Assembly (NCBI RefSeq): GCF_000377665.1
Contig: NZ_KB898646.1
Coordinates: 558,001-622,000, forward strand
Direction of reading: 5' to 3'
Source of the DNA: Vreelandella zhanjiangensis DSM 21076
GTDB lineage: Bacteria > Pseudomonadota > Gammaproteobacteria > Pseudomonadales > Halomonadaceae
DNA length: 64,000 bases
Position numbers and translations under genes: made by a program. The notes under the pieces are model-generated. The model searched no databases and was not told where the DNA came from. It saw nothing but the letters and a program-made list of their open reading frames with translations. Positions 1 through 64,000 of the stretch are shown in pieces (position 1 is the first letter of the stretch; every line of letters starts with the position of its first letter).

Positions 1-546
1 GTAGGTGTCGACCAGTGGCGTAAGGTCATAAACGCCGCTAACCAGCACCAGCTTATCAATAGGCACTTTGCCGCTAACAGCTACCCAGTAAGCCAACTGG
101 GCGCCTGCGCTATGGCCACCGAGTGTGATGGACCAGGTTCCACCGTTGTCTTCAAGCGCATGATACGCCGCTTCAAGGCCCTGAACACACTGAGCGATCA
201 TGGTATCGATCGTGGTGGTGGGGGCTAAGCCATAGCCAATGGAGGCAAAAGCCATGCCCCGTTCCAGATAGTGTTCGGCCAGAAAATCAGTCGCGGTGTG
301 ATCAAGCTCCTGCCAATAGCCGCCGTGAATGAAGACCATCAACGGGCAGGGGCCTTCCCCAGGTGGAATAAACAGGTGCAGACACGCCGCCGGATCATCA
401 CCATAGCTCAACGCCATCGGCTGATGGCGGGCTCTTAACGCGTGTCCGGCAGCTGCCTGGCGCGTGAGAGTGGCTTCAAAATCCGTCGCGAAATGACTCG
501 GCGAGTAGGCGAGATCCAGCGTTAGTTCTGTCATCAGCTCTGTCAT
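1..546 (-). CDS. alpha/beta hydrolase, probable kynurenine formamidase (partial, C-terminus cut by window edge)
   Basis: The reading frame runs off the left edge, so the protein is incomplete (about 182 residues visible). It has the HGGYW oxyanion-hole motif and a GHSAGA nucleophile elbow (GxSxG), both typical of the arylformamidase/esterase-like alpha/beta hydrolases. The catalytic Asp and His lie beyond the edge. Its ATG shares one base with the kynU stop (TGATG), so translation is probably coupled; a second in-frame ATG lies 12 bases further in, at 534. As the last visible gene after kynA and kynU, it would supply the missing step N-formylkynurenine to kynurenine. It is not the metal-dependent KynB family. 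The activity is inferred from family and context; a general carboxylesterase is the alternative. Confidence 0.75.
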   Translation of the reverse strand, partial: MTELMTELTLDLAYSPSHFATDFEATLTRQAAAGHALRARHQPMALSYGDDPAACLHLFIPPGEGPCPLMVFIHGGYWQELDHTATDFLAEHYLERGMAFASIGYGLAPTTTIDTMIAQCVQGLEAAYHALEDNGGTWSITLGGHSAGAQLAYWVAVSGKVPIDKLVLVSGVYDLTPLVDTY

Positions 547-1775
547 CAGGTGACGGCGCCACGAACATGAAACTGCGGGTCCTGATATTCGCCGCTTTCG
601 ACAACCTCGCGGAAGTGCTGCGCGGCCTGCCAGACATCCTCGTAGCTTAAATACAGCGGGGTGAAGCCGAAGCGCATCAAGCCGGGTTCGCGGTAGTCGC
701 CAATGACGCCACGGGCGATCAGCGCCTGCACAATGGCGTAGCCGTTTTCACCGTCGATCAACGATACCTGGCTGCCACGTTGGCTGGCTGTGGGGGTAAT
801 ATCTTCGATGCCACGCGCTGCAAAGATATCTTCCAGGCACTCACGGAACAGATTACTCAGGGCGAGGCTTTTATCACGTAGGGCCTGCATATCAACCTCG
901 GCCCACATGCTAAGCGAGGCTTCAAGGGCTGAGTAGATAAGGGCCGAGTGGGTGCCGGTACGAAAGCGAGAGATGTCATTGGCAGGGGTGTAATCGGCCT
1001 GAAAAGCGAAAGGCGAGGTATGCCCATGCCAGCCCGAAAGTGGCTGCCAGGTGCTGTCCAGATGATCGCGATGCACGTAAAGAAATGCCGGCGCGCCAGG
1101 GCCACCGTTCAAGTACTTATAGGTGCAGCCGACCGCGTAGCGTGCGCCCGCACCGTTAAGGTCGATAGGCAGGGCGCCGGCCGAGTGAGCTAAGTCCCAG
1201 ATGATCTCGGCGCCATGCTCGTGTACCAGCTGAGTGGTTGCGGCCATATCCCGCAGCTGGCCGGTGCGGTAGTTGACTTGGCTAAGTACCACAACAGCCA
1301 CGCCATCCAGATGTTCTGCCAGGTTGCCGCCTTCGGGCAAGAAGCGGTGTTCATTGCCACTGACCCGGCAATAGCCCTGGGCAATATAAGCATCAGTGGG
1401 GAAGTTGCCGCCTTCGCTGAGTACGATACGCCGTTCATCCTGGCGCTTGTCCAAAATATACCCCAACAACTTGAAGATATTGAGCGTGATATTGTCCGTC
1501 ACCACCACTTCACCATCCTGGGCACCGATAACCGGGGCCAGAAGGTTGCCCAGACGTTCGGGGGCATCGAACCAGCCCTGGTTCCAGCCTTTGATCAGTT
1601 GGGCACGCCACTGGTCCAGCGTGTCATCTACCGCTCTTTTGGCGGCTACCGGCTGAGCACCCAGCGAGTTGCCATCCAGGTAGAGCACGCCCTCGGGCAG
1701 GGCAAAGCGGCGTTTGAAATCCGCCAGGGGGTCTTGGCGATCCATTTCACGAACGTTATCCAGGCTCACGCGCAT
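546..1775 (-). CDS. kynU: kynureninase
   Basis: A 409-residue PLP enzyme that cleaves kynurenine to anthranilate and alanine, full length for the family. The N-terminal substrate-binding segment (YLDGNSLG), the Asp region WDLAHSAGALP and the PLP-lysine segment CTYKYLNGGPG are all present. It is third in a minus-strand operon behind the M20 peptidase and kynA, 67 bases after kynA, and is translationally coupled to the following esterase. No anthranilate-degrading genes are visible, so the fate of anthranilate must be determined elsewhere in the genome. Confidence 0.95.
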   Translation of the reverse strand: MRVSLDNVREMDRQDPLADFKRRFALPEGVLYLDGNSLGAQPVAAKRAVDDTLDQWRAQLIKGWNQGWFDAPERLGNLLAPVIGAQDGEVVVTDNITLNIFKLLGYILDKRQDERRIVLSEGGNFPTDAYIAQGYCRVSGNEHRFLPEGGNLAEHLDGVAVVVLSQVNYRTGQLRDMAATTQLVHEHGAEIIWDLAHSAGALPIDLNGAGARYAVGCTYKYLNGGPGAPAFLYVHRDHLDSTWQPLSGWHGHTSPFAFQADYTPANDISRFRTGTHSALIYSALEASLSMWAEVDMQALRDKSLALSNLFRECLEDIFAARGIEDITPTASQRGSQVSLIDGENGYAIVQALIARGVIGDYREPGLMRFGFTPLYLSYEDVWQAAQHFREVVESGEYQDPQFHVRGAVT

Positions 1776-1842
1776 CTTGGTACTCCAGCAAAACGAAAAT
1801 CGTTACTCATGAAAAAGGGGAAGCGTCATTAGGCATGTGCCC

Positions 1843-2676
1843 TTAAACCGACGTTCTTACACTCCAGAGTTCGGGGAAGAACTGAAGGTCCAGCGCCTTG
1901 ACCAGATAATTCACGCCAGACGATCCACCGGTGCCGCGTCGGTAGCCAATAATACGTTCTACCGTTTTCATGTGACTGAACCGCCAGCGCTGGAAGTTGA
2001 ATTCGACATCCACAAGCTTTTCGGCAAGCTCGTACAAATCCCAGTGCTTTTCACTATTGCGGTAGATCTCCATCCAGGCTGCTTCTACTTCGCTACTCGG
2101 CGAGTAGGGGATGCTCCAGTCCCGTTCGATTTTGTCAGCGGGAATGGCAAAACCACGCCGACCAAGCAATTGAAGCACAACATCGTAAATACTGGGTGAG
2201 TTAAGCGCTTCGGTCAGTTTTTGATAGTGTCGCGGCTTGGCGCGATGTGCTTCGATCAGCTTGGCGTTCTTGTTGCCCAGCAGAAACTCAATCTCGCGAT
2301 ACTGATAGGACTGAAAGCCTGAACTCTGCCCCAGGCTATCCCGGAAGCTGGCGTAATCGGCCGGGGTCATGGTGACCAGTACTTCCCAGGCTTTGATTAG
2401 CTGTTCCTGAATTCGGGATACGCGGCTTAGCATCTTAAAGGCCGGGCTGAGGTTGTCGGCGGCGATATGCTGGGCCGCCGCGTGGGCTTCATGCAGGCAG
2501 AGTTTGATCCAGAGCTCCGATACCTGGTGGATGACGATGAAGAGTAATTCATCGTGCTGATCAGACGCCGGGTTCTGGCAAGCCAACAACGGCTCAAGGT
2601 CCAGGTACTGGCCGTAGCTGATGTCCTGGTCCCAGTGGATGGCTTCGTTATCGACGCTGTTCTTAGGTGTTGTCAT
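1843..2676 (-). CDS. kynA: tryptophan 2,3-dioxygenase
   Basis: A 277-residue heme dioxygenase that opens the indole ring of L-tryptophan to N-formylkynurenine, the first step of the kynurenine pathway. Family hallmarks are the N-terminal SYGQYLDLEPLL segment, the HDELLFIVIHQVSELW helix, the SSGFQSYQYREIEFLLGN stretch, and the C-terminal GTGGSSGVNYL loop that closes over the substrate. It starts 6 bases after the M20 peptidase stop, so the two are cotranscribed. Confidence 0.96.
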   Translation of the reverse strand: MTTPKNSVDNEAIHWDQDISYGQYLDLEPLLACQNPASDQHDELLFIVIHQVSELWIKLCLHEAHAAAQHIAADNLSPAFKMLSRVSRIQEQLIKAWEVLVTMTPADYASFRDSLGQSSGFQSYQYREIEFLLGNKNAKLIEAHRAKPRHYQKLTEALNSPSIYDVVLQLLGRRGFAIPADKIERDWSIPYSPSSEVEAAWMEIYRNSEKHWDLYELAEKLVDVEFNFQRWRFSHMKTVERIIGYRRGTGGSSGVNYLVKALDLQFFPELWSVRTSV

Positions 2677-2682
2677 TGTTGA

Positions 2683-4101
2683 TCACGCCTTTTGAGTAGT
2701 AAGTGTATGCGCCTGGGCTTCGCCTAGATCCCAGAATACGCCAGCGGCCATTTTTAATCCCTGCTCGACCACGTTTTCAAGCAGGTGCTCGTCGGGCGCG
2801 TGCTGATTGCATGAGGGGTAGGAGTGGGGCAGCCATACCGTGGGCAGGTTCAGCGCATCAGAAAAACAGTGGTTGGGAATAGTGCCGCCCAGGTTGGGCA
2901 GAATGTGTGCAGGCTGACCCAGGCTTTTCTGCGCGGATTCCGCCACGAAACCGACCCAGGGGTGGCTGGGATCAAGCCGGGTGGCAGCGTAGCCGCCCAG
3001 CATCTCAAGCGTGAGATCGGCAAAGCCGTGGGCATCCAGGTGCGCGCGCAGGTTCTCTTCCAATGCCTGCCATGCGGTGCCCTTCACGAATCGCAGCTGC
3101 AAGACTGCTTCGGCGTTGGCGGGAATCGCGCCTACCGGCTTGTCCGTTCGGCCTGCGCTCATGCCCAGGATTTCCAGAGTGTTGGTGCCATACAGGCGTT
3201 CGCCGTTGGTCAGACCCTTTTCGCCCCAATTTTTGTTAATGGCAGGATCAGTGCTGTCACCGCCTACCGGCAGCTCACGAATCAGCTGGGCGAGTTCTTC
3301 GGTAATGGCGGGCGCTTTGAGAAAATCGACCTGAATTCTGCCCTCGTTTGATAACAGTGTGGCGATGGCGTTACACAGCACCACGGCCGGGTTGGTGATC
3401 ACTCCGCCCCAGTTGCCGGAGTGGCGACCGCCGTTGCCGGTATTTAACCCAAGCTTGAACTGCACCACACCGCGGGAGCCCAAAAACAGCGTGGGCATAT
3501 CGGCACGGATGCGCGGGCCGTCGGAGGCCAGAAACAGATCCGCCGCAAGGGCTTCTTGATAGGCAAGGCAGGTCTCTTCAAGCCCGGGCGAGCCGATTTC
3601 TTCGCTCATCTCGAACAGGATCTTGACGTTGTAGCCAAGCTTGCCATCGCGCGCCTTGATGACCGCTTCAAGCGCTGCGAGGTTAACGCTGTGCTGGCCC
3701 TTGTTGTCCGCTGTGCCGCGGCCGTAAACGCGGCCATCAATAAAGGTCAGCGCCCAAGGGTCAATGCCCTCGGCCCAGGTTGCTTCCTGGCCATCGGTGA
3801 CATCGCCATGACCATAGAGCAGCAGCGTCGAGTAGGCTGGGTCTTCGATGCGCTGGCCTATCAGCAGCGGCGGGCGGCCGGGCTGAGGGTTATCGATGAT
3901 GTCACAGGCAAACCCCAGCTTGCTTAAAAGCGGCACCATTTCCTGGGTCAGGTAATCGTGCAGCGTGGCTTGACGGGCGGGGTCCTGGCTTACCGTTTTC
4001 ATGGCTACCCGGCGCGCCAATGTGTTGTAAAAGGTGCCATCGGTCAGTGTGTCAGTGGCCAGTTTTAAGGCGCGTTCGCGTCCTGAAAGTGATTTATCCA
4101 T
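2683..4101 (-). CDS. M20-family metallopeptidase (dipeptidase / ArgE-DapE type)
   Basis: A 472-residue cytoplasmic zinc hydrolase. The metal ligands are visible in order: GHGDV (His and Asp), the bridging Asp in GRGTADNKGQ, the catalytic Glu pair in EMSEEIGSPG, and a final His in SCNQHAPDE. The dimerisation (lid) domain sits in the middle. The fold suggests a dipeptidase or N-acyl-amino-acid hydrolase. As first gene of the kynA-kynU operon it may release tryptophan from peptides or from an N-acylated form, but the substrate cannot be read from the sequence. It is divergent from the LysR gene that starts at 4294. Confidence 0.88.
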   Translation of the reverse strand: MDKSLSGRERALKLATDTLTDGTFYNTLARRVAMKTVSQDPARQATLHDYLTQEMVPLLSKLGFACDIIDNPQPGRPPLLIGQRIEDPAYSTLLLYGHGDVTDGQEATWAEGIDPWALTFIDGRVYGRGTADNKGQHSVNLAALEAVIKARDGKLGYNVKILFEMSEEIGSPGLEETCLAYQEALAADLFLASDGPRIRADMPTLFLGSRGVVQFKLGLNTGNGGRHSGNWGGVITNPAVVLCNAIATLLSNEGRIQVDFLKAPAITEELAQLIRELPVGGDSTDPAINKNWGEKGLTNGERLYGTNTLEILGMSAGRTDKPVGAIPANAEAVLQLRFVKGTAWQALEENLRAHLDAHGFADLTLEMLGGYAATRLDPSHPWVGFVAESAQKSLGQPAHILPNLGGTIPNHCFSDALNLPTVWLPHSYPSCNQHAPDEHLLENVVEQGLKMAAGVFWDLGEAQAHTLTTQKA

Positions 4102-4293
4102 TAACTGCCCTTGTCGTTGTCATTGCAGAAAAGCGGTGCGGGAAAATCTCTCACCCAGAGACTAAATCTTGCCGCGCTTTGCTACCATCATTAATATCTC
4201 AAATAGTCTTTCTAATTATTGGAAGCCATGTTCACGTTCAACCTGCGCTAATGCCTGCCGGTTGAGCCTGTCATTGATAAGCCATGAGGCAAT

Positions 4294-5196
4294 ATGCAGG
4301 AACTCAACTTGCGCTATTTTCATAGCGTCGCTAAAACCGGCTCGCTTTCTGCTGCCGCGGAAGAGCTGCACGTTGCCGTCTCGGCGGTGAGCCGCCAGAT
4401 CACTAATCTTGAGCAGCGCCTGGACCTTAAACTGTTCGATCGCCAGCCCCGGGGTATGCAGCTGACCGAAGCGGGCAGGCTGCTGCAAGCCTATGCGCTG
4501 CGTAACCAGCTGGAGGTGGAAAGCGTCATCACCCAGATGCAGGATGTCACTACACGCCAGCAGCGTAAAATCAGCGTTGCCTGCCCCGATGGCATGGCTT
4601 GGCACTTTCTACCCAGCGTCATCTCAGGGTTTATCAGCCACTATCCCGATACCCGATTTGATCTACAGGTGGTTGATTCAGTACGCGCTTCAGAGCTTGT
4701 AAAAGAAGGAGCGGCGGATATCGCCCTGACGTTCAGCCTCTCGCCGGATATCGGCATCCAGGTGGTTTCCAGCCATAGCGCAGCGATTGGCGCGCTGATG
4801 TCACAACATCATCCGCTGGCTGATAGGGAGGCCCTTTACGTGGAAGATCTAAGCCACTATCCGCTGACCATGTCGCTGAACGGCTCGACCATGCGCTATC
4901 TATTCGATGTGGCATGCAGCCTGTCGGGCATCAAGGTCCACCCCAGCTTCTCCTGCGATTCACTGGGCGCCACTTACACCATGGTATGCGAGCATCCGAA
5001 CATGATTGGCCTGTGTAGTGCCGTCGCGGTCAGTGGCAAAACGCACAGTGAAGGCCTGGTGTTGAAACCGCTTCAGGAACCGCAGCTATCGTTAAGAAGC
5101 CTTCAGGTACAAGTGATGGCAGAGCGCCATATGCCTGAGCATATCGACGCTTTTTTAACCTTTCTGGAAGCGCGGCTGAAGGCGGCCTGTGTGTAG
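4294..5196 (+). CDS. LysR-family transcriptional regulator, probable regulator of the kyn operon
   Basis: A 300-residue LysR protein. The N-terminal winged helix is typical (RYFHSVAKTGSLSAAAEELH followed by SAVSRQITNLEQRLDLKLFDR) and the C-terminal part is a periplasmic-binding-type effector domain. It is divergent from the M20-kynA-kynU operon across 192 bases, the usual arrangement for a LysR gene and its target. Kynurenine operons in proteobacteria are more often under KynR (Lrp/AsnC type), so a LysR partner is unusual. I could not pick out a convincing T-N11-A box in the intergenic region. It ends convergently, 39 bases from the permease. Confidence 0.9.
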   Translation: MQELNLRYFHSVAKTGSLSAAAEELHVAVSAVSRQITNLEQRLDLKLFDRQPRGMQLTEAGRLLQAYALRNQLEVESVITQMQDVTTRQQRKISVACPDGMAWHFLPSVISGFISHYPDTRFDLQVVDSVRASELVKEGAADIALTFSLSPDIGIQVVSSHSAAIGALMSQHHPLADREALYVEDLSHYPLTMSLNGSTMRYLFDVACSLSGIKVHPSFSCDSLGATYTMVCEHPNMIGLCSAVAVSGKTHSEGLVLKPLQEPQLSLRSLQVQVMAERHMPEHIDAFLTFLEARLKAACV

Positions 5197-5235
5197 TGGC
5201 GTGCCGCCTTCGCCGTCTGAGTTACCAGTGGCTCT

Positions 5236-6666
5236 TTAGAAAGGGCCGTAATTGATGCCCACGGCCACCGCCACGAACACGCCACCGGTCACGATCCAGA
5301 TCGCGACCAGGGGCAGGGCAAACTTGAACCATTCGACGTAAGAGATACGCGCGATGGCAAGGCAGGCCATCAGCGTGCCGGAAAGCGGGGTGATGATATT
5401 GGTGACCGCATCACCTAGTTTGAAGGTGATGAAGGTGGCCTGGCGGGTAACTTCCAGCATATCGCCAATCGGCACCATGATCGGCATGACGATCGCCGCC
5501 TGGCCGGTGCCGGAAGTGATCAGCCCGTTGAAGACCAGATTGAACACGTAAAGAAGCTCCATCGCGACGATCTTGCCGTGGCCATCCAGCGAGGTAGCCA
5601 CGCTGTGCACCAGGGTGTCGATAAGCTGAGCCTGTTTCAGCAGCACGATGACTGCCGCCGCCACGCCGACTACCAGCGCACCGTACATCACTTCACCCGC
5701 GCCATTCATCAGGCGTTTGATAAAGGCGTTGGGTGAAATTCGCCCGATGAACGCTGTGACGATACCCAGCATGATGAAGGTGGCGGAAAGCTGAGGAATG
5801 CCCCAGTCCCGATTGAAGGCGCCGAACAGGAAGAAGCCGATGGCCAGGGGGAACAGTGCCAGCACAAGCTTATGGGTAAGGGTAAAGGTGGGGTAGGCAT
5901 CCGGTTGGCTATCGTGGCCCGCGCTTTCGAATGCCTCGGCACCCATCACGCTTAAGCTTGGATCTTGCTTGATACGCTTGGCGTAGCGGCAGATGTAAGC
6001 GGCGGTAATGGCCAGGAAGACCACAAAGATCGCTCCGCGGTACATGAAGCCTGAAAATAGCGGAAGCTCGGCAATGGTCTGGCCGGTGACGGTCACGGTG
6101 GGGTCGAACACGCCGGCGCCAAAACCGGCGTAGGAGCCCAGAAAGATGATCGCGACCCCAACGATAGGATCAAGCTTCATCGAGCGGGCCAGAATCAGAC
6201 CGATAGGAATAAACGCGATTGCCAGGTTGGCCCCTACGCCCACCGAGGCAAGCGTTGCAAAGGTGGCGCAGTAGACGAAGATAAGCAGGTTCTGCCGACC
6301 TTGCGCCAAATTGAGCAAACGGTAGATCCCCGCGCTGATCGCCCCGGTAGACTCGATGACTTTCAGCACGCCACCCACGATCAGGATAAGAAAGACCAGC
6401 GTGGACGCCGCCACCAGTCCGTTATGGATGGCGGTGAACAGATCCATGACGTTTAGCGGCGCAGCCTCGATGTAGCGAAAACTGTCGGTGGCCACCTGGG
6501 TCAGGCCGTTGGCGGTACTGCGCTCATAGGTGCCAGCAGGAATGATATAGGAGGCCAGCAAGACCAGGATCATGAAGCCGAACAAGATGATAAACACATC
6601 CGGCATGGGCAGCTTTTTCTTGACTCGCGTAGCGCCTGCCTCGCCTGGGGTGATCTTTGAGGACAT
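5236..6666 (-). CDS. YfcC/DcuC-family permease
   Basis: About 476 residues with 12 or so hydrophobic segments. It belongs to the YfcC family (C4-dicarboxylate/basic amino-acid antiporter superfamily), with the characteristic GVGANLAIAFIPIGLILARSMKLDPIVG stretch (partly shown: GVGANLAIAFIPIGLI) and the C-terminal SGTGQAAIVMPIM and ITPLSGTLMACL motifs. A GTG start 12 bases upstream (6678) is possible, but a GGAG ribosome site lies 6 bases before the ATG at 6666, which I prefer. It sits beside the LysR gene and the M20 peptidase. Members often accompany peptidases, so the cargo may be an amino acid, dipeptide or dicarboxylate. Confidence 0.85.
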   Translation of the reverse strand: MSSKITPGEAGATRVKKKLPMPDVFIILFGFMILVLLASYIIPAGTYERSTANGLTQVATDSFRYIEAAPLNVMDLFTAIHNGLVAASTLVFLILIVGGVLKVIESTGAISAGIYRLLNLAQGRQNLLIFVYCATFATLASVGVGANLAIAFIPIGLILARSMKLDPIVGVAIIFLGSYAGFGAGVFDPTVTVTGQTIAELPLFSGFMYRGAIFVVFLAITAAYICRYAKRIKQDPSLSVMGAEAFESAGHDSQPDAYPTFTLTHKLVLALFPLAIGFFLFGAFNRDWGIPQLSATFIMLGIVTAFIGRISPNAFIKRLMNGAGEVMYGALVVGVAAAVIVLLKQAQLIDTLVHSVATSLDGHGKIVAMELLYVFNLVFNGLITSGTGQAAIVMPIMVPIGDMLEVTRQATFITFKLGDAVTNIITPLSGTLMACLAIARISYVEWFKFALPLVAIWIVTGGVFVAVAVGINYGPF

Positions 6667-7072
6667 GAGGATCTCCACTTTCAGAGGATTGTCATTTTAA
6701 TGGTTACGGCTTGCGTAGAGAGGCGTACTCAGGGCGCGTCTTGGCCTGTCATAGTGCCAGATCTTGCGTCGTTAACATGTGTCGTTGCTATGCTCGTTAA
6801 CGGCTTTGCCATTGTATGGTTGTTTGAAAATCAAGCTACCAAGGAAGCCACAAGCGGACAATTGTAAATAAAACAAATGCGCTTTCTATTTTCGGCAAGG
6901 GAGGGCGCTGGGAGACAACATGATAAGAGTCGCTTCAATAAGAAGGATGGCTATGAACGATGCAATAAAGCCGTTCATAGCCAGTTCATGGCCAGTTTAT
7001 AGTGCCTGCATGGTCGCGTGAAAAAACAGTCTGTGTTCGTCATCAACTAGACGGGGTAAGGAGCTGCCAGGT
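6667..7072. other. intergenic region upstream of the YfcC-type permease
   Basis: About 400 bases without a gene, between the minus-strand mepA stop and the permease start. It holds the permease promoter (AT-rich around 6820-6900) and one strong inverted repeat at 6949-6982, listed separately. After the repeat the unit GTTCATRGCCA recurs imperfectly (6973-7003). I see no small ORF or known RNA. Confidence 0.5.
6949..6982. repeat. 11-bp perfect inverted repeat (hairpin)
   Basis: GGCTATGAACG at 6949-6959 pairs perfectly with CGTTCATAGCC at 6972-6982 across a 12-base loop. On the minus strand, downstream of mepA, it is followed by a moderately T-rich stretch (ATCCTTCTTATT), so it may end the mepA transcript. 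An operator is the alternative. Confidence 0.5.
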
Positions 7073-7870
7073 CTACGGGTTCAATACAGCCGCGCAAGCC
7101 TGTGGAACGGTACGTCCTGGGCTCGGATACACCTCAGGACGTGGTGTTGGCGGAAATACATGGCAACCTTCGCCTGCTGGTGGTTCCGGCTGATCAACAC
7201 ACTCGGTGGCACCCGGTGGGCAGCGCAGTCGAACATGCAGGTGTTCATCATGCGAGTGCCAGGGGCGGATCCGACGCAACCACGAGCGGTCGTCCCATTC
7301 TCGCTCACACAGGTCGTGCTTGACCGCTCCATCCACGAAGATGCGCGCTACCCGCGGATCCTCCGCAGCAAGTCGAATCAGCGTGGCGTGATTGTCACCC
7401 CAACGCTCGTCAAGCTGATTGGTGGCAGGGTCGACTAAAATCGGCTGTTCGAGCCTTTCGCGCTCGCTGCGTTCCAACGGTGGCAGGTCGAGCCGGAACC
7501 AGATATCCACGTCTAGCCCACTCTGATGGCTCACATGCCCATACGGCACTGGGCCACCACGTGGCTGAGACATGTCACCCACCAACATAGGGCCGAAGCC
7601 AGCTGCACTGACACGCTCTCCGAGCACCTGGATATAATTGATCAGATCCGGATGCCCGTAGTGGCGATTGAGGTCCAGATCCACCGCCTGGTAACCTTCC
7701 CCCTCAAGGGGAAGCTGCTCAGCCCCGACTATACAGCCGCCGCCATGATGACCCATGATGCGCGGTTCGCCGGGCAAAGGCTCGGCGATATCCGCCCAAT
7801 CATCCGCCGCGATGGCGCTGATACTCCAAAAGCCACAGGCGGCGGCAAGGGCAGATAGCCTTGCTTTCAT
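7073..7870 (-). CDS. mepA: penicillin-insensitive murein endopeptidase
   Basis: A periplasmic zinc endopeptidase of the LAS/M74 family that cuts D-Ala-meso-DAP cross-links in peptidoglycan. About 265 residues from the preferred ATG at 7870, which begins a clear signal peptide (MKARLSALAAACGFWSISAIAA). A longer reading from 7906 would put a charged extension before the signal. The motifs HQSGLDVDIWF (first zinc ligands) and HSHDEHLHVRLRCP (catalytic/zinc His) are intact, and several Cys residues could form periplasmic disulfides. It is a single gene with a hairpin downstream. Confidence 0.92.
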   Translation of the reverse strand: MKARLSALAAACGFWSISAIAADDWADIAEPLPGEPRIMGHHGGGCIVGAEQLPLEGEGYQAVDLDLNRHYGHPDLINYIQVLGERVSAAGFGPMLVGDMSQPRGGPVPYGHVSHQSGLDVDIWFRLDLPPLERSERERLEQPILVDPATNQLDERWGDNHATLIRLAAEDPRVARIFVDGAVKHDLCEREWDDRSWLRRIRPWHSHDEHLHVRLRCPPGATECVDQPEPPAGEGCHVFPPTPRPEVYPSPGRTVPQACAAVLNP

Positions 7871-7940
7871 GCTTGACCTGCGTCGTAGAGAGCGAAAATA
7901 AAGCATAGCTAAAGCATCCTTGTCATTGATGTGTTCTCAA

Positions 7941-9116
7941 TCAGCGTTGTTGGCGAGCAAGCCACTCAAGCCCTGGGCGGTAAAGCATTTCATGCTCGCC
8001 ATCAAAGAGCACAAGCTCGGCAGGGCCCGACTGCAGATAGAGCAGTACTGCTGCATCGGCATCATCGAAACCCTTGAAATCGCGCTCGCCATGAGTTGAA
8101 CGCTCGGCCAGTTCCTCAGGCACTTCGCGGTTCTCTTCAAGCTGATCGATGTGATCCTGCGAGATCCGGTCCTCTTCGGAGGCCAGGTCGTTAAAGGCGT
8201 GCAATGCCTGTTCAGGCGGCACGGTATTATCATTTATACCGTGAGCCAGGAGCACTCGAACCTCTCCCGCCACATCAGGAAGGTGGGCACTGACACTGCG
8301 CTGGATACATTCTTTCCTGGCTTCGCTACCTTCAGTAGGCTCTCCTCCGCAAGCACTGGCTATCTCCTCGGCGTACTCCTCGCCGCGTTCGGCATTCCAT
8401 TGATACCAGGTCACCAGGTCATAGACAGGCACCCATGCAGCCACACCTGCAAATACCTCCGGGTGACGACTGGCAAAATGCAGCGCATTCATGGCGCCGC
8501 CAGAGTAGCCGAGTAGATAGATCCTCGACTCGTCGATGTTGGCATTGTCACGCGCATACTCAAGCGCATCTTGCATATCAGATATAACCAGATCGGAAGC
8601 CGTCGACTCGGGGCGTCCATCATTCTCGCCACGGAAGTCTGGGTGTATGAAGACCCAATCATTGGCTACGGCGAACTCACCTAACGGAATATCGATGTTC
8701 TGCAGGTAATGGGTGCTCCAGCTGTGCAGCACTATCAATAGAGGCTTCTCTTCGTCAGAGTCGGAGTCATAGTAGAGAGCCGGCTGACTGGCTTCATCAG
8801 CTGAAGACGTGATCTCGATATCTTGAATGTCGGGAATATATTCCTGCCAAACGGCCAGATCGGCATCCCTGGAAGTGCCAGGGAAGTCGCTGACCAGAAG
8901 ATGCTCGCTTGGATGTTCGAGCGTCACCTCAATAGGGTCTTCAGCTCCCGCCAGGCTTCCCGGCTCTGGCTGTTCCTGAGCGGCAACAGAGTAAGACGTG
9001 CCCATCATCGTTATGCCAAGCGTCAATGCCAGCGGCGCTTGGCAGCGATGGCGCCTGGGCAAATGGCCAGTGAATGCCAATGGGTAACAAGGTGAAATGG
9101 TTGTGTTTATCTCCAT
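7941..9116 (-). CDS. secreted alpha/beta hydrolase (prolyl-oligopeptidase/esterase type)
   Basis: A 391-residue exported hydrolase. The N-terminus has a long basic n-region followed by a hydrophobic segment ending ...SYSVAAQEQ, which fits a signal peptide. The hydrolase core begins near residue 110 (LLIVLHSWSTHY) and has the nucleophile elbow GYSGGAMNALHFA, an Asp-bearing strand (VLLAHGINDNTVPPEQA) and a terminal DGEHEM His. The mature N-terminus is very acidic, typical of exported halophile proteins. The start is supported by AAGGAG 8 bases upstream. The substrate is unknown; related PHB-depolymerase/esterase-like proteins act on esters or peptides. Confidence 0.8.
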   Translation of the reverse strand: MEINTTISPCYPLAFTGHLPRRHRCQAPLALTLGITMMGTSYSVAAQEQPEPGSLAGAEDPIEVTLEHPSEHLLVSDFPGTSRDADLAVWQEYIPDIQDIEITSSADEASQPALYYDSDSDEEKPLLIVLHSWSTHYLQNIDIPLGEFAVANDWVFIHPDFRGENDGRPESTASDLVISDMQDALEYARDNANIDESRIYLLGYSGGAMNALHFASRHPEVFAGVAAWVPVYDLVTWYQWNAERGEEYAEEIASACGGEPTEGSEARKECIQRSVSAHLPDVAGEVRVLLAHGINDNTVPPEQALHAFNDLASEEDRISQDHIDQLEENREVPEELAERSTHGERDFKGFDDADAAVLLYLQSGPAELVLFDGEHEMLYRPGLEWLARQQR

Positions 9117-9413
9117 GACGACATCTCCTTGATAGGTCTTTATTCTCTTCTCCCGTCGCCCTTGATATTCATGACACTGGGATCACGGCGTTTTGTTGTT
9201 TGGAAAACACGTATTCAGTGCTTTGCTAACAAGGTAGTCGAAAGCGTAGGGGTTGGCCTGCCTGAAGACCGTTCCAAGTACCATCTCAAATGCCATCTCA
9301 AGGACCAACGCAGTGTTTGCATGCCCATGAGATGTCTATGAGATGCCCATGAATGCGTTAGTCATGACTCTGCTACTATATTGAATATTCAATTCATTCG
9401 TTTGGAGCCACTG
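9117..9413. other. gene-free stretch between divergent genes
   Basis: Just under 300 bases separate the hydrolase (minus) from a small ORF (plus). Short repeated words occur (CCATCTCAA twice at 9280-9302; ATGAGATG and CCATGA units near 9325-9355). I see no RNA gene or defined operator. Confidence 0.4.
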
Positions 9414-9614
9414 ATGAGCGACTGGAAACTGGCCGACTTCTCCGTCAACGTCTTGAGTCATGGTGGTTTTGTAGAGGGCAGGTACATAAATGAAGATAAG
9501 CAAGCGAACCTTTCGGTGTCATTTGAAACCCCTCGCGACCTTGAGGATATTACCGTTGCAGAACTGGTGCGGCGTTTAGATGAGGCGCGCGAAAACGCCC
9601 TTGCAGAAAACTAA
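9414..9614 (+). CDS. small conserved-looking protein, unknown function
   Basis: 66 residues from the ATG at 9414, supported by TGGAG 6 bases upstream; a TTG-initiated form from 9381 has no ribosome site. The sequence starts SDWKLADFSVNVLSHGGFVEGRYIN. It looks like a small beta-strand protein followed by one amphipathic helix (EDITVAELVRRLDEARENAL), with no signal peptide or membrane segment. I do not recognise the family. It may be a single-gene unit. Confidence 0.6.
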   Translation: MSDWKLADFSVNVLSHGGFVEGRYINEDKQANLSVSFETPRDLEDITVAELVRRLDEARENALAEN

Positions 9615-9761
9615 TTTGCACCAATTTTGAATCCAGCATAACCGTGTGTAAGCTACTTTCGTATAGGCCTGGTCTTGCCAGTTCGCTAGGTCACATCGAC
9701 TTAATACTTTGATCGCTCTACGATCATTTTTACCACAAGCGCTTAATGATTCAGGAGGGAT

Positions 9762-10163
9762 ATGCCCCCTTCATTACTTTTATTCCTGGCCGACACGATA
9801 TTAGTCGTTCATGTGCTGTTCGTTGTCTTTGTCGTCTTCGGGTTGCTGGCTATTTATGCGGGCTATTTTTTAAGGTGGCAGTGGGTGCGCAACAAAACGT
9901 TTCGTATCTTACATTTGTCCGCGATCGGGTATGTGGTGATGCAGTCCTGGTTGGGCGTCGTTTGCCCACTCACCACGTGGGAAATGGCCTTGAGAGCAGA
10001 GGCTGGTACAGCAACCTATGCTGGCTCTTTCATTCAGCACTGGTTGCAGCACCTGCTTTACTACACCGCTCCAGAGTGGGTATTCGTTGTAGTATATACG
10101 CTGTTCGGCAGCCTGGTAGCTGCCAGCTGGTTGGTTGTGCGGCCCAACCGACGCGTTCGCTGA
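9762..10163 (+). CDS. DUF2784 integral membrane protein
   Basis: 133 residues with about four hydrophobic segments. The pattern LLFLADTILVVHVLFVVFVV, then LRWQWVRNKTFRILHL, then SWLGVVCPLTTWE is that of the DUF2784 family, small inner-membrane proteins of unknown function. AGGAGG lies 3 bases before the ATG. It has no operon partners: 147 bases separate it from the upstream small gene and 191 from the downstream protease. Confidence 0.85.
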   Translation: MPPSLLLFLADTILVVHVLFVVFVVFGLLAIYAGYFLRWQWVRNKTFRILHLSAIGYVVMQSWLGVVCPLTTWEMALRAEAGTATYAGSFIQHWLQHLLYYTAPEWVFVVVYTLFGSLVAASWLVVRPNRRVR

Positions 10164-10354
10164 CACGCCTTCGGATGCTTATTTTGGCTTGGCTTTATTT
10201 CTGCTAACTCAACTTCCCCTGACTTTTTATTCTCGCTGTCGTTAACCACTTTTTGTTTGAACCGCCCTAACAGTTTGAAATCAATCTGGCGAAGATCAAT
10301 AGGTACGTTAAGCTGAAAACAATGGTTTAACGCTCAGCTGAAAAGGGGCCTGGG

Positions 10355-11668
10355 ATGGCTAAAAAACCTCAAGGTAGCAGCAGTACGTCTTCTGGCGAAC
10401 GCGGGGCAAATGCTTCGATTTCGTGTGGCACTGAAAAACTCTTGTTGGCAGCATTGGAGCGCGGAAGTTGCTGTCTTGAAACCGGGCGCTTTCTGATCAG
10501 TTATCGTGAAGGACGAGTGGAAGAGGGGATCAAGTCGCTCAAGGCTCAAAACTTTCGGGTGGCCGACGCGCGTGACTTTGCTGACCAAGCCGTCAGTTTG
10601 GAAGAAGCTGGTGATGCGGAGGCGATGGTGTTTCCGGAGCTTGGAGTTGCGCTGGTTGGCGGTGATGCCTTACAGCTGCATGGGATGAGTATTAAAGACC
10701 CTATCTCGGCGGATAGCCCCATAGAAATTATTGAGCCCGAGTATTTTGCCTTCTCGGAAAATTCAGAGTACCTACGCGGTTTTTTGCGCGCCGCAAGTAC
10801 GATTGCTCGTGATCTTGGCGCTGATTTTGACCTGGATGAAACCAAAGACAAGCTTGAGCCTGGCGAGCTTGAGGCGACATGGGGGGTGATTCAATGCAAC
10901 GTTTTACAGAGCCGATGGAGTGGGGCTGGCATTAAAGTGGCTGTGCTGGATACCGGCATGGATCTTGGCCATCCTGACTTTGTGGGCAGAGAGTTTATTA
11001 CCCGCTCATTCGCCGGTGAGCCGGTTCAGGATATCAATGGTCATGGTACGCACTGTATCGGCACGGCCTGTGGTCCCAAAATGCCTCTTGAAAGCGCGCC
11101 GCGCTACGGTATCGCATTCGATTCGCAGGTACTCGTTGGCAAGGTGCTCACCAACTCGGGTAGCAGTACAGGGGCGGGGGTGCTTGCCGGCATGAATTGG
11201 GCCATCGCCAATCGCTGCGAAGTCATCTCGATGTCGCTGGGTAGCCAAAGCCCCGTGCAAGCCGCCTACACCCACGCTGGTGCGGCGGCACTGCGTAAAG
11301 ACTGCCTGATTATTGCCGCTGCAGGAAACTCCTCTACCCACACCGGAGCGCCTGCCAACTCACCTACTATCATGTCGGTTGCATCGATCGACGCTAACTT
11401 GAAGCCCTCAAGCTTTTCTAACGCAGGCAAAATCGAAATTGCCGCGCCTGGGGGCGATATTTTTTCATCCTGGCCCCGGCCGGTACATCATAAAACGATT
11501 AGCGGAACCAGCATGGCGACGCCCCACGTTGCAGGCTGCGCCGCACTCTGGGCAGAGTCCGATGCCTCGCTGCGGGGTATGAAGCTCTGGCAGCGGTTAC
11601 TGGATTCTGCAAAGCCCTTACCGTCCTCCGATTCCCGCGTCGGGGCCGGGTTGGTACAAGCACCCTAA
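10355..11668 (+). CDS. subtilisin-like serine protease (S8 family) with N-terminal prodomain
   Basis: 437 residues. The catalytic triad is complete: Asp199 (VAVLDTGMD), His230 (NGHGTHCIGT) and Ser386 (SGTSMATPHVAG), with the oxyanion Asn at 325 (AAAGN). Residues 44-131 look like an I9-type propeptide (GRFLISYREG ... EPEYFAF). There is no signal peptide, so the enzyme is either cytoplasmic or exported without a classical leader. An AAGGGG ribosome site precedes the ATG. The stop is 13 bases before a second small gene that itself resembles a free propeptide, suggesting a protease/inhibitor-chaperone pair. Confidence 0.9.
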   Translation: MAKKPQGSSSTSSGERGANASISCGTEKLLLAALERGSCCLETGRFLISYREGRVEEGIKSLKAQNFRVADARDFADQAVSLEEAGDAEAMVFPELGVALVGGDALQLHGMSIKDPISADSPIEIIEPEYFAFSENSEYLRGFLRAASTIARDLGADFDLDETKDKLEPGELEATWGVIQCNVLQSRWSGAGIKVAVLDTGMDLGHPDFVGREFITRSFAGEPVQDINGHGTHCIGTACGPKMPLESAPRYGIAFDSQVLVGKVLTNSGSSTGAGVLAGMNWAIANRCEVISMSLGSQSPVQAAYTHAGAAALRKDCLIIAAAGNSSTHTGAPANSPTIMSVASIDANLKPSSFSNAGKIEIAAPGGDIFSSWPRPVHHKTISGTSMATPHVAGCAALWAESDASLRGMKLWQRLLDSAKPLPSSDSRVGAGLVQAP

Positions 11669-11681
11669 ATGAGGATGATCA

Positions 11682-11921
11682 ATGCCGACGATAGCGCTTT
11701 GGATAATTACTATTTCTGAAGATCAATCGATCAATGAAATAGCCTCGCGCCTTAGCGATGAAGGGCTCACCATTAGAGATGTGCTTGAGGAGATTGGGTG
11801 CATTACCGGGTCGGCAGATGATGTTACTGCTGAGCGGCTTAAAAAGGTCAAAGGGGTGGTGGATATCGCTCCGGATATGCAACTCGATATAGGCCCACCC
11901 GGTGCTGATAGAACCTGGTAA
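11682..11921 (+). CDS. free-standing I9/propeptide-like small protein, probable partner or inhibitor of the adjacent subtilase
   Basis: 79 residues. The order beta-strand (IALWIITISED), helix (INEIASRLSDEGL), strand with the motif GCITGSADD, helix (TAERLKKVKGV), strand (VDIAPDMQLDI), then a Gly-Pro-Pro tail is the ferredoxin-like layout of subtilisin propeptides and I9-type inhibitors. Such short proteins next to S8 genes are sometimes labelled 'ketohydroxyglutarate aldolase', which I think is misleading. It begins 13 bases after the protease stop with its own GAGG site, so the two are cotranscribed. The inhibitor or folding role is inferred from fold pattern and context. Confidence 0.65.
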   Translation: MPTIALWIITISEDQSINEIASRLSDEGLTIRDVLEEIGCITGSADDVTAERLKKVKGVVDIAPDMQLDIGPPGADRTW

Positions 11922-12025
11922 TTGCTCAATGCTTATCTTGAAAGAAGCCGTGAAAGAAGCTCAGGTGCGTCGCATTGAAAGGCCATACCTATAATCGGCT
12001 GTTTCGTTTTCATTGGAGAAGTGTC

Positions 12026-12511
12026 ATGGCAACGCCAGCAAAGAATACGGTTTGTCTTTGGTACGATGGTGGCGCAGAAGACGCCGCGCGCTTTTATGCA
12101 GATACCTTTCCTGATTCGTTCGTCAGTGCTGTTCACCGCGCACCGGGAGACTTTCCATCCGGTAAGCAAGGGGATGTGTTAACCGTCGAGTTTACCGTGC
12201 TGAGCATTCCATGCCTTGGGCTTAACGGTGGGCCTGAATTTACCCATAGCGAGGCGTTTTCTTTTCAGGTCTCAACCAGTGATCAAGATGAAACGGATCG
12301 CTATTGGAACGCGATAGTGGGAAATGGCGGGCAGGAAAGCGCGTGCGGCTGGTGTAAAGACAAATGGGGATTGTCCTGGCAAATAACGCCTGCCGCGCTG
12401 ATTAACGCGATTACCGACCCGGACCCCGCCGCTGCAAAGCGCGCGTTTGAAGCGATGATGAAAATGCGGAAAATCGATATTGCCACCATCGAAGCGGCAC
12501 TTCACGGTTGA
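12026..12511 (+). CDS. VOC-superfamily protein (PhnB / '3-demethylubiquinone methyltransferase' domain)
   Basis: About 161 residues from the ATG at 12026, chosen because GGAG lies 8 bases upstream; an earlier ATG at 11975 lacks a site. LWYDGGAEDAARFYADTFPDS, FTVLSIPCLGLNGGP and the C-terminal WGLSWQITP mark the PhnB-like branch of the glyoxalase/VOC fold. The old methyltransferase name for this family is not reliable. Real activity is unknown. It is a single gene 104 bases after the propeptide-like gene. Confidence 0.85.
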   Translation: MATPAKNTVCLWYDGGAEDAARFYADTFPDSFVSAVHRAPGDFPSGKQGDVLTVEFTVLSIPCLGLNGGPEFTHSEAFSFQVSTSDQDETDRYWNAIVGNGGQESACGWCKDKWGLSWQITPAALINAITDPDPAAAKRAFEAMMKMRKIDIATIEAALHG

Positions 12512-12577
12512 AGTAGATCGTCGATATATTCGCAACAAGCTACCCAATAACAATGCGTTGAGTACAGGGTCAAAACA

Positions 12578-13102
12578 ATGGAGTTAGTTCGCACGATCGT
12601 TATTTCTGAATTTTCTGATTTTAATGACCTGAGTGAATTTATCATTGTTATCATTAGGTTGTTGATGGCTGCTTTACTCGGTGGCCTGTTAGGACTTGAG
12701 CGTGAGCAGAGTGGTAAATCGGCTGGAATACGTACCCATATGCTTGTGTGCATGGGGGCGGCGGTGTTTGTATTAATTCCGCAGCAAGCAGGCATTTCTG
12801 ATGCGGACATGAGCCGGGTCATTCAAGGGGTTGTTAGCGGAATTGGCTTTCTATGTGCGGGCAGTATTATCACCCGGAAGAACGACCTGTTTGCGACTGG
12901 GCTTACCACCGCGGCTGGCATCTGGTTTACGGCGGCAATAGGAGTCGCCGTTGGCTTCGGGCGTGAGCAAACGGCAGTTTTGTGTACATTGCTGGCTTGG
13001 GTAGTGCTTTACGTAGTGCCTTTCTTTTCGCGCTCAATAACCCATAAAAAGCATATACGCCCTAAACCGGGCGGAAATGGTTCTGATATTGAACGAGATT
13101 AA
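12578..13102 (+). CDS. MgtC/SapB-family membrane protein
   Basis: 174 residues. The conserved MgtC core is present: LLGGLLGLEREQSGKSAGIRT, then MLVCMGAAVFVLIPQ, VVSGIGFLCAGSII and GLTTAAGIWFTAAIGVAVG, within four or five membrane segments. The C-terminus is a short hydrophilic tail, without the ACT-like domain of Salmonella MgtC. The family is linked to survival at low magnesium and to ATP-synthase modulation in pathogens; in an environmental bacterium the role is open. An AGGG site precedes the ATG by 8 bases. Confidence 0.88.
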   Translation: MELVRTIVISEFSDFNDLSEFIIVIIRLLMAALLGGLLGLEREQSGKSAGIRTHMLVCMGAAVFVLIPQQAGISDADMSRVIQGVVSGIGFLCAGSIITRKNDLFATGLTTAAGIWFTAAIGVAVGFGREQTAVLCTLLAWVVLYVVPFFSRSITHKKHIRPKPGGNGSDIERD

Positions 13103-13275
13103 GTGGCCACCAAGTAGATAAGTAATATTCATAAGCATTATGACCAGCCATTATTCTTAATCCCGCCACTATTAATTATTGGGCATCCTGAGGCTTACCA
13201 TAAAGCTGAATTAGCAGTAGGCTTTTATTTCTAAATACAGGATAATTAATAATCATTGTTATTAAGGATCCTGAC

Positions 13276-14583
13276 ATGCCTGCTACTAAGACATTAATTT
13301 TAACTGCTGCTGGCGTTGTAGTACTCGGGGCAGGAGGATATCTAGGCGCCCAGGCGGTAGTGGGTAATGAGGTCGAGAAAGCGCTCACCAAAACCTTTGC
13401 GCAGCTGGATGATTCCGTTTCCTGGTACGCAAGCGATGTAACGATCGATAAATCGTTGTTCAAGACAACGGCGACGGCAACGATCGGTATGGAAGGTATT
13501 GAAAACGCCAACGCCCAAGTAATTCTGATGGTGGATCACGGCATTATCAATAGCCCGATTACCGGCACGATTCACCCCAATGAGCAGTTTCTACGCGGAG
13601 ATATCGACGTTGATCTGGTCGCTACTCGCAGCTCCGTCACGGGACAGCTGACGGCTGGTTCGTTAAGCGGTGTTGAGCTCGATGGTACTCTGCACGACTT
13701 GGTAGTGGATCTTGACCTTGAAGGTGAAGAGGTTTGGAAGGTAAACGGTCAGGCGCGTGAGATTGTCGTCAATAACGAGAATGACTCATTTCGGATTGTT
13801 TCGCCGCGCTTTGAAAACAACTCCCAGGAAGCGTCTAGTCTGATACATCAACGCCTGGAAATACCCAAAATTGAGTTTTTGGCGCAGGGCATCAATGTTT
13901 ATATGGATGGCGTTGAGCTAGAAGCCGAGTCTGAATCCGTGGGTGATAGCCAGATCGTCAATTCAGGCGGCCGTTTCAAGGTGGCCGATATTGGCGCCGA
14001 CGGCACCTCAATGGGTAGCCTGTCACTTGATATGGATGCCAAGAGCTGGGATATGCAAGCATTTCAAGCACTTCAGGAAGCCTATGCACCGCTGCAAGCC
14101 ATGCGTACAGAGTATGAAGAGACCGGCGTACGCGGCGATGAGCAGGAAGAGCGTGAACTGCTGATCCAGTCTATCGAAAGTGGCTATGATGTACTGATTG
14201 CGAGCCCCTCAATCGCGTTCCAGCCGCTGGAAGCACACGTTACGCTGCCTATGCTGGGTATCGATTTTAATCCCCGCATTACGGCGGATATCCGCTTTGA
14301 TGGTGAAGAACTTTCCAAGGAGGCGCTGTACAGCGCTTTATGGGATAACCGTTTGCCGTTACCCGATCAGCTTCAGGCATCGCAAGATAGGATGAGCACA
14401 CTGGAGGCACAAGAGTACCTTCAAAATCGCTTGAGCCTGGACATCAGCATAACCACGCCACCTCAGATGGTTCTTTCACTCATTCCCATGCCTTATGCCC
14501 TGTTAATCGATCCGGACTTCGAAGAGCAGACGCTGATCTGGCAAGACGGTACCCTGACTGTTAATGGTGAAGAGGTAATGTAA
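13276..14583 (+). CDS. DUF945 (YdgA-like) protein
   Basis: 435 residues with an N-terminal hydrophobic segment (LILTAAGVVVLGAGGYLGAQAVVG) that could be a signal anchor. The remainder is a long beta-rich acidic region, consistent with the DUF945/YdgA family of periplasmic or membrane-anchored proteins in gammaproteobacteria. No catalytic motif is visible. AAGGA precedes the ATG. A perfect 12-bp hairpin follows the stop. Confidence 0.75.
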   Translation: MPATKTLILTAAGVVVLGAGGYLGAQAVVGNEVEKALTKTFAQLDDSVSWYASDVTIDKSLFKTTATATIGMEGIENANAQVILMVDHGIINSPITGTIHPNEQFLRGDIDVDLVATRSSVTGQLTAGSLSGVELDGTLHDLVVDLDLEGEEVWKVNGQAREIVVNNENDSFRIVSPRFENNSQEASSLIHQRLEIPKIEFLAQGINVYMDGVELEAESESVGDSQIVNSGGRFKVADIGADGTSMGSLSLDMDAKSWDMQAFQALQEAYAPLQAMRTEYEETGVRGDEQEERELLIQSIESGYDVLIASPSIAFQPLEAHVTLPMLGIDFNPRITADIRFDGEELSKEALYSALWDNRLPLPDQLQASQDRMSTLEAQEYLQNRLSLDISITTPPQMVLSLIPMPYALLIDPDFEEQTLIWQDGTLTVNGEEVM

Positions 14584-14600
14584 ACAAGACTCGAATCATA

Positions 14601-14631
14601 AGCACTACGCCATATGGAGTGGCGTAGTGCT
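14601..14631 (+). terminator. probable terminator hairpin after the DUF945 gene
   Basis: AGCACTACGCCA (14601-14612) pairs perfectly with TGGCGTAGTGCT (14620-14631) around a 7-base loop, 17 bases after the stop. The following TAATTTGATG is only weakly T-rich, so termination efficiency is uncertain. Confidence 0.6.
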
Positions 14632-14715
14632 AATTTGATGACGCTGAAGCGCGGGTAAACAAGTCACACCAAGTAACCAGGAACGAGCCAATATATTCTA
14701 TTTAAAGGACTAAAT

Positions 14716-15414
14716 ATGCGTGTCATTGCCATCGTAAAGTATCTTACGCTTATTGTGGGTCTGGGACTTCTCATTGCCGCTTTCTATCTTTATCAAAGTT
14801 CAAGCAGTTTTCTTGATGGGGCCGTCACTACTGAAGGTACGGTAATTGAGCTTGTAAGATCCCGCTCAGAAGACTCGATTACTTACCGACCCGTTGTTCA
14901 ATTTACGTCCCAGAATAATTCAACCATAGAGTTTCTATCAACGACGGGGAGTAACCCGCCCAGCTATTCGCCAGGCCAGCGCGTTGAGGTTATGTACGAC
15001 CCGAGTAACCCAGTCGATGCCAAGCTTAAAAGCTTTTTTTCGTTATGGGGGGCGCCGCTTATCGTAGGCGGATTGGGAGCCTTATTTTTCCTAACGGGTA
15101 TCGCCGGCTTTTTTGTACCCGGATTGCATACGCGTAGTTATAAAGCATTGAAGGATAACGGGCTGCGTATCGATACCCAATATCAGGGCGTTGAGCGTAA
15201 TTCGGTACTTTCGGTCAATGGAAAACATCCTTATCAGGTGATAACGCAGTGGTTGAATCCCTCTACCATGCAAGTACATGTGTTTAAAAGCCAGAACATC
15301 TGGTTTGATCCCTCGCCTTATATCAATACGGATACGATTGCTGTCTTTATTGAGCAGAATGATCCCCAGAAATATCACATGGATATAGAGTTTTTACCTA
15401 AACTTGCCAAGTAA
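14716..15414 (+). CDS. DUF3592 membrane protein
   Basis: 232 residues. A first membrane segment (ILTLIVGLGLLIAAFYLYQ-like, residues 8-27) is followed by a DUF3592 soluble domain whose hallmarks are TEGTVIEL, YRPVVQFTSQN and SPGQRVEVMYDPSNP. A second membrane segment (IVGGLGALFFLTGIAGFFV) and a C-terminal domain that looks like a degenerate repeat of the same module come next. It lies 60 bases upstream of lemA and probably belongs to the same envelope-related cluster. Function unknown. Confidence 0.82.
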   Translation: MRVIAIVKYLTLIVGLGLLIAAFYLYQSSSSFLDGAVTTEGTVIELVRSRSEDSITYRPVVQFTSQNNSTIEFLSTTGSNPPSYSPGQRVEVMYDPSNPVDAKLKSFFSLWGAPLIVGGLGALFFLTGIAGFFVPGLHTRSYKALKDNGLRIDTQYQGVERNSVLSVNGKHPYQVITQWLNPSTMQVHVFKSQNIWFDPSPYINTDTIAVFIEQNDPQKYHMDIEFLPKLAK

Positions 15415-15474
15415 AGCCGTCAGGCCGTGATACGTTATCGTTTCTTTTTTTATTAACCACAGGAAGGCTCAATT

Positions 15475-16068
15475 ATGGTTTTAACTATCATTATCGTGGC
15501 GATAATAGCGGTGATCGCGTTCTACCTTATCGGTGTGTACAACCGACTTGTCTCACTACGAAACCGTTTTCAAAACGCCTTTGCTCAAATTGAAGTGCAG
15601 CTAAAGCGCCGTCACGACTTGATACCTAACCTGGTCGAAACCGCTAAAGGGTATCTCAGCCACGAACGCGAAACGTTGCAGTCGGTCATTGAGGCGCGCA
15701 ATTCAGCGGCGGCGGGGCTCAAAGCGGCGGCTGCCAACCCAGGGAGCGCCAAAGCGATGGCCGAACTGGGCGGGGCAGAAGGTGCGCTAAGCCAGGCGAT
15801 GGGCCGGCTTAATGTGGTGATGGAAGCTTATCCAGATCTCAAGGCATCTGAAAACATGCAGCAGCTTTCAGAAGAGCTTACCAGCACCGAAAACAAAGTA
15901 GCTTTTGCCCGTCAGGCGTTCAATGACTCTGTCATGCAATACAACACCTACCGCCAAAGCTTTCCCCCGGTGGCCGTGGCTGGCCTGTTGGGGCATGGCG
16001 AGGACGCTTCCTTCCTGGAATTCGAGGACAGCGCCCAGATTCAGTCAGCGCCTAAGATTTCATTTTGA
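15475..16068 (+). CDS. LemA-family protein
   Basis: 197 residues: one N-terminal membrane segment (LTIIIVAIIAVIAFYLIG), then the LemA signature YNRLVSLRNRFQNAFAQIEVQLKRRHDLIPNLVETAKGYL (only partly quoted here: NRFQNAFAQIEVQLKRRHDL) and a coiled, helical body ending FARQAFNDSVMQYNTYRQSFP. LemA proteins are membrane-anchored four-helix proteins usually linked to an M48 protease, as here (25 bases upstream of it). Confidence 0.93.
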   Translation: MVLTIIIVAIIAVIAFYLIGVYNRLVSLRNRFQNAFAQIEVQLKRRHDLIPNLVETAKGYLSHERETLQSVIEARNSAAAGLKAAAANPGSAKAMAELGGAEGALSQAMGRLNVVMEAYPDLKASENMQQLSEELTSTENKVAFARQAFNDSVMQYNTYRQSFPPVAVAGLLGHGEDASFLEFEDSAQIQSAPKISF

Positions 16069-16093
16069 GGTCTGCGTGAACCTACAGGGATAG

Positions 16094-18043
16094 ATGTGCA
16101 TGGATTTCTTTACGGCTCAGGATCATGCTCGGCGTAAAACCGGGCAGCTGGTTGTTTTATTGATAGCGGCGGTAATGACGTTGATAGCGGTTACCACCGT
16201 AGTGATCGCAATCGTCGTTCATTTCATGCGAGATGACAGGGGTAGCGTGACCGCGGATAACCTGTTGGCCGCGCTATCCCCAGAACTGGTAGCCGTGGTT
16301 GCGCTTGGCGTGGTGGCGTTAGTAGGTCTCGGCGGGCTTTTCAAGCGCTCTCAGCTGCGTCGCGGCGGCGGTAAAGTGGTGGCCGAGGCGCTGGGCGGAC
16401 GAGAAATCAACCCCGGTACCGAAAACGCTAACGAGCGCCGTATTCTCAACGTGGTGGAAGAGATGGCAATTGCCTCGGGCATGCCGGTGCCACCGGTTTA
16501 CCTGCTTCAGGAAGCCGGAATCAACGCCTTCGCCGCGGGATATGATACCAGCGATGCCGTGATCGGGATCACTCAGGGGGCGATCAATCACCTTAGCCGT
16601 GAGGAGCTACAAGGCGTGGTTGCCCATGAATTCAGCCACATCCTGCATGGCGATATGCGTTTGAATATGCGTTTGATCAGCGTACTTCACGGTGTGCTTC
16701 TGATCGGCCTGTTAGGCTATATCCTGCTGCGCAGTACGACGTCGCGTGGGCGATCCGTTCGGCGCAACAATTCAAATGGCAAAGGTGCTGTCGTCGTACT
16801 TGCCCTTGGCGTTGCCCTGGCCGTCATCGGCTATGCGGGCACGTTTTTTGGCAACTGGATCAAGGCAGCAGTTAGTCGCCAGCGAGAGTACCTGGCCGAT
16901 GCCTCTGCCGTTCAATACACGCGTAACCCCAACGGCATCGGCCAAGCGTTAATCAAGATAGGCTCCCATACACAGGGGGCCAGAATCGAGGCCTCCCAAG
17001 CGAGCGAATATAGCCACCTATTTTTTGGCCAGGGCATGAAGCTTGGTTTCACTCGTTTATTGGCAACCCATCCGCCCATAGGCAAACGCATCACACGCGT
17101 GATGCCAGGCTGGAACGGCGAGTTTAACGCATCGTTCAGTGCGCCTGCTGTTAGCGATGTGGCAAATGCTGGCGATAAGTCAGCGGTTGGTTTTGCAGAC
17201 ATTCCCTCCGTTCACTCCAGCGCAGCAACCATGACCGGTGCCTCGGCCCAGGCCGCAATTGCTTCCATGGGCCAGCCCGGCCCGCGCCATTTAGCTAATG
17301 CAAAAGCTACCCTTGATGCGCTACCGGCGCGGATCAGGCGGGCGACTCAGGATCCTTACGCAGTGCGCGCATTAATGTACGCGCTGTTGCTGAGCCAGGA
17401 TATTGAGGTGCGTAAGCAGCAGTTGGCATCACTTCAGCAGGTAGCCTTACCCGATGTGTATCGTGAAGTCATGAGTCATGCGGGTGAGGTATTAATGCTT
17501 AGAGACCCGCTTCGCCTGCCGCTCATGGAATTGGCGTTGCCTGCATTAAAAAATCTATCGGTGGATCAGGCCACGCATTTTCGCCAATGTATGGTAGGGC
17601 TGATCAATGCGGATAGTCAGGTTAGCCTGTTTGAATGGACCCTGTATCACTGGCTGGTTCATCATTTGGGCCTAGGCAAGAAAGATAGTGGTGCTGCTGT
17701 TCGTAAGCTGAGCGATCTACAGCCAGAGTGCCAGCTGCTGCTCAACGTGCTGGCCAGAGCAGGGCAGAGTGATCCTGACAAGGTAAACGCCGCGCTGGAT
17801 GCCGCTGAAAAAGAGCTGCCGTTTGCTTTAAGCGCAAAAAGCGAGGTCCCGGATATCAAGTCGCTGGGTCCCGCGGTAAGTCGCTTGCGCCGCTTACGGC
17901 CTCAGCAAAAGCCTGCTGTTCTGCAGGCCATGGCGCGCTGTATCGAGCATAGCGAGCAAATAAAACCCGCAGAGGCCGAGCTGTTTCGCGTCATCGCCGA
18001 TATGCTGGAATGCCCCATGCCGCCGCTATTGATTGAAGAGTGA
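16094..18043 (+). CDS. M48-family membrane zinc metalloprotease with long C-terminal extension
   Basis: 649 residues. Two N-terminal membrane segments, then the M48 catalytic core with the zinc-binding HEFSH (in VVAHEFSHILHGDMRLN), two more hydrophobic segments, and the third ligand region REYLADASAVQYTRNP. ATHPPIGKRI closes the HtpX-like domain near residue 335. The last 300 residues are mainly helical and not part of the usual protease domain. LemA immediately upstream indicates a membrane quality-control or envelope-stress pair. An AGGGA site precedes the ATG; a second in-frame ATG lies 6 bases on. Confidence 0.9.
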   Translation: MCMDFFTAQDHARRKTGQLVVLLIAAVMTLIAVTTVVIAIVVHFMRDDRGSVTADNLLAALSPELVAVVALGVVALVGLGGLFKRSQLRRGGGKVVAEALGGREINPGTENANERRILNVVEEMAIASGMPVPPVYLLQEAGINAFAAGYDTSDAVIGITQGAINHLSREELQGVVAHEFSHILHGDMRLNMRLISVLHGVLLIGLLGYILLRSTTSRGRSVRRNNSNGKGAVVVLALGVALAVIGYAGTFFGNWIKAAVSRQREYLADASAVQYTRNPNGIGQALIKIGSHTQGARIEASQASEYSHLFFGQGMKLGFTRLLATHPPIGKRITRVMPGWNGEFNASFSAPAVSDVANAGDKSAVGFADIPSVHSSAATMTGASAQAAIASMGQPGPRHLANAKATLDALPARIRRATQDPYAVRALMYALLLSQDIEVRKQQLASLQQVALPDVYREVMSHAGEVLMLRDPLRLPLMELALPALKNLSVDQATHFRQCMVGLINADSQVSLFEWTLYHWLVHHLGLGKKDSGAAVRKLSDLQPECQLLLNVLARAGQSDPDKVNAALDAAEKELPFALSAKSEVPDIKSLGPAVSRLRRLRPQQKPAVLQAMARCIEHSEQIKPAEAELFRVIADMLECPMPPLLIEE

Positions 18044-18082
18044 TTAACGAAGTATTGCTCTGTTCTTTTTTCAAAGTGTGAA

Positions 18083-18153
18083 AAGGTATATCTAAGCAAT
18101 ACCTTAAGGATTAGTGAAGGTGCGGATATCCATAAATTATGGTTTTCGCACCT
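18083..18153. repeat. two stem-loops between convergent genes
   Basis: AAGGTAT/ATACCTT (18083-18105) and AGGTGCG/CGCACCT (18118-18153, with an inner CCATAAATTATGG palindrome) lie between the M48 gene and the azoreductase gene. Both are likely terminators or processing signals; neither has a long T tract. Confidence 0.45.
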
Positions 18154-18183
18154 CCTTACGCGGCTTTTAAGGTAAGCGTGCCA

Positions 18184-18885
18184 TTACGCTGGTTCTTGCA
18201 TAGAAGCGGATTTCAGCGCTAGCTGCAGTTTATCAACGAGCCGTTCGACATTGCGCCGCGCCTCCACAATCGATTTAGCCAATACCTCTCCACCTTCTTC
18301 CTGTCCTTCGATAGCGATGGCGTGAATACGGGTAATACCGACAAACTCCAGTGCTAGGGCAAGGCTTGGTTCCAAATAGTTCATATGCGCCATCTCTTCA
18401 CCTGGCGCCATATTAATGCCGCCTCTGGCTGTGAGTATGACCGCATGCCTTTCTCGATCAGTAAGCTTGGGAGTGTAACGCTCGTGTGGGTTGGTCTTAT
18501 CAACACCGACTGTTCGCTCGGCCCTAACAATTTGGTCGACCCATGCCTTGAGTGCGGCAGGCATGCTGAAATTGTATAACGGCGTGCCGATCACCAGAAT
18601 ATCCGCGGCAATCAGCTCATCGACTAGCTGGTCACTTTCTGCCAGCGTCTCCTTCATCCAGGGCTCGCGCTGTTCTTCGGACGTGAAAGCCGACGCGATC
18701 CAGTCGTGGCTGACAAAAGAAGGCGGATGTTGGCCTATATCTCGATAGGTGAATGTGTCGTGTGGGCGGCTTAATTGCCACTGGCTAGTAAAGTGTTGGG
18801 AAAGTTGACGGCTGTGAGAGCCATGATGATCCGTTCCCGCAATACCGGGGCGGGCGCTGGCGTCGATATGTAGAATATGCGGCAT
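18184..18885 (-). CDS. FMN-dependent NADH-azoreductase / NAD(P)H oxidoreductase of the flavodoxin-like fold
   Basis: 233 residues. The flavodoxin-like pattern is clear: HILHIDASARPG at the N-terminus, then ADILVIGTPLYNFSMPAALKAWVDQIVR (FMN-binding loop PLYNFSMP), then VILTARGGINM. This is the AzoR/ArsH-like branch that reduces quinones and azo compounds. It has a strong AGGAGG site. A LysR gene is divergent from it (117 bases away), the standard layout for an inducible reductase. Confidence 0.85.
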   Translation of the reverse strand: MPHILHIDASARPGIAGTDHHGSHSRQLSQHFTSQWQLSRPHDTFTYRDIGQHPPSFVSHDWIASAFTSEEQREPWMKETLAESDQLVDELIAADILVIGTPLYNFSMPAALKAWVDQIVRAERTVGVDKTNPHERYTPKLTDRERHAVILTARGGINMAPGEEMAHMNYLEPSLALALEFVGITRIHAIAIEGQEEGGEVLAKSIVEARRNVERLVDKLQLALKSASMQEPA

Positions 18886-18907
18886 GGGTAGCCTCCTTTT
18901 GAGCTGA

Positions 18908-18991
18908 ACTCATCTATGCTTAACAACGGCTTCAGCATAAGACGACGTTTGTAGCGCAACAAACGATCATTTCTAGCGGATATAGATGAGT
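18908..18991. promoter_or_regulatory. 10-bp inverted pair flanking the divergent azoreductase/LysR promoters
   Basis: ACTCATCTAT at 18908-18917 (22 bases upstream of the azoreductase ATG) is the exact inverse of ATAGATGAGT at 18982-18991 (11 bases upstream of the LysR ATG). Such symmetric placement suggests recognition by the divergent LysR regulator. It is inferred from symmetry only. Confidence 0.35.
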
Positions 18992-19002
18992 ACAGTTCAT
19001 TC

Positions 19003-19905
19003 ATGAGCACTCGAAGATTACCTTCGCTTTCGGCACTTCGCGCTTTTGAAGCGGCTGCTCGCCATGAAAGTGCCAAGCAGGCGGCGCTGGAACTTTCAGT
19101 TACCGCCACCGCCATTAGCCATCAGGTTCGTGGGCTTGAAGAGGCGTTGGGTATTGCGCTGTTTGTACGCAGACCCAGGCAGCTTGAATTGACGCCGCAA
19201 GGCCGAGAGTTACAACAGGTACTTGAATCCTCCTTCGACAATATCAGTAATACCATTGAACGCCTGAGTGCCATGCCTGAGCGGCGGGGCATTACACTTA
19301 CGACCACGCCGGTGATGGCAGTACGCTGGCTGCTGCCCTGGGTTTGTATACTGCGCGAATCCCATCCAGACATTGATCTGCGTATTCATGCCTCTCACGA
19401 TCCCGTTGCGCTCGATGGGATAACCGCCGACCTTGCCATTCGCCATGGCGAGGGACGCTGGCCGGGATTGGTTGCCGAGAAGCTGTTTGATACCACCTTG
19501 ATTCCGGTTTGCAGCCCACAGCTTGCTCAGCAGGCGGGCAAGGATGCATCAAAATACCCGCTGATCCACTTTCGGCCACAGGGCGTATTTATATCGCCTA
19601 CGGATTGGCCGGGTTACCAGAAGATCGCCCAGATTCCTGGCTTGGATGTCGGCGCAGGGCTTGCGTTCTCTGATGAAAGCCACGCCATTGCAGCGGCAGT
19701 AGGTGGTCAAGGTGTGATGCTGATGAGCCGTCAGCTTATCGAAGATGAGTTGGCCGACGGGCGCTTGGTACAACCTTTTGGCCCCGAGCTTGAAGACCGC
19801 GCCTTCTTTTTGGTTTATCCGGAAAGCCGCCGCAACGATCCGACGATGCTGGCACTTCGCGACTGGGTGATGGCAGTGCCTGGGAGGCTATCGACGGCGA
19901 ACTGA
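19003..19905 (+). CDS. LysR-family regulator, GcvA-like
   Basis: 300 residues. The N-terminal helix-turn-helix (LPSLSALRAFEAAARHESAKQAALEL) and RQLELTPQGREL wing resemble the GcvA/AmpR branch. The effector domain includes the usual DLAIRHGEGRWPGL segment. It is divergent from the azoreductase gene, its likely target, and convergent with selC. Confidence 0.9.
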   Translation: MSTRRLPSLSALRAFEAAARHESAKQAALELSVTATAISHQVRGLEEALGIALFVRRPRQLELTPQGRELQQVLESSFDNISNTIERLSAMPERRGITLTTTPVMAVRWLLPWVCILRESHPDIDLRIHASHDPVALDGITADLAIRHGEGRWPGLVAEKLFDTTLIPVCSPQLAQQAGKDASKYPLIHFRPQGVFISPTDWPGYQKIAQIPGLDVGAGLAFSDESHAIAAAVGGQGVMLMSRQLIEDELADGRLVQPFGPELEDRAFFLVYPESRRNDPTMLALRDWVMAVPGRLSTAN

Positions 19906-20006
19906 TAATCCTTGATTTATACCGTTATCTTTTTCGGGTTTTCAATAGACACGCACTGTGCTGGTTTATAGCTCGCAAGACGGGGGGTAGCGAGGGTCAA
20001 AAAGTG

Positions 20007-20102
20007 TGGCGGAAGAGCGTGGGAGTCGAACCCACCAAAGACTGCTGGCAGCCTCTGCCAGATTTGAAGTCTGGCCGCCCCACCGGGGGTCGATCCTCTT
20101 CC
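20007..20102 (-). tRNA. selC: tRNA-Sec (anticodon TCA), CCA encoded
   Basis: Read on the minus strand, it starts GGAAGAGG and ends CTCTTCC-G-CCA. The anticodon arm is CCAGA-CTTCAAA-TCTGG (anticodon TCA), the T arm GTGGG-TTCGACT-CCCAC, and there is a long extra arm (AGGCTG-CCAG-CAGTCT). At 96 bases with CCA it matches the length and layout of E. coli selC, including an unusually long acceptor/T stack. It lies just downstream of selB on the same strand, completing the island. Confidence 0.95.
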
Positions 20103-20121
20103 TTGAGCGTATACCTTTTGC

Positions 20122-22050
20122 CTAGTTCCAAAGGGCAGTACGGCGAATGCAGCGTTCATCCTGCACCCGGCGCGTAAAACCTATCCTATCAAAGAATTCG
20201 AGAATATGAATGGCCAATTTGCGTCCGGTACCGATGCGGTTACGAAATTCTGCGACGCGAATAGTGCCATGTTCGTTCATCAGCTCACGCGCAATATTGG
20301 CCAATTCATGTGTCGTAGAGGCTAGGTAAAAGTGGTCCTTACGTACCTGGTAGAGCCTGCCGAGGCGAGCACAGGCGGTCAGCACCTGGCGAACACGCTG
20401 TTCGTCGAACCCACTGCTTGCTGCTATATCGCGAACCCTGGGTGGTTGAAAGGGAGCTTTCGCCAGAAGGGGCTCAAGCCGTTGCCAGAGCGCCTCGTCG
20501 TGGTCATCAAGCGCTGCGCGATGGCCGGGCAGAGAAATGAAGGGGCCATTGCTATCAAGCTGGCCCGTCTCGATCAGTTGTTTCAGCAGGCTGCGGAAGA
20601 GGGGCGCAGGTAGTCGAGGAGCGGCTTGGCGATTTAGTCGCTCGCGCTCGGTACCCAGCATGGCGGGTTCGTTCTGGTGGTTACCGGCGACCACTTGAAT
20701 AATCCGCGCTCTCAGCGATTCGATGGCTTCCCTTGAGAAAGCTCTAACTTCGCCTTCTGCAGTAAGGACTTGACCTGCGGATGCCTCGAGAAGCGGCGCT
20801 AGATCCTGAACGCTGATATTAAGATTACGCGCCATGCCAGTAAGATCCAGGCCTTCGGGATGGAGATCGAGTGCGGCACGCAGCGGTTTATGAAGGTCGT
20901 AAGGTGGATTGGTGCTTACGCATTCTGCAAGCGCCGCCAACCAGGCCAGACGCCCGGGCGTGCGCTGGCCGCGACGGGGTGGTTCGCTGTCCAGCGCGAT
21001 TCCGCCGCCGAGGGTAATATGCCCGCCATGATCACGAATGACAAAGCGATCCCCCAGACAGGCGTGTATCGGGCTGTCACAGACTAGTTGCCCAAGCATG
21101 CTTTTGCCTGGTTCGAGTCGTTGCCCTTCGAGTAGTGAGACCCGCCCCATGAGATGGGCTGCCCCTAGATGTATATGGACTGGCGTCCAGTGCTTGAGCA
21201 GTGGGGCCGAGTCGAGCAACCTTAGCTGGACGTCGAGTCGCTTGATGGGAGGCGTTTCCAGTGCATCGGCGACAACCCAGTCGCCGCGACGGATGCGGTC
21301 CCGTTCCACGCCAGTGCCTGAAAGATTGAGCGCTACGCGGTCACCCTGGTGCGCCTGATCGCTCTCGCGGTGCTGGCGCCGCAGTTGGCGTACTCTGGCC
21401 TTATGACCATCGGGTACCAAGCGAACCATATCGCCCTTGGCAATGCGCCCGCTGAGGGCGGTGCCGGTCACCACTAGACCAGCACCCGGCAGCGCAAAGA
21501 CGCGATCCACACTAAGGCGGAAATGCCCATGAGCAGAGAACTCATGCTGTTGGGCCGCCTGGGACCATAGCGTGTCACGCAGGGCCGCCACGCCTTCACC
21601 GCTATGGCTCGAGACGTCATACAGCGGCGCCTTGGCGAGTTGGGTTCCTGCCAGCAACTGAGTGATCTCTTGTCTGACTTCCTGACGCCGTGGTTCGTCG
21701 ACTCGGTCGATCTTGGTCAATGCCACCACACCGCGGTCGACGCCGAGTAGGTCGAGGATTTGGACATGTTCAATTGTCTGCGGCATTACACCATCGTCGG
21801 CGGCTACCACCAGCAGGGCGGTGTCGATGCCAGCACTGCCCGCAAGCATGTTGTGCAGGAACCGATGATGCCCTGGCACGTCAACAAAGCCGAGCTCGAC
21901 GCCCGGCGCGACTTCGGGGTAAGCGAAACCAGCTTCGATGGTCAACCCGCGTGCTTTTTCCTCCTTGAGACGATCGGTATCGATACCGGTCAGCTGCTGG
22001 ATCAAAGCGGTCTTGCCATGATCGACATGGCCAGCCGTGCCGATGATCAT
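20122..22050 (-). CDS. selB: selenocysteine-specific translation elongation factor SelB
   Basis: 642 residues. The EF-Tu-like GTPase has G1 GTAGHVDHGKT, the switch segment EEKARGLTIEAGFAY, G3 DVPGHHRFLHNML and the TKID guanine motif. Beta-barrel domains follow, and the C-terminal third holds the winged-helix repeats that bind the SECIS hairpin in mRNA. It delivers Sec-tRNA to the UGA in fdnG. Its ATG overlaps the selA stop by 4 bases (ATGA). Confidence 0.96.
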   Translation of the reverse strand: MIIGTAGHVDHGKTALIQQLTGIDTDRLKEEKARGLTIEAGFAYPEVAPGVELGFVDVPGHHRFLHNMLAGSAGIDTALLVVAADDGVMPQTIEHVQILDLLGVDRGVVALTKIDRVDEPRRQEVRQEITQLLAGTQLAKAPLYDVSSHSGEGVAALRDTLWSQAAQQHEFSAHGHFRLSVDRVFALPGAGLVVTGTALSGRIAKGDMVRLVPDGHKARVRQLRRQHRESDQAHQGDRVALNLSGTGVERDRIRRGDWVVADALETPPIKRLDVQLRLLDSAPLLKHWTPVHIHLGAAHLMGRVSLLEGQRLEPGKSMLGQLVCDSPIHACLGDRFVIRDHGGHITLGGGIALDSEPPRRGQRTPGRLAWLAALAECVSTNPPYDLHKPLRAALDLHPEGLDLTGMARNLNISVQDLAPLLEASAGQVLTAEGEVRAFSREAIESLRARIIQVVAGNHQNEPAMLGTERERLNRQAAPRLPAPLFRSLLKQLIETGQLDSNGPFISLPGHRAALDDHDEALWQRLEPLLAKAPFQPPRVRDIAASSGFDEQRVRQVLTACARLGRLYQVRKDHFYLASTTHELANIARELMNEHGTIRVAEFRNRIGTGRKLAIHILEFFDRIGFTRRVQDERCIRRTALWN

Positions 22051-23561
22051 GGCAAGCCCTCCTGATGCTGGTCTCGGTAGCTCTCGTAGCGCTGCTTCAA
22101 TATCGAAAATTGTGAAGCGAAGGCGTCGACGTCTTCAGGGCGATATAGACAGCGCAGATCGAGATAGAGGGCACCTTCGTTAATGCGGCCGATAACCGGG
22201 CGGGGGAGTTGACGAAACGCTGTCTCGATATGTTTGAGGCACCGCTCCCTGGCGCGGCGGTCACCGTTTAGCGGGCGCCACACCAGCGCGTAGCTCGGCA
22301 ACCGGTCGACGGGCAGCGAGCCGCTGCCAAGCTGACTGACACAAGGGGCCAAGGTAACGTCAATGTCGTCGAGCAGAGCTTGGGCGGAGGAGAGCAAGCG
22401 CTCACCTGTCGCTGCAATGTCGCCGTCAGTTCGCGTCAGCATTGCCAGTGTGGGAATGTCTCGCTGCGGCGCATCGCTGTCACGATAGAGGCGCAGGGTG
22501 GCTTCCAGAGCGGCCAGGGTCAGCTTGTCCAGGCGCAGGGCACGTTTTAGTGGGTGGCGCTTGATGGTATCAATAAGGTCACGGCGGCCGACAATGATGC
22601 CTGCTTGCGGGCCGCCCAGCAGCTTGTCGCCGCTAAAGGTGACGACATCAGCACCGGCGGAAATTGCCTCGCGAGGTTGTTCTTCATGTGGCAGTCCAAG
22701 CGCGGAGAAGTCAGCGAGTGCGCCGCTGCCCAGGTCAACCATGAAGGGGACGCCATGTGCGTGCGCAATACTCGCCAGTTCGCGCTCGGGCACGCTCTTG
22801 GTAAAACCAGTGATGGCGTAGTTGGAGGTATGTGCCTTGACGATCAACCCGGTGTTATCGCCCATGGCGGCCTGGAAATCCTTGGCATGGGTTCGGTTGG
22901 TAGCGCCTACCTCATGCAGCCGGCAGCCCGCCGCGACCATGATGTCGGGCATGCGAAAGGCCCCACCTATCTCAATCAGCTCGCCGCGTGAAATGACCGC
23001 CTCACGGCCATTGGCCAGAGCGCCCAAGGCCAGTAATACTGCGCCAGCGTTGTTGTTGACCACGGTGGCTGCCTCGGCGCCGGTCAGTTCGCAGAGCAGG
23101 GGTTCCACCAGGCGGTCACGGTCGCCGCGGCCGCCGCTCTCCAGGTCATACTCAAGCGCCATGGGATGACGGGCGGCTTGAACCATGGCCTCAATGGCGG
23201 GCTCGGCAAGTGGCGAGCGGCCGAGGTTGGTATGAATCACCGTGCCGGTCAGGTTAAACACGCTGCGGCTATTGGGCAGCGCCAGCTGCTCCAGACGTTC
23301 AAGCACTCGAGCAGTGAGTGTCTCGAGAGACAGGATAGCGGGCTGATGCTCGGCAGCCTCGGAACAACCTGTAAGGCGCGAGCGCTCGCTATCCAGCGTC
23401 AGGCGGATGGCCTGCCTGACCAGGCGCCCACCATGGTGCTGCTGGGCTTGCTGTAGAGCGGGATGGGCCAGCAGAGTGTCTACGCCGGGCAGACTGCGTC
23501 GAACGTCCATTGTTGTTTTCATATCCTTAAGGTATAGCATGGCCGCGCGCGGGCGGTCCAT
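22047..23561 (-). CDS. selA: L-seryl-tRNA(Sec) selenium transferase
   Basis: Up to 504 residues. A decameric PLP enzyme that converts Ser-tRNA(Sec) to Sec-tRNA(Sec) with selenophosphate. Key segments are FNLTGTVIHTNLGRSPLAE, VVNNNAGAVLLAL and the PLP lysine in FSGDKLLGGPQAG. The start is uncertain: homologues begin near RRSLPGVDTLLAHP, so ATG codons at 23522 or 23510 may be real instead of 23561. It follows fdhE by 18 bases and overlaps selB by 4. Confidence 0.95.
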   Translation of the reverse strand: MDRPRAAMLYLKDMKTTMDVRRSLPGVDTLLAHPALQQAQQHHGGRLVRQAIRLTLDSERSRLTGCSEAAEHQPAILSLETLTARVLERLEQLALPNSRSVFNLTGTVIHTNLGRSPLAEPAIEAMVQAARHPMALEYDLESGGRGDRDRLVEPLLCELTGAEAATVVNNNAGAVLLALGALANGREAVISRGELIEIGGAFRMPDIMVAAGCRLHEVGATNRTHAKDFQAAMGDNTGLIVKAHTSNYAITGFTKSVPERELASIAHAHGVPFMVDLGSGALADFSALGLPHEEQPREAISAGADVVTFSGDKLLGGPQAGIIVGRRDLIDTIKRHPLKRALRLDKLTLAALEATLRLYRDSDAPQRDIPTLAMLTRTDGDIAATGERLLSSAQALLDDIDVTLAPCVSQLGSGSLPVDRLPSYALVWRPLNGDRRARERCLKHIETAFRQLPRPVIGRINEGALYLDLRCLYRPEDVDAFASQFSILKQRYESYRDQHQEGLP

Positions 23562-23579
23562 GGTTGCTCGGGGATGGCC

Positions 23580-24506
23580 TCATTCACCAACGATGAGCAA
23601 CGGGTTGAAGCCGCTGCGACGATACTGCTTTTCCTCGGCAAGCAGGAGATCCAGCGCCAGGCTCGCAAGGTCGTCGGCGAGGGGTTCTGCATACGCGTCA
23701 AATTCACGTGGCATGATCTTGAGATAGGAATGACAGTCGCCACAGGTCTCGGCCTGAGTAGGGAGCAGGTGCTCGCCGGTCTCGTCCTCAAGGCTAAGGT
23801 AGTCAAGCTTGCCACTCTGATCGCAGACACTGCACTTGGAGCGCTCCAGATACCACTGGGTCGCGCATAACCCGCATTGCAGGTAACGCACCCCACTGCG
23901 CCTGGAATCGATCTGGATAACGCTCGCCACCGGCAGCGAGCCGCAACAAGGGCAGATCGAACGGGCCTCGGCGGTAGGGCGTTTTGGTGGTTGGGGCAGG
24001 GTGCGCGCCAAACGCAGCCAGGCCACTTGCAACGCTGCTGCTATCAAGGGCATCAGCCCCCGGCTTGCTTCGGGGCCGGGGCGTGCCTTGAGCACTTCCT
24101 GGGCGAGGCGGTCGATTTCCTCCTTGGGCAACTTACGCAGAGTGTCGAGCAACGGCCGCTGCGCCTCACCGACATGCAAATCGAGGCCATCGAGAAGTGC
24201 GGTGAGCTCACTATGAAAATCGATGTCGCGGCAAAGCGCCTGAGTACCCAGCGGCGGCATGCCGTGCTCCAATGCCAGCACAAAGGCGTCCGGCTCGGGC
24301 AGCCACGCGGGGGTATTGCGCTCCAATGCTTGCTGCTGTGCTTGAGAGAGCTGTGCCATGAAGGCCAAGAAATCACGCAGCGGTTCGATACGTTCGGAGA
24401 GGTCATGCAGGCGCTGCGCACGCTGGGCAAAGTGCTCCTGCTCGGGCAGTACCACGGAAGGGGGGTCGATAACGCCCATCGGGGCATTGCCATATGCGTG
24501 ATTCAC
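23580..24506 (-). CDS. fdhE: formate dehydrogenase maturation protein FdhE
   Basis: 308 residues. A cytoplasmic rubredoxin-like iron protein that helps assemble respiratory formate dehydrogenase. The four CxxC pairs are present: CPCCGSLPVAS, CGLCATQW, CSVCDQSG and CGDCHSYL. It overlaps the fdnI stop by 4 bases and precedes selA, so structural, maturation and decoding genes form one transcript. Confidence 0.95.
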   Translation of the reverse strand: MNHAYGNAPMGVIDPPSVVLPEQEHFAQRAQRLHDLSERIEPLRDFLAFMAQLSQAQQQALERNTPAWLPEPDAFVLALEHGMPPLGTQALCRDIDFHSELTALLDGLDLHVGEAQRPLLDTLRKLPKEEIDRLAQEVLKARPGPEASRGLMPLIAAALQVAWLRLARTLPQPPKRPTAEARSICPCCGSLPVASVIQIDSRRSGVRYLQCGLCATQWYLERSKCSVCDQSGKLDYLSLEDETGEHLLPTQAETCGDCHSYLKIMPREFDAYAEPLADDLASLALDLLLAEEKQYRRSGFNPLLIVGE

Positions 24507-25240
24507 TTGGGCTCCTCTCTTGTCATGCTCGGGTGCTGCTGATTGGACATCTCGTGCTCCCTGTATTCTTTCCCCCTATGTTCTTTCCCCCTGCGCTCTT
24601 TGTCCATTTCCTCTTCGTACCATAAGTCATGGTGATGTTTCGCCCAAGGCTTGCTGACCCGGCCGCGAATCATGGCAGTGAACGAACCCTTCACCCAGAT
24701 ACCCGAGTAAATGTGAATGATCAAGGTGATGATCGCGAGAAAGGCCAAATAAGCATGCCCCATGGCGGCCAACCGACGTAGTGTGATGGGGACGGCATCG
24801 GCAAAGTAGGGCTGCCAGATGAGCAGGCCAGTCACCAGCAACAACGGCACGCAGAGCACCATGATCCAGTAAACGAGTTTCTGCCCGGCATTATTCTTAC
24901 CTACCGGCGGCAGGCGCTCGTCATGATTGCTCAGCACGTCCTTGATCTGCTTGAGCCACTGAATGTCATGGCGCTTGATAAGACTCACCTTGAAGAAGCG
25001 GATCGCCATGATCGCGAAAAATAGCGCCATGAACAGCCCGATATACGGGTGTAGGATCCGCGTCATGGTCGGGCCGCCGAACAGGCCGGTCAGCGACCAG
25101 AAGAAGGGGTGAAAAAAGGGCAGCCCACTGAGCACCAGCATCACGAAGCTGATCGCGATGAGCCAGTGATTGATGCGCGAAAACGCGTCATATCGCAGGA
25201 TGCCCGGATCGGATTTGGCGCGTGGTTTTGGCTCGCTCAT
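24503..25240 (-). CDS. fdnI: formate dehydrogenase gamma subunit, cytochrome b556
   Basis: 245 residues with four membrane helices, the di-heme b subunit that passes electrons to quinone. The N-terminal [27 protein letters not shown] carries the first heme His (quoted in part: [18 protein letters not shown]); further His residues lie in [14 protein letters not shown] and [20 protein letters not shown]. The C-terminal tail (about 40 residues) is unusually hydrophilic with repeated RGKE units. It overlaps fdnH and fdhE by 4 bases each. fdoI is an equally fair symbol. Confidence 0.93.
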
Positions 25241-26181
25241 GGCCGTTTCTCCTCGAGCTCCTGGTCACGCTCCTCATCCGCGCGCATCTCTTTCTCCACC
25301 TCTTCATCCTCCTCTTCCGGTGTTTCCTTGGGGCCTGCGGCGAGGTAGTGGAAGAACCCGGCAAATGCCGCAAGCCCGATAGCCACCGAGGCCAGCGGCT
25401 TGGGTATACCTTTCCAGCCCTCGACCAGCGGGCTGATGCGCGGGTCCTTGGGCAAACCGCTGTAAATCTCCGGTTTGTCGGCATGCTGCAGCACATAGAT
25501 CACATGAGTGCCACCCACGCCCTGGGGATCATAAATGCCGGCATTCTCAAAGCCGCGCCCCTTGAGAAAATCGGTGCGCGTTTCGGCAAGATCGAGCATG
25601 TCCTCCTTGGTGCCGAACATAATCGACCCGGTAGGGCAGGATTTCACACAGGCTGGCTCCAGGCCATGAGAGACACGATCGGAGCACAGCGTGCACTTAT
25701 AAGCCTTGGAATCCTTTTTTGAAATTCGCGGAACATCAAAAGGGCAGCCAGCGACACAGTAGCCGCAACCGATGCAATGCTCGGAGTTGAAGTCGACGAT
25801 GCCGTTAGCGTACTGGACGATCGCACCGGGTGCCGGGCACGCCTCAAGGCAGCCCGGTTCGGCGCAGTGCATGCAGTTGTCCTTCCGGATCAGCCACTCC
25901 AGGTTGCCTTGCTCGTTTTCGTGCTCGTTGAAGCGCATTACCTGCCAAGAGTCGGGTGTTAGATCGGTCGGGTTGTCGTACTCGCCCACGCATGTCCCTA
26001 CCTCGTCACGCAGGTCGTTCCACTCGGAGCATGCCACCTGGCATGCCTTGCAACCGATGCAGCGGGATACATCAATCAGCTTGGTGACAGTTTCAACGCC
26101 GCCGCTTCGCCTTTGGGGCGAGGGCACCGAGGTCGCTGAGCGGGCGATTATGTTCTGCGAGTTGATTTGTTCTCCACGCAT
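25237..26181 (-). CDS. fdnH: formate dehydrogenase beta subunit, iron-sulfur
   Basis: 314 residues. Ferredoxin-type clusters are seen in [50 protein letters not shown] and [20 protein letters not shown], enough for four [4Fe-4S] centres. A single C-terminal membrane helix ([20 protein letters not shown]) anchors it to the periplasmic face as in FdnH. The C-terminal tail is highly acidic. It begins 15 bases after fdnG. Confidence 0.94.
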
Positions 26182-26196
26182 GCTCTCCTCCTTGCG

Positions 26197-29100
26197 TTAT
26201 AGCTTGTCGACCCGTACCAGGAACGACTTGAATTCCGGCGTCTGGGTATTGGCGTCACCCACGGATGGCGTCAACGTATTGGTCAGGTGAGCCCGCTTGG
26301 TTTCGCCTAAATAACCCCAGTGAATCGGAATACCGATCTGGTGCACCGTCCGTCCCGCTACCTGCAACGGACGGATGCGCTTGGTCACTACCGCCACCGC
26401 TTCGATATGGCCGCGCTTAGAGCTGACGCGAACCCGATCGCCTTTGACAATACCCAGTTCGTTGGCCAGGGTTTCGCCAATCTCCACGAATTTTTCCGGC
26501 TGGGCGATAGCGTTCAAGCGGTTGTGCATCGTCCAGTAGTGGAAATGTTCGGTGAGGCGGTAGGTGGTCGCCGCATGCGGAAACTCCTCGAAGCTGCCGA
26601 AATTGGCCCGATCCTGCTCGAATACCCGCGCCCCTGGATTGTTCTTGGCCAGTGGGTTATTGGGGTGCATCGGGTTGTTGGCGATGGGCGTTTCAAACGG
26701 TTCGTAGTGTTCCGGGAAAGGTCCTTCCACCATACGGTCACGGGCAAAGAACTGCCCTCTACCCGTCTGGTTCATGATGAAGGGTCCTTGAGCTTCTGTC
26801 GGCGCTGATTCCACCGGGAAGTCGGGAACGTCATTACCCACCCAGCGATTGCCGTTCCACCAGACGACCGCCTTGCGCTCGGCCCACGGTGTGCCGTCGG
26901 GACGCGCGCTTGCCCGGTTGTAAAGGATTCGCCTGTTGGCCGGCCACGACCAGGCCCAACCCAGCGTCTGGCCGACGCCGTAGGGGTCGGAGTTGTCGCG
27001 GCGGATCATCTGATTGCCTTCATTGGTCCAGCAACCGGCAAAAATCCAGCAGCCGCTCGCCGTGCTGCCATCAGCACGCAGCATGCCGAAGTCTTCGACC
27101 TGCTCGCCCGCGCGACAGACAATATTGCGCTGTTCATCAACGACGTCTTCGAGTGCCCAGCCGTTGTATTCCCGGGCCAGCTCGTTGGCGCTTGGCTCTG
27201 CCGGGTAGCGATAGGGCCAGCTCAGATTGAGCAGCGCATCCGAAAAGGCGCCACCTTCGTCGCGATACATCTGCTGCATCCGCAAGAAGATGCCCGCCAG
27301 AATGGCGGTATCGGGAATCGCTTCGCCCGGGGGCGGTGCCGCTGCCCAGAACCATTGCAGCCAGCGTGAGCTGTTGACGATGGAACCGTCTTCCTCGGCA
27401 AACGCGGTGGTCGGCAAGCGGAACACCTCGGTACCGATCTCAGCGGTGTTCACATCGTTGAATTCGCCATGGTTCTTCCAGAACTCGGCGGTTTCGGTTC
27501 TCAGTGGGTCAATGACCACCAAGTACTTCAAGCGAGAAAGCGCCGCAGTGGTCTTGGCTTTATGCGGAAAGGCGGCCAGCGGGTTGAACCCTTGGCAAAT
27601 GTAGCCGTTGATGTCGCCATGGCTCATTCGCTCGAAGGTATGCAGCACGTCATACAGGGTTTCGCTTAGCTTGGGCAGCCAGTCATAGCACCAGTTGTTC
27701 GCTTCGGTGGCGGCATCGCCGAACCATGCCTTCATTAGGCTGACATGAAAACGCTCGTAATAGCGCCAGTAGGATACTTCGCCAGGCAGCAGGTCCGGGC
27801 GTGAGCGATCAAGGATATAAGCTTCGTAATCCTGCTCATCGGCCTCGGGTAGTGACATGTATCCCGGTAGCAAATCCGAGAGCAGTCCAAGATCGGTCAG
27901 CCCCTGGATATTGGAGTGGCCGCGCAAGGCATTGACGCCGCCCCCGCGCATGCCCATGTTGCCAAGCAACAACTGGAGCATCGCCGCGGTGCGAATGATC
28001 TGCGAGCCGATCGAGTGCTGCGTCCACCCCAATGCGTAGAGGATCGTCATGGTCTTGTCGTTCACGACGGTCGCGGCGACCATGTCCCAGACGTGCTGAA
28101 GCTTGTCGCGGGGCGTACCGCACACCGAAGAGACCACATCAGGGGTATAGCGGCTGAAGTGCACACGCATCAATTGGAACACGCAGCGGGGGTGCGTGAG
28201 CGTATCGTCGCGTAGGGCATAGCCTTCGTCGTCGTACTCGTACCGCCAGGTCTCCTTGTCGTATTCGCCATTCTCGGCGTCATAGCCGGTGAACAGGCCA
28301 TCCTCGAAGCCGAAATCCTCGCGCACGATGAGGCTCGCGTCGGTATAGGCGCGCACATACTCATGATGGATCTGATCGGTTTCGATCAAGTAGCTGATCA
28401 GACCGCCCAGAAAAGCGATATCGGTGCCGGTACGAATTTCCGCGTAGTAGTCTGCCACCGCTGCCGTGCGGTTGAAGCGGGGATCGACCACTATCAAGCG
28501 GGCATCGTTATGCTCCTTGGCTTCCATCACCCAGCGAAAACCAACAGGGTGCGCCTCGGCGGCATTGCCACCCATGACGAGAATAAGATCAGCGTTGCGG
28601 ATGTCGACCCAGTGGTTGGTCATGGCACCGCGACCGAATGTTGGGGCAAGACCTGCCACCGTCGGTCCGTGTCAGACGCGTGCCTGGTTGTCGAGTACCA
28701 CCATGCCAAGGCTGCGGACTATCTTTTGTGTCAGGTAAGCCGTTTCGTTGGTCGAGGCGGACGCCGCCAGCATCCCGGTCGTGGTCCAGTGGTTGACCGT
28801 ATTGCCTTCCGCGTCCTGATCGACAAAGTTGGCGTCGCGGTCATCTTTCATGTGCCTGGCGATACGTGTCAGCGCGTCGTCCCAACTGATGCGCTTCCAC
28901 TCATCGGTGCCGGGTTCGCGTACCTGAGGATACTTGAGGCGCGATTCACTCTGGATGTAGTCGAGCAGCCCCGCACCCTTGGGGCACAGCGAGCCGCGAC
29001 TGACCGGATGATCCGGGTCGCCCTCTACATGGTAAATGCTATCAATACTGTTGATTGCCCCATCGCCGCGGCTATAGAGCAGCACGCCGCAACCCACCGA

Positions 29101-29265
29101 GCAGTAAGTGCAGTTGCTGCGGGTTATCTTGGCGCCGGTAAGCTTGAACTGGCGGATCGATGCGAGTGCGGGTTCAGGCGCAAAGCCCATCATGGCCATG
29201 CTGGAGGTGGCCATGCCGACTGCCCCGAGTTTAAAAAACTGTCTTCGCGTAACCTTCAGAGTCAT
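26197..29265 (-). CDS. fdnG: formate dehydrogenase alpha subunit, molybdopterin selenoprotein (UGA read as selenocysteine)
   Basis: About 1022 residues including selenocysteine, close to E. coli FdnG (1015). The start at 29265 has AGGAGG 6 bases upstream and yields a twin-arginine signal (KVTRRQFFKLG). The [4Fe-4S] motif CTYCSVGCGVLL follows at residues 55-70. An in-frame TGA at 28672-28674 (codon 198; E. coli Sec196) sits in NQARV-Sec-HGPTVAGLAPTFGRG, exactly the catalytic site. Downstream are the molybdopterin domains (VDPRFNRTA, GWTQHSIGSQI) and a C-terminal dinucleotide-binding domain. Simple gene calling splits it into two pieces at 28672. It oxidises periplasmic formate with FdnHI. fdoG is an equal symbol choice. 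Confidence 0.96.
28625..28674 (-). promoter_or_regulatory. bacterial SECIS element with the Sec UGA of fdnG
   Basis: Directly after the TGA (28672-28674, minus strand) the mRNA can form a stem-loop with the apex GGCAGGTCTTGCC, carrying the GGUCU loop bound by SelB. The equivalent in E. coli fdnG has GCAAGTCTTGC at the same distance. This explains the in-frame UGA. Confidence 0.85.
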
Positions 29266-29412
29266 TTCGGCCTCCTGTCGATTTGTTCTTAATGTCGTAA
29301 ATCCCTGAAATGACATATCCGTTAAGCATAGTGAGTCTTTTCTTGTTTGGCGAAGTGTCGCGGTGTCATTTAGTCAATGACAAGGTTGCCATCAGTGCTT
29401 GCTGATAATGGC

Positions 29413-29811
29413 TTATTCGGGCGAATCAGACGTACTGGCCTGAGGTTCACCGTCTTCCTGGCGTCCACTGTCCTCTGCACCCAGCGGTTCATCCGGCAAA
29501 AGCGCCTCTTCGCGCTCAGGTGTCTCGGTTTCGTAGGCGGACCCAGCATCGGGCTCAGAAGCCTGGGTCTGGAACATGGCATCGCCCCGGGATTGACCAC
29601 CACCGGTGGTCTCATCCTCCTGATCCATATCCGCTCCGGTAATGCCGCTTGTGGTACCCGCCGTGCCGGTATCTATATTCGGTTTTTCGGGCATTGCGTT
29701 GGGAAGAACACCGCTTTCATTCTGAGGAGCTGTCGGCTCGGCGGCCTGGAGCGTTATCATGGAGCCAGCGCCTAGCAAGACAACAAGGAGGGGGAGCGTG
29801 CGTTTTATCAT
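29413..29811 (-). CDS. small exported acidic protein, unknown
   Basis: 132 residues. A signal peptide (MIKRTLPLLVVLLGAGSMITLQA, cleavage after QA) is followed by a low-complexity region rich in Glu, Asp, Gly, Thr and Pro, with no cysteine and no recognisable domain, probably disordered. It lies between topB and fdnG on the same strand, 147 bases upstream of fdnG. Compositional bias, not homology, is all that can be said. Confidence 0.55.
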   Translation of the reverse strand: MIKRTLPLLVVLLGAGSMITLQAAEPTAPQNESGVLPNAMPEKPNIDTGTAGTTSGITGADMDQEDETTGGGQSRGDAMFQTQASEPDAGSAYETETPEREEALLPDEPLGAEDSGRQEDGEPQASTSDSPE

Positions 29812-30014
29812 GCTTGAACTCCTCGAAGGGGCTAAGTCAAATGGGTCAAGGCCTCTGGGGCTGAGCGCTTCACGTTGGCTGCAACATGCTCAAGCAGTCG
29901 CTCCATGCTGACGTCAAATTAAAGGCAACTTTGGCATATCTACTTTCTGTATAGACAGTAGCGCCACTTGGCGCAAGAACATGGGTTAAGAGGTATTCAT
30001 TCCGCCATCGTTAT

Positions 30015-31925
30015 TTATTTCTTTTTCGGACCGGTACTTTTCCTCTTTGTATAGCTCTTTCTTGGCTTACTCGTACGCTTGGCTGGGCTACCGGTTTCCC
30101 CCTGAGCCGTTTGCAGGCTTTGTCTGAGTTTGGCGGCATCGCTGTGGGTGAGTAGTCCGCGCAAGTCGTCCAATAACGCTTGCTGAAAGGCGCCTGTATC
30201 ATCCTGTTGTTCGGAGATGGCCCGCAGACGCTGCTCCCAAAGTGCCGTGCGCTCCGGCGTGCTGACAGCGCTGGGCAGGGCGGCGATTAACGCGCTCCCC
30301 AGCTTGGTGGCGCGCAGGGCTTTTTGCTGGCGCACCAGGTAGCCGCGCTGTACCAGGGTTTCGATAATACCGGCGCGGGTGGCTTCGGTACCCAAGCCAT
30401 CGGTGTCCCGCAAGGTTTTGCGAACGTTCGGGTCATCCACGTAGCGGCCAATGTTCATCATTGCCTTGATTAAACTGGCATCGGTAAACGGCTCGGGTGG
30501 GCGTGTTTCCTTCTCTTCTACGCCTGCACCTAGCGCTTTGCAGCGTTCATTTTGGGTAAGCGGTGGCAGCGGCGGCGCTTCTTCTTTCGTGGTGAAAAGC
30601 GGCTTCCAGCCAGGGTCGAGAATGCTTTGGCCACGAGCGCGAAACGCCTCGTTTAACAGAGTGAATTCGGCTTTGACTTCAAAGGTGCGCAGCGGGCGAT
30701 AGAACTGGGCCATCACGTTGCGCACCACCAACCGAAACACGTGGCCTTCGGTGGCCGAGAGCTGACTGAAATTTGCGGGCTTGCCGGTAGGCGCCAATGC
30801 GTGGTGGGCGCCTACCTGCTTGTCGTTCCACGCCTTTGAGCGCAGCGTAAAGTCGGCACCATTCAGCCACTGCTTGAGCGTATCATCATTTTGGCAGGCG
30901 CCGGTTAAACTGCGCTGGGCGAGGGCCAGGTGTTCTTCGGGCAGATAGCGACAGTCCGAACGCGGGTAGGTGATCAGCTTGTGCTGCTCGTAAAGGCGTT
31001 GGCAAATATCCAGCACCATCTGGGCAGAAAGCCCAAAGCGCCGGGCGGCGTCTACCTGAAGGGCGGAGAGCGAGTAGGGCAGCGGCGGCGCCTGGCGTTT
31101 TTCCTGCTGGTCGAGCTGGGTAAGCTGGCCGGTAGCCCCTGGCAATTGGGCCGCCAGCGCATCGGCAGGCGTGCGGTCAATCAAGCGGCCTTGGTCGTCT
31201 AAAGGCTGGTGTTCCTTGGGCGCCCACCAGGCGCGTAACTGGCCTTTTGCAACCTGTAAGTCCGCCCAGAGCGGGTAGAACGGGTGAGGCCTGAAATCTC
31301 GGATGGCGTTATCGCGACGCACGATCAGCCCGAGTACCGGCGTTTGCACGCGGCCCACGGAAAGCACGCCATCATGGCCCGCCTGGCGGCCGGTGAGCGT
31401 CCAGGCACGCGTCAAGTTGATGCCATACAGCCAGTCAGCGCGTGAACGAGCTTGCGCTGCCTGAAAAAGCGGCTGAAATTCTTGGTTGGAGCGCAGTTTG
31501 GCGAGCGCGCGACTGACCGCTGGGCGGTTCAAATCGCTGATCAACAGGCGTTGAACCGGGCCGCGGTACTTCAGGTGCTCAATCACTTCCTGCACCAGTA
31601 GCTGGCCTTCGCGGTCCGGGTCACCAGCATGAACAACATCAGTGGCCTGCTTGATTAACTTACGAATCACCGCCAGTTGACCACGCGCCTTGGCGCGTGG
31701 GGCCAGTTTCCAGGTGCCGGGGATGATGGGCAGGCGGTCCAGCCGCCACTGTTTATCAGCGGGGTCGTAGGCCTCCGGGGGCGCTTGTTCCAGAAGGTGG
31801 CCCAAACACCAGGTAACAGTCGTGTCGCCGCAAATAATAGCGCCTTCCTGACGTTTGGCGCTTGCGGGCAATGCGTCGGCAATCGCCCGAGCAAGGCTGG
31901 GTTTTTCGGCGATAATCAAGCGCAT
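30015..31925 (-). CDS. topB: DNA topoisomerase III
   Basis: 636 residues (E. coli 653). Type IA topoisomerase: the N-terminal TOPRIM domain has MRLIIAEKPSLARAIADALP and HAGDPDREGQLLVQEVI, and the active-site tyrosine is in LITYPRSDCRYLPEEH. The C-terminus is short and strongly basic (lysine/arginine rich) instead of a zinc-finger tail. It resolves precatenanes and recombination intermediates. A 200-base gap separates it from the small exported protein. Confidence 0.95.
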   Translation of the reverse strand: MRLIIAEKPSLARAIADALPASAKRQEGAIICGDTTVTWCLGHLLEQAPPEAYDPADKQWRLDRLPIIPGTWKLAPRAKARGQLAVIRKLIKQATDVVHAGDPDREGQLLVQEVIEHLKYRGPVQRLLISDLNRPAVSRALAKLRSNQEFQPLFQAAQARSRADWLYGINLTRAWTLTGRQAGHDGVLSVGRVQTPVLGLIVRRDNAIRDFRPHPFYPLWADLQVAKGQLRAWWAPKEHQPLDDQGRLIDRTPADALAAQLPGATGQLTQLDQQEKRQAPPLPYSLSALQVDAARRFGLSAQMVLDICQRLYEQHKLITYPRSDCRYLPEEHLALAQRSLTGACQNDDTLKQWLNGADFTLRSKAWNDKQVGAHHALAPTGKPANFSQLSATEGHVFRLVVRNVMAQFYRPLRTFEVKAEFTLLNEAFRARGQSILDPGWKPLFTTKEEAPPLPPLTQNERCKALGAGVEEKETRPPEPFTDASLIKAMMNIGRYVDDPNVRKTLRDTDGLGTEATRAGIIETLVQRGYLVRQQKALRATKLGSALIAALPSAVSTPERTALWEQRLRAISEQQDDTGAFQQALLDDLRGLLTHSDAAKLRQSLQTAQGETGSPAKRTSKPRKSYTKRKSTGPKKK

Positions 31926-32025
31926 GCGTGGGAAGCCTTCAGGTGTGTTTGCGGTGCCCTATATTAGCAGAGACATGCCGGACACCAGAAGCTACCCGCC
32001 CCGGTGGGGTATTTTGCACACCAAA

Positions 32026-32049
32026 AGGCGGCTACCTGAGTAGCCGCCT
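32026..32049 (-). terminator. rho-independent terminator after the porin gene
   Basis: On the minus strand AGGCGGCTAC-TCAG-GTAGCCGCCT is followed at once by TTTTGG. The perfect 10-bp stem is 48 bases past the porin stop and likely ends the whole 41-32 kb transcription unit. Confidence 0.75.
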
Positions 32050-32097
32050 GGGGCGTGCTTGGTAAGAAGCTCTGTCGGGATATTTTAGTTCAGCGCC

Positions 32098-33138
32098 TTA
32101 AAACTTCACTTCGACACCAATACCGTACAGGTCATCACGGGGGCGATCATCAAGACGTACGCGATCGACATTGTATTCGGCGTAGAGTTTGGCGCGCGGC
32201 ATCACCTGATAGGAAACTCCGAAGACGTATTCATCTACGCGATTGCCTTCGTCCGCTAGGTTATCCTGGCCTTTTTCGTTGTTATAGCCTGCCATTAATA
32301 GAAAATCGCCTAGTTGATAAGCGCCGGCCAGTTCGTAGAAGTGGGTTGAGAATTCCTCGTTATCAGCGGCCTGCATGGATTTATAGCCGTTGATGGCACC
32401 CACGTAAAGAGAGTTGTAACGGTAGCCTGCGCCAAACCCCCAGCTGGTCATGTCACCAAGCATGGCCGTCGCGCCTTGAAAGCTTTGGCGTTCGTAAGCG
32501 GTCACCAAATCCAGGCCGATATCGGTACTGTAACGAGCGGAAAGGCTGTATTGGTAGTTGCGGTCGCCATCGGTGGTTTCACGTGTGCGCCGGTCATCCT
32601 CAAATACATAGCTCGCGCGAAGGTCCCAGTTGCCGACATCATAGCCAATGGTCAACTGGTCATCTTTTTTGCTGGCAAAGGGCTTGATGCCATTAATTTT
32701 ATTGTCGTTGGCAGAAGAGCCAAACAGCTCAAAAATATCGGTAACGTCAATCAACTGACTGGTTGAGCTTTTGGTTCGGCCGATTGCCATTTCCAACTGG
32801 TCGAGGTAGCGAAAACCCAGCCAGGCATAGCGCACGTCAATGCTATCGGTCTTAGCATCATTTTCCTCTTCGGCGTTCATCTGCCACTCTAACTTACCCA
32901 GCAGATCTATTTCATCTGAGAAGCGATAGCGAAACTGGGTGCCCAGGCGGGCTTTACCATCACCGCCAAAGTTTAAGCGCTTGGTCTTATCCTGCTTGTC
33001 GTATTTAAATGCGCCCGCCTCATACTGCACTTTACCGGTAAGGTCGACTCTAAGATCGTCTGCTTTATAGACAGTCGCCGCTTGAGCCGTTTGCATGGCA
33101 ACGATAGAAACGGCGGTAAATACTAATAAATTCTTCAT
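32098..33138 (-). CDS. outer-membrane porin (OmpC/OmpF-type beta barrel)
   Basis: 346 residues. A signal peptide (MKNLLVFTAVSIVAMQTAQA) is followed by a run of alternating aromatic/hydrophobic strands (VDLTGKVQYEAGAF, RLGTQFRYRFSDEIDLLGKLEWQ) and a terminal phenylalanine (GIGVEVKF), the signature of trimeric porins. It is the last gene of the candidate phosphorylated-polyol locus, 116 bases after the phytase-like gene, and ends at a terminator. A role in letting the substrate across the outer membrane is inferred from position. Confidence 0.88.
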   Translation of the reverse strand: MKNLLVFTAVSIVAMQTAQAATVYKADDLRVDLTGKVQYEAGAFKYDKQDKTKRLNFGGDGKARLGTQFRYRFSDEIDLLGKLEWQMNAEEENDAKTDSIDVRYAWLGFRYLDQLEMAIGRTKSSTSQLIDVTDIFELFGSSANDNKINGIKPFASKKDDQLTIGYDVGNWDLRASYVFEDDRRTRETTDGDRNYQYSLSARYSTDIGLDLVTAYERQSFQGATAMLGDMTSWGFGAGYRYNSLYVGAINGYKSMQAADNEEFSTHFYELAGAYQLGDFLLMAGYNNEKGQDNLADEGNRVDEYVFGVSYQVMPRAKLYAEYNVDRVRLDDRPRDDLYGIGVEVKF

Positions 33139-33180
33139 TTTCCGATCCCTGTATCAAGATTAAGGCAGCAAGAACCCGTT

Positions 33181-33202
33181 CCTTTAATTCGATAATTAAA
33201 GG
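33181..33202. repeat. 8-bp inverted repeat between phytase-like and porin genes
   Basis: CCTTTAAT-TCGATA-ATTAAAGG, 43 bases upstream of the porin ATG. No T tract follows on the minus strand, so it is not a good terminator; an operator or mRNA processing hairpin is possible. Confidence 0.4.
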
Positions 33203-33254
33203 AGCTGAAACGTCAGTAGCGTTTTTTAGTTAATTAAGATTTTATGCTTGATGA

Positions 33255-34676
33255 TTAAAAGTGGTTTTTTAACAGTTCAACGTTATCTTCAAGTGTGCTG
33301 TTTAAAGCAACGCCGCTGTTTTCAAGTTTTTCGGTGTAATAATCTTTAATGCTTTCCCAGGAGTAATAAGGGAATGTGTCTGTAGTGATTGGAAAAGCTA
33401 TTTCCTGCTCATTGCGCAGCATTTTTATCAGGTGATCGCCATTATTTTCGTAAATAATCCATTGGATATTGGCACCCATAGGCGTTATCTCAGATCCTTT
33501 CCATATTTCGGCGACTAGGTCAGGGTTATCTTGGCTTTCATTAGCGCCTGCTATATCCAGATAAGAAGAAAGCGGAATAATCGTTTCTGCATGGGCGAAA
33601 TTGAAGATGCCGCTAAGGTTATTGTCCTGTAATGCATTGTCAGTTGAGATCAGCAGTTCCTTGACGAGCGGCGCGGCGATGTCCTGCGGAAGGTCGGTGC
33701 TGGTTAGCGATGGGCCCTTGGCATAATAGGTTTCCAGTATGTCGAGTTTCTCGTACCAGGCCAGCTGATCCTGGGTGAAGTATTGACCAAAATCGAAGGT
33801 GCCCTCCTGGGTTATGTTGGAGGCAATAATGTAAAGCTGATAAAGGTTATTGGCGGCATCTTCAGGGCTTCTCAGTTTGACTCTGCCTTTTTCATCTTCA
33901 AAAGCGAGTGTGCCGTCAGACAACGCTTCGTAGAGCTCCTCACCAATAAACTGACTTATGATAGCGTGGGCGAATTCAGCCGTTTTTGGCTGCTGATCCA
34001 GATATGCTTCCAGGACTTCTTGCCATTCACCGCCACTTTTATAGGCTTTGTACTGAGTGGCCAGATCGTAGGGCCGAAGATACGGATCACTGCCTTTTGC
34101 ATACTGCTCGGCGGTAATCGGGGGCGTCTGCTCGCCCAGCGCTACTTTAAGCCCTTCAAGGAAATGGTCGCGGCTTTGCGGCGCACGGTCTTTATAAGTG
34201 GCATGTGCCTCAATAGGGCGTCCGCTTTCAAATACGTCGGCAAACTGCTTACCCATGCGTTGGCCAATAGCATTAAGCTCTTCACCTCCTGATAAAGACA
34301 GCTCACCGTAAACATCTTTTTCCACTTCCATAAGGCGCGCTATTTGTTGCTGTAACGCTTGGCCAGCATTTGTTAGCTGCTGCTCCCGTTCAGCCAACGC
34401 CAGTAGCTCGTTAAGCGTCTTGTCATACTTTGCGCTGGAAAGATGGCGCGAGCCATGTCGTCCCACGTAATTGATAAATACCGGCTGATAGCCTTCAGGG
34501 GCGGGCGTATAGCGGGTGGCGACATAGGGATAGGGTGACTTTGTACTGAGGTGCGCATCAATAGCAGCGTCAGGATTAACTTCAGGAGTGTTCTCTGCCA
34601 ATGCGTTAGAGGAATACAGCCAGGCCGTAGCGGCCAGGGCGGTAAGGCATAGGGAGCGTGGAGCGAAGGCTTGCAT
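33255..34676 (-). CDS. histidine phosphatase, MINPP/phytase-like, exported
   Basis: 473 residues. Signal peptide at 1-27 (...LYSSNALA). The catalytic RHGSRH is at residues 73-78, where RHGxR carries the phosphohistidine. The proton-donor motif at 362-364 is HAE (in FNFAHAETIIPLS), not the HD of AppA-type acid phosphatases. HAE is the mark of the multiple inositol polyphosphate phosphatase (MINPP) branch, which removes phosphates from phytate and lower inositol phosphates. There are no cysteines in the core after the signal. A GCAC-N4-GTGC palindrome lies 60 bases upstream of the ATG. Periplasmic localisation and substrate are inferred from signal peptide and family. Confidence 0.85.
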   Translation of the reverse strand: MQAFAPRSLCLTALAATAWLYSSNALAENTPEVNPDAAIDAHLSTKSPYPYVATRYTPAPEGYQPVFINYVGRHGSRHLSSAKYDKTLNELLALAEREQQLTNAGQALQQQIARLMEVEKDVYGELSLSGGEELNAIGQRMGKQFADVFESGRPIEAHATYKDRAPQSRDHFLEGLKVALGEQTPPITAEQYAKGSDPYLRPYDLATQYKAYKSGGEWQEVLEAYLDQQPKTAEFAHAIISQFIGEELYEALSDGTLAFEDEKGRVKLRSPEDAANNLYQLYIIASNITQEGTFDFGQYFTQDQLAWYEKLDILETYYAKGPSLTSTDLPQDIAAPLVKELLISTDNALQDNNLSGIFNFAHAETIIPLSSYLDIAGANESQDNPDLVAEIWKGSEITPMGANIQWIIYENNGDHLIKMLRNEQEIAFPITTDTFPYYSWESIKDYYTEKLENSGVALNSTLEDNVELLKNHF

Positions 34677-34736
34677 GGTTTAGCGTTTCCTTTCTCGGTC
34701 ATAGGGACATGCCGTTAGCGCAACATGTCAGGTTTT

Positions 34737-34752
34737 GGGCACAGAGGTGCCC
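34737..34752. promoter_or_regulatory. palindrome upstream of the phytase-like gene, candidate LacI-family operator
   Basis: GGGCAC-AGAG-GTGCCC, 61-76 bases upstream of the phytase-like ATG. It shares the core GCAC-N4-GTGC with the palindrome at 41397-41414. On the minus strand it is followed by AAAA, so it is not a terminator of the upstream lacI-type gene. Confidence 0.45.
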
Positions 34753-34812
34753 CGTCGCCATGAAATAAGGCGAATTAAAATGATTACTTGGCTGTTTTAG
34801 CGGGAGTAGCCG

Positions 34813-35814
34813 CTAGCCGGGGCGAATGGTGCTACGCCATACGGGCCTGGCAGGTAGCTGGATGATCTGGCTGATATCATTTTCATCCGCCAGCTGCTTA
34901 GCGATGCAGACAGCAATTTCCTCAACCGGGTGATGAAAGGTAGTCAGGTCATAGCTTTGCCAGCTGGCCTGCTCGATATTATCGAAGCCCATCACGCAGA
35001 GGTCTTGAGGAATATTGAGCTTGAATGTTTGACGGGCCGTATCCAGAAAACCACACGCCAGCAGATCGGTGGTACAGAGCACAGCATCCGGCCGCTGCGA
35101 GCGGGCCAGTAACTGCCGGGCGGCTTCCTGCCCCGTGGCGTAGTGGGTAGGACCTGCCCGCACAATAGTGATGGGCAAGCCCGCCTCATTGACTGCCTGG
35201 CTAAAGGCTTGCTCACGCGCGACAAGGCTTGGGGTGCAGGCAGTGGATGTCACTAGCCCAAAAGAGCGGCACCCCGAGCGATAAAACAGATCAAAGGCTT
35301 CCTGCATCGCCGCTTCATGATCCAGCGTGATATGCACCGGACCGGTAAACTCCTGTCCACGGTTGACCAGCACCACGCGCAGCCCGCTTTGGATACAGGT
35401 TTGAACCAGAGATTCAGCTGGAGCGCCTGATAGAACCACGATAGCGCTTGCCCGGTATTTCAGCGCCTGATGTAAAGCGCTTTCTACAGCTTCTTCTTCG
35501 CCTGAGGTGTTAATCAGCATGACCGCACGGCCCAACGCCTGGATATGACGACTAACGGCCTCCAGCAGGCTGGATAAAAACGGCGATGACAGGTGATCAC
35601 CCACCAGGCACACCGGGCGTGAACTCTCCTGGGAAAGACCACGGGCCAGGTGGTTGACGTGATAATTAAGCTCTTTGGCTGCCGCAAGCACCTTTTGGCG
35701 CGTTTCTTCGGAAACGCTGGCGCCGTCGGTGAAAGTGCGCGACACGGCGGAACGTGACACACCGGCCAAACGGGCTACTTCTTCCGCACTAGCAAACTTG
35801 CGTGAGCTGCTCAT
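34813..35814 (-). CDS. LacI-family transcriptional regulator
   Basis: 333 residues. The N-terminal helix-turn-helix and hinge are typical (ASAEEVARLAGVSRSAVSRTF, then LNYHVNHLARGLSQ), followed by a periplasmic-binding-type effector domain. Its start overlaps the end of the phosphatase gene by 26 bases, so it belongs to the ABC transporter operon, while the phytase and porin lie just downstream. Autoregulation of the locus through the GCAC-N4-GTGC palindromes is a reasonable model. The effector is probably a sugar or polyol (phosphate). Confidence 0.9.
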   Translation of the reverse strand: MSSSRKFASAEEVARLAGVSRSAVSRTFTDGASVSEETRQKVLAAAKELNYHVNHLARGLSQESSRPVCLVGDHLSSPFLSSLLEAVSRHIQALGRAVMLINTSGEEEAVESALHQALKYRASAIVVLSGAPAESLVQTCIQSGLRVVLVNRGQEFTGPVHITLDHEAAMQEAFDLFYRSGCRSFGLVTSTACTPSLVAREQAFSQAVNEAGLPITIVRAGPTHYATGQEAARQLLARSQRPDAVLCTTDLLACGFLDTARQTFKLNIPQDLCVMGFDNIEQASWQSYDLTTFHHPVEEIAVCIAKQLADENDISQIIQLPARPVWRSTIRPG

Positions 35815-36409
35815 CGGGTGCCTCTTGCAACAGCTGTTTTATTTGTCTGGCCGCAATGCGGGCCGCTTCAAATAGCTCCGGTTTGGGCGTTTCAAACCAC
35901 TCATCCGGGGGCAGCTGCCGTTCCTTGCGAACATGAGCAACCGCGCTTTCAAGCGTAGGGTAACGGTTAGGCAATTCCAGGTGTAAAAACAGGGATACTA
36001 GTGTGACCGAACGGCTGCGTCCCCCACGACAGTGCACCAGCACATTACCTTTTTCACGAAGAGGGTAGGAAGGCTTGTCAGGCATAATCTGATCCAGCGC
36101 CGCCCTTAAAATGAAATAGGCGGCCAGCATCTGCTCGTGCGGGTTGCCCGGGCCGTCAATCATGCCGATCTTGTAATACCGAAACCTGCCTGGGCCCTGA
36201 ATTAAACCGTTGGGCGTAGGCGGAAGACTGGTATCCACCAGGTTAATATCCAGGTTGACGGCGCAGTTGATCACCGTGGTAATACCGTTTTCTTCCAACA
36301 ACGCCGGGCTGCTGGCGGCCTGACTATCGCCAATATAAAGCGCCACGTTACGCCCCGGCAGGCACGGTTCGATCAGGCTCATGGGAGGGCGCGGATAGTG
36401 TTTTGTCAT
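35789..36409 (-). CDS. cysteine-based dual-specificity-type protein phosphatase / possible inositol-phosphate phosphatase
   Basis: 206 residues, cytoplasmic. The P-loop HCRGGRSRS has the CX5R signature: Cys127 nucleophile, Arg133; Asp85 in GMIDGPGN is a likely general acid. Fold and size resemble dual-specificity phosphatases, a group that includes cysteine phytases and phosphoinositide phosphatases. It lies inside an operon with an inositol-monophosphatase-like enzyme (ATGA overlap of 4 bases), ABC transporter and phytase, which favours a small-molecule phosphatase over a protein phosphatase. That is inference. Confidence 0.8.
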   Translation of the reverse strand: MTKHYPRPPMSLIEPCLPGRNVALYIGDSQAASSPALLEENGITTVINCAVNLDINLVDTSLPPTPNGLIQGPGRFRYYKIGMIDGPGNPHEQMLAAYFILRAALDQIMPDKPSYPLREKGNVLVHCRGGRSRSVTLVSLFLHLELPNRYPTLESAVAHVRKERQLPPDEWFETPKPELFEAARIAARQIKQLLQEAPDEQLTQVC

Positions 36410-37251
36410 GCGATTTCAAGCTCTTCAAGTTGGCTGTAATGAGTAAGTGCGTCAGCGATAAGTGGCGTTGCTGCGAGTACTGCGCCACCGTGCTTTAGCG
36501 TACCGGGCAGGGAAAGATAGGGGCGGGTTACACCACCGGCTTCGCTGACTAATAAAAGGCCGGCCAAACTGTCCCACGGGTTCATGTGATGTTCGAGATA
36601 GCCGTCGATCCGGCCTTCAGCCACCCAGGCCAAGGCCAGCGCGCCAGAAGCTCCGCGGCGAATATTGGCGCCATGGGATAACAGGGCTGCCTGGGCGTTC
36701 AGGTACGTTTGCAGCGCCGTTCGGGTGGACCAGCCCATTTCAATTGTGGCGGTCGTGAAACTATCGGTGGCGGCTACCTGAATCGGCTGGGCGTTTTTAT
36801 AGGCGCCCTTGCCGCGTTGGGTGAAATAGAGCTCCTCGGTACACGGATTGAAAATGGCACCCAGCTGGGTCTTGCCGCGGTCAACAAAGGCGATGCAGAT
36901 GCAGAAGTGAGGAATGCCTCTTGCATAGTTGGCGGTGCCATCAATCGGGTCAACGACCCAGATGCCATTACCATTCACCTGCCCGCCGCTCTCCTCACCG
37001 CTACTTTCCTCGCCCACAAAAGCATCGCTGGGAAAGTGCTGCTGAATGGAGACTCTGATCTCCTGCTCAATGAAGGTATCGGCCTCGGTCAAGAAATCCT
37101 GATGGCCCTTGAGCGTGTAAAGCCCTGGCTTGCGTGTTTCGAAGAGATGGCGTGCTTTCAGGCCAGTGCGGTGAATCAGATCCTTGAGAAATTCAGCGCG
37201 GACTTCCAGCTCATGGGGCAGAATCGGCATATCTATCCTTTTATATTGCAA
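36406..37251 (-). CDS. inositol monophosphatase family protein
   Basis: 281 residues. The metal and substrate motifs are visible: FVGEESSGEE (first Glu), WVVDPIDGTANYARGIP (second Asp cluster) and NPWDSLAGLLLVSEAGG (third Asp). This is the IMPase/SuhB/HisN superfamily; substrates include myo-inositol-1-phosphate, histidinol phosphate and other polyol phosphates. The overlap with a cysteine phosphatase and 21-base spacing from the binding-protein gene argue for a catabolic, not suhB, role. Confidence 0.9.
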   Translation of the reverse strand: MQYKRIDMPILPHELEVRAEFLKDLIHRTGLKARHLFETRKPGLYTLKGHQDFLTEADTFIEQEIRVSIQQHFPSDAFVGEESSGEESGGQVNGNGIWVVDPIDGTANYARGIPHFCICIAFVDRGKTQLGAIFNPCTEELYFTQRGKGAYKNAQPIQVAATDSFTTATIEMGWSTRTALQTYLNAQAALLSHGANIRRGASGALALAWVAEGRIDGYLEHHMNPWDSLAGLLLVSEAGGVTRPYLSLPGTLKHGGAVLAATPLIADALTHYSQLEELEIA

Positions 37252-37272
37252 CGTGAACGTTGGGTTTTGTTG

Positions 37273-38376
37273 TTAACGGCGGTAGTTCAACATCCACAGG
37301 TCCTGCCAATCCTGGCGGTTTTCCCAGTCATCAATGGCCGTGCGGGGCGAGTAATCAAATAGCTGAGCCTTGAGGGCGCCAATGCCGGAAGGCTCTGTCT
37401 CGGGCAGTGATATATCCGAGCGGGTGGAAATCTTGCCATCCTGGGCCTGAGGCGCGATGCCTTCTTCGGTCAGCAGGTAATGCAAAAAAAGCTTGGCGGC
37501 GTTAGGGCTTTGGGTACCGCTGGCTATAAGGCCGATGGAGGGATAGGTCCAGCCAATCCATGGGTCCAGTCCTTCGCAAATACCCAGTTTCATGCCGTCA
37601 GCATTATCACGAAACTTGGCGGTACTGGTTAAGCCGAGAAAGCTGTCCTGCTGATCCGGGGAGGCAACGGCTTCGGCTGCATTGGAATCTGAATCGGTTA
37701 ATAGCGGCGCGTTGTTTGCCAGCGCTTTCACCCAGGCGGCGGTAGCGCTCTCTTCAGCATCGGGTAATGGGTGGCCGTAGCGCGCCTCAAAGGCCGCTGC
37801 CATCGCTTCATCCCCGTGCTGGGCCATCTGGTTAAACCAGTCCACGTAGGAAGGCTTGCCCAGCGGATCCTGCAACGCTACCCGGCGTTCCCACTCGGGT
37901 TCGGTCAACTCCCAGATATTATTGATCGGGCAGTGATCGTGGAGTGCGGTGTTGTAGGTCCAGACATTGGGAGCCATCACAATGGCTAATGGATCGCGGT
38001 AGCGCTCATCCACCCGGTCGGCTAGATCAGCAGGGAACCAGTTAACCGCAAAGCCTGTGTCCAGAAGCTGGGCAACGGCTGCCGGGGCGTCTGCCAGAAT
38101 GGCTACATCGGTTTGAATATTATTGGCTTGCGCCTCGCGGATGATCCTTTCCAGGGTATGGGGCGCTTTTGATTTAACCCCTTCGGCCTGAACGCCATAC
38201 TGTGCGGAAAAATTGGCTGCCTGTTCAACAATCTTGCCGGTTGAATCGTAGATCGTAATGCCTGGTTCCTGCCGGGCAGCTGCAATTAAAGCATCCAGCT
38301 CCGTGGATTCGTTAGCCCAGGCCAAGGGAGCTGAGGCCAGGCTAATGGCAACGGTAAGTCGTGATAAAAGACGCAT
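37273..38376 (-). CDS. ABC transporter periplasmic substrate-binding protein (AfuA/Fe3+-type family)
   Basis: 367 residues with a signal peptide (MRLLSRLTVAISLASAPLAWA). The body is a type-1 extracellular solute-binding protein of the iron/sugar-phosphate/2-aminoethylphosphonate group (QEPGITIYDSTGKIV at the start, VMAPNVWTYNT, LFLHYLLTEEGI). AfuA in this family binds hexose phosphates rather than iron, so an organophosphate ligand fits. Iron cannot be excluded from the sequence. Confidence 0.85.
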   Translation of the reverse strand: MRLLSRLTVAISLASAPLAWANESTELDALIAAARQEPGITIYDSTGKIVEQAANFSAQYGVQAEGVKSKAPHTLERIIREAQANNIQTDVAILADAPAAVAQLLDTGFAVNWFPADLADRVDERYRDPLAIVMAPNVWTYNTALHDHCPINNIWELTEPEWERRVALQDPLGKPSYVDWFNQMAQHGDEAMAAAFEARYGHPLPDAEESATAAWVKALANNAPLLTDSDSNAAEAVASPDQQDSFLGLTSTAKFRDNADGMKLGICEGLDPWIGWTYPSIGLIASGTQSPNAAKLFLHYLLTEEGIAPQAQDGKISTRSDISLPETEPSGIGALKAQLFDYSPRTAIDDWENRQDWQDLWMLNYRR

Positions 38377-38387
38377 AACAAACCCTT

Positions 38388-39500
38388 TTAAACGGCGTGC
38401 ATATAAGTGGTGGTAGAGACGTTGTTACGGATTATTCCCGCCTGGCCATAACGGGTGTTTTCCAGGCGATGGCCATCGGTATCAAATAGGTGCAAATGCT
38501 CAGGCTGTATCTGGCAAAAGGTGTGCTCGCCCGCCTGTACCTGAGGCCTGATCTGGGTAGAAAGCTGCAAGCACTGGCCTTCCGTTTCAAGATCCAGAAC
38601 CCAGCTGCCACCTGTCGGCATGATGCCTTGTACTTTGGCAGGTAAGGCGTAGGGTGTGGCCGCCTGAGCTAGGTGAATGTCTTCAGGTCGGATGCCGAGC
38701 ATGTGTGTATCAGGCTGGTTATTGAGACGACTCCCCAGCATGGAGTCAGCGGCAATCTGGTTGATCGGCGGGTTGCCAATAAACTCGGCGACAAAGCGGT
38801 TGGCGGGGCGTGCATAGATATCATCGGGGCTGCCTACCTGCTGCAAGTGCCCCTTGCTCATGACGGCGATCGTAGTGGCCAGTGTCATGGCCTCCCACTG
38901 GTCGTGGGTGACGAACAGGATGGTGGTATCAAATGCTTGGTGTAGCCGTTTCAGCTCAGCGCGCATTTCCAGGCGCAGTGAGGCGTCGAGATTGGACAGC
39001 GGCTCATCCAGCAGCAGTACTTTGGGCTTTAAGACCATCATGCGGGCGAGCGCCACGCGCTGCTGTTGGCCGCCTGATAGCTGAGAAGGGTAGCGCTTGG
39101 CATAGCCGGCAATGCCCAGTTTATCCATCACTTCGCCGGTCCGGGTGCGCCGTTCGCGCTCAGAAAGTTTGCGCAGACGCAATCCAAACTCGATATTCTG
39201 CTCAACCGTCATGTGGGGCCACAGCGCGTAGCTTTGAAACACTAACCCCAGCCCACGTTTCTCGGGAGACACAAAGCAGCCGTCTGCCGGGGAGTCCATT
39301 AGCTGATCGCCGATAAACAGACGCCCCTGGCTCAAGTGCTCAAGGCCCGCGATCATGCGCAGCATCGTAGTCTTTCCGCAGCCCGAAGGGCCAAGCAGGC
39401 ACATGAAATCACCGCTTTTGATATGCAGGTCGATATTTTGCACGGCGGTGGCCTGGCGGCTGTACTGCTTGGAAATCGCGTCTAACGTGATGGTCGGCAT
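38388..39500 (-). CDS. ABC transporter ATP-binding protein (AfuC/FbpC/PotA-like)
   Basis: 370 residues. Walker A GPSGCGKTT, Q-loop LVFQSYALWPHMTVEQN, signature LSGGQQQRVALARMM, Walker B VLLLDEPLSNLD and the switch His in LFVTHDQWEAM are all intact. A C-terminal TOBE-type regulatory domain (MLGIRPEDIHLA) follows. It sits 2 bases after the permease stop and 11 bases before the binding-protein gene. Confidence 0.93.
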   Translation of the reverse strand: MPTITLDAISKQYSRQATAVQNIDLHIKSGDFMCLLGPSGCGKTTMLRMIAGLEHLSQGRLFIGDQLMDSPADGCFVSPEKRGLGLVFQSYALWPHMTVEQNIEFGLRLRKLSERERRTRTGEVMDKLGIAGYAKRYPSQLSGGQQQRVALARMMVLKPKVLLLDEPLSNLDASLRLEMRAELKRLHQAFDTTILFVTHDQWEAMTLATTIAVMSKGHLQQVGSPDDIYARPANRFVAEFIGNPPINQIAADSMLGSRLNNQPDTHMLGIRPEDIHLAQAATPYALPAKVQGIMPTGGSWVLDLETEGQCLQLSTQIRPQVQAGEHTFCQIQPEHLHLFDTDGHRLENTRYGQAGIIRNNVSTTTYMHAV

Positions 39501-39502
39501 AA

Positions 39503-41308
39503 TTAGCTCTCCAGACCTTGGGCAAGGCCCGTTTTGGTTAATTTCTGAGTCAGAATCGTGCCGCCCCAGGCGAGCATGGCGATCATGAGTACAACGGCGT
39601 TGGCGGCTTGGGTGTAGTTGTAATCGACAAGGCGCAGAGAGTAGGTGGTAAGCACTTCGGTAGCTGGCACCGCCAGAATGATGAACAGGCTCACGCCTTT
39701 AATTCCCGAGATAAAAGGTAAGACGATACCCACCACCAGCGCGCCTTTTTGAATGGGCACAATGATGCTCCACATGCGCCGTAGCCAAGAAGCGCCTGAA
39801 ATCTGAGCGGCCTCTTCGGGCTCTTTACCCAGCTGCGTCATGGCTGAGATACCTGCCCGTGAAGCAAAGGGCATCTGGTCGGCAATTAGCGCGAGCATCA
39901 GAATCATCGACGTTCCATATAGCGCTGGAACAGGGCCGCGCTGCACGGCAAAAAGGGAAAGCGTGGCGGCTGCAAAGGCAATGCCAGGCACTAGATAAGG
40001 CATAAACGTGAGCTGGCGCAGCGAGCTTGCAAGCCAGCGCCAAGGCGTACGCGTCACCACATAGCCCACCAGCAGGCCGAGTAAACCGGCACATATAGAG
40101 GCGGTACCCACAATACGCAGGCTATTCCAGGTGGCGGACCAGAACTCAGGGGTTAATAAAATGCCGTTTTTCAAGGCGATCGTATTGAGGTTGGTGCCGA
40201 TCCAGTAATCCAGGGTGAAGTTATTCAGATGAAAACGCCCTGGAATACGCATGATGGTGGATAGAAAAAGCGTTAATAGCGGAAGCACGACGCCAATGAT
40301 AAACAGAGAAGCGGCTAGCAACGTGGCGGGAAGGCGCCAAACGCCGAGCGGGCGACGACGTTCCATAGCGCCTTTGCCACCCAGGGTGACAAAGCGGCGC
40401 GCTTCACGCATTAGGTAAAGATCAATTGTTAACGTGATACAGCCCAGCACCATGATGGCCCCCGCCAGTACAGAGGCGACACCCGTCTGGCGCGACGAAA
40501 TAGCTCTGAACAGCGAGGTGGAGAGGGTGTCGTACTGCACCGGCAGGCCGAGAATGTAGGGCACGGCAAACTCGCCCAGCCCATCGGCTAGAATCAGCAC
40601 CATCGCGGACATCAGCGCAGGTCGCATTAGCGGTAAAATGATACGAAAGGCAACGGTTGAACGGCTGGCGCCCAGAATGCGAGCCGAATCTTCAAGCTGG
40701 GAATCCAGGCGGCGTAAGGCGTTGCCAAACAGCAGTATGACCAGCGGAATATAGTGCAGCGCCAGTATGAAAATCATCGGCACGGGACCATAAGCCAGCC
40801 AATCGGGCGAGGAGTAGCCCATTGACTCCAGCCAGCCTGGTTGGCCACCCATCGACCGGTTCTTGAATAACGTGGTCCAGGCTAGCGCGAACGTCCACGT
40901 AGGGAGCATAAACGGCACAATCAATGCAGTAGCAAACCAGCCTCGGCCCCACAAATTAGTACGGCTTAAAAGCCATGCCATGATACCGCCCACCACCATG
41001 GCAATACACATAGCGCCGATGGCCACGCTAAGCGTGTTGAGTAACGGTTGCCAGAACAGCCGCTTTGAAATAGGTGAGGTAAACACGCGTTCAAGGTAGT
41101 AAAACGTGAAGCTGCCCTGTTCTGCGCCAATGCGCGTTGAGTCGCCAAAGTTAACGTTAACCGCATCCATTAAAATGGAAATAACTGGCGCCAGGATCAG
41201 GTAGCTGAATGTGGTTAATAAGCCTATGCCAAGTAGCGTCGCTGGATTTTTTAGACTGAGCTGTAGTCCCCTTTTACTGGGGAGTGCTGAAGTGATCCAC
41301 CCAACCAT
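39503..41308 (-). CDS. ABC transporter permease, two fused BPD_transp_1 domains (AfuB/FbpB-like)
   Basis: About 601 residues from the ATG at 41308, supported by GAGGG 8 bases upstream; an upstream alternative at 41413 has no site. Two copies of the permease domain are seen, each with an EAA loop (RLDSQLEDSARILGASRSTV in the first; KEPEEAAQISGASWLRRM in the second), giving about 12 membrane helices. The fused architecture is typical of the iron/sugar-phosphate importers. First gene of the operon. Confidence 0.9.
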   Translation of the reverse strand: MVGWITSALPSKRGLQLSLKNPATLLGIGLLTTFSYLILAPVISILMDAVNVNFGDSTRIGAEQGSFTFYYLERVFTSPISKRLFWQPLLNTLSVAIGAMCIAMVVGGIMAWLLSRTNLWGRGWFATALIVPFMLPTWTFALAWTTLFKNRSMGGQPGWLESMGYSSPDWLAYGPVPMIFILALHYIPLVILLFGNALRRLDSQLEDSARILGASRSTVAFRIILPLMRPALMSAMVLILADGLGEFAVPYILGLPVQYDTLSTSLFRAISSRQTGVASVLAGAIMVLGCITLTIDLYLMREARRFVTLGGKGAMERRRPLGVWRLPATLLAASLFIIGVVLPLLTLFLSTIMRIPGRFHLNNFTLDYWIGTNLNTIALKNGILLTPEFWSATWNSLRIVGTASICAGLLGLLVGYVVTRTPWRWLASSLRQLTFMPYLVPGIAFAAATLSLFAVQRGPVPALYGTSMILMLALIADQMPFASRAGISAMTQLGKEPEEAAQISGASWLRRMWSIIVPIQKGALVVGIVLPFISGIKGVSLFIILAVPATEVLTTYSLRLVDYNYTQAANAVVLMIAMLAWGGTILTQKLTKTGLAQGLES

Positions 41309-41396
41309 TGGTTTTCCCTCGTTGACACTCTGGATAGCCGAAAGATCGACCGGATTGAGAGGCATTCTAAAGAGGAAAGATGACAGAACGTTGACA

Positions 41397-41414
41397 TTTG
41401 CACATAAGTGCAAA
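41397..41414. promoter_or_regulatory. palindrome upstream of the ABC permease, candidate LacI-family operator
   Basis: TTTGCAC-ATAA-GTGCAAA, perfect 7-base arms, 89-106 bases upstream of the preferred permease start. The core GCAC-N4-GTGC matches the site at 34737-34752. A lone half-site TTTGCAC recurs at 41497-41503. Unlike many LacI operators there is no central CpG, which is a caution. Confidence 0.5.
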
Positions 41415-41637
41415 ATTCTTAGAACATTAGATTAATGATTAATATCAATTGGTTGTATTTTTTATCATATTTTATAAGAAAAAATTAATGAAGATTTTTG
41501 CACCTAATTACATACGTAAAATTCTTTCTCGCCAGTGCTATCAACGTTATTGTCAGTAAGCTCAACCGCTGTTACTCACAACGGGTAATCAGGGAATAGG
41601 CTACGCTAAAGAGCTATTCATTTTAAAAGGCGGCCAT

Positions 41638-42888
41638 ATGCGCGAACGCGGTAGAACACGGAGGTTAATGGGGCTGGGCGCGCGTACGGGCGGTGCGATG
41701 CTTAAAACACGTCTGGGCGGTCAGGCAGACTGGCGCGCGCTGGGCGAGGCACTGTTTGAAGGACTTTCCGAGCTGAAAGGCCCGGCCATGAAAATGGCGC
41801 AGATGATGTCCCAGTGGGACGACCTGCTGCCGCCGGATTTAGCCGATGAGCTTGCTCGCCTGCAACGCCAGGCCGAACCCATGCCTTGGCCACGTATCCG
41901 TGAAGCGCTTGAGTTGCAGTACGGCGATATCGATACGTACTTTACCCAGGTTGAAGAAGCGCCATTTGCCAGCGCCTCCATGGGGCAAGTGCATAAAGCG
42001 GTGACCCGTGAAGGCGAAACGGTGGTGCTTAAAGTCCAGTACCCAGGCTTAGCCGACGTGCTGGAGAGTGACCTAAAACAGTTACGGCGCATTATGAGCC
42101 TGGGCCGCTGGTTTAAAGTGCCTCAGGCGCGCCTGGATGCACTGTTTGAGGAACTGGCGGCGGGGCTTCGCGATGAGCTGGATTATCAGGCTGAGGCAAA
42201 CGCTCTGGCGCGTTATCGAGAGCGCTACCAGAGTGATGCGCGGCTTGTAATACCCGAGCCGCTGTTTGAACTCTCGGGCCAGCATGTTTTGGCCATGTCT
42301 TACGTACCCGGCACACCGCTACGTGAGCTGGAGAGCGCTGAAGATACCGTACGTCAACAGGTAGCCGCGACGCTTGCCGACTGGATTACCCAGGAGCTCT
42401 TCACCTTTGGGGAGCTGCACGCCGACCCGCATGCGGGCAACTTTGCCGCCGATGCGCAGGGGCGTTTGATTATCTACGATTTTGGTGCGGTGATTCCGGT
42501 ACCGGAAGGTCGGCTTAACGCCATGATTAAGCTACTCGATGCTACCTTGGCCCACGACCCCATGGCCATGGATGAGGCGATGGTCAATATGGGTGGGCGC
42601 CAAGGGCAGGGCGCGCCGCTTTCACTGTATCGTGAGGCAGCTGAATGTATTGCCCCGCTGTTTGAGCCCGGCGAGCAGGATTTCAGCGATGTGCGCGTGC
42701 ATCGCCGCCTGCGCGAGCTTTCGCCCAAGGTGTGGGCAGCGATGGACCGCTTACAGCCGCCCGCCGATACGCTGCTGTTATCGCGAGCGCTAAATGGCCA
42801 TTACTGGAATCTGGTGCGCCTTAAAGCGCGGCTGGATATGTATGAGCGTATCCAGCCGCTGTTGGCCTGGTCACGCTCACCCACCTGA
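41638..42888 (+). CDS. ABC1/UbiB-family atypical kinase
   Basis: 416 residues. The family's N-terminal lysine motif reads KMAQMMSQWDDLLPP (KxGQ in classical members, here KMAQ). The nucleotide-binding alanine-rich loop is PFASASMGQVHKA, then VLKVQYPG (catalytic Lys), the loop ELHADPHAGNF and the metal DFG equivalent YDFGAV. UbiB/ADCK proteins act in ubiquinone biosynthesis, but this is not ubiB itself, since no ubi genes are near. AAAGG precedes the ATG. Confidence 0.88.
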   Translation: MRERGRTRRLMGLGARTGGAMLKTRLGGQADWRALGEALFEGLSELKGPAMKMAQMMSQWDDLLPPDLADELARLQRQAEPMPWPRIREALELQYGDIDTYFTQVEEAPFASASMGQVHKAVTREGETVVLKVQYPGLADVLESDLKQLRRIMSLGRWFKVPQARLDALFEELAAGLRDELDYQAEANALARYRERYQSDARLVIPEPLFELSGQHVLAMSYVPGTPLRELESAEDTVRQQVAATLADWITQELFTFGELHADPHAGNFAADAQGRLIIYDFGAVIPVPEGRLNAMIKLLDATLAHDPMAMDEAMVNMGGRQGQGAPLSLYREAAECIAPLFEPGEQDFSDVRVHRRLRELSPKVWAAMDRLQPPADTLLLSRALNGHYWNLVRLKARLDMYERIQPLLAWSRSPT

Positions 42889-42928
42889 ACGTTCACGCAC
42901 TAGTCAGTCCTTGCTGATATTCAATCGG

Positions 42929-43522
42929 TTAGCGCAACGTCTTTAACCAGAATACTAGCGTCTTGTCACTCTCATGCTGCTCGTTAATATCTTTCCAAGC
43001 AAAGGTCGTCGCCAAATCAGCACGGCGCTGATAGCCCTGGCTTTGCCAAAAACCATGAAGCGGCCGATAATCTTCCGGCCGCAGAGGGTGCTCTTCAGGG
43101 CGCTCAACGGCGCAAAAAGCGGCAGTTTTATACCCTTCACGAGCGGCGTGGGTTTCGCGCTCTACCATAAAAGCTTTGCCTATACCCTGGCCTCGGTAGT
43201 CGTGAAGTAATACCGATTCGCCGTAATAGAACACGCTGGAAGCCGCAATGCCGGCTGCTTCAAACGGGCGGCGAAACTCGTTGACTTCATCACTAAGCGG
43301 CTGACCTGTAGACGCGCCGACCAGGCGGTCACTATCAAAAGCGAGGACAAACAGGCTTGCTGGGTTTGCCGCGTAGCGGCCCAGGTAATCTGCTTCGTAA
43401 GCCAGATTGCCATCGTATAAATAGGGAAAATCGTGAAATACCCGAATGCGCAGCTGCGCAAGAGCCGTCAGGTGGGGCGCAATAGCCTGACCGTGGCAGG
43501 TCGTGAGCGTCAGTTCGTTCAT
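42929..43522 (-). CDS. GNAT-family N-acetyltransferase
   Basis: About 197 residues from the ATG at 43522 (GGAAGAG site 8 bases upstream); a longer form from 43606 lacks a site. The acetyl-CoA loop is LLHDYRGQGIGKAFMVERE (RGQGIGKA), with the preceding beta-strand VFYYGESV. The substrate is not predictable. The gene is divergent from the SEC-C protein gene. Confidence 0.85.
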   Translation of the reverse strand: MNELTLTTCHGQAIAPHLTALAQLRIRVFHDFPYLYDGNLAYEADYLGRYAANPASLFVLAFDSDRLVGASTGQPLSDEVNEFRRPFEAAGIAASSVFYYGESVLLHDYRGQGIGKAFMVERETHAAREGYKTAAFCAVERPEEHPLRPEDYRPLHGFWQSQGYQRRADLATTFAWKDINEQHESDKTLVFWLKTLR

Positions 43523-43660
43523 CGCGTCTCTTCCACTGGGTAAACGCTGCACATTAACAGCCCCGAGCCGCATCGCCAATCCTCCTGCGTGATGGCCTAC
43601 GGTCATGCTAAACTATGGCGCTTTTCAAAACGCGCTTTTCAAAAAACAGTGGAGACGGCA

Positions 43661-45478
43661 ATGCTAGCGGTATGGGTCGATCAGCTGCTGGGATTTGCCT
43701 CTGGGGCACTCTCGGCAATCAGGCAGCAAGAACACTATCCCGATTTTATGACGTGGGTGCGCGCGGAAGGCGCCACGTCGTTTAACGGCGATGTCGCCAC
43801 CGCCCAGGCGCTGGCTCCCATTTTATGGTCACAAACACCCTTGGTCCGGCTGGATTTTGCCAGCGAGTCGCTGGCGACACCAGGGCGTAATGAGCCCTGC
43901 TGGTGTGACTCCGGACGCAAATACAAGCAGTGCTGCTATCGGGTCGATTTCCCGACGGATATCCCCGAGCAGATGATGTGGATGCTGTCGCTGCGTGAAT
44001 GGAAAGGCCCGACATTAAAAGCCGCACTTGAAAGCCGCCAGGCGCCGCCTCAGGCGCTACTGGAAGCGGGCCTTATCGCTGCTGAAAGTGGCCAGACCGG
44101 GCGCGCCATGCAGATCCTTGAGTCGCTGTTTGATGGCAGCGACTGGTCGCGTCTGCCCGAGCAGGCCGAGCCCGCCTTTGAAATCCTGCTGGATATCTAC
44201 CAAGAGCGCGGCTTTACCCGCAAACGCGCCGATCTGCTGGATGATGTGATGGAGCGCGGGCCACTGTTTTTACGCGGTGTAGCCCTTGAGCGCCTATGCC
44301 TGATGCACTTGGATAACGATGATCTGGATAGCGCTCGGGCCGCCTTTGTTAAAGCCCAGCAGGCGCTGCCTGATTCGCCCACGCTTGCCTACATTGAGGC
44401 GATGCTTCTTCTGCATGAAGGCCATGAAGAAGAAGCCAAGGAGCGCGCCAACTTCTGGTATCGGCGCCTGGTTCGCCAGGGCGATCTTGACGAAGAGCAA
44501 CTGGAGTTCCTGGCCGCCTTGGCAGAGAACCCGGGCGCAACGCTGGCTGATCAACTGCTGAGTGCTGAAGAGGATCTGGCCACGCCATTGGTATCCTTGC
44601 AAGCGCTGTTGGCGGCGCTGCCCACGGCGCCCAAGCTGGATGTTAGCGCCGATGCGCAAACGGGTCATTTGCACTACCACTCCAGTGCCCGGGAAGCGAC
44701 GCTGTTCGCCGCCTGGCATGAGCAGTTTCAGGTTCTGGTGGATGAAGACGTTGCACTAGGCTTTCGCGATGATCCTTGGGGCAATGCGGTTGAGTGGATG
44801 TCCGCACTTTGCGCACACCCCGAGTGGCTGGATGCGCCGCATGTAGTGCAGGACCTGACCCTGGCGTTGACTAGCCGGTTTGGCAGCCTACCGTGGATGG
44901 CGCCTAGCCTGCTGGAGCCCTTGGCGCTGCGCCTTTCCCGCTGGCTGGAACAGGCCCGTGCTGAAGGCGATGGTAGCCTGTGCTGGGATGATGCCGACAA
45001 CGCCGTCCTGCTGCGTACGGGCCTTGCCCTGGTCGTGGGGATGGAGCGTGGTGCCCGTCAGCATTCGCGGGAGCTGGCTGAAGAGCTGCTCGCCATCGAT
45101 CAGGAAGATAGCCTGGGGCTGCGCGAACTGGTACTCGATCAGCTGCTGCGTGATGACCGTAACCAGGAAGCGCTGACGCTGACAGAGCAGCAGGATGACG
45201 ATGGTTCGCTGGTGCTCGGATTACTAATGGGTCGCACCTTGGCGCTTTTTCGCTTAAATGAGCATGAGGCAGCTGAAGCGGCGCTTAATGAGGTTATCAC
45301 CCATAACCGCCACGCGCTTGAAATGATCTGTGCGGATAGCCCGCGCCCGGTAATGCCGCATGCAGACGGCCAGGTTGACCCCGGCTCGCGTGCCGAGGCG
45401 TGGCAATATCGCACGCTAATGCGCGATCAGTGGAGGACCACGCCGGGCGCACTTGAGTGGCTGGGTAACCACCGCTAA
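43661..45478 (+). CDS. SEC-C motif protein with helical repeat body
   Basis: About 605 residues from the ATG at 43661, preceded by GGAGA. Near the N-terminus is a SEC-C zinc-binding motif, PGRNEPCWCDSGRKYKQCC (C-X-C-X8-C-C). The rest is a long, leucine- and alanine-rich helical array with tetratricopeptide-like spacing (TLAYIEAMLLLHEGHEEEAKE; ALFRLNEHEAAEAALNEVI). The SEC-C motif of SecA binds zinc and SecB, but here it marks an unrelated protein of unknown role. It converges on ampG. Confidence 0.8.
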   Translation: MLAVWVDQLLGFASGALSAIRQQEHYPDFMTWVRAEGATSFNGDVATAQALAPILWSQTPLVRLDFASESLATPGRNEPCWCDSGRKYKQCCYRVDFPTDIPEQMMWMLSLREWKGPTLKAALESRQAPPQALLEAGLIAAESGQTGRAMQILESLFDGSDWSRLPEQAEPAFEILLDIYQERGFTRKRADLLDDVMERGPLFLRGVALERLCLMHLDNDDLDSARAAFVKAQQALPDSPTLAYIEAMLLLHEGHEEEAKERANFWYRRLVRQGDLDEEQLEFLAALAENPGATLADQLLSAEEDLATPLVSLQALLAALPTAPKLDVSADAQTGHLHYHSSAREATLFAAWHEQFQVLVDEDVALGFRDDPWGNAVEWMSALCAHPEWLDAPHVVQDLTLALTSRFGSLPWMAPSLLEPLALRLSRWLEQARAEGDGSLCWDDADNAVLLRTGLALVVGMERGARQHSRELAEELLAIDQEDSLGLRELVLDQLLRDDRNQEALTLTEQQDDDGSLVLGLLMGRTLALFRLNEHEAAEAALNEVITHNRHALEMICADSPRPVMPHADGQVDPGSRAEAWQYRTLMRDQWRTTPGALEWLGNHR

Positions 45479-45500
45479 GCCTTTCGTTAGGGTGTAACCT

Positions 45501-45523
45501 TCAGCCGCGCTTAGCGCGGCTGA
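45501..45523. terminator. bidirectional hairpin between SEC-C gene and ampG; contains the ampG stop
   Basis: TCAGCCGCGC-TTA-GCGCGGCTGA forms a perfect 10-bp stem with the ampG stop (TTA = TAA on the minus strand) exactly in the loop. No T tract follows on either strand. Confidence 0.5.
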
Positions 45524-46881
45524 GGGACAGGCACCAGCTGCTTGTCCCTACTTATCCAGACGGCCAGAATAATCGCTGGCAGACCCAAGAGCGTTGCGAC
45601 CACAAAAAACGTGGCATAGCCCTGGGAAGTTACCACCACCCCCCCAAAGCCGCTTAAAAACTTCCCAGGCAGCGTCATCAGCGATGAGAATAACGCATAT
45701 TGAGTGGCGGTATAGGCGCGTGAGGTAAGGCTTGATAAAAAGGCAATAAATACCGCGCTAGCCAAGCCGTTAGCCAGATTGTCGCCAATGATCGTGATCA
45801 CCAGCATGGGTACCTGATTACCTATCAGGGCGAGTGCGGCAAACAGTAAATTCGTCAGCATCACAAACCCTGCCCCGATCACCAGCAGCGGGCCAATGCC
45901 GTAGCGGGCTACCAGCAAGCCGCCTAAAACGCCGCCGGTAATGCTCATCGCAATCCCAAATATATTGGTCACATTGGCAATAGTGGCCAGAGAAAAGCCC
46001 AGGTCGATATATAGCGGGTTAGCCATGGACGCCATCGCCAGATCGCTGATTCTATACACCGCAATAAACACCAGGATCCACAGTGCCTTTACTCCGAAGC
46101 GGCGAAAAAAATCGGTAAACGGGCACACGATAGCGCCAATCACCCAGGCACCCAGGCGACGCAATATTTTAGGTTTGCCACGGCTGGCGCGGATAAAGGC
46201 GCGCACTTTAGGCTCATGGATTAACTGTACCGAAAGCGAGGCGCGCTTGGGTTCCGGGCGAATCAGCACGGTGAGTACTCCCACGCCGACGAGTGCTGCC
46301 ATGGTCAGATAAGCCGCATCCCAGGACACGGCCGAGGCGATATAAAGCGCTCCGGCCCCAGCGGCCAGCAGCCCCCCTCGATAGCCAATGATATAGGTGG
46401 ATGCCATGGCGGCTTGCATATCATCATCGGCAGATTCGATCCGGTAAGCGTCAATGGCAATATCCTGCGTTGCCGAACCAAAGGCTACCAGCAGGGCAAA
46501 AATGGCGACTGCTCCCAAATTGCCAACAGGGCTTACGCCTGCCAGACCGACGAGCCCTGCAGCAATCATCCCCTGGGCAAGCAGCATCCAGCCGCGCCGC
46601 TGGCCAAAGGCTCGGGTGAGTAGCGGTAGCTCAAGCCTGTCCACCACCGGTGCCCAAAAAAACTTGATCGAGTAGAGCATGCCAATCCAGGCGAAAAACC
46701 CAATAGCGGCGACTTCAACACCGTCACTACGTAGCCAGGCGGAAAGCGTAGAGAACACCAGCAAAAAGGGTAGCCCAGCGGAAAAGCCTAAAAACAGCAT
46801 GGTAATAACAGGTGCCCGGAAATAGATCGCCAGCGCGGCAAGCCAGCTACGCTGGGGCAAAAGGGTGGGCATAGTGTTCAA
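45511..46881 (-). CDS. ampG: AmpG-family muropeptide permease (MFS)
   Basis: 456 residues with 12-14 membrane segments. The AmpG hallmarks are MLFLGFSAGLPFLLVFSTLSAWL, then ATQDIAIDAYRIE (quoted: SATQDIAIDAYRIE) and DNLANGLASAVFIAFLSSL. It imports GlcNAc-anhydroMurNAc peptides from the periplasm for cell-wall recycling. Its stop lies inside a hairpin loop; the divergent FKBP gene starts 90 bases upstream. Confidence 0.92.
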   Translation of the reverse strand: MNTMPTLLPQRSWLAALAIYFRAPVITMLFLGFSAGLPFLLVFSTLSAWLRSDGVEVAAIGFFAWIGMLYSIKFFWAPVVDRLELPLLTRAFGQRRGWMLLAQGMIAAGLVGLAGVSPVGNLGAVAIFALLVAFGSATQDIAIDAYRIESADDDMQAAMASTYIIGYRGGLLAAGAGALYIASAVSWDAAYLTMAALVGVGVLTVLIRPEPKRASLSVQLIHEPKVRAFIRASRGKPKILRRLGAWVIGAIVCPFTDFFRRFGVKALWILVFIAVYRISDLAMASMANPLYIDLGFSLATIANVTNIFGIAMSITGGVLGGLLVARYGIGPLLVIGAGFVMLTNLLFAALALIGNQVPMLVITIIGDNLANGLASAVFIAFLSSLTSRAYTATQYALFSSLMTLPGKFLSGFGGVVVTSQGYATFFVVATLLGLPAIILAVWISRDKQLVPVPQPR

Positions 46882-46970
46882 CTCCAGAAAAAGACGTTGG
46901 CCTTGGCCAAGTGATAAACTGCATCAATGTTTTATGACAAAGCCGATAGCTTACCGGAGAGGAGTTTTGC

Positions 46971-47489
46971 ATGTCGATCACGGCACACCAGGTCGTTACG
47001 TTGCACTACGTGCTTAGCGACATTTTAAGCGATGGAAGCGAGCAAGTACTCGATGATTCTAACGCGCGCGATAAGCCGCTTGAGTACCTGCATGGCCACG
47101 ACAATATTGTGCCAGGCCTGGAGCAGGCGCTGGCCGGTCTAAAGGTAGGCGATGCGGCCACCGTAACGTTGTCTCCTGCTGACGCCTATGGCATGCGTAA
47201 TGAAGCGCTGGTGCAGGAAGTGGGGCGTGGCTCGTTTGGCAATGCGGATTTGACGCCCGGCAGCCGTTTTCAGACCGAAGGCGAAGCCGGCCCACAAATT
47301 GTCACGGTAGTGGATGTGGTGGGCGACCGCATTACCATTGATACCAATCATCCCCTGGCGGGTCGCACACTCAGCTATCAGGTGAAAATCCTGGATACGC
47401 GTGATGCAACACGCGCAGAGCTTGCCAAGGGCCATCCGCTTCCGCCTGGAACCGAGCACAGCAAAGTAGAAGATCGGAAGGTCCTTTAA
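46971..47489 (+). CDS. FKBP-type peptidyl-prolyl isomerase, SlyD-like
   Basis: 172 residues. The FKBP core and inserted flap resemble SlyD/FkpB: LHYVLSDILSDG, YLHGHDNIVPGLEQALAGLKVGD, then VTLSPADAYG and NHPLAGRTLSYQVKILDTR. It lacks the His-rich metal-binding tail of E. coli SlyD, so nickel binding is unlikely. It catalyses proline isomerisation and may act as a chaperone in the cytoplasm. Confidence 0.92.
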   Translation: MSITAHQVVTLHYVLSDILSDGSEQVLDDSNARDKPLEYLHGHDNIVPGLEQALAGLKVGDAATVTLSPADAYGMRNEALVQEVGRGSFGNADLTPGSRFQTEGEAGPQIVTVVDVVGDRITIDTNHPLAGRTLSYQVKILDTRDATRAELAKGHPLPPGTEHSKVEDRKVL

Positions 47490-47817
47490 TATTTAAAACT
47501 TGATCCAGGTCAGCACTGATTTAGCTAGAGCCCGATAAGATATTAATCAGCTGCTGAGTTAAGGCATTGTTTAAAGATTGTTGAAAGATTGCCTGCTTGG
47601 CATTGGGTAATTCGTGTTGTTGTACCGGTTGTACACCGTTTTCTTGGTTAGTAGGTGTTAAGCAGTGGACGTCTTTTTAAAGAGCCCCTCTTTGACTTAA
47701 TAACTTGCTAAGCCTTTTGTCAGGGGAGGGAGGTTACTTTAGCTAGTAACTTTCCTTTTTTACCGGCCTCTTGGCCGGTTTTTTTTATTCTGAATTTTAA
47801 AAGATACCTACCGATTG
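47490..47817. other. gene-free stretch downstream of the FKBP gene
   Basis: About 330 bases with no ORF. It holds a small hairpin (GTTACT-TTAGCT-AGTAAC near 47732-47749) and ends in a strong plus-strand terminator at 47762-47788. The terminator is 270 bases from the FKBP stop, so either the mRNA has a long 3' tail or a separate small RNA ends here. Confidence 0.5.
47762..47788 (+). terminator. strong rho-independent terminator
   Basis: ACCGGCC-TCTT-GGCCGGT followed by an unbroken run of T (8). Orientation is plus, so it serves the FKBP transcript or an unannotated small RNA, not the minus-strand EAL gene. Confidence 0.85.
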
Positions 47818-49539
47818 CTATTGGTTTGGCGAAAGCCCTTTAAAATGCTTTAGCCAGTCCAGCACTTGATGCGAGGGCATAGGCTTTGAAATCCAGTAAC
47901 CTTGCAGATAATCGCAGCCCATCTTGGATAGAAGGTCCGCTGTTTCGTGATTTTCGACGCCCTCAGCGATGACTTTCAGGCCCAGCCGATGGCCCAGTTC
48001 GATGGTCGAGCGTACTATCAATCGATCATCTTCATCGGTATTTAAGCGTAGAATAAAGGACTTGTCGATTTTAAGTTCATTAAACGGCAGGCGCTTTAAC
48101 TGGGCTAATGACGAGTAGCCAGTTCCAAAGTCATCAATGGCCAGCACAATACCTAGCGCTGAAATCTCTTTTAGAATATTAACGGCCTGACTCATGTCCT
48201 GCATGGCAGTGGTTTCAGTAACTTCAATAGCAAGCTGGTCTGGGTCTAAATCATAAGTTTCAAGCAGCTGTTCCAGCTGTTGGGGAAGCTGTGCGTTAGT
48301 AATATCACTTGCGGATAAGTTGATCGCAACGGATAAACGTTGCCCGCTTTGATTCCATATATGCAGCTGCTGGCACACATGAACCAGCATCCACTGGCTC
48401 AATAGCGAAATATTGCCGGAGCGTTCGGCCAGTTCAATAAATTCATCAGGCCGGATAAGCCCGAGGGTTGGATGATGCCAGCGAATCAGCGCTTCAAAAT
48501 GCTCGGCTTTTTGACTCTCAAGCGCGGCCTTGGGCTGGTAATCGATCCATAGTTCGTCATGCGTAACGGCGTTTGGCAGGTCATTGATCAGAGTTCGTTT
48601 GCGCAGCTGTAGCTTATCAAGCTCCTCGGTATAAAACTCGTACCTGACGGCTTTATCCTGAGCTTGCTGAAGGGCAATGTCGGCTCGTCGAAATAGCTGT
48701 TGCACCGAGTTGCCGTCGCTGGGAAAGCTTACGCTGCCTATGGAGCATATGGGTTTAACCGTGGAGAGGTGATTAACCGCAATCGTGTTTGAAAGGTGCT
48801 GAATCAGCAGCTCCAACCATGCGCTATTGGATGGGTCGCCTTCATTAATGATTAAAAATTCATTGTTAGTCAGCCGGTACGGATGATGCTGAGGGCTTGA
48901 GAAATCACGCAGCCTATCCGCAATGGCGATGAGTACCTGATCACCCACTGAGTAGCCGAAGGTGCTATTGATAGCGCGAAGCTCATGTAGCGCTAAACGC
49001 ATTATGGTAAACGGCGTCTGCTGGGCAACCAGGTCTTCCAAAGAATCAAACGCGGCTACTTGATTGGGCAGTTGGGTGAGAGGATCACTTCGGGTCTGGA
49101 GCAACAGGGTCTTATCGCGCTTTTCAATATCGGCCTGTAAGGCAGTGATCGTTTTGCTGATAAGCCGGGTTTCGGGGTGTCTTTGGACTTGCGATGAAGA
49201 GGTAAATCGATAGCCATCGCTTATTTGGCTGGCCGTATGGCTGAGTTTATTAAGCGGTGAACTTAAACGTTTGGATATCCATAGGGCAAAAAGGATCAAG
49301 CATGCCGTGGTTAAAAGCGAGCTAAGTATAAGTTCTTTTTTTAACCATCTGTATCTATTCGAAAGCGCTGCCAGCGAATCGAGTAAGACACTAAACAGGT
49401 TTGGATAAACGGTTTGTAGGCTTGTATGAGAAGAGCTAGGGGCGAAATAGGGTTCGATTATGAACGCGATGCCGATAGGCAACTGTGACAGAACAATAAT
49501 CAGTAGAAAAGTTAAAAAGAGGCGCGTTCTAAAGTGCAT
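47818..49539 (-). CDS. membrane GGDEF-EAL protein, probable c-di-GMP phosphodiesterase
   Basis: 573 residues. Two N-terminal membrane segments flank a short periplasmic loop, then a HAMP-like stretch (LSSPLNKLSHTASQI). The GGDEF domain has lost its signature (LTNNEF in place of GGDEF). The EAL domain is intact: EALIRWHHPTLGLI, IEVTETTAMQD, AIDDFGTGYSSLAQLKRLP, ELKIDKSFI and AEGVEN. The likely activity is hydrolysis of c-di-GMP, with the inactive GGDEF as a regulatory module. Confidence 0.92.
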   Translation of the reverse strand: MHFRTRLFLTFLLIIVLSQLPIGIAFIIEPYFAPSSSHTSLQTVYPNLFSVLLDSLAALSNRYRWLKKELILSSLLTTACLILFALWISKRLSSPLNKLSHTASQISDGYRFTSSSQVQRHPETRLISKTITALQADIEKRDKTLLLQTRSDPLTQLPNQVAAFDSLEDLVAQQTPFTIMRLALHELRAINSTFGYSVGDQVLIAIADRLRDFSSPQHHPYRLTNNEFLIINEGDPSNSAWLELLIQHLSNTIAVNHLSTVKPICSIGSVSFPSDGNSVQQLFRRADIALQQAQDKAVRYEFYTEELDKLQLRKRTLINDLPNAVTHDELWIDYQPKAALESQKAEHFEALIRWHHPTLGLIRPDEFIELAERSGNISLLSQWMLVHVCQQLHIWNQSGQRLSVAINLSASDITNAQLPQQLEQLLETYDLDPDQLAIEVTETTAMQDMSQAVNILKEISALGIVLAIDDFGTGYSSLAQLKRLPFNELKIDKSFILRLNTDEDDRLIVRSTIELGHRLGLKVIAEGVENHETADLLSKMGCDYLQGYWISKPMPSHQVLDWLKHFKGLSPNQ

Positions 49540-49714
49540 TCTTCGCTCACTTTTACAGCAGAATTATATTAATAACCATAAAGAAATGATGACGACGTGA
49601 TGCTTTTTTGAAAGATACCCTTTTTTGCTAATTGATAGCTACCCCAATGGCTTGATTAGCTAATGCCCACCGTCATACGCGCATTTAAGCGCATGGCGGT
49701 GGGCATCGTAGTGC

Positions 49715-51448
49715 TTACCAGGGTTGGTTTACGCTGGCTTTTTCAAGCAGAAAGTCGACGATATGCTCAGCGGGCACCATCGTGGCTTCGCTGTCGCGAC
49801 GGCCTTTGTACTCAAGCTCGCCGTTATCCAGGCTACGATCACCAATTACCAGGCGATGAGGAACGCCCATTAGCTCCAGGTCAGCAAACTTGACGCCGGG
49901 GCGCGTATCGCGATCATCCAGAAGTACGTCCAGGCCAGCGGTGGTTAACGCATGGTAGAGACGCTCTGATTCTTCGCGCACGCGCTGAGACTTGTGTGCA
50001 TTCATGGGCACCAGCGCTACCTGGAAGGGGGCAATCGCATTGGGCCAGGTAATGCCCGCATCGTCGTGGTTCTGCTCGATAGCAGCGGCCACTACGCGGG
50101 TAATACCAATACCGTAGCAACCCATCCACGGATGGCTGGTTTTGCCGCTATCGCCCAGCACGCTTGCATTCATGGCTTCAGAATATTTCTGACCCAGCTG
50201 GAATACATGGCCTACCTCGATACCGCGCTTGATGGAAAGCGTGCCTTTACCATCGGGTGACGGATCGCCTTCGATCACCTTACGCAAATCGGCAACTTGG
50301 GGCAGCGCAACGTCGCGTTCCCAGTTAATGCCAAAGTAGTGCTTACCATCAATATTCGCGCCCGCGCCGAAGTCACTCATCAAGGCAACGCTGCGGTCAA
50401 TAATGACCGGCATTTCAAGGCCGATAGGACCTAGAGAGCCAGGGCCTGCGCCTACGGCAGCGCGAATTTCTTCTTCGCTGGCCATCGTGAGCGGCGCCGC
50501 TACCTGGGGAAGGTTTTCTGCCTTCACTTCGTTCAGCTCGTGGTCGCCGCGCACCAGCAGCGTAATCAAGCCGCCTTCGGTGGCGTGAACCATCAGCGTT
50601 TTAACGGTTTTCTCGATGGGCAGCTTGAACTGCTCAACCAGAGCCGCGATGGTTTTGGCGTTCGGCGTATCCACTACGCGCATTTCTTCACCAGGTGCTG
50701 CGCGTTGTACGTCGCTGCCTAACGGCGCCGGTAGGGCTTCGGCTTTTTCCATATTCGCGGCGTAGTCAGACTCATTGGAGAACACGATGTCGTCTTCGCC
50801 GGAACTTGCAAGCACATGGAATTCATGGGAGCCGGTGCCACCGATAGAGCCGTTATCGGCAATCACCGGACGGAAATCCAAGCCCAAGCGGGTAAAGATT
50901 CGCGTGTAGGCGTCATACATACTTTGGTACGTTTCTTTCAGTGACGCTTCATCCAAGTGAAAGGAGTAGGCATCTTTCATGATGAACTCACGCGAGCGCA
51001 TTACCCCAAAGCGCGGACGAATTTCGTCACGGAATTTGGTCTGGATTTGGTAGAAGTTGACCGGCAACTGCTTGTAGCTTGCGATCTCTTTACGCACCAG
51101 GTCAGTGATCACTTCTTCATGGGTTGGGCCCACGCAGTAGTCGCGCTCGTGACGGTCTTTGACGCGCAGAAGCTCTGGGCCGTACTGCTCCCAGCGGCCG
51201 GATTCCTGCCATAGCTCGGCTGGCTGAACGGCGGGCATCAATACTTCCTGGGCGCCAGCACGGTTCATCTCTTCGCGTACAATGGCTTCGACCTTACGCA
51301 GCGTACGTAGGCCCAACGGCAGCCACGTATATAAGCCTGACGTGAGGCGACGGATCATCCCAGCACGCAACATTAACTGGTGGCTAATGACTTCGGCGTC
51401 GGCCGGGGTTTCTTTTAACGTAGCGATCAATAATTGGCTGGCGCGCAT
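49715..51448 (-). CDS. proS: prolyl-tRNA synthetase, bacterial type
   Basis: 577 residues. Class II aminoacyl-tRNA synthetase: motif 1 ([14 protein letters not shown]), motif 2 ([27 protein letters not shown], quoted in part: [20 protein letters not shown]), motif 3 ([13 protein letters not shown]). The editing (INS) domain is present between motifs 2 and 3, and the C-terminal anticodon-binding domain carries [16 protein letters not shown]. An essential housekeeping gene. Confidence 0.97.
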
Positions 51449-51674
51449 GTGCGGTAAAATTCCTTAATGTTAAAAAAGCCGCTGGCTTAGCGTTGAATGC
51501 CAGCATTGTACGTCTTAGCGGCTAAGGCGGCAAAATCAACCAGCCGCCATAGGCGCTGTGCACCGGGAAGTTTGTGTTAATATGGCCGTGATTTTGCGAG
51601 CGTTAACGAGCATTATTTCAATAATTCAGCCTCAATGCCCGCTATCGTTTCTGTTTATTAATGAGGGGACCTTC

Positions 51675-52109
51675 ATGCAGCAGACTGTACGCCGTTGGTT
51701 AACGGGGGCCGTTGTAGGCGCCTCAATCATCACGCTGAGCGGTTGCGGTACTATGTTTCACCCTGAGCGAAAAGGCCAGTTAAGCGGCCAGATCGATCCG
51801 GTTATTGCGGTTGCCAACGGTGTGGGCCTTCTATTTTTTATCGTACCGGGCGTTATTGCCTACGCGGTCGATTTTTCAAATGGCACTATCTATTTGCCAG
51901 GCAATAACAGCGCATCTGTCGATGTTCTGCACCTGGATGATACGTTGAATGTGGCGTCACTTGAAAAGCTGCTGTCTGATAAAGCGGGTAAGCCGGTGAG
52001 TTTAAAAAGCGAGCTGGTGATGATTGAAGAGATGGACAACCTGGAAGAAGCGCTCGCCATGGTGCGGATGTCAGGCGTAATGGATGAAGAGCGCCTGGCA
52101 ACCATGTAA
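51675..52109 (+). CDS. small exported lipoprotein, unknown function
   Basis: 144 residues from the ATG at 51675, preceded by GAGGGGA; a longer reading from 51558 would bury the signal peptide. A lipobox is clear (IITLSGC, cysteine 23). A hydrophobic segment (VGLLFFIVPGVIAYAVDF) follows the mature N-terminus, and the C-terminal half is charged. It resembles short lipoproteins of the polyribonucleotide-like annotation group, but I do not recognise a function. Confidence 0.75.
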   Translation: MQQTVRRWLTGAVVGASIITLSGCGTMFHPERKGQLSGQIDPVIAVANGVGLLFFIVPGVIAYAVDFSNGTIYLPGNNSASVDVLHLDDTLNVASLEKLLSDKAGKPVSLKSELVMIEEMDNLEEALAMVRMSGVMDEERLATM

Positions 52110-52135
52110 ATTGCCCAACGGCTGCGTTGCTACAC

Positions 52136-52169
52136 AAAACCCCAGAGACGCTTACGCGTATGGGGTTTT
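52136..52169. terminator. bidirectional terminator between the lipoprotein gene and benE
   Basis: AAAACCCCA ... TGGGGTTTT with a GC-rich inner stem-loop (GACGCTTACGCG). A-rich and T-rich flanks occur on both strands, fitting convergent genes. Confidence 0.75.
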
Positions 52170-52186
52170 GTCGTTTTATGGGCAGG

Positions 52187-53398
52187 CTATTTGGCAGCGG
52201 TAAGTTTCAGGGTAATCAATCCTGCCACTAAACCCCAGAAAGGCCCGCCAATGCCAAGCAGCGTAATGCCCGAACCCGTCAGCAAAAAGGTGACAATGGC
52301 CGCATCGCGGTGACGGCTATCGGCAAAGGCGCTTGCCAAACCTCCGGCAAGCGTACCCAATAGCGCAATGCCTGCCAGGGCAATCACCAGTACGCTGGGG
52401 AGCGCATTAAACACCCCGGTCACCGTAGCACCGAAAATCCCCATGATGATATAAAAAACGCCGGCGGCCATACCTGCCGTGTAACGGCGGCGAGGGTCGG
52501 CATGAGCATCTGGGCCCATGCAAACCGCAGCGCTGATGGCGGCCATATTGAGGGCGAAACCACCAAAGGGCGCAAGAAGCAGAGAGGCCCCACCGGTCCA
52601 GCTGATCAGCGGTGAGCTGTTAGCTTGATAGCCCGCAGCCCGTAATACCGCCATGCCAGGCAGATTCTGCGTTGCCATGGTGATAACAAAAAGCGGAATG
52701 CCCACGCCGATTAGTGTGGCAAATGAAAACGCAGGCGTCATAAACACAGGCGTAGTGGGGGACAGCGGAATATCCTGCAGATTGATTTGCCCCTGCAGTA
52801 TCGCAACCGCTACGCCGGTTAACAGTACGCCAGGCACCGCCAGTGTTGGCCAAAGGCGCCTACCCATTACCCAGGCCGCCAGCATCACCAGCGGCATTAG
52901 CCACTGGCTTTCCATTACGTTAAATAGCTCAAGCCCAAAGCGCAGCAAAATACCGGCCAGCATCGCTGCGGCAATGGCGCCGGGAATGTAGCGCATCAAG
53001 CGTTCAAAAAGGCCGGTTACTCCGCATAGGGTGATCAATAGCGCCGAGAAAAGAAAAGCCCCGATAGCTTCTTCAAGCGGAATGCCCGGCAAGCTGGTCG
53101 CCAGAAAAGCCGCCCCCGGCGTAGACCAGGCGGTAAGCAGCGGCATGCGATAACGCAATGAAAGGCCAAATGATGTAAACCCCATGCCAATACCCAGCGC
53201 CCAAAGCCAGGAACTGATTTGCGCGGCAGAGGCGCCGCTGGCTTCGGCTGCCTGAAAGATAATCGCAGCAGAGCTTGTATAGCCAATCGTGACCGCGACA
53301 AATCCTGCGGTAACGGTTGAAAGGCTGACATCTTGCCAGAAGGCAGGCCGTTTGGCAGGCGGCTGGGCCTGTTCTATAGCATCATTGTTGGCCGCCAT
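52187..53398 (-). CDS. benE: BenE-family transporter (benzoate/H+ symporter family)
   Basis: 403 residues with about 12 membrane segments. The BenE signatures are DVSLSTVTAGFVAVTIGYTSS, LPLLTAWSTPGAAFLATS-like (MPLLTAWSTPGAAFLATSLPG) and FGGFALNMAAISAAVCMG. Most members are of unproven substrate; benzoate is known for Acinetobacter BenE. An XRE-cupin regulator is divergent with twin palindromes between them. Confidence 0.88.
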   Translation of the reverse strand: MAANNDAIEQAQPPAKRPAFWQDVSLSTVTAGFVAVTIGYTSSAAIIFQAAEASGASAAQISSWLWALGIGMGFTSFGLSLRYRMPLLTAWSTPGAAFLATSLPGIPLEEAIGAFLFSALLITLCGVTGLFERLMRYIPGAIAAAMLAGILLRFGLELFNVMESQWLMPLVMLAAWVMGRRLWPTLAVPGVLLTGVAVAILQGQINLQDIPLSPTTPVFMTPAFSFATLIGVGIPLFVITMATQNLPGMAVLRAAGYQANSSPLISWTGGASLLLAPFGGFALNMAAISAAVCMGPDAHADPRRRYTAGMAAGVFYIIMGIFGATVTGVFNALPSVLVIALAGIALLGTLAGGLASAFADSRHRDAAIVTFLLTGSGITLLGIGGPFWGLVAGLITLKLTAAK

Positions 53399-53457
53399 AC
53401 TGCGCTCCTCTAAGGTGGCTGGGTGTTTATCGATTACTTACCATGATTAAATTGTTC

Positions 53458-53475
53458 TGTGCGCTATAACGCACA
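53458..53475. promoter_or_regulatory. palindromic operator site 1 (benE/XRE-cupin intergenic)
   Basis: TGTGCG-CTATAA-CGCACA, 60-77 bases upstream of benE. It is a near copy of the site at 53490-53511, with centres 34 bases apart, about three helical turns. Confidence 0.7.
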
Positions 53476-53489
53476 AATGTCACATTATC

Positions 53490-53511
53490 ATTGTGCGTTA
53501 TGACGCACAAT
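53490..53511. promoter_or_regulatory. palindromic operator site 2 (benE/XRE-cupin intergenic)
   Basis: ATTGTGCGT-TATG-ACGCACAAT, 9-base perfect arms. Shared consensus with site 1: TGTGCGYTATRACGCACA. Likely bound by the divergent XRE-cupin regulator. Confidence 0.72.
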
Positions 53512-53688
53512 TGGCTTGAGGATTTTGATTAAAATAGATCCTGAAGCTTTATAAGCGCTGAAGCTTGTCCTAAAGCGCTGGATGCATAAACGAGCAAACA
53601 TTCAAAAAGCTCAGCGATGGCCCGATTAAGCTGCCTGTTTTAAAGAGGGATTAGATAGGTAAAATAGCCAAGCCTTGAGGAGATAATA

Positions 53689-54276
53689 ATGCCTACCCAG
53701 CCCCCCGCTATTGCTGAGCATGTTGCCAGTACCGTTAAACGACTGCGTAAAGAGCGTGACTGGAGCCTGGATCGTGCTGCCGGCGAAACCGGAGTAAGTA
53801 AAGCGATGCTCGGACAAATCGAGCGCGGTGAATCCAGCCCGACCGTCTCAACGCTCTGGAAAATAGCCAGTGGCTTTCGGGTGTCTTTTTCTACCCTGTT
53901 CGATAGCCAGAAACCGGTGCAGGGCGAACTGCGCCGGGATAGCGGGGAGTCGGTATGGGGAGATGACAGCGCGGGCATGCAGGCTCGACTGATTTTCCCT
54001 TACGATCCGTTGTTAGGCTTTGAGATGTTCATGATCGAGCTGGCGCCTGGTGCGATCAGTGAGTCAACGCCACATGCCGAGGGCGTGGTAGAACATATTG
54101 TAGTGATTGAAGGAGAAATGGAGCTGCGTATTGATGAGCGCTGGCAAACGCTTGGTGTGGGCGAGGGGCTGCGCTTTTTTGCTGACCGCCCCCACGCGAT
54201 GCGTAATACCGCGACAACACGTTTACGCTTTCATGATGTGATTCACTATTTACCCGGCGCGGCATCCAATGCTTGA
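53689..54276 (+). CDS. XRE-family regulator with C-terminal cupin domain
   Basis: 195 residues. N-terminal helix-turn-helix ([21 protein letters not shown], then [14 protein letters not shown]) and a C-terminal cupin barrel ([26 protein letters not shown]). It is divergent from benE over 290 bases, so it probably controls benE through the paired palindromes. Its end overlaps the 3' end of nfo by 31 bases in antisense. Confidence 0.92.
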
Positions 54277-55106
54277 GCACGTAACCAGCGGATCTCTTCA
54301 TCCCAGATTTCAGGCTCGACGGTTTCTAAAATCATGGGGATCCCGCTGATACGTGGTTCCTGCATGATGGTGGTAAACGCCGCCAAGCCAATATTGCCTT
54401 TCCCCAAGCTGTGATGGCGGTCTACCCGGCTGGCAAAACCGCTTTTCGCATCGTTTAAATGCATCCCTCGAAGATACTCAAACCCTACAACGCTGCCTAG
54501 TTCATCCAGGGTGGCCTGCGTTGCCTCGCGGCTGCGCAAATCATATCCGGCGGCAAACGCGTGGCAGGTATCAATACACACGCCGACGCGAGATTTATCA
54601 TCGACATGCTGGATAATTTCAGCAAGATGCTCAAAGCGCCAGCCAAGGTTGGTGCCTTGCCCGGCGGTGTTTTCAATCACCGCGGTCACGCCTTGAGTCT
54701 GGGCGAGGGCTTCATTGACGGACTCTGCAATGCGCTTTAAACAGTCGCCTTCACTTATCTTGTTCAAGTGACTGCCAGGATGGAAATTCAGCAGCGTTAA
54801 ACCTAACTGCTCGCAGCGCTGCATTTCATCTAAAAAAGCGTTGCGCGATTTCTGCAGCCCTTCGGCTTCCGGGTGGCCCAGATTAATCAGATAGCTATCG
54901 TGGGGCAGAATCTGCTCAGGCTTGAAGCTGTGCTGGCGGCAGGCATCTTGAAATGCCTTGATGGCTTGCTCCGTCAGCGGCTTGCCCTGCCACTGGCGCT
55001 GATTTTTGGTAAATAGCGCAAAGGCATTTGCGCCGATCTCAACCGCCCGATGTACCGCCTGATCTGCACCCCCGGCAGCACTTACATGGGCACCTACATA
55101 CTTCAT
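54246..55106 (-). CDS. nfo: endonuclease IV
   Basis: 286 residues. AP endonuclease that cuts at abasic sites in DNA. Zinc-ligand motifs are [61 protein letters not shown] and ILETVEPE, all intact. It precedes the glycerophosphodiesterase reading outward. Confidence 0.96.
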
Positions 55107-55115
55107 TGTTATCCC

Positions 55116-55886
55116 TTACTGTTTGGCTAAGCGTTGATTATCCAGAAAGCGCTGAAAAATAGCAGGTTCATCGGTAATCACGCTAGCAATCCCCCAGCTC
55201 CAACGGCTCTGAAAGGCGCTGGGGTCGTTGGCGGTGTAACAAAGGAGCTGGTAACCCGCTTCATGCATGGCGTCGGCCTGGGCGCGTTTCAGGCGGGGCC
55301 AGTGCGGATGGATGCTATACGCGTCAACGGCTTCACACTGGGCACGCCACGCTTTGGGCGTGCTGCCAAATAAAACGCCTAGCGCCAGATCCTTTTTAGG
55401 TGCAAAGGTACGGCATTGGTGCAGAGCACTAAGGTCGAAGGACGAGATAACCAGACGCTCGGGAGGTAGGGCCCTCAGCACTTCTGGCATGACGCGATCA
55501 ACCAGCTCAATAGGGTCGCGGCCCTTGTTGACCTTGATTTCCAGGTTGACGCCCATTTCCAGTTCGTTAATAAGTTCGAGCATCGCCTCAAGGCTTGCTA
55601 TTTTTTCGCCAGCAAAACGATCACTAAACCAACTTCCTACATCTAATGCCTGGGCCTCTGGCCAAGTGAGCCTATTAAGCGCGCCGCGTCCATCCGAGCA
55701 GCGCGCTACATCAGCATCGTGCCAGATAACCGGCGTGCCATCACCGAGTAGCTGAACATCAAGCTCTACCCAGCGGGCGCCCGCTTCATAAGCTGCGCGC
55801 ACGGCGGCAAGGGTGTTTTCTGGGGCAGCTGCGGAGTAACCGCGGTGGGCAATCAGCGTGGGAAGCGTAATAGCGGGATGGGTCAT
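55116..55886 (-). CDS. ugpQ: glycerophosphodiester phosphodiesterase
   Basis: 256 residues, cytoplasmic type (no signal peptide). The catalytic HRG (IAHRGYSAAAPENTLAAV) and metal Glu/Asp (WVELDVQLLGDGTPVIWHDA) match the UgpQ family, which releases glycerol-3-phosphate from glycerophosphodiesters. It sits 9 bases upstream of nfo in the same operon. Confidence 0.9.
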   Translation of the reverse strand: MTHPAITLPTLIAHRGYSAAAPENTLAAVRAAYEAGARWVELDVQLLGDGTPVIWHDADVARCSDGRGALNRLTWPEAQALDVGSWFSDRFAGEKIASLEAMLELINELEMGVNLEIKVNKGRDPIELVDRVMPEVLRALPPERLVISSFDLSALHQCRTFAPKKDLALGVLFGSTPKAWRAQCEAVDAYSIHPHWPRLKRAQADAMHEAGYQLLCYTANDPSAFQSRWSWGIASVITDEPAIFQRFLDNQRLAKQ

Positions 55887-56065
55887 CGTTCGTCCAGAAG
55901 CGTTACCGTTTAAAGTGATCTGAGTTTAGCACGAGCCTATGACATCAGCGTGTCACTCAAGCGCGGTCGATGTGAGTAAGCTCAAGGCATTGCTTGATTT
56001 CTTAAGCGTGACGCGGTTGGATAACAGCACCTAGTGTTGCCAATAATTAACAAGGAGTTTCGTTT

Positions 56066-57043
56066 ATGTCCAAGCGTATCCAGCTTTCCAAAACAGGTGG
56101 TTCCGAGGTGTTGGAGTGGGCCGATACTGAGCCGAAAGCGCCGAGTGCTGGTGAAGTAAGAATTGCCAATAAGGCCGTTGGGCTTAACTTTATCGATATC
56201 TATTTCCGTACCGGGCTTTACCCGGCGCCTTCCATGCCAACAGGCCTGGGAACCGAGGGCGCAGGTGTTGTCGACGCTGTTGGCGAGGGCGTGACCCATT
56301 TAAAAGAGGGCGACCGGGTAGCCTACGCTCAGGGGCCGTTGGGCGCCTACGCCGAACTGCATACGTTGCCCGCTGCAAAGGTGGTGAAGCTTCCTGACTT
56401 TATCGATTTTGAAACGGCCGCCGCCAGCATGCTGAAAGGCCTTACCGTGCAGTACCTTTTACGCCAGACCCATGAGCTAAAAGGTGGCGAGACGATTCTG
56501 TTTCATGCCGCTGCGGGTGGGGTGGGTTCTATCGCATGTCAGTGGGCCAAGGCTTTGGGCGTTAAACTGATCGGTACTGTCAGCTCCCAAGAGAAGGCTG
56601 ATTTAGCCATGGCGAATGGCGCCTGGGCGACGATTAACTATACCGAAGAAGACGTGGTTGAGCGGGTACGCGAACTGACCAACGGCGAGATGTGCGACGT
56701 GGTTTACGACTCCGTGGGTAAGGACACCTGGGAGATTTCCCTAAACTGTTTGAAGCCCCGCTCATTAATGGTGAGCTTTGGTAATGCGTCAGGCCCGGTG
56801 GATGGCGTGAATATCGGCATTCTCAATCAGAAAGGCTCACTTTTCGTAACGCGCCCCAGCCTCAATGGCTATGCCGATACGCGTGAGCGCCTGGAAATGA
56901 TGTGTGAAGATTTCTTCAGCATGATTGAAAGCGGCAAAATCAAAATTGACGTTGCTAACCGCTATCCGTTGGCCGACGCTGGCAAGGCGCAGGATGCGCT
57001 GCAAAACCGTAAGACGACCGGTTCTACTGTCTTGCTGCCTTAA
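56066..57043 (+). CDS. qorA: NADPH:quinone oxidoreductase, zeta-crystallin type
   Basis: 325 residues of the zinc-free medium-chain dehydrogenase family. Typical segments: VGLNFIDIYFRTGLYP, GTEGAGVVDAVGEGV, ETILFHAAAGGVGSIACQWAKALG (the NADPH-binding AAGGVG) and YDSVGKDTWE. It reduces quinones by one electron. An 11-bp hairpin follows. Confidence 0.93.
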   Translation: MSKRIQLSKTGGSEVLEWADTEPKAPSAGEVRIANKAVGLNFIDIYFRTGLYPAPSMPTGLGTEGAGVVDAVGEGVTHLKEGDRVAYAQGPLGAYAELHTLPAAKVVKLPDFIDFETAAASMLKGLTVQYLLRQTHELKGGETILFHAAAGGVGSIACQWAKALGVKLIGTVSSQEKADLAMANGAWATINYTEEDVVERVRELTNGEMCDVVYDSVGKDTWEISLNCLKPRSLMVSFGNASGPVDGVNIGILNQKGSLFVTRPSLNGYADTRERLEMMCEDFFSMIESGKIKIDVANRYPLADAGKAQDALQNRKTTGSTVLLP

Positions 57044-57409
57044 ATCATAGAATCTGAGGATCGGAATCGTTTAAAGCGAAAGGCTTGAGCTGATTCCGAT
57101 CCTGTTGATAGCACGTGTTTTCTTACAAAAAGCGCTCTCTTCTATGTTCCTTAATTCCACCTTCTATACTTCTTGACCCAATAACCTGATCACCCTTAGG
57201 CATAAAAACAAGCCGAGAGCATGAGCCAGTAGGGCAGCTTTCGTTTTATTGCATCTTGTCATCTGCAGGGCCTATACGGTTGTATAAATATCGCCTAATG
57301 TGTGAGGGTTATTTGACCGTTAACTTATATTGCGGCTCAAAAAAGCAAGCCGATAGGGTAGTGCGGTCGCCTTGCTCTTATCCAATGGCGGCACAAGGAG
57401 GTGATTAGC
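57044..57409. other. intergenic region between qorA and the SLC13 gene
   Basis: About 366 bases. An 11-bp perfect inverted repeat (GGATCGGAATC at 57058-57068 with GATTCCGATCC at 57092-57102) lies just after qorA and may act as its terminator. The remainder holds the promoter and a strong AAGGAGG site of the next gene; no small gene or RNA is apparent. Confidence 0.55.
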
Positions 57410-59266
57410 ATGGCGGCGGAAATGATCGGTTTGGCGCCCAGCACGCTGGTGTTTATTGTGTTGGGGTTAACACTCATGGCGTTTGTTTGGGGGCGCTTTC
57501 GTTATGACTTGGTGGCCCTAACGGCGCTTTTAGCATCGGTGATGTTAGGCCTTGTGCCTGCTGATTCAGCGTTTGCCGGATTTGGTCACCCTGCAGTGAT
57601 TACCGTTGCTGCCGTACTGGTGTTAAGCCGGGGTTTTGAGCGTTCTGGCGTCGTGGATATTATCTCTAACCAGGTGCTGAAAGTGGGTGATCGGCTAATC
57701 CTCCAGCTGCTGGTGCTGGTGGGTACCGTCGTGGTGCTGTCAGGGATTATGAATAACGTTGGTGCGCTGGCGCTGTTACTGCCGGTCGCCATGCGCCTGG
57801 CCCGGGAACATGATACCTCGCCTTCAATACTCCTGATGCCGCTTGCTTTCGGTTCGTTATTGGGCGGCCTCACCACGCTGATTGGCACCCCACCCAACAT
57901 TATTATTTCTACTTATCGGGGTAATATTACCGGCGAAAATTTTGGCATGTTCAGCTTTTCGCCCGTGGGTATCGCGGTGGCTGGCGCGGGTCTGGCTTTT
58001 ATTGTACTCATTGGCTGGCGCTTAACGCCAAAACGTAGCGGGCAATCTTCTACCGATGAGATGTTTGATACCGCCAACTACTTGGTAGAGCTAAAAGTCA
58101 CCAAGGACTCCAAAGCCAACGGCTTGACCCTGCCTCAGCTACGCGATGAGCTTGAGGAGGCTATTCCGGTACTTGCCGTCGTGCGCGACGATAACCGCCG
58201 GGCGGGCTACTCTTTTCACGGCATCTTGCAAGAGGGCGATATTCTCTTGCTGGAGGCCGGGCCCGATGAGCTTAAGCTTCTGGAAGATAAAGTGGGTTTA
58301 AGCGCTATCGCCGAGCCAGAAGAAGCGCCGGATGAAAGCGATGCGACAACCGATAAAACTGCCGAGGACGAGGCGGAAGGCACAGATGTCCGCCAGCCGG
58401 TCAATACCGAAGGGCTACAGCTGATCGAAGCTGTAGTACGTAATGACTCGATGATGAATAACCGCAGCGTCCGACAGCTGCGTTTAAATCAGCAGTTTGG
58501 CCTGCATCTGGTGGCCGTCGCCCGGGATGGTAGCCGTTTGAAGCAGCGGCTAAGGGATATCCGCTTTAAAACCGGGGATGTCCTGCTGCTTCAGGGCAGT
58601 GAAAATGAGATAAGCGATAGCCTCTCAACACTCGGCTGCCTGCCCCTAGCCAGCCGGGCGCTTAATTTAGGCCAGCCGCGTAAGCTGGCTATCTCTATCG
58701 GAATATTTGCCCTGGCGATTGTCGCCATGCTGTTGGACCTGTTGCCTGCTGCCGTGGCGATGAGCAGTGCGGCCGTGGTTTCGCTGCTGATTGGCGTATT
58801 ACCCCTGCGTGATGGCTATCAGGCAATTGATGGGCCGGTCATCGTATTGCTTGCCGCGATGCTGCCCGTAGGGGAGGCTCTGGAAACTAGCGGCGGGGCC
58901 GATATTGTCGCCAATACCTTGCTTACCCTGGGTGCCGAGTGGCCCATCTTTATCTCCTTGATTGGCCTGTTCGTGCTTACCATGCTGCTTTCAAATGTGG
59001 TGAATAATGCTGCTGCAGCGCTGCTGATGGCGCCTATTGCGGCGAGCCTGGCGCAGGGCTTTGACGTATCGATCGACCCATTCTTGATGGTGGTGGCCGT
59101 GAGTGCCTCGTGTGCCTTCTTGACGCCCATCGGGCATCAGTCCAATACGCTAGTCTTAGGCCCCGGTGGGTATAGCTTTGGCGACTACTGGAAATTAGGG
59201 CTGCCGCTTTCGGTCGTTGTGTTAATCGTCGCGTTGCCTGCGATCTTATGGGTGTGGCCGCTATAA
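57410..59266 (+). CDS. SLC13/DASS-family permease with two central TrkA-C domains
   Basis: About 618 residues from the ATG at 57410, preceded at 8 bases by AGGAGG; an upstream GTG at 57401 abuts the site. Membrane segments flank a central cytoplasmic part with two TrkA-C (RCK-C) modules (ANYLVELKVTKDSKANGLTLP ... EGLQLIEAVVRNDSMMNNR) joined by an acidic linker. GTPPNIIIS and NNAAAALLMAPI mark the ion-transporter family. Cargo is an anion (dicarboxylate, sulfate or similar). It may be a single gene. Confidence 0.85.
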   Translation: MAAEMIGLAPSTLVFIVLGLTLMAFVWGRFRYDLVALTALLASVMLGLVPADSAFAGFGHPAVITVAAVLVLSRGFERSGVVDIISNQVLKVGDRLILQLLVLVGTVVVLSGIMNNVGALALLLPVAMRLAREHDTSPSILLMPLAFGSLLGGLTTLIGTPPNIIISTYRGNITGENFGMFSFSPVGIAVAGAGLAFIVLIGWRLTPKRSGQSSTDEMFDTANYLVELKVTKDSKANGLTLPQLRDELEEAIPVLAVVRDDNRRAGYSFHGILQEGDILLLEAGPDELKLLEDKVGLSAIAEPEEAPDESDATTDKTAEDEAEGTDVRQPVNTEGLQLIEAVVRNDSMMNNRSVRQLRLNQQFGLHLVAVARDGSRLKQRLRDIRFKTGDVLLLQGSENEISDSLSTLGCLPLASRALNLGQPRKLAISIGIFALAIVAMLLDLLPAAVAMSSAAVVSLLIGVLPLRDGYQAIDGPVIVLLAAMLPVGEALETSGGADIVANTLLTLGAEWPIFISLIGLFVLTMLLSNVVNNAAAALLMAPIAASLAQGFDVSIDPFLMVVAVSASCAFLTPIGHQSNTLVLGPGGYSFGDYWKLGLPLSVVVLIVALPAILWVWPL

Positions 59267-59408
59267 GATGTAAACATGCTCTCGGTAAGCGGCCCGGCCT
59301 TTCCGCTCTGCACTAGTCAAAGAACTATTTATCAAAGACTATCAGATTTCGAAAATTTTATTACCCTGTTACGCTTAGCGATAATTACAAAGTGAACGGG
59401 CCGGGCCT

Positions 59409-60167
59409 ATGAATCAACAATACCGTCAGGATGCGATCGTCGAGCTGGTTCGCCAACACGGCTATATGAGCATTGAGCAGCTGACTGATCACTTCGCTGT
59501 AACGCCACAAACCATTCGGCGTGATTTAAATACCTTGGCCAATGAAGGGCGGGCCCGGCGGGTTCATGGGGGCGTGGGTATTGAATCAAGCACCGTGAAT
59601 ACGGCTTACAGCACGCGTAAAACGCTTCATCTGGAAGAAAAGGAGCGTATAGCGCACTGCCTGGCGCAGCACATTCCTAACCATGCATCGCTGTTCATCA
59701 ATATCGGCACCAGCAATGAGGTGATCGCCCAAGCGTTGCTTGAGCATCAGGGGTTGGAGATCATCACCAACAACCTGAACGTGGCGGCTATTTTGCAGCA
59801 TAAAGAAGACTTCAACGTGATTATCGCCGGTGGGCAGGTACGCTCTCGGGATGGCGGTATTATTGGTGAAGCCACCATCGATTTTATCAATCAGTTCAAG
59901 GTTGATTACGGCATTATTGGCATCAGCGGTATTGATGAAGACGGCTCGCTTCTGGAGTTTGACTACCAGGAAGCACGGGTCGCACAGGCAATCATTGCCA
60001 ATTCACGGCGGGTGTATCTGGCGGCTGACTATTCCAAATTCCACCGTAATCCGGTGGTGCGGCAGGGGAATTTATCGCAGCTGGACGCGCTGTTTACCGA
60101 TCGTAAGCCGCCTGAGGCTATTCGACAGCTGCTTTCGCAATATGAAGTCACGCTGCATGTCGCCTAA
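59409..60167 (+). CDS. glpR: DeoR-family regulator, GlpR-like
   Basis: 252 residues. The N-terminal HTH (QYRQDAIVELVRQHGYMSIEQL, then TPQTIRRDLNTLANEGRARRVHGG) and the sugar-phosphate effector domain (VINQF ... DYGIIGISGIDEDGSLLEFD, DYSKFHRNP) match glycerol-3-phosphate repressors. glpD and a glycerol ABC transporter binding protein lie nearby, supporting the symbol. A strong hairpin follows. Confidence 0.85.
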   Translation: MNQQYRQDAIVELVRQHGYMSIEQLTDHFAVTPQTIRRDLNTLANEGRARRVHGGVGIESSTVNTAYSTRKTLHLEEKERIAHCLAQHIPNHASLFINIGTSNEVIAQALLEHQGLEIITNNLNVAAILQHKEDFNVIIAGGQVRSRDGGIIGEATIDFINQFKVDYGIIGISGIDEDGSLLEFDYQEARVAQAIIANSRRVYLAADYSKFHRNPVVRQGNLSQLDALFTDRKPPEAIRQLLSQYEVTLHVA

Positions 60168-60627
60168 GCGAGATCGGATAAATTTCCGCCGGTAAAAAAC
60201 ATCGCGTAGCCATAACGCTCAATCGATGGCTACGCTGCTTTCACTCTTCACTCTTCACCCTATCCGCTGTAAGTCTTTGACACGTTTAGGCGCTGGCTGT
60301 GGCTAATGTAGTCGAGCTACAACCCGGTGTGCGTCCAATGATGCATTGTTAGTTTACCATCCATCAATCATAGTCAAAGCGTGGCTTAGGTAGGGGGTCG
60401 CTATCCCGATTACCTTATCCAAGTCCTGCTACGTAACCATAGTGCTTCAGCATAACCAGGCGCTAAAGGGCGAAGGTCTATAAAGCTTGCGACCGTTCGC
60501 AGTCACCGAACCAGGCACTTATCCGGCCTGGCATGAGTAGCAACGTCACCATACGCCATTAGACGACTGCCTATGTGTTAATCGATACGCATACAGCAGC
60601 GGATGACCATACCATGAGGTACTGACC
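60168..60627. other. gene-free stretch with hairpins
   Basis: About 460 bases. A 10-bp hairpin (GCGTAGCCAT at 60204-60213 with ATGGCTACGC at 60226-60235) is the likely glpR terminator. Tandem CACTCTT words follow at 60241-60254, and a weak stem CCAGGC/GCCTGG lies at 60511-60531. A structured leader or small RNA is possible, but I recognise none. Confidence 0.45.
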
Positions 60628-60852
60628 ATGAACTGCATTGAACTTAGCCAGCAGGCCGACCAGATAGCCAGTACGTTTAGCAAGCTAGATTTGGCTAAAC
60701 TGGTACTCGCTCTAAAAAGCAACCGTGAGTCGCTTCAGCACGCCGTAGAAGTAATCGATACTATCGATAGCCGAATGGGCTGTACGCTTGATGAAGCCTG
60801 GGATGAGGTGCTGGCCGGTGATTCACAGCTGCTTATCATTAATGAAGAGTAG
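60628..60852 (+). CDS. small acidic helical protein, unknown
   Basis: 74 residues, mainly helix, no signal peptide (NCIELSQQADQIASTF; LDEAWDEVLAGDSQLLIINEE). GAGG lies 8 bases before the ATG. A rho-independent terminator begins 31 bases after the stop, so it is a real unit. No family recognised. Confidence 0.6.
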   Translation: MNCIELSQQADQIASTFSKLDLAKLVLALKSNRESLQHAVEVIDTIDSRMGCTLDEAWDEVLAGDSQLLIINEE

Positions 60853-60883
60853 ATGAGGGCGTGAAGTTGAGCGCCTGATACTC

Positions 60884-60918
60884 AGCCCCTTCAGTGTTTG
60901 AAGGGGCTTTTTGCTTTT
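60884..60918 (+). terminator. rho-independent terminator
   Basis: AGCCCCTTC-AGTGTTT-GAAGGGGCT followed by TTTTGCTTTTT; ends the small 74-residue gene's transcript, convergent with glpD. Confidence 0.85.
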
Positions 60919-60977
60919 TATAAGCAGCTCTGTATTTCATGAAGTGAATCTTTCAAACTACCGAGATGATTACTGCA

Positions 60978-62615
60978 CTATGCTTGCAGAGCTTCAGGCT
61001 GCGCGGTGTTAACGCGATTATCAAAATAGGTGGCGAGCCGTTGTTCGGCCTGTTCGCCAAACAGCACGCGACACGCCTGCTTTAAACCCTCTGACTGGCG
61101 CAGCTGCTCCTGGTCAACCACAAGCGATATTTTGGAGCGTCGACGTAGGAAGTCTTCAAGCTCAGTAATCATTTCATGATCGCGTGCATGTTCAAGCTCA
61201 ACGCGAATATATTCGGTGCCTTCAATCAATAGTGCCCCTTGGCTGGGGTCTTTTTCGATTTGCTCAAGCATGGCGAAGGCTTTATCGGCGTAGCGACGCC
61301 ATAGGCGTATTGAAAGAGGCTCTGACGACGTTGGCGCGGTCAGCGAGTCAAGATCCATACGTTTTGCCTGCGCCATAAACTGCTGCTTAATCGGCAATGC
61401 CGGTTCGCCATACCAGTGAAAATCAGGCTTGGGTAACGTTATGCCAAGCGTAAGCAGTGCATCTGAGATTTCATCGCCCACGTTTAAGCAGTCGGTAAGC
61501 TTGCCACCAAAAATACTGATATGCGCGTTATCGGTATTAGTATCTATCACGTGTTTACGCGAAAGCTGCAGAAAATCGCGATCACTACCTTGATCTGACT
61601 CCACTGCCAGGGGACGCACGCCGCAACGGGTAGAAATAATATCACTGGGAGTAAGTGGCTTATCCAGCGTTAGCCGCTTATTGATATTATCCAACACAAA
61701 ATCGATGTCTTCCTGGGTAACCACCGCATCAGGGTGATCCATATGAGTGTCGGTTGTGCCAATGCAGGTCCGGTTGCCCATGGGGATTACAAAAAATAGC
61801 CGCCCATCGTCAGCAAAGAAGGCCAATACACGCTTTGAATCCGTCAGCTGGGGCACAATCAGGTGAATGCCCTTGGAGTAGAGGTGCTGATGAGACGTTT
61901 GCTCGCCGGTAAGCTCATTGTGATGGTCGACCCAAGGCCCCGCGGCGTTGATCAATACTTTGGCGCGTATTTCAAACGTGCTGCCATCCATTGTATTACG
62001 AGCTTTGGTGATCCATACGCCGTCTTTACGTTCAGCACCCAGCGACTCTACATAGTTGGCCGCTGTTGCGCCGAAGTCGAGTGCGTGGCGTATAAAATTG
62101 AACACGAACCGTGCATCGTTATCGTGAAGATAGGCGTCAGAATATTCAAACCCACCTACGGAACGATCGATATTGATAATGGGTTCTTCGCGTTTAATAT
62201 GTTTGGGTGCGAGCAGGCGCGGGCGTTTGGTAAATCCGTTGCCCATTAACCAATAAAGCCATGTGCCTGCCCAGAGATAGCGCGGCGAGTGACGAAAGCC
62301 TTTGGTTATCGTGGTAAGAAAACGAATTTCCTGCACCGTAGAAGGGTAGCTCTTGATTAAGTGGTTGCGGCTTTTGCAAAGCTTGCGCACCAAGCCAAAA
62401 TCATTGCTTTCCATATATTTGATGCCTCCCCATACCAGATTCGAGGAGTGCATGCTGGTGCTGCCCGCGAAGTCGCCACGATCTATCAGTGCGACACGCG
62501 CCCCTTTACCAGCCAATGCCGCCGCGCTGGCCGCACCGTTAATACCACCACCAATCACCAGCGCGTCAAAGGTGGTACTCGCTAATTGACTAACGTTTTG
62601 TTCGCGCAGCGTCAT
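60978..62615 (-). CDS. glpD: aerobic glycerol-3-phosphate dehydrogenase
   Basis: About 545 residues from the ATG at 62615 (GAGG site 5 bases upstream); a longer reading from 62654 adds residues with no site. FAD-binding DALVIGGGINGAASAAALAGKGARVALIDRGDF (quoted: VIGGGINGAASAAALAGKGA), then STSMHSSNLVWGGIKYM, and a C-terminal DAO_C domain. It feeds electrons from sn-glycerol-3-phosphate to quinone at the membrane. Confidence 0.96.
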   Translation of the reverse strand: MTLREQNVSQLASTTFDALVIGGGINGAASAAALAGKGARVALIDRGDFAGSTSMHSSNLVWGGIKYMESNDFGLVRKLCKSRNHLIKSYPSTVQEIRFLTTITKGFRHSPRYLWAGTWLYWLMGNGFTKRPRLLAPKHIKREEPIINIDRSVGGFEYSDAYLHDNDARFVFNFIRHALDFGATAANYVESLGAERKDGVWITKARNTMDGSTFEIRAKVLINAAGPWVDHHNELTGEQTSHQHLYSKGIHLIVPQLTDSKRVLAFFADDGRLFFVIPMGNRTCIGTTDTHMDHPDAVVTQEDIDFVLDNINKRLTLDKPLTPSDIISTRCGVRPLAVESDQGSDRDFLQLSRKHVIDTNTDNAHISIFGGKLTDCLNVGDEISDALLTLGITLPKPDFHWYGEPALPIKQQFMAQAKRMDLDSLTAPTSSEPLSIRLWRRYADKAFAMLEQIEKDPSQGALLIEGTEYIRVELEHARDHEMITELEDFLRRRSKISLVVDQEQLRQSEGLKQACRVLFGEQAEQRLATYFDNRVNTAQPEALQA

Positions 62616-62668
62616 GGAGGCCTCATTAATGGAGTGGGTAAGCGTAGTAACCAAGGCTAGAAGCGGTT

Positions 62669-62728
62669 ATGTTCATTTGTGAAAGAATATGTGATCGTTT
62701 TCGATCTTTCAAGTTTGAAAGTGAACAT
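62669..62728. promoter_or_regulatory. operator-rich promoter region of glpD
   Basis: Three nested inverted elements lie 54-113 bases upstream of glpD: ATGTTCA (62669-62675) with TGAACAT (62722-62728); GATCG-TTTT-CGATC (62693-62706); and CTTTCAA-GT-TTGAAAG (62706-62721). The half-site TGTTC is like that of E. coli GlpR, so repression by the GlpR-like gene at 59409 is a fair model. Confidence 0.5.
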
Positions 62729-62849
62729 TAATGGTCCTAAAAGCTGCCTTCATTATGTAGCGATCAATGAAGGTTGCTTTACGCTTAAGGCTTTCTTGTC
62801 AATTATGCCTAGTGCAGGGCGGTTGCCCGCCCTGCAGGTGGGTGCTTAG

Positions 62850-64000
62850 TTACTCCTGGCGCGAGCCAGCCGCCATCCAGGCTTCCATCATTTCTTCGTA
62901 AGGTACGGTAGTGCCCTGGGGCATCTCGTCATCAAGTTTTTGTTTCGGCGCGCCTTCGCGGTCTAGCCAGACCTGAGGATCTTCCTCCTCGTTGAGTACC
63001 GGCGCGTAGCTATCGAAGACATTGGCACGGGCCAGGCGGTTCATAGTGTTGTCCATTTCCGCTGCCAGCTTGTCCAGGCCTTCCTGGGGCGAGACTTCTC
63101 CGCTCATTACCGGCGCCAGGTTTTGCCACCAAAGCGGTGCCATGCGTGGGTAGTCAGGCACGTTGGTTCCGGTGGGTGTCCAGTTGGACTCGTTAGGGCT
63201 GCGATAGAATTCCACCAGGCCACCCAGCTTGGGTGCCATTTCGGTCATCTGTTCTGAGAAGATATCAGACTCACGAATAGGCGTTAAACCGTGCATGAGC
63301 TTTTCAAGCGATACCGTTTTTGCCACGGTAAACTGGGCGAAAAGCCAGGCAGCTGTGCGGCGGTCTTCAGGCGTCGAGTCGAAGAACGTCCATGCCCCCA
63401 CGTCCTGATAGCCTACTTTCATGCCCTCTTCCCAATACGGGCCGGTGGGAGACGGTGCCATACGCCATAGTGGATTGCCTTCATCATCGGTTACCGCCAC
63501 TGACGGGTCGACCATGTCGGCCGTAAAGGTGGTGTACCAGAAGATCTGCTGGGCGATATGCCCCTGCGCAGGTACCGGTCCTGCTTCACCAAAGGTCATG
63601 CCTTGAGCTTCAGGTGGCGCGAAATCGCGTAGCCAATCGACCGCTTTTTGCATCGCAAATACCGATGCTGGCGAGTTGGTAGCGCCGCCGCGACTGACGC
63701 TGGCGCCTACCGGCTGGCTATCTTCGTTGACGCGAATCCCCCAGTCGTCCACTGGGTTGCCTGACGGGATGCCAGGGCTACCCATGCCTGCCATGGAGAG
63801 CCATGAATCGTGGAAGCGCCAGCCTAGTGACGGGTCGCGGCGGCCGTAGTCCATATGACCGTATACCTTTACACCATCGATTTCACCCACATGTTCCGAG
63901 AAGAACTCGGCAATGTCTTCATAGGCTGTCCAGTTGGTGGGCACTCCCAGATCGTAGTCATAAATTTCCCGGAACTGTTCCTGCAGATCCTCGCGCTGGA
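62850..64000 (-). CDS. glpV: carbohydrate-type ABC transporter binding protein, GlpV-like (partial, N-terminus beyond right edge)
   Basis: The frame is open to the window edge at 64000, so the first part is missing; an internal GTG at 63944 is not the start. The visible 383 residues are a family-1 extracellular solute-binding protein with the sequence FTPTG-like WTPTGTNVPDYPRMAPLWWQN and a long tail, the pattern of GlpV in the rhizobial GlpSTPQV glycerol importer. Together with glpD and a GlpR-like regulator it suggests ABC-driven glycerol uptake, not GlpF/GlpK-linked facilitation alone. The other transporter genes should lie to the right. Confidence 0.75.
   Translation of the reverse strand, partial: QREDLQEQFREIYDYDLGVPTNWTAYEDIAEFFSEHVGEIDGVKVYGHMDYGRRDPSLGWRFHDSWLSMAGMGSPGIPSGNPVDDWGIRVNEDSQPVGASVSRGGATNSPASVFAMQKAVDWLRDFAPPEAQGMTFGEAGPVPAQGHIAQQIFWYTTFTADMVDPSVAVTDDEGNPLWRMAPSPTGPYWEEGMKVGYQDVGAWTFFDSTPEDRRTAAWLFAQFTVAKTVSLEKLMHGLTPIRESDIFSEQMTEMAPKLGGLVEFYRSPNESNWTPTGTNVPDYPRMAPLWWQNLAPVMSGEVSPQEGLDKLAAEMDNTMNRLARANVFDSYAPVLNEEEDPQVWLDREGAPKQKLDDEMPQGTTVPYEEMMEAWMAAGSRQE

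Follow-up and report, generated by a model that had tools for sequence, protein, structure and literature searches.

An operon of eight genes in Vreelandella zhanjiangensis probably serves to acquire phosphorylated inositol from phytate breakdown under LacI control; the substrate would be trimmed in the periplasm, imported, and dephosphorylated in the cytoplasm by two phosphatases. The first-pass annotation had proposed inositol phosphate acquisition. At the level of sequence comparison this reading is supported by the co-conservation of the genes, by a shared palindrome in Marinomonas foliarum, by inositol catabolism (iol) genes adjoining some copies and by co-occurrence with IolD.

Organization of the operon

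The sequence analysed, here called the window, is a stretch of 64,000 nucleotides from V. zhanjiangensis DSM 21076 (assembly GCF_000377665.1, contig NZ_KB898646.1, positions 558,001 to 622,000 of the forward strand). The list of open reading frames shows eight genes in tandem on the minus strand, from about 41308 to 32098, no gap between them exceeding 136 bases. In order, they encode a fused permease, an ATPase, a binding protein, an inositol monophosphatase-family enzyme (IMPase), a Cys-based phosphatase (DSP), a LacI regulator, a MINPP-like phosphatase and a porin:

41398..41413, no strand: putative operator palindrome TTGCAC-N4-GTGCAA (sequence conservation)
39503..41308, minus: fused ABC permease (BPD_transp_1, two stretches in one protein)
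38388..39500, minus: ABC ATPase (ABC_tran and TOBE_2)
37273..38376, minus: periplasmic binding protein of the FbpA/AfuA/MctA superfamily (Pfam SBP_bac_11, profile and fold search)
36406..37251, minus: inositol monophosphatase-family phosphatase (PF00459, Inositol_P)
35789..36409, minus: Cys-based dual-specificity-type phosphatase, CX5R (PF00782, DSPc)
34813..35814, minus: LacI-family regulator (PF00356, LacI, and PF13377, Peripla_BP_3)
33255..34676, minus: MINPP-like histidine phosphatase (PF00328, His_Phos_2)
32098..33138, minus: outer-membrane porin (PF13609, Porin_4, E 9.6e-25)
32026..32049, minus: terminator-like hairpin 3' of the porin (hairpin scan, weak)

Pfam models agree with the family assignment of each of the eight products and, together with the reading frames, confirm the eight same-strand genes in the order first described. 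Among the matches shown, none of the products reached an NCBIfam equivalog cut-off. The permease start formerly placed at 41413/41414 is wrong: the TTG at that position belongs to the conserved palindrome, of which it forms the initial three minus-strand bases. Read by eye, the likely start is the ATG at 41308, preceded by GAGGG, or the ATG at 41365. A terminator had been claimed after the porin and a hairpin is indeed found there, but the window holds 16 terminator-like sites, only modestly above shuffled sequences (10.3 +/- 3.4), and its promoter-like sites number 5, with 7.9 +/- 2.7 in shuffles. Since these counts are close to those of shuffles, neither kind of site is strong evidence.

Conservation of the gene set

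Genes for the permease, ATPase, binding protein, IMPase and LacI regulator all lie beside the DSP gene in 44 of the 55 loci recovered through DSP, indicating that the set is not a chance neighbourhood. This core spans gamma- and alphaproteobacteria. Presence at each locus was scored with tblastn, using bit-score thresholds and query sequences taken from a small number of the loci, absence meaning no close relative in the stretch. The co-conservation expected from the earlier annotation thus holds for importer, IMPase, DSP and LacI, with IMPase and DSP fused in at least 14 loci, and only in part for the MINPP-like phosphatase and the porin, as a HAP/MINPP gene is found at 13/55 loci and the families differ. 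Most loci show no HAP gene and fewer than two iol genes; the tight link is therefore between importer, IMPase, DSP and LacI, and not with a phytase.

Na/Pi-PhoU transporter genes are present at 14/55 loci, which would fit disposal of released Pi. In E. coli, none of 5426 genomes contained at least 80% of the Leclercia cassette by megablast; the five best rows cover 2% of it, in fbpC.

The two phosphatases

The IMPase matches PF00459 with E 1.1e-55 (189.4 bits against a cut-off of 27), and its relatives in the PDB are IMPase/SuhB. The DSP matches DSPc (E 6.4e-10) and has a VHR-like fold. Its P-loop reads HCRGGRSR, and D85, C127 and R133 are invariant in a 52-row alignment of the window protein and 51 of 54 DSPs. 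At E<=0.001 the window DSP did not match the PTP-like phytase Pfam family; its matches were to DSPc, plus PTP-SAK below cut-off. The protein is presumably cytoplasmic. IMPase and DSP occupy one open frame at 14 of the 55 loci by a strict test and at 16 by ORF listing, and the fused protein of locus L035 contains both Pfam domains. Two phosphatases of different chemistry suggest that the ligand carries more than one phosphate.

An alternative that retains the link to inositol is import of a phosphodiester (glycerophosphoinositol or inositol 1,2-cyclic phosphate), opened by phosphodiesterases and finished by IMPase and DSP. A calcineurin-like phosphoesterase gene is found at 12/55 loci, and in the variant loci L116 and L117 an MBL-fold hydrolase is encoded 5' of DSP; both folds include phosphodiesterases. 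However, no enzyme of either kind is encoded in the window operon, the MINPP and AppA-like partners described below are phosphomonoesterases, and the pairing of unlike phosphatases suggests several phosphates rather than a diester. We consider a phosphodiester ligand unlikely.

The importer

Searched directly against the PDB, the binding protein gave no match, and relatives appeared only with a profile. These were MctA, VcA0625 (8x1a, E 2.4e-9, a G6P-binding protein according to its title), AfuA (4r72, E 1.7e-7), which ranks below the other two, and others. A fold search with a structure model (pLDDT 93.3) returned FutA, HitA and FbpA among the top matches. The ligands of the closest solved binding proteins are metal-citrate, G6P, hexose phosphates and iron, and the fold search did not separate iron from phosphate ligands. 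The binding protein also occurs alone at a second place in two genomes of the genus, and pSymB of S. meliloti 1021 carries a relative.

These fold matches, together with the annotation of the permease as 'iron ABC transporter permease' in plasmid copies of Klebsiella, Shinella and Devosia, would be expected of a ferric-iron (or Fe-phytate) importer, and inositol phosphates are possible iron carriers. FbpA-type ferric sites coordinate Fe(III) by an adjacent pair of tyrosines. In an alignment of the window protein with 64 of the 71 listed binding proteins (65 rows), Tyr reaches at least 90% at columns 43, 60, 141, 177, 196 and 278, none of which are adjacent, the columns not being matched position by position to FbpA. 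A C-terminal-lobe profile aimed at the FbpA tyrosine site gave weak matches, none covering that site, and an alignment of twelve binding proteins shows A-K-[FY]-R conserved in the C-terminal lobe. IMPase, DSP and a LacI regulator are also ill-suited to an iron regulon, and we regard an iron importer as highly improbable.

A hexose- or heptose-phosphate importer like AfuABC, accompanied by broad-specificity phosphatases, would explain why G6P-binding VcA0625 and AfuA are among the closest solved relatives, and AfuABC too was initially taken for an iron system (accessible part of PMC4546632). Yet hexose phosphates do not need cytoplasmic dephosphorylation, the partners are MINPP, AppA-like and IMPase enzymes, some cassettes adjoin iol genes, and the palindrome precedes a MINPP-porin pair in M. 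foliarum. This makes a hexose-phosphate ligand very unlikely.

The MINPP-like phosphatase and the porin

The MINPP-like protein matches His_Phos_2 (E 4.3e-15), and its best PDB relative is the MINPP structure 4fdt (BtMINPP, E 2.2e-49), which we take to be from B. thetaiotaomicron. The hallmarks of MINPP are the RHGxR and HAE motifs, and both are invariant in an eight-row alignment of HAP proteins. Family, BtMINPP relationship and motifs all agree with the MINPP-like assignment made earlier from the HAE motif, as far as sequence can indicate. By eye, the N-terminus resembles a signal peptide.

The outer layer varies between loci. MINPP is paired with Porin_4 in Vreelandella/Halomonas and one Vibrio; some enterics and one Klebsiella plasmid have an AppA-like phosphatase with a KdgM porin instead. 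The loci with a HAP/MINPP gene belong to Vreelandella/Halomonas, Vibrio HDW18, enterics and Celerinatantimonas, and their porins fall into two Pfam families; tblastn found no HAP gene in the stretch around the remaining 42/55. A PF00328 profile search of 47 cassette-bearing genomes (L063 left out) gave no match anywhere in 22, the model having missed at least one case, G151, whose MINPP is found by tblastn. The AppA-like phosphatase holds the MINPP position in enteric locus L054 and the parallel clusters L105 and L106, and these partners score 198-244 bits against an AppA cut-off of 585.

The LacI regulator and the palindrome

The LacI product matches Pfam models for both the HTH and the sugar-binding domain. 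The window genome contains no exact copy of the palindrome TTGCAC-N4-GTGCAA other than the one upstream of the operon; a reversed control also gives 1 site there. Within the window that copy remains the single site even with 2 mismatches, a laxity at which shuffles average 4.0. The core TGCAC-N4-GTGCA was first spotted by eye in upstream regions and tested afterwards. In the 41 upstream regions tested, out of 55 loci, it precedes the cassette's first gene in 31 by strict and 37 by relaxed matching; it is absent from the other four and from genome G352. The exact palindrome occurs 65 times across 48 genomes (the window genome and 47 others) versus 11 times for the reversed control. CG-centred palindromes upstream of the cassettes were rejected, with scattered matches in 5/41 regions and none common.

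In M. foliarum a second palindrome precedes a MINPP-like and Porin_4 pair, 276 bases upstream of its His_Phos_2 match. This pair is unlinked to the cassette, on a different contig from the cassette's palindrome. Across the genomes, 14 of 34 His_Phos_2 matches begin no more than 10 kb from an exact palindrome. The sequence comparisons suggest that the palindrome is probably the binding site of the operon's own LacI regulator.

Further palindromes at L111, L112 and L119 have no HAP, IMPase, DSP or iolB-G neighbour by tblastn. L111 and L112 are the same place in two Marinomonas genomes; L119 is flanked by ABC genes and a weak IolA-like match. Beyond the neighbourhoods inspected, additional palindromes occur in G178 (C9), G182 (C3:136748), G186 (two, C2:668 kb), G188 (two), G190 (C17), G195 and G173 (two at C19).

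Inositol catabolism genes

The M. alcarazii cassette is adjoined by iolG, B, E, D and C and a methylmalonate-semialdehyde dehydrogenase gene, all over NCBIfam cut-offs. Two or more iol genes are found at 4/55 loci and at only 3 of the 44 core loci; the stretch around the other 51 contains fewer than two by tblastn. In G352, a lone DSP adjoins an iol operon and the cassette is elsewhere in the genome. Among 398 Pseudomonadota genomes, 5 of the 6 that carry the DSP also have IolD, compared with 73 of the 392 that do not (Fisher p=0.0013, kinship ignored; p=0.00026 without the window genome). Three of the five genomes with both (G388, G391, G501) are one family and have a variant with another ABC importer, their DSPs showing 42-44% identity where measured. 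Together, the MINPP-porin palindrome of M. foliarum, the adjacent iol genes and the IolD co-occurrence point to inositol phosphate as the ligand.

In the window genome, IolD has no match at E<=1e-180 and IolG none above its cut-off, so that no catabolic route for free inositol is visible, and IolD over cut-off is missing from 4 of the 6 Vreelandella/Halomonas relatives searched. This, with the Na/Pi genes, would be compatible with a general organophosphate-scavenging locus for which inositol is not the specific ligand. LacI-type control, however, suggests a carbon ligand, and both the co-occurrence with IolD and the iol adjacency indicate inositol. We give the scavenging locus very little credence.

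Proposed function

In the scheme we infer for an inositol phosphate ligand (substrate, cellular locations, order of steps, assignment of the palindrome to LacI, and effector), the porin would let inositol phosphates through the outer membrane, and the periplasmic MINPP-like enzyme would strip most phosphates off those that are highly phosphorylated. The partly dephosphorylated product would be taken up by the binding protein and ABC importer, and in the cytoplasm DSP and the IMPase-family enzyme may remove the phosphates still left, yielding Pi and inositol. The LacI regulator would sit on the palindrome upstream of the permease until released by inositol or inositol phosphate. A further-reaching proposal has, in our estimate, an even chance of being correct: a horizontally mobile system of Proteobacteria would bring inositol polyphosphates across the inner membrane and remove their phosphates in the cytoplasm with a hitherto uncharacterised family of Cys-based phosphatases, frequently fused to IMPase.

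If polyphosphates are imported in this way, phytate use would not be solely extracellular or periplasmic. One class of 'iron ABC transporters' would then be inositol-phosphate importers, correcting the label on the Klebsiella, Shinella and Devosia plasmid copies. The gene set supplies a testable importer, phosphatase pair and regulator with a candidate operator.

Comparison with known systems

Bacterial phytases are well known. A large share of soil organic phosphorus consists of inositol phosphates, according to the available part of PMC5237526. In titles and abstract openings of open-licence PMC papers we recognised no paper on this gene set and no characterised Gram-negative entry route for partly dephosphorylated phytase products.

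An ABC module for inositol phosphate already exists (KEGG M00599, 'inositol phosphate' ABC transport system), presumably InoEFGK. Comparative genomics was the basis for assigning it to inositol or inositol phosphate, as it is for the present importer. The accessible text of PMC5237526 gives it a binding protein, two permeases and an ATPase, and that of PMC3750489 names the ROK-family IolR as regulator of T. maritima InoEFGK. Going by these descriptions, the window operon differs in its one fused permease in place of two separate ones, its FbpA/AfuA-like binding protein, its LacI regulator and its two phosphatases.

AfuABC shares the binding-protein superfamily, the ABC class and probably a phosphorylated ring ligand, bound in AfuA by Ser37, Thr150, His205, Asp206 and Glu229, but it is distant by profile, and phosphatases, LacI and porin are not mentioned in the part of PMC4546632 available. 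BtMINPP shares His_Phos_2 and both motifs with the MINPP-like protein, whose gene here lies in an importer operon beside two more phosphatases. AppA phytase / Agp is represented by the enzymes in the MINPP position at L054, L105 and L106, which fall far under the AppA cut-off. VHR-like DSPs and IMPase/SuhB share fold or family and catalytic motifs with the two cytoplasmic candidates; unlike VHR-like DSPs, the DSP family described here, whose window member has no Pfam match to the PTP-like phytase family, is tied to an importer and often fused to IMPase.

The operon and its proteins

The eight minus-strand genes running from permease to porin (window 32098-41308) are separated by gaps of at most 136 bases, and Pfam backs each assignment made in the first-pass annotation. 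The window genome measures 4.06 Mb and belongs with Vreelandella/Halomonas; in a scan of genome contigs its Cys-based dual-specificity-type phosphatase (DSP) showed 99% identity in L015, a locus of a Halomonas MAG, and 98% in L009, from Vreelandella populi. The CX5R loop of the DSP is intact, an aspartate is invariant across 52 alignment rows, and the predicted model (pLDDT 89.5) has a VHR-like fold. The nearest PDB structures of the inositol monophosphatase family protein (IMPase) are IMPase/SuhB, and the MINPP-like protein keeps the RHGxR and HAE motifs, with BtMINPP as nearest PDB relative (E 2.2e-49).

Profile and fold searches placed the binding protein (predicted model, pLDDT 93.3) in a superfamily with FutA/HitA/FbpA, metal-citrate MctA, the glucose-6-phosphate-binding VcA0625 and AfuA; such membership alone does not identify the ligand. 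The ferric site of FbpA uses a Tyr pair. An iron importer is disfavoured, since the conserved tyrosines are never adjacent in 65 binding proteins and the C-terminal lobe has a conserved A-K-[FY]-R. The protein family would allow import of a hexose phosphate, a reading that accounts for none of the partner genes.

Elsewhere in the window, a formate-dehydrogenase-like ORF recognised by eye (28672-29316) ends after LDNQARV, the position of selenocysteine in such enzymes; the window also contains a tRNA-Sec gene (20007-20102).

A conserved core with a variable outer layer

The DSP family (E<=1e-20) occurs in 6 of 398 Pseudomonadota genomes, the window genome being one of them by design. In the 151-genome family set, 5 genomes match the binding protein (four in the genus; one weak, E 1.6e-4). 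The trait is sparse and patchy. The DSP scan yielded 55 loci, from Vreelandella/Halomonas, Marinomonas, Vibrio, Enterobacterales, Rhizobiales, Rhodobacteraceae and others; because they were collected via the DSP, its partners, and not the DSP itself, are independent evidence of co-conservation. At the tblastn thresholds used, permease, ATPase, binding protein, IMPase and LacI all adjoin the DSP in 44 of the 55. Among the 11 loci without the full core, L012, L026, L028 and L030 are contigs shorter than 7 kb; in L051 and L059 the ATPase is the only core partner left. The proposed co-conservation holds for importer, IMPase, DSP and LacI but only in part for the exported phosphatase, a His_Phos_2-type gene being found in 13/55 loci at the same kind of threshold. 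A single open frame encodes both IMPase and DSP in 14 loci (16 by ORF listing), and both Pfam domains were shown for the fusion in L035.

Porin matches are likewise present in 13/55 loci, L027 having one weak match without a histidine phosphatase. The outer layer differs between lineages: MINPP with Porin_4 in Vreelandella/Halomonas, a distant MINPP (28-29%) with Porin_4 on the opposite strand in Vibrio HDW18, and an AppA/Agp-like phosphatase with a KdgM porin upstream in Enterobacter mori, further members of these phosphatase and porin clusters being found in L035, L049, L050 and L053. No phytase-type gene was seen in 42/55 loci within the stretch examined. Genome-wide, a PF00328 match is absent from 22 of 47 cassette-bearing genomes searched, with a model that misses at least one MINPP (G151/L009).

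Two genomes of the window genus carry a stand-alone binding-protein paralogue (54-55%; L120:7068-8177 and L121:7403-8554), the rest of the cassette not being adjacent. Alphaproteobacterial cassettes (L023, L029, L032, L040, L047, L058, L125) have three binding proteins in tandem, and a number of them a second IMPase as well; the arrangement suggests several ligands per importer.

Binding-protein relatives (E<=1e-60) occur on 82 of 72,556 plasmid records. Between IS1 and IS91 elements, the conjugative Klebsiella pneumoniae plasmid NZ_CP031851.1 (L123) carries a KdgM porin, a histidine-type phosphatase, an importer (its permease annotated as 'iron ABC transporter permease', with ATPase and binding protein) and an IMPase-family gene whose 1440 bases equal the fusion in length; a gene annotated 'substrate-binding domain' takes the place of LacI.

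Association with inositol catabolism

In M. alcarazii the cassette is followed, on the opposite strand, by iolG, iolB, methylmalonate-semialdehyde dehydrogenase, iolE, iolD and iolC-aldolase, all exceeding their NCBIfam cut-offs. At least two iol genes lie in four loci (L018, L019, L039, L058); the other 51/55 have fewer than two within the stretch examined. In the 398-genome set IolD occurs in 78 genomes and in five of the six DSP-positive ones (Fisher p=0.0013; 0.00026 without the window genome). The independent cases are few, because three of the five (G388, G391 and G501) come from a single family and carry a variant with another ABC importer (plus an MBL-fold hydrolase in G391 and G501). 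G352 has a window-type cassette and, at a separate place, a lone DSP adjoining the iol operon; G513 has at least permease, ATPase, IMPase, DSP and LacI, the binding protein not being called in that listing. The variant loci L116-L118 combine a more distant DSP (42-44% in L116 and L117) with another ABC importer, and L116 and L117 have an MBL-fold hydrolase besides. IolD exceeds its cut-off in 34/47 cassette-bearing genomes vs 78/398, a contrast that is only suggestive, the groups differing in taxonomy.

No IolD was found in the window genome at E<=1e-180, and its IolG-like proteins are all below cut-off; IolD over cut-off is absent in 4/6 Vreelandella/Halomonas relatives searched. In such genomes the benefit may be phosphorus, or another use of inositol.

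A shared palindrome

A first scan for CG-centred palindromes upstream of cassettes failed; TTGCAC-N4-GTGCAA, a candidate LacI operator (window 41398-41413), was found by reading the upstream region. Of 41 regions upstream of a first cassette gene, 31 contain it in strict form and 37 in relaxed form, four lacking it even then; it occurs anywhere in 41/55 loci, and the G352 cassette has none. The window contains it once and the rest of the genome has no further copy; a single reversed-control site is also present in that genome. Across 48 genomes there are 65 sites vs 11 for the reversed control.

In Marinomonas foliarum a second site, on another contig, lies 276 bases ahead of the His_Phos_2 match of a MINPP-like and Porin_4 pair, which shares 70% and 50% identity with its Vibrio HDW18 counterparts, and 14/34 His_Phos_2 rows start within 10 kb of a site. 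In alphaproteobacterial G165, G171 and G180 a site stands between a different LacI gene and an iol operon. At L108-L110, iol operons of three alphaproteobacterial genomes, a palindrome with matching half-sites accompanies a divergent LacI gene, whose product is 29% identical to that of the window. An exact palindrome also occupies one shared place in two Marinomonas genomes (L111:3891, L112:4411), with no phosphatase or iol gene found adjacent.

Palindromes occur as well within clusters of LacI paralogue, IMPase, MFS protein and AppA-like phosphatase in Vibrio salinus, Pantoea coffeiphila and Erwinia JUb26.

Clusters of LacI paralogue(s), IMPase, MFS protein, AppA-like phosphatase and palindrome
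L105:2293-7115
L106:4484-10299
L107:2582-8396

The MFS protein (L105 and L106 scanned) is nearest PgtP/UhpC/GlpT models, below cut-off. A divergent ABC importer adjoins the L107 cluster, its binding protein being PhnS2-like, below cut-off. These clusters look like a parallel carrier-type system, possibly an antiporter-type carrier importing an inositol monophosphate.

Proposed function

Together, the operon probably encodes a LacI-controlled importer of partly dephosphorylated inositol phosphates with two cytoplasmic phosphatases. The substrate would enter through the porin and be trimmed in the periplasm by MINPP; the partly dephosphorylated product would be captured and imported, and the two phosphatases would act in series in the cytoplasm, the whole system being under LacI control. 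Such serial action would explain the IMPase-DSP fusion. That the two phosphatases differ in chemistry, and that 14/55 loci have Na/Pi-PhoU transporters, suggests that each imported molecule may bring in more than one phosphate. The variant is carried by three of the five co-occurrence genomes, which makes the main reading slightly less likely and the alternative, that the imported ligand is a phosphodiester of inositol rather than a phytate phosphomonoester, slightly more so, though still unlikely.

Comparison with known systems

The open-licence PMC literature searched yielded no description of this gene set. M00599, an ABC module for 'inositol phosphate' that is predicted in Ensifer aridi and not functionally characterised there, differs in having a single binding protein, two permeases and an ATPase (PMC5237526). 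The InoEFGK system of Thermotoga maritima has inositol as its listed substrate and the ROK-type IolR as regulator (PMC3750489). AfuABC offers a precedent, since that hexose/heptose-phosphate importer was at first taken to be an iron system (PMC4546632). A study of the Caulobacter iol module raises the speculation that derivatised inositol may be carried by a transporter of the HlyB family; its main text does not contain the word phosphatase (PMC2597717). Given M00599 and InoEFGK, the function class is already known; within the literature searched, the transporter family, the DSP, the fusion and the regulon appear new.
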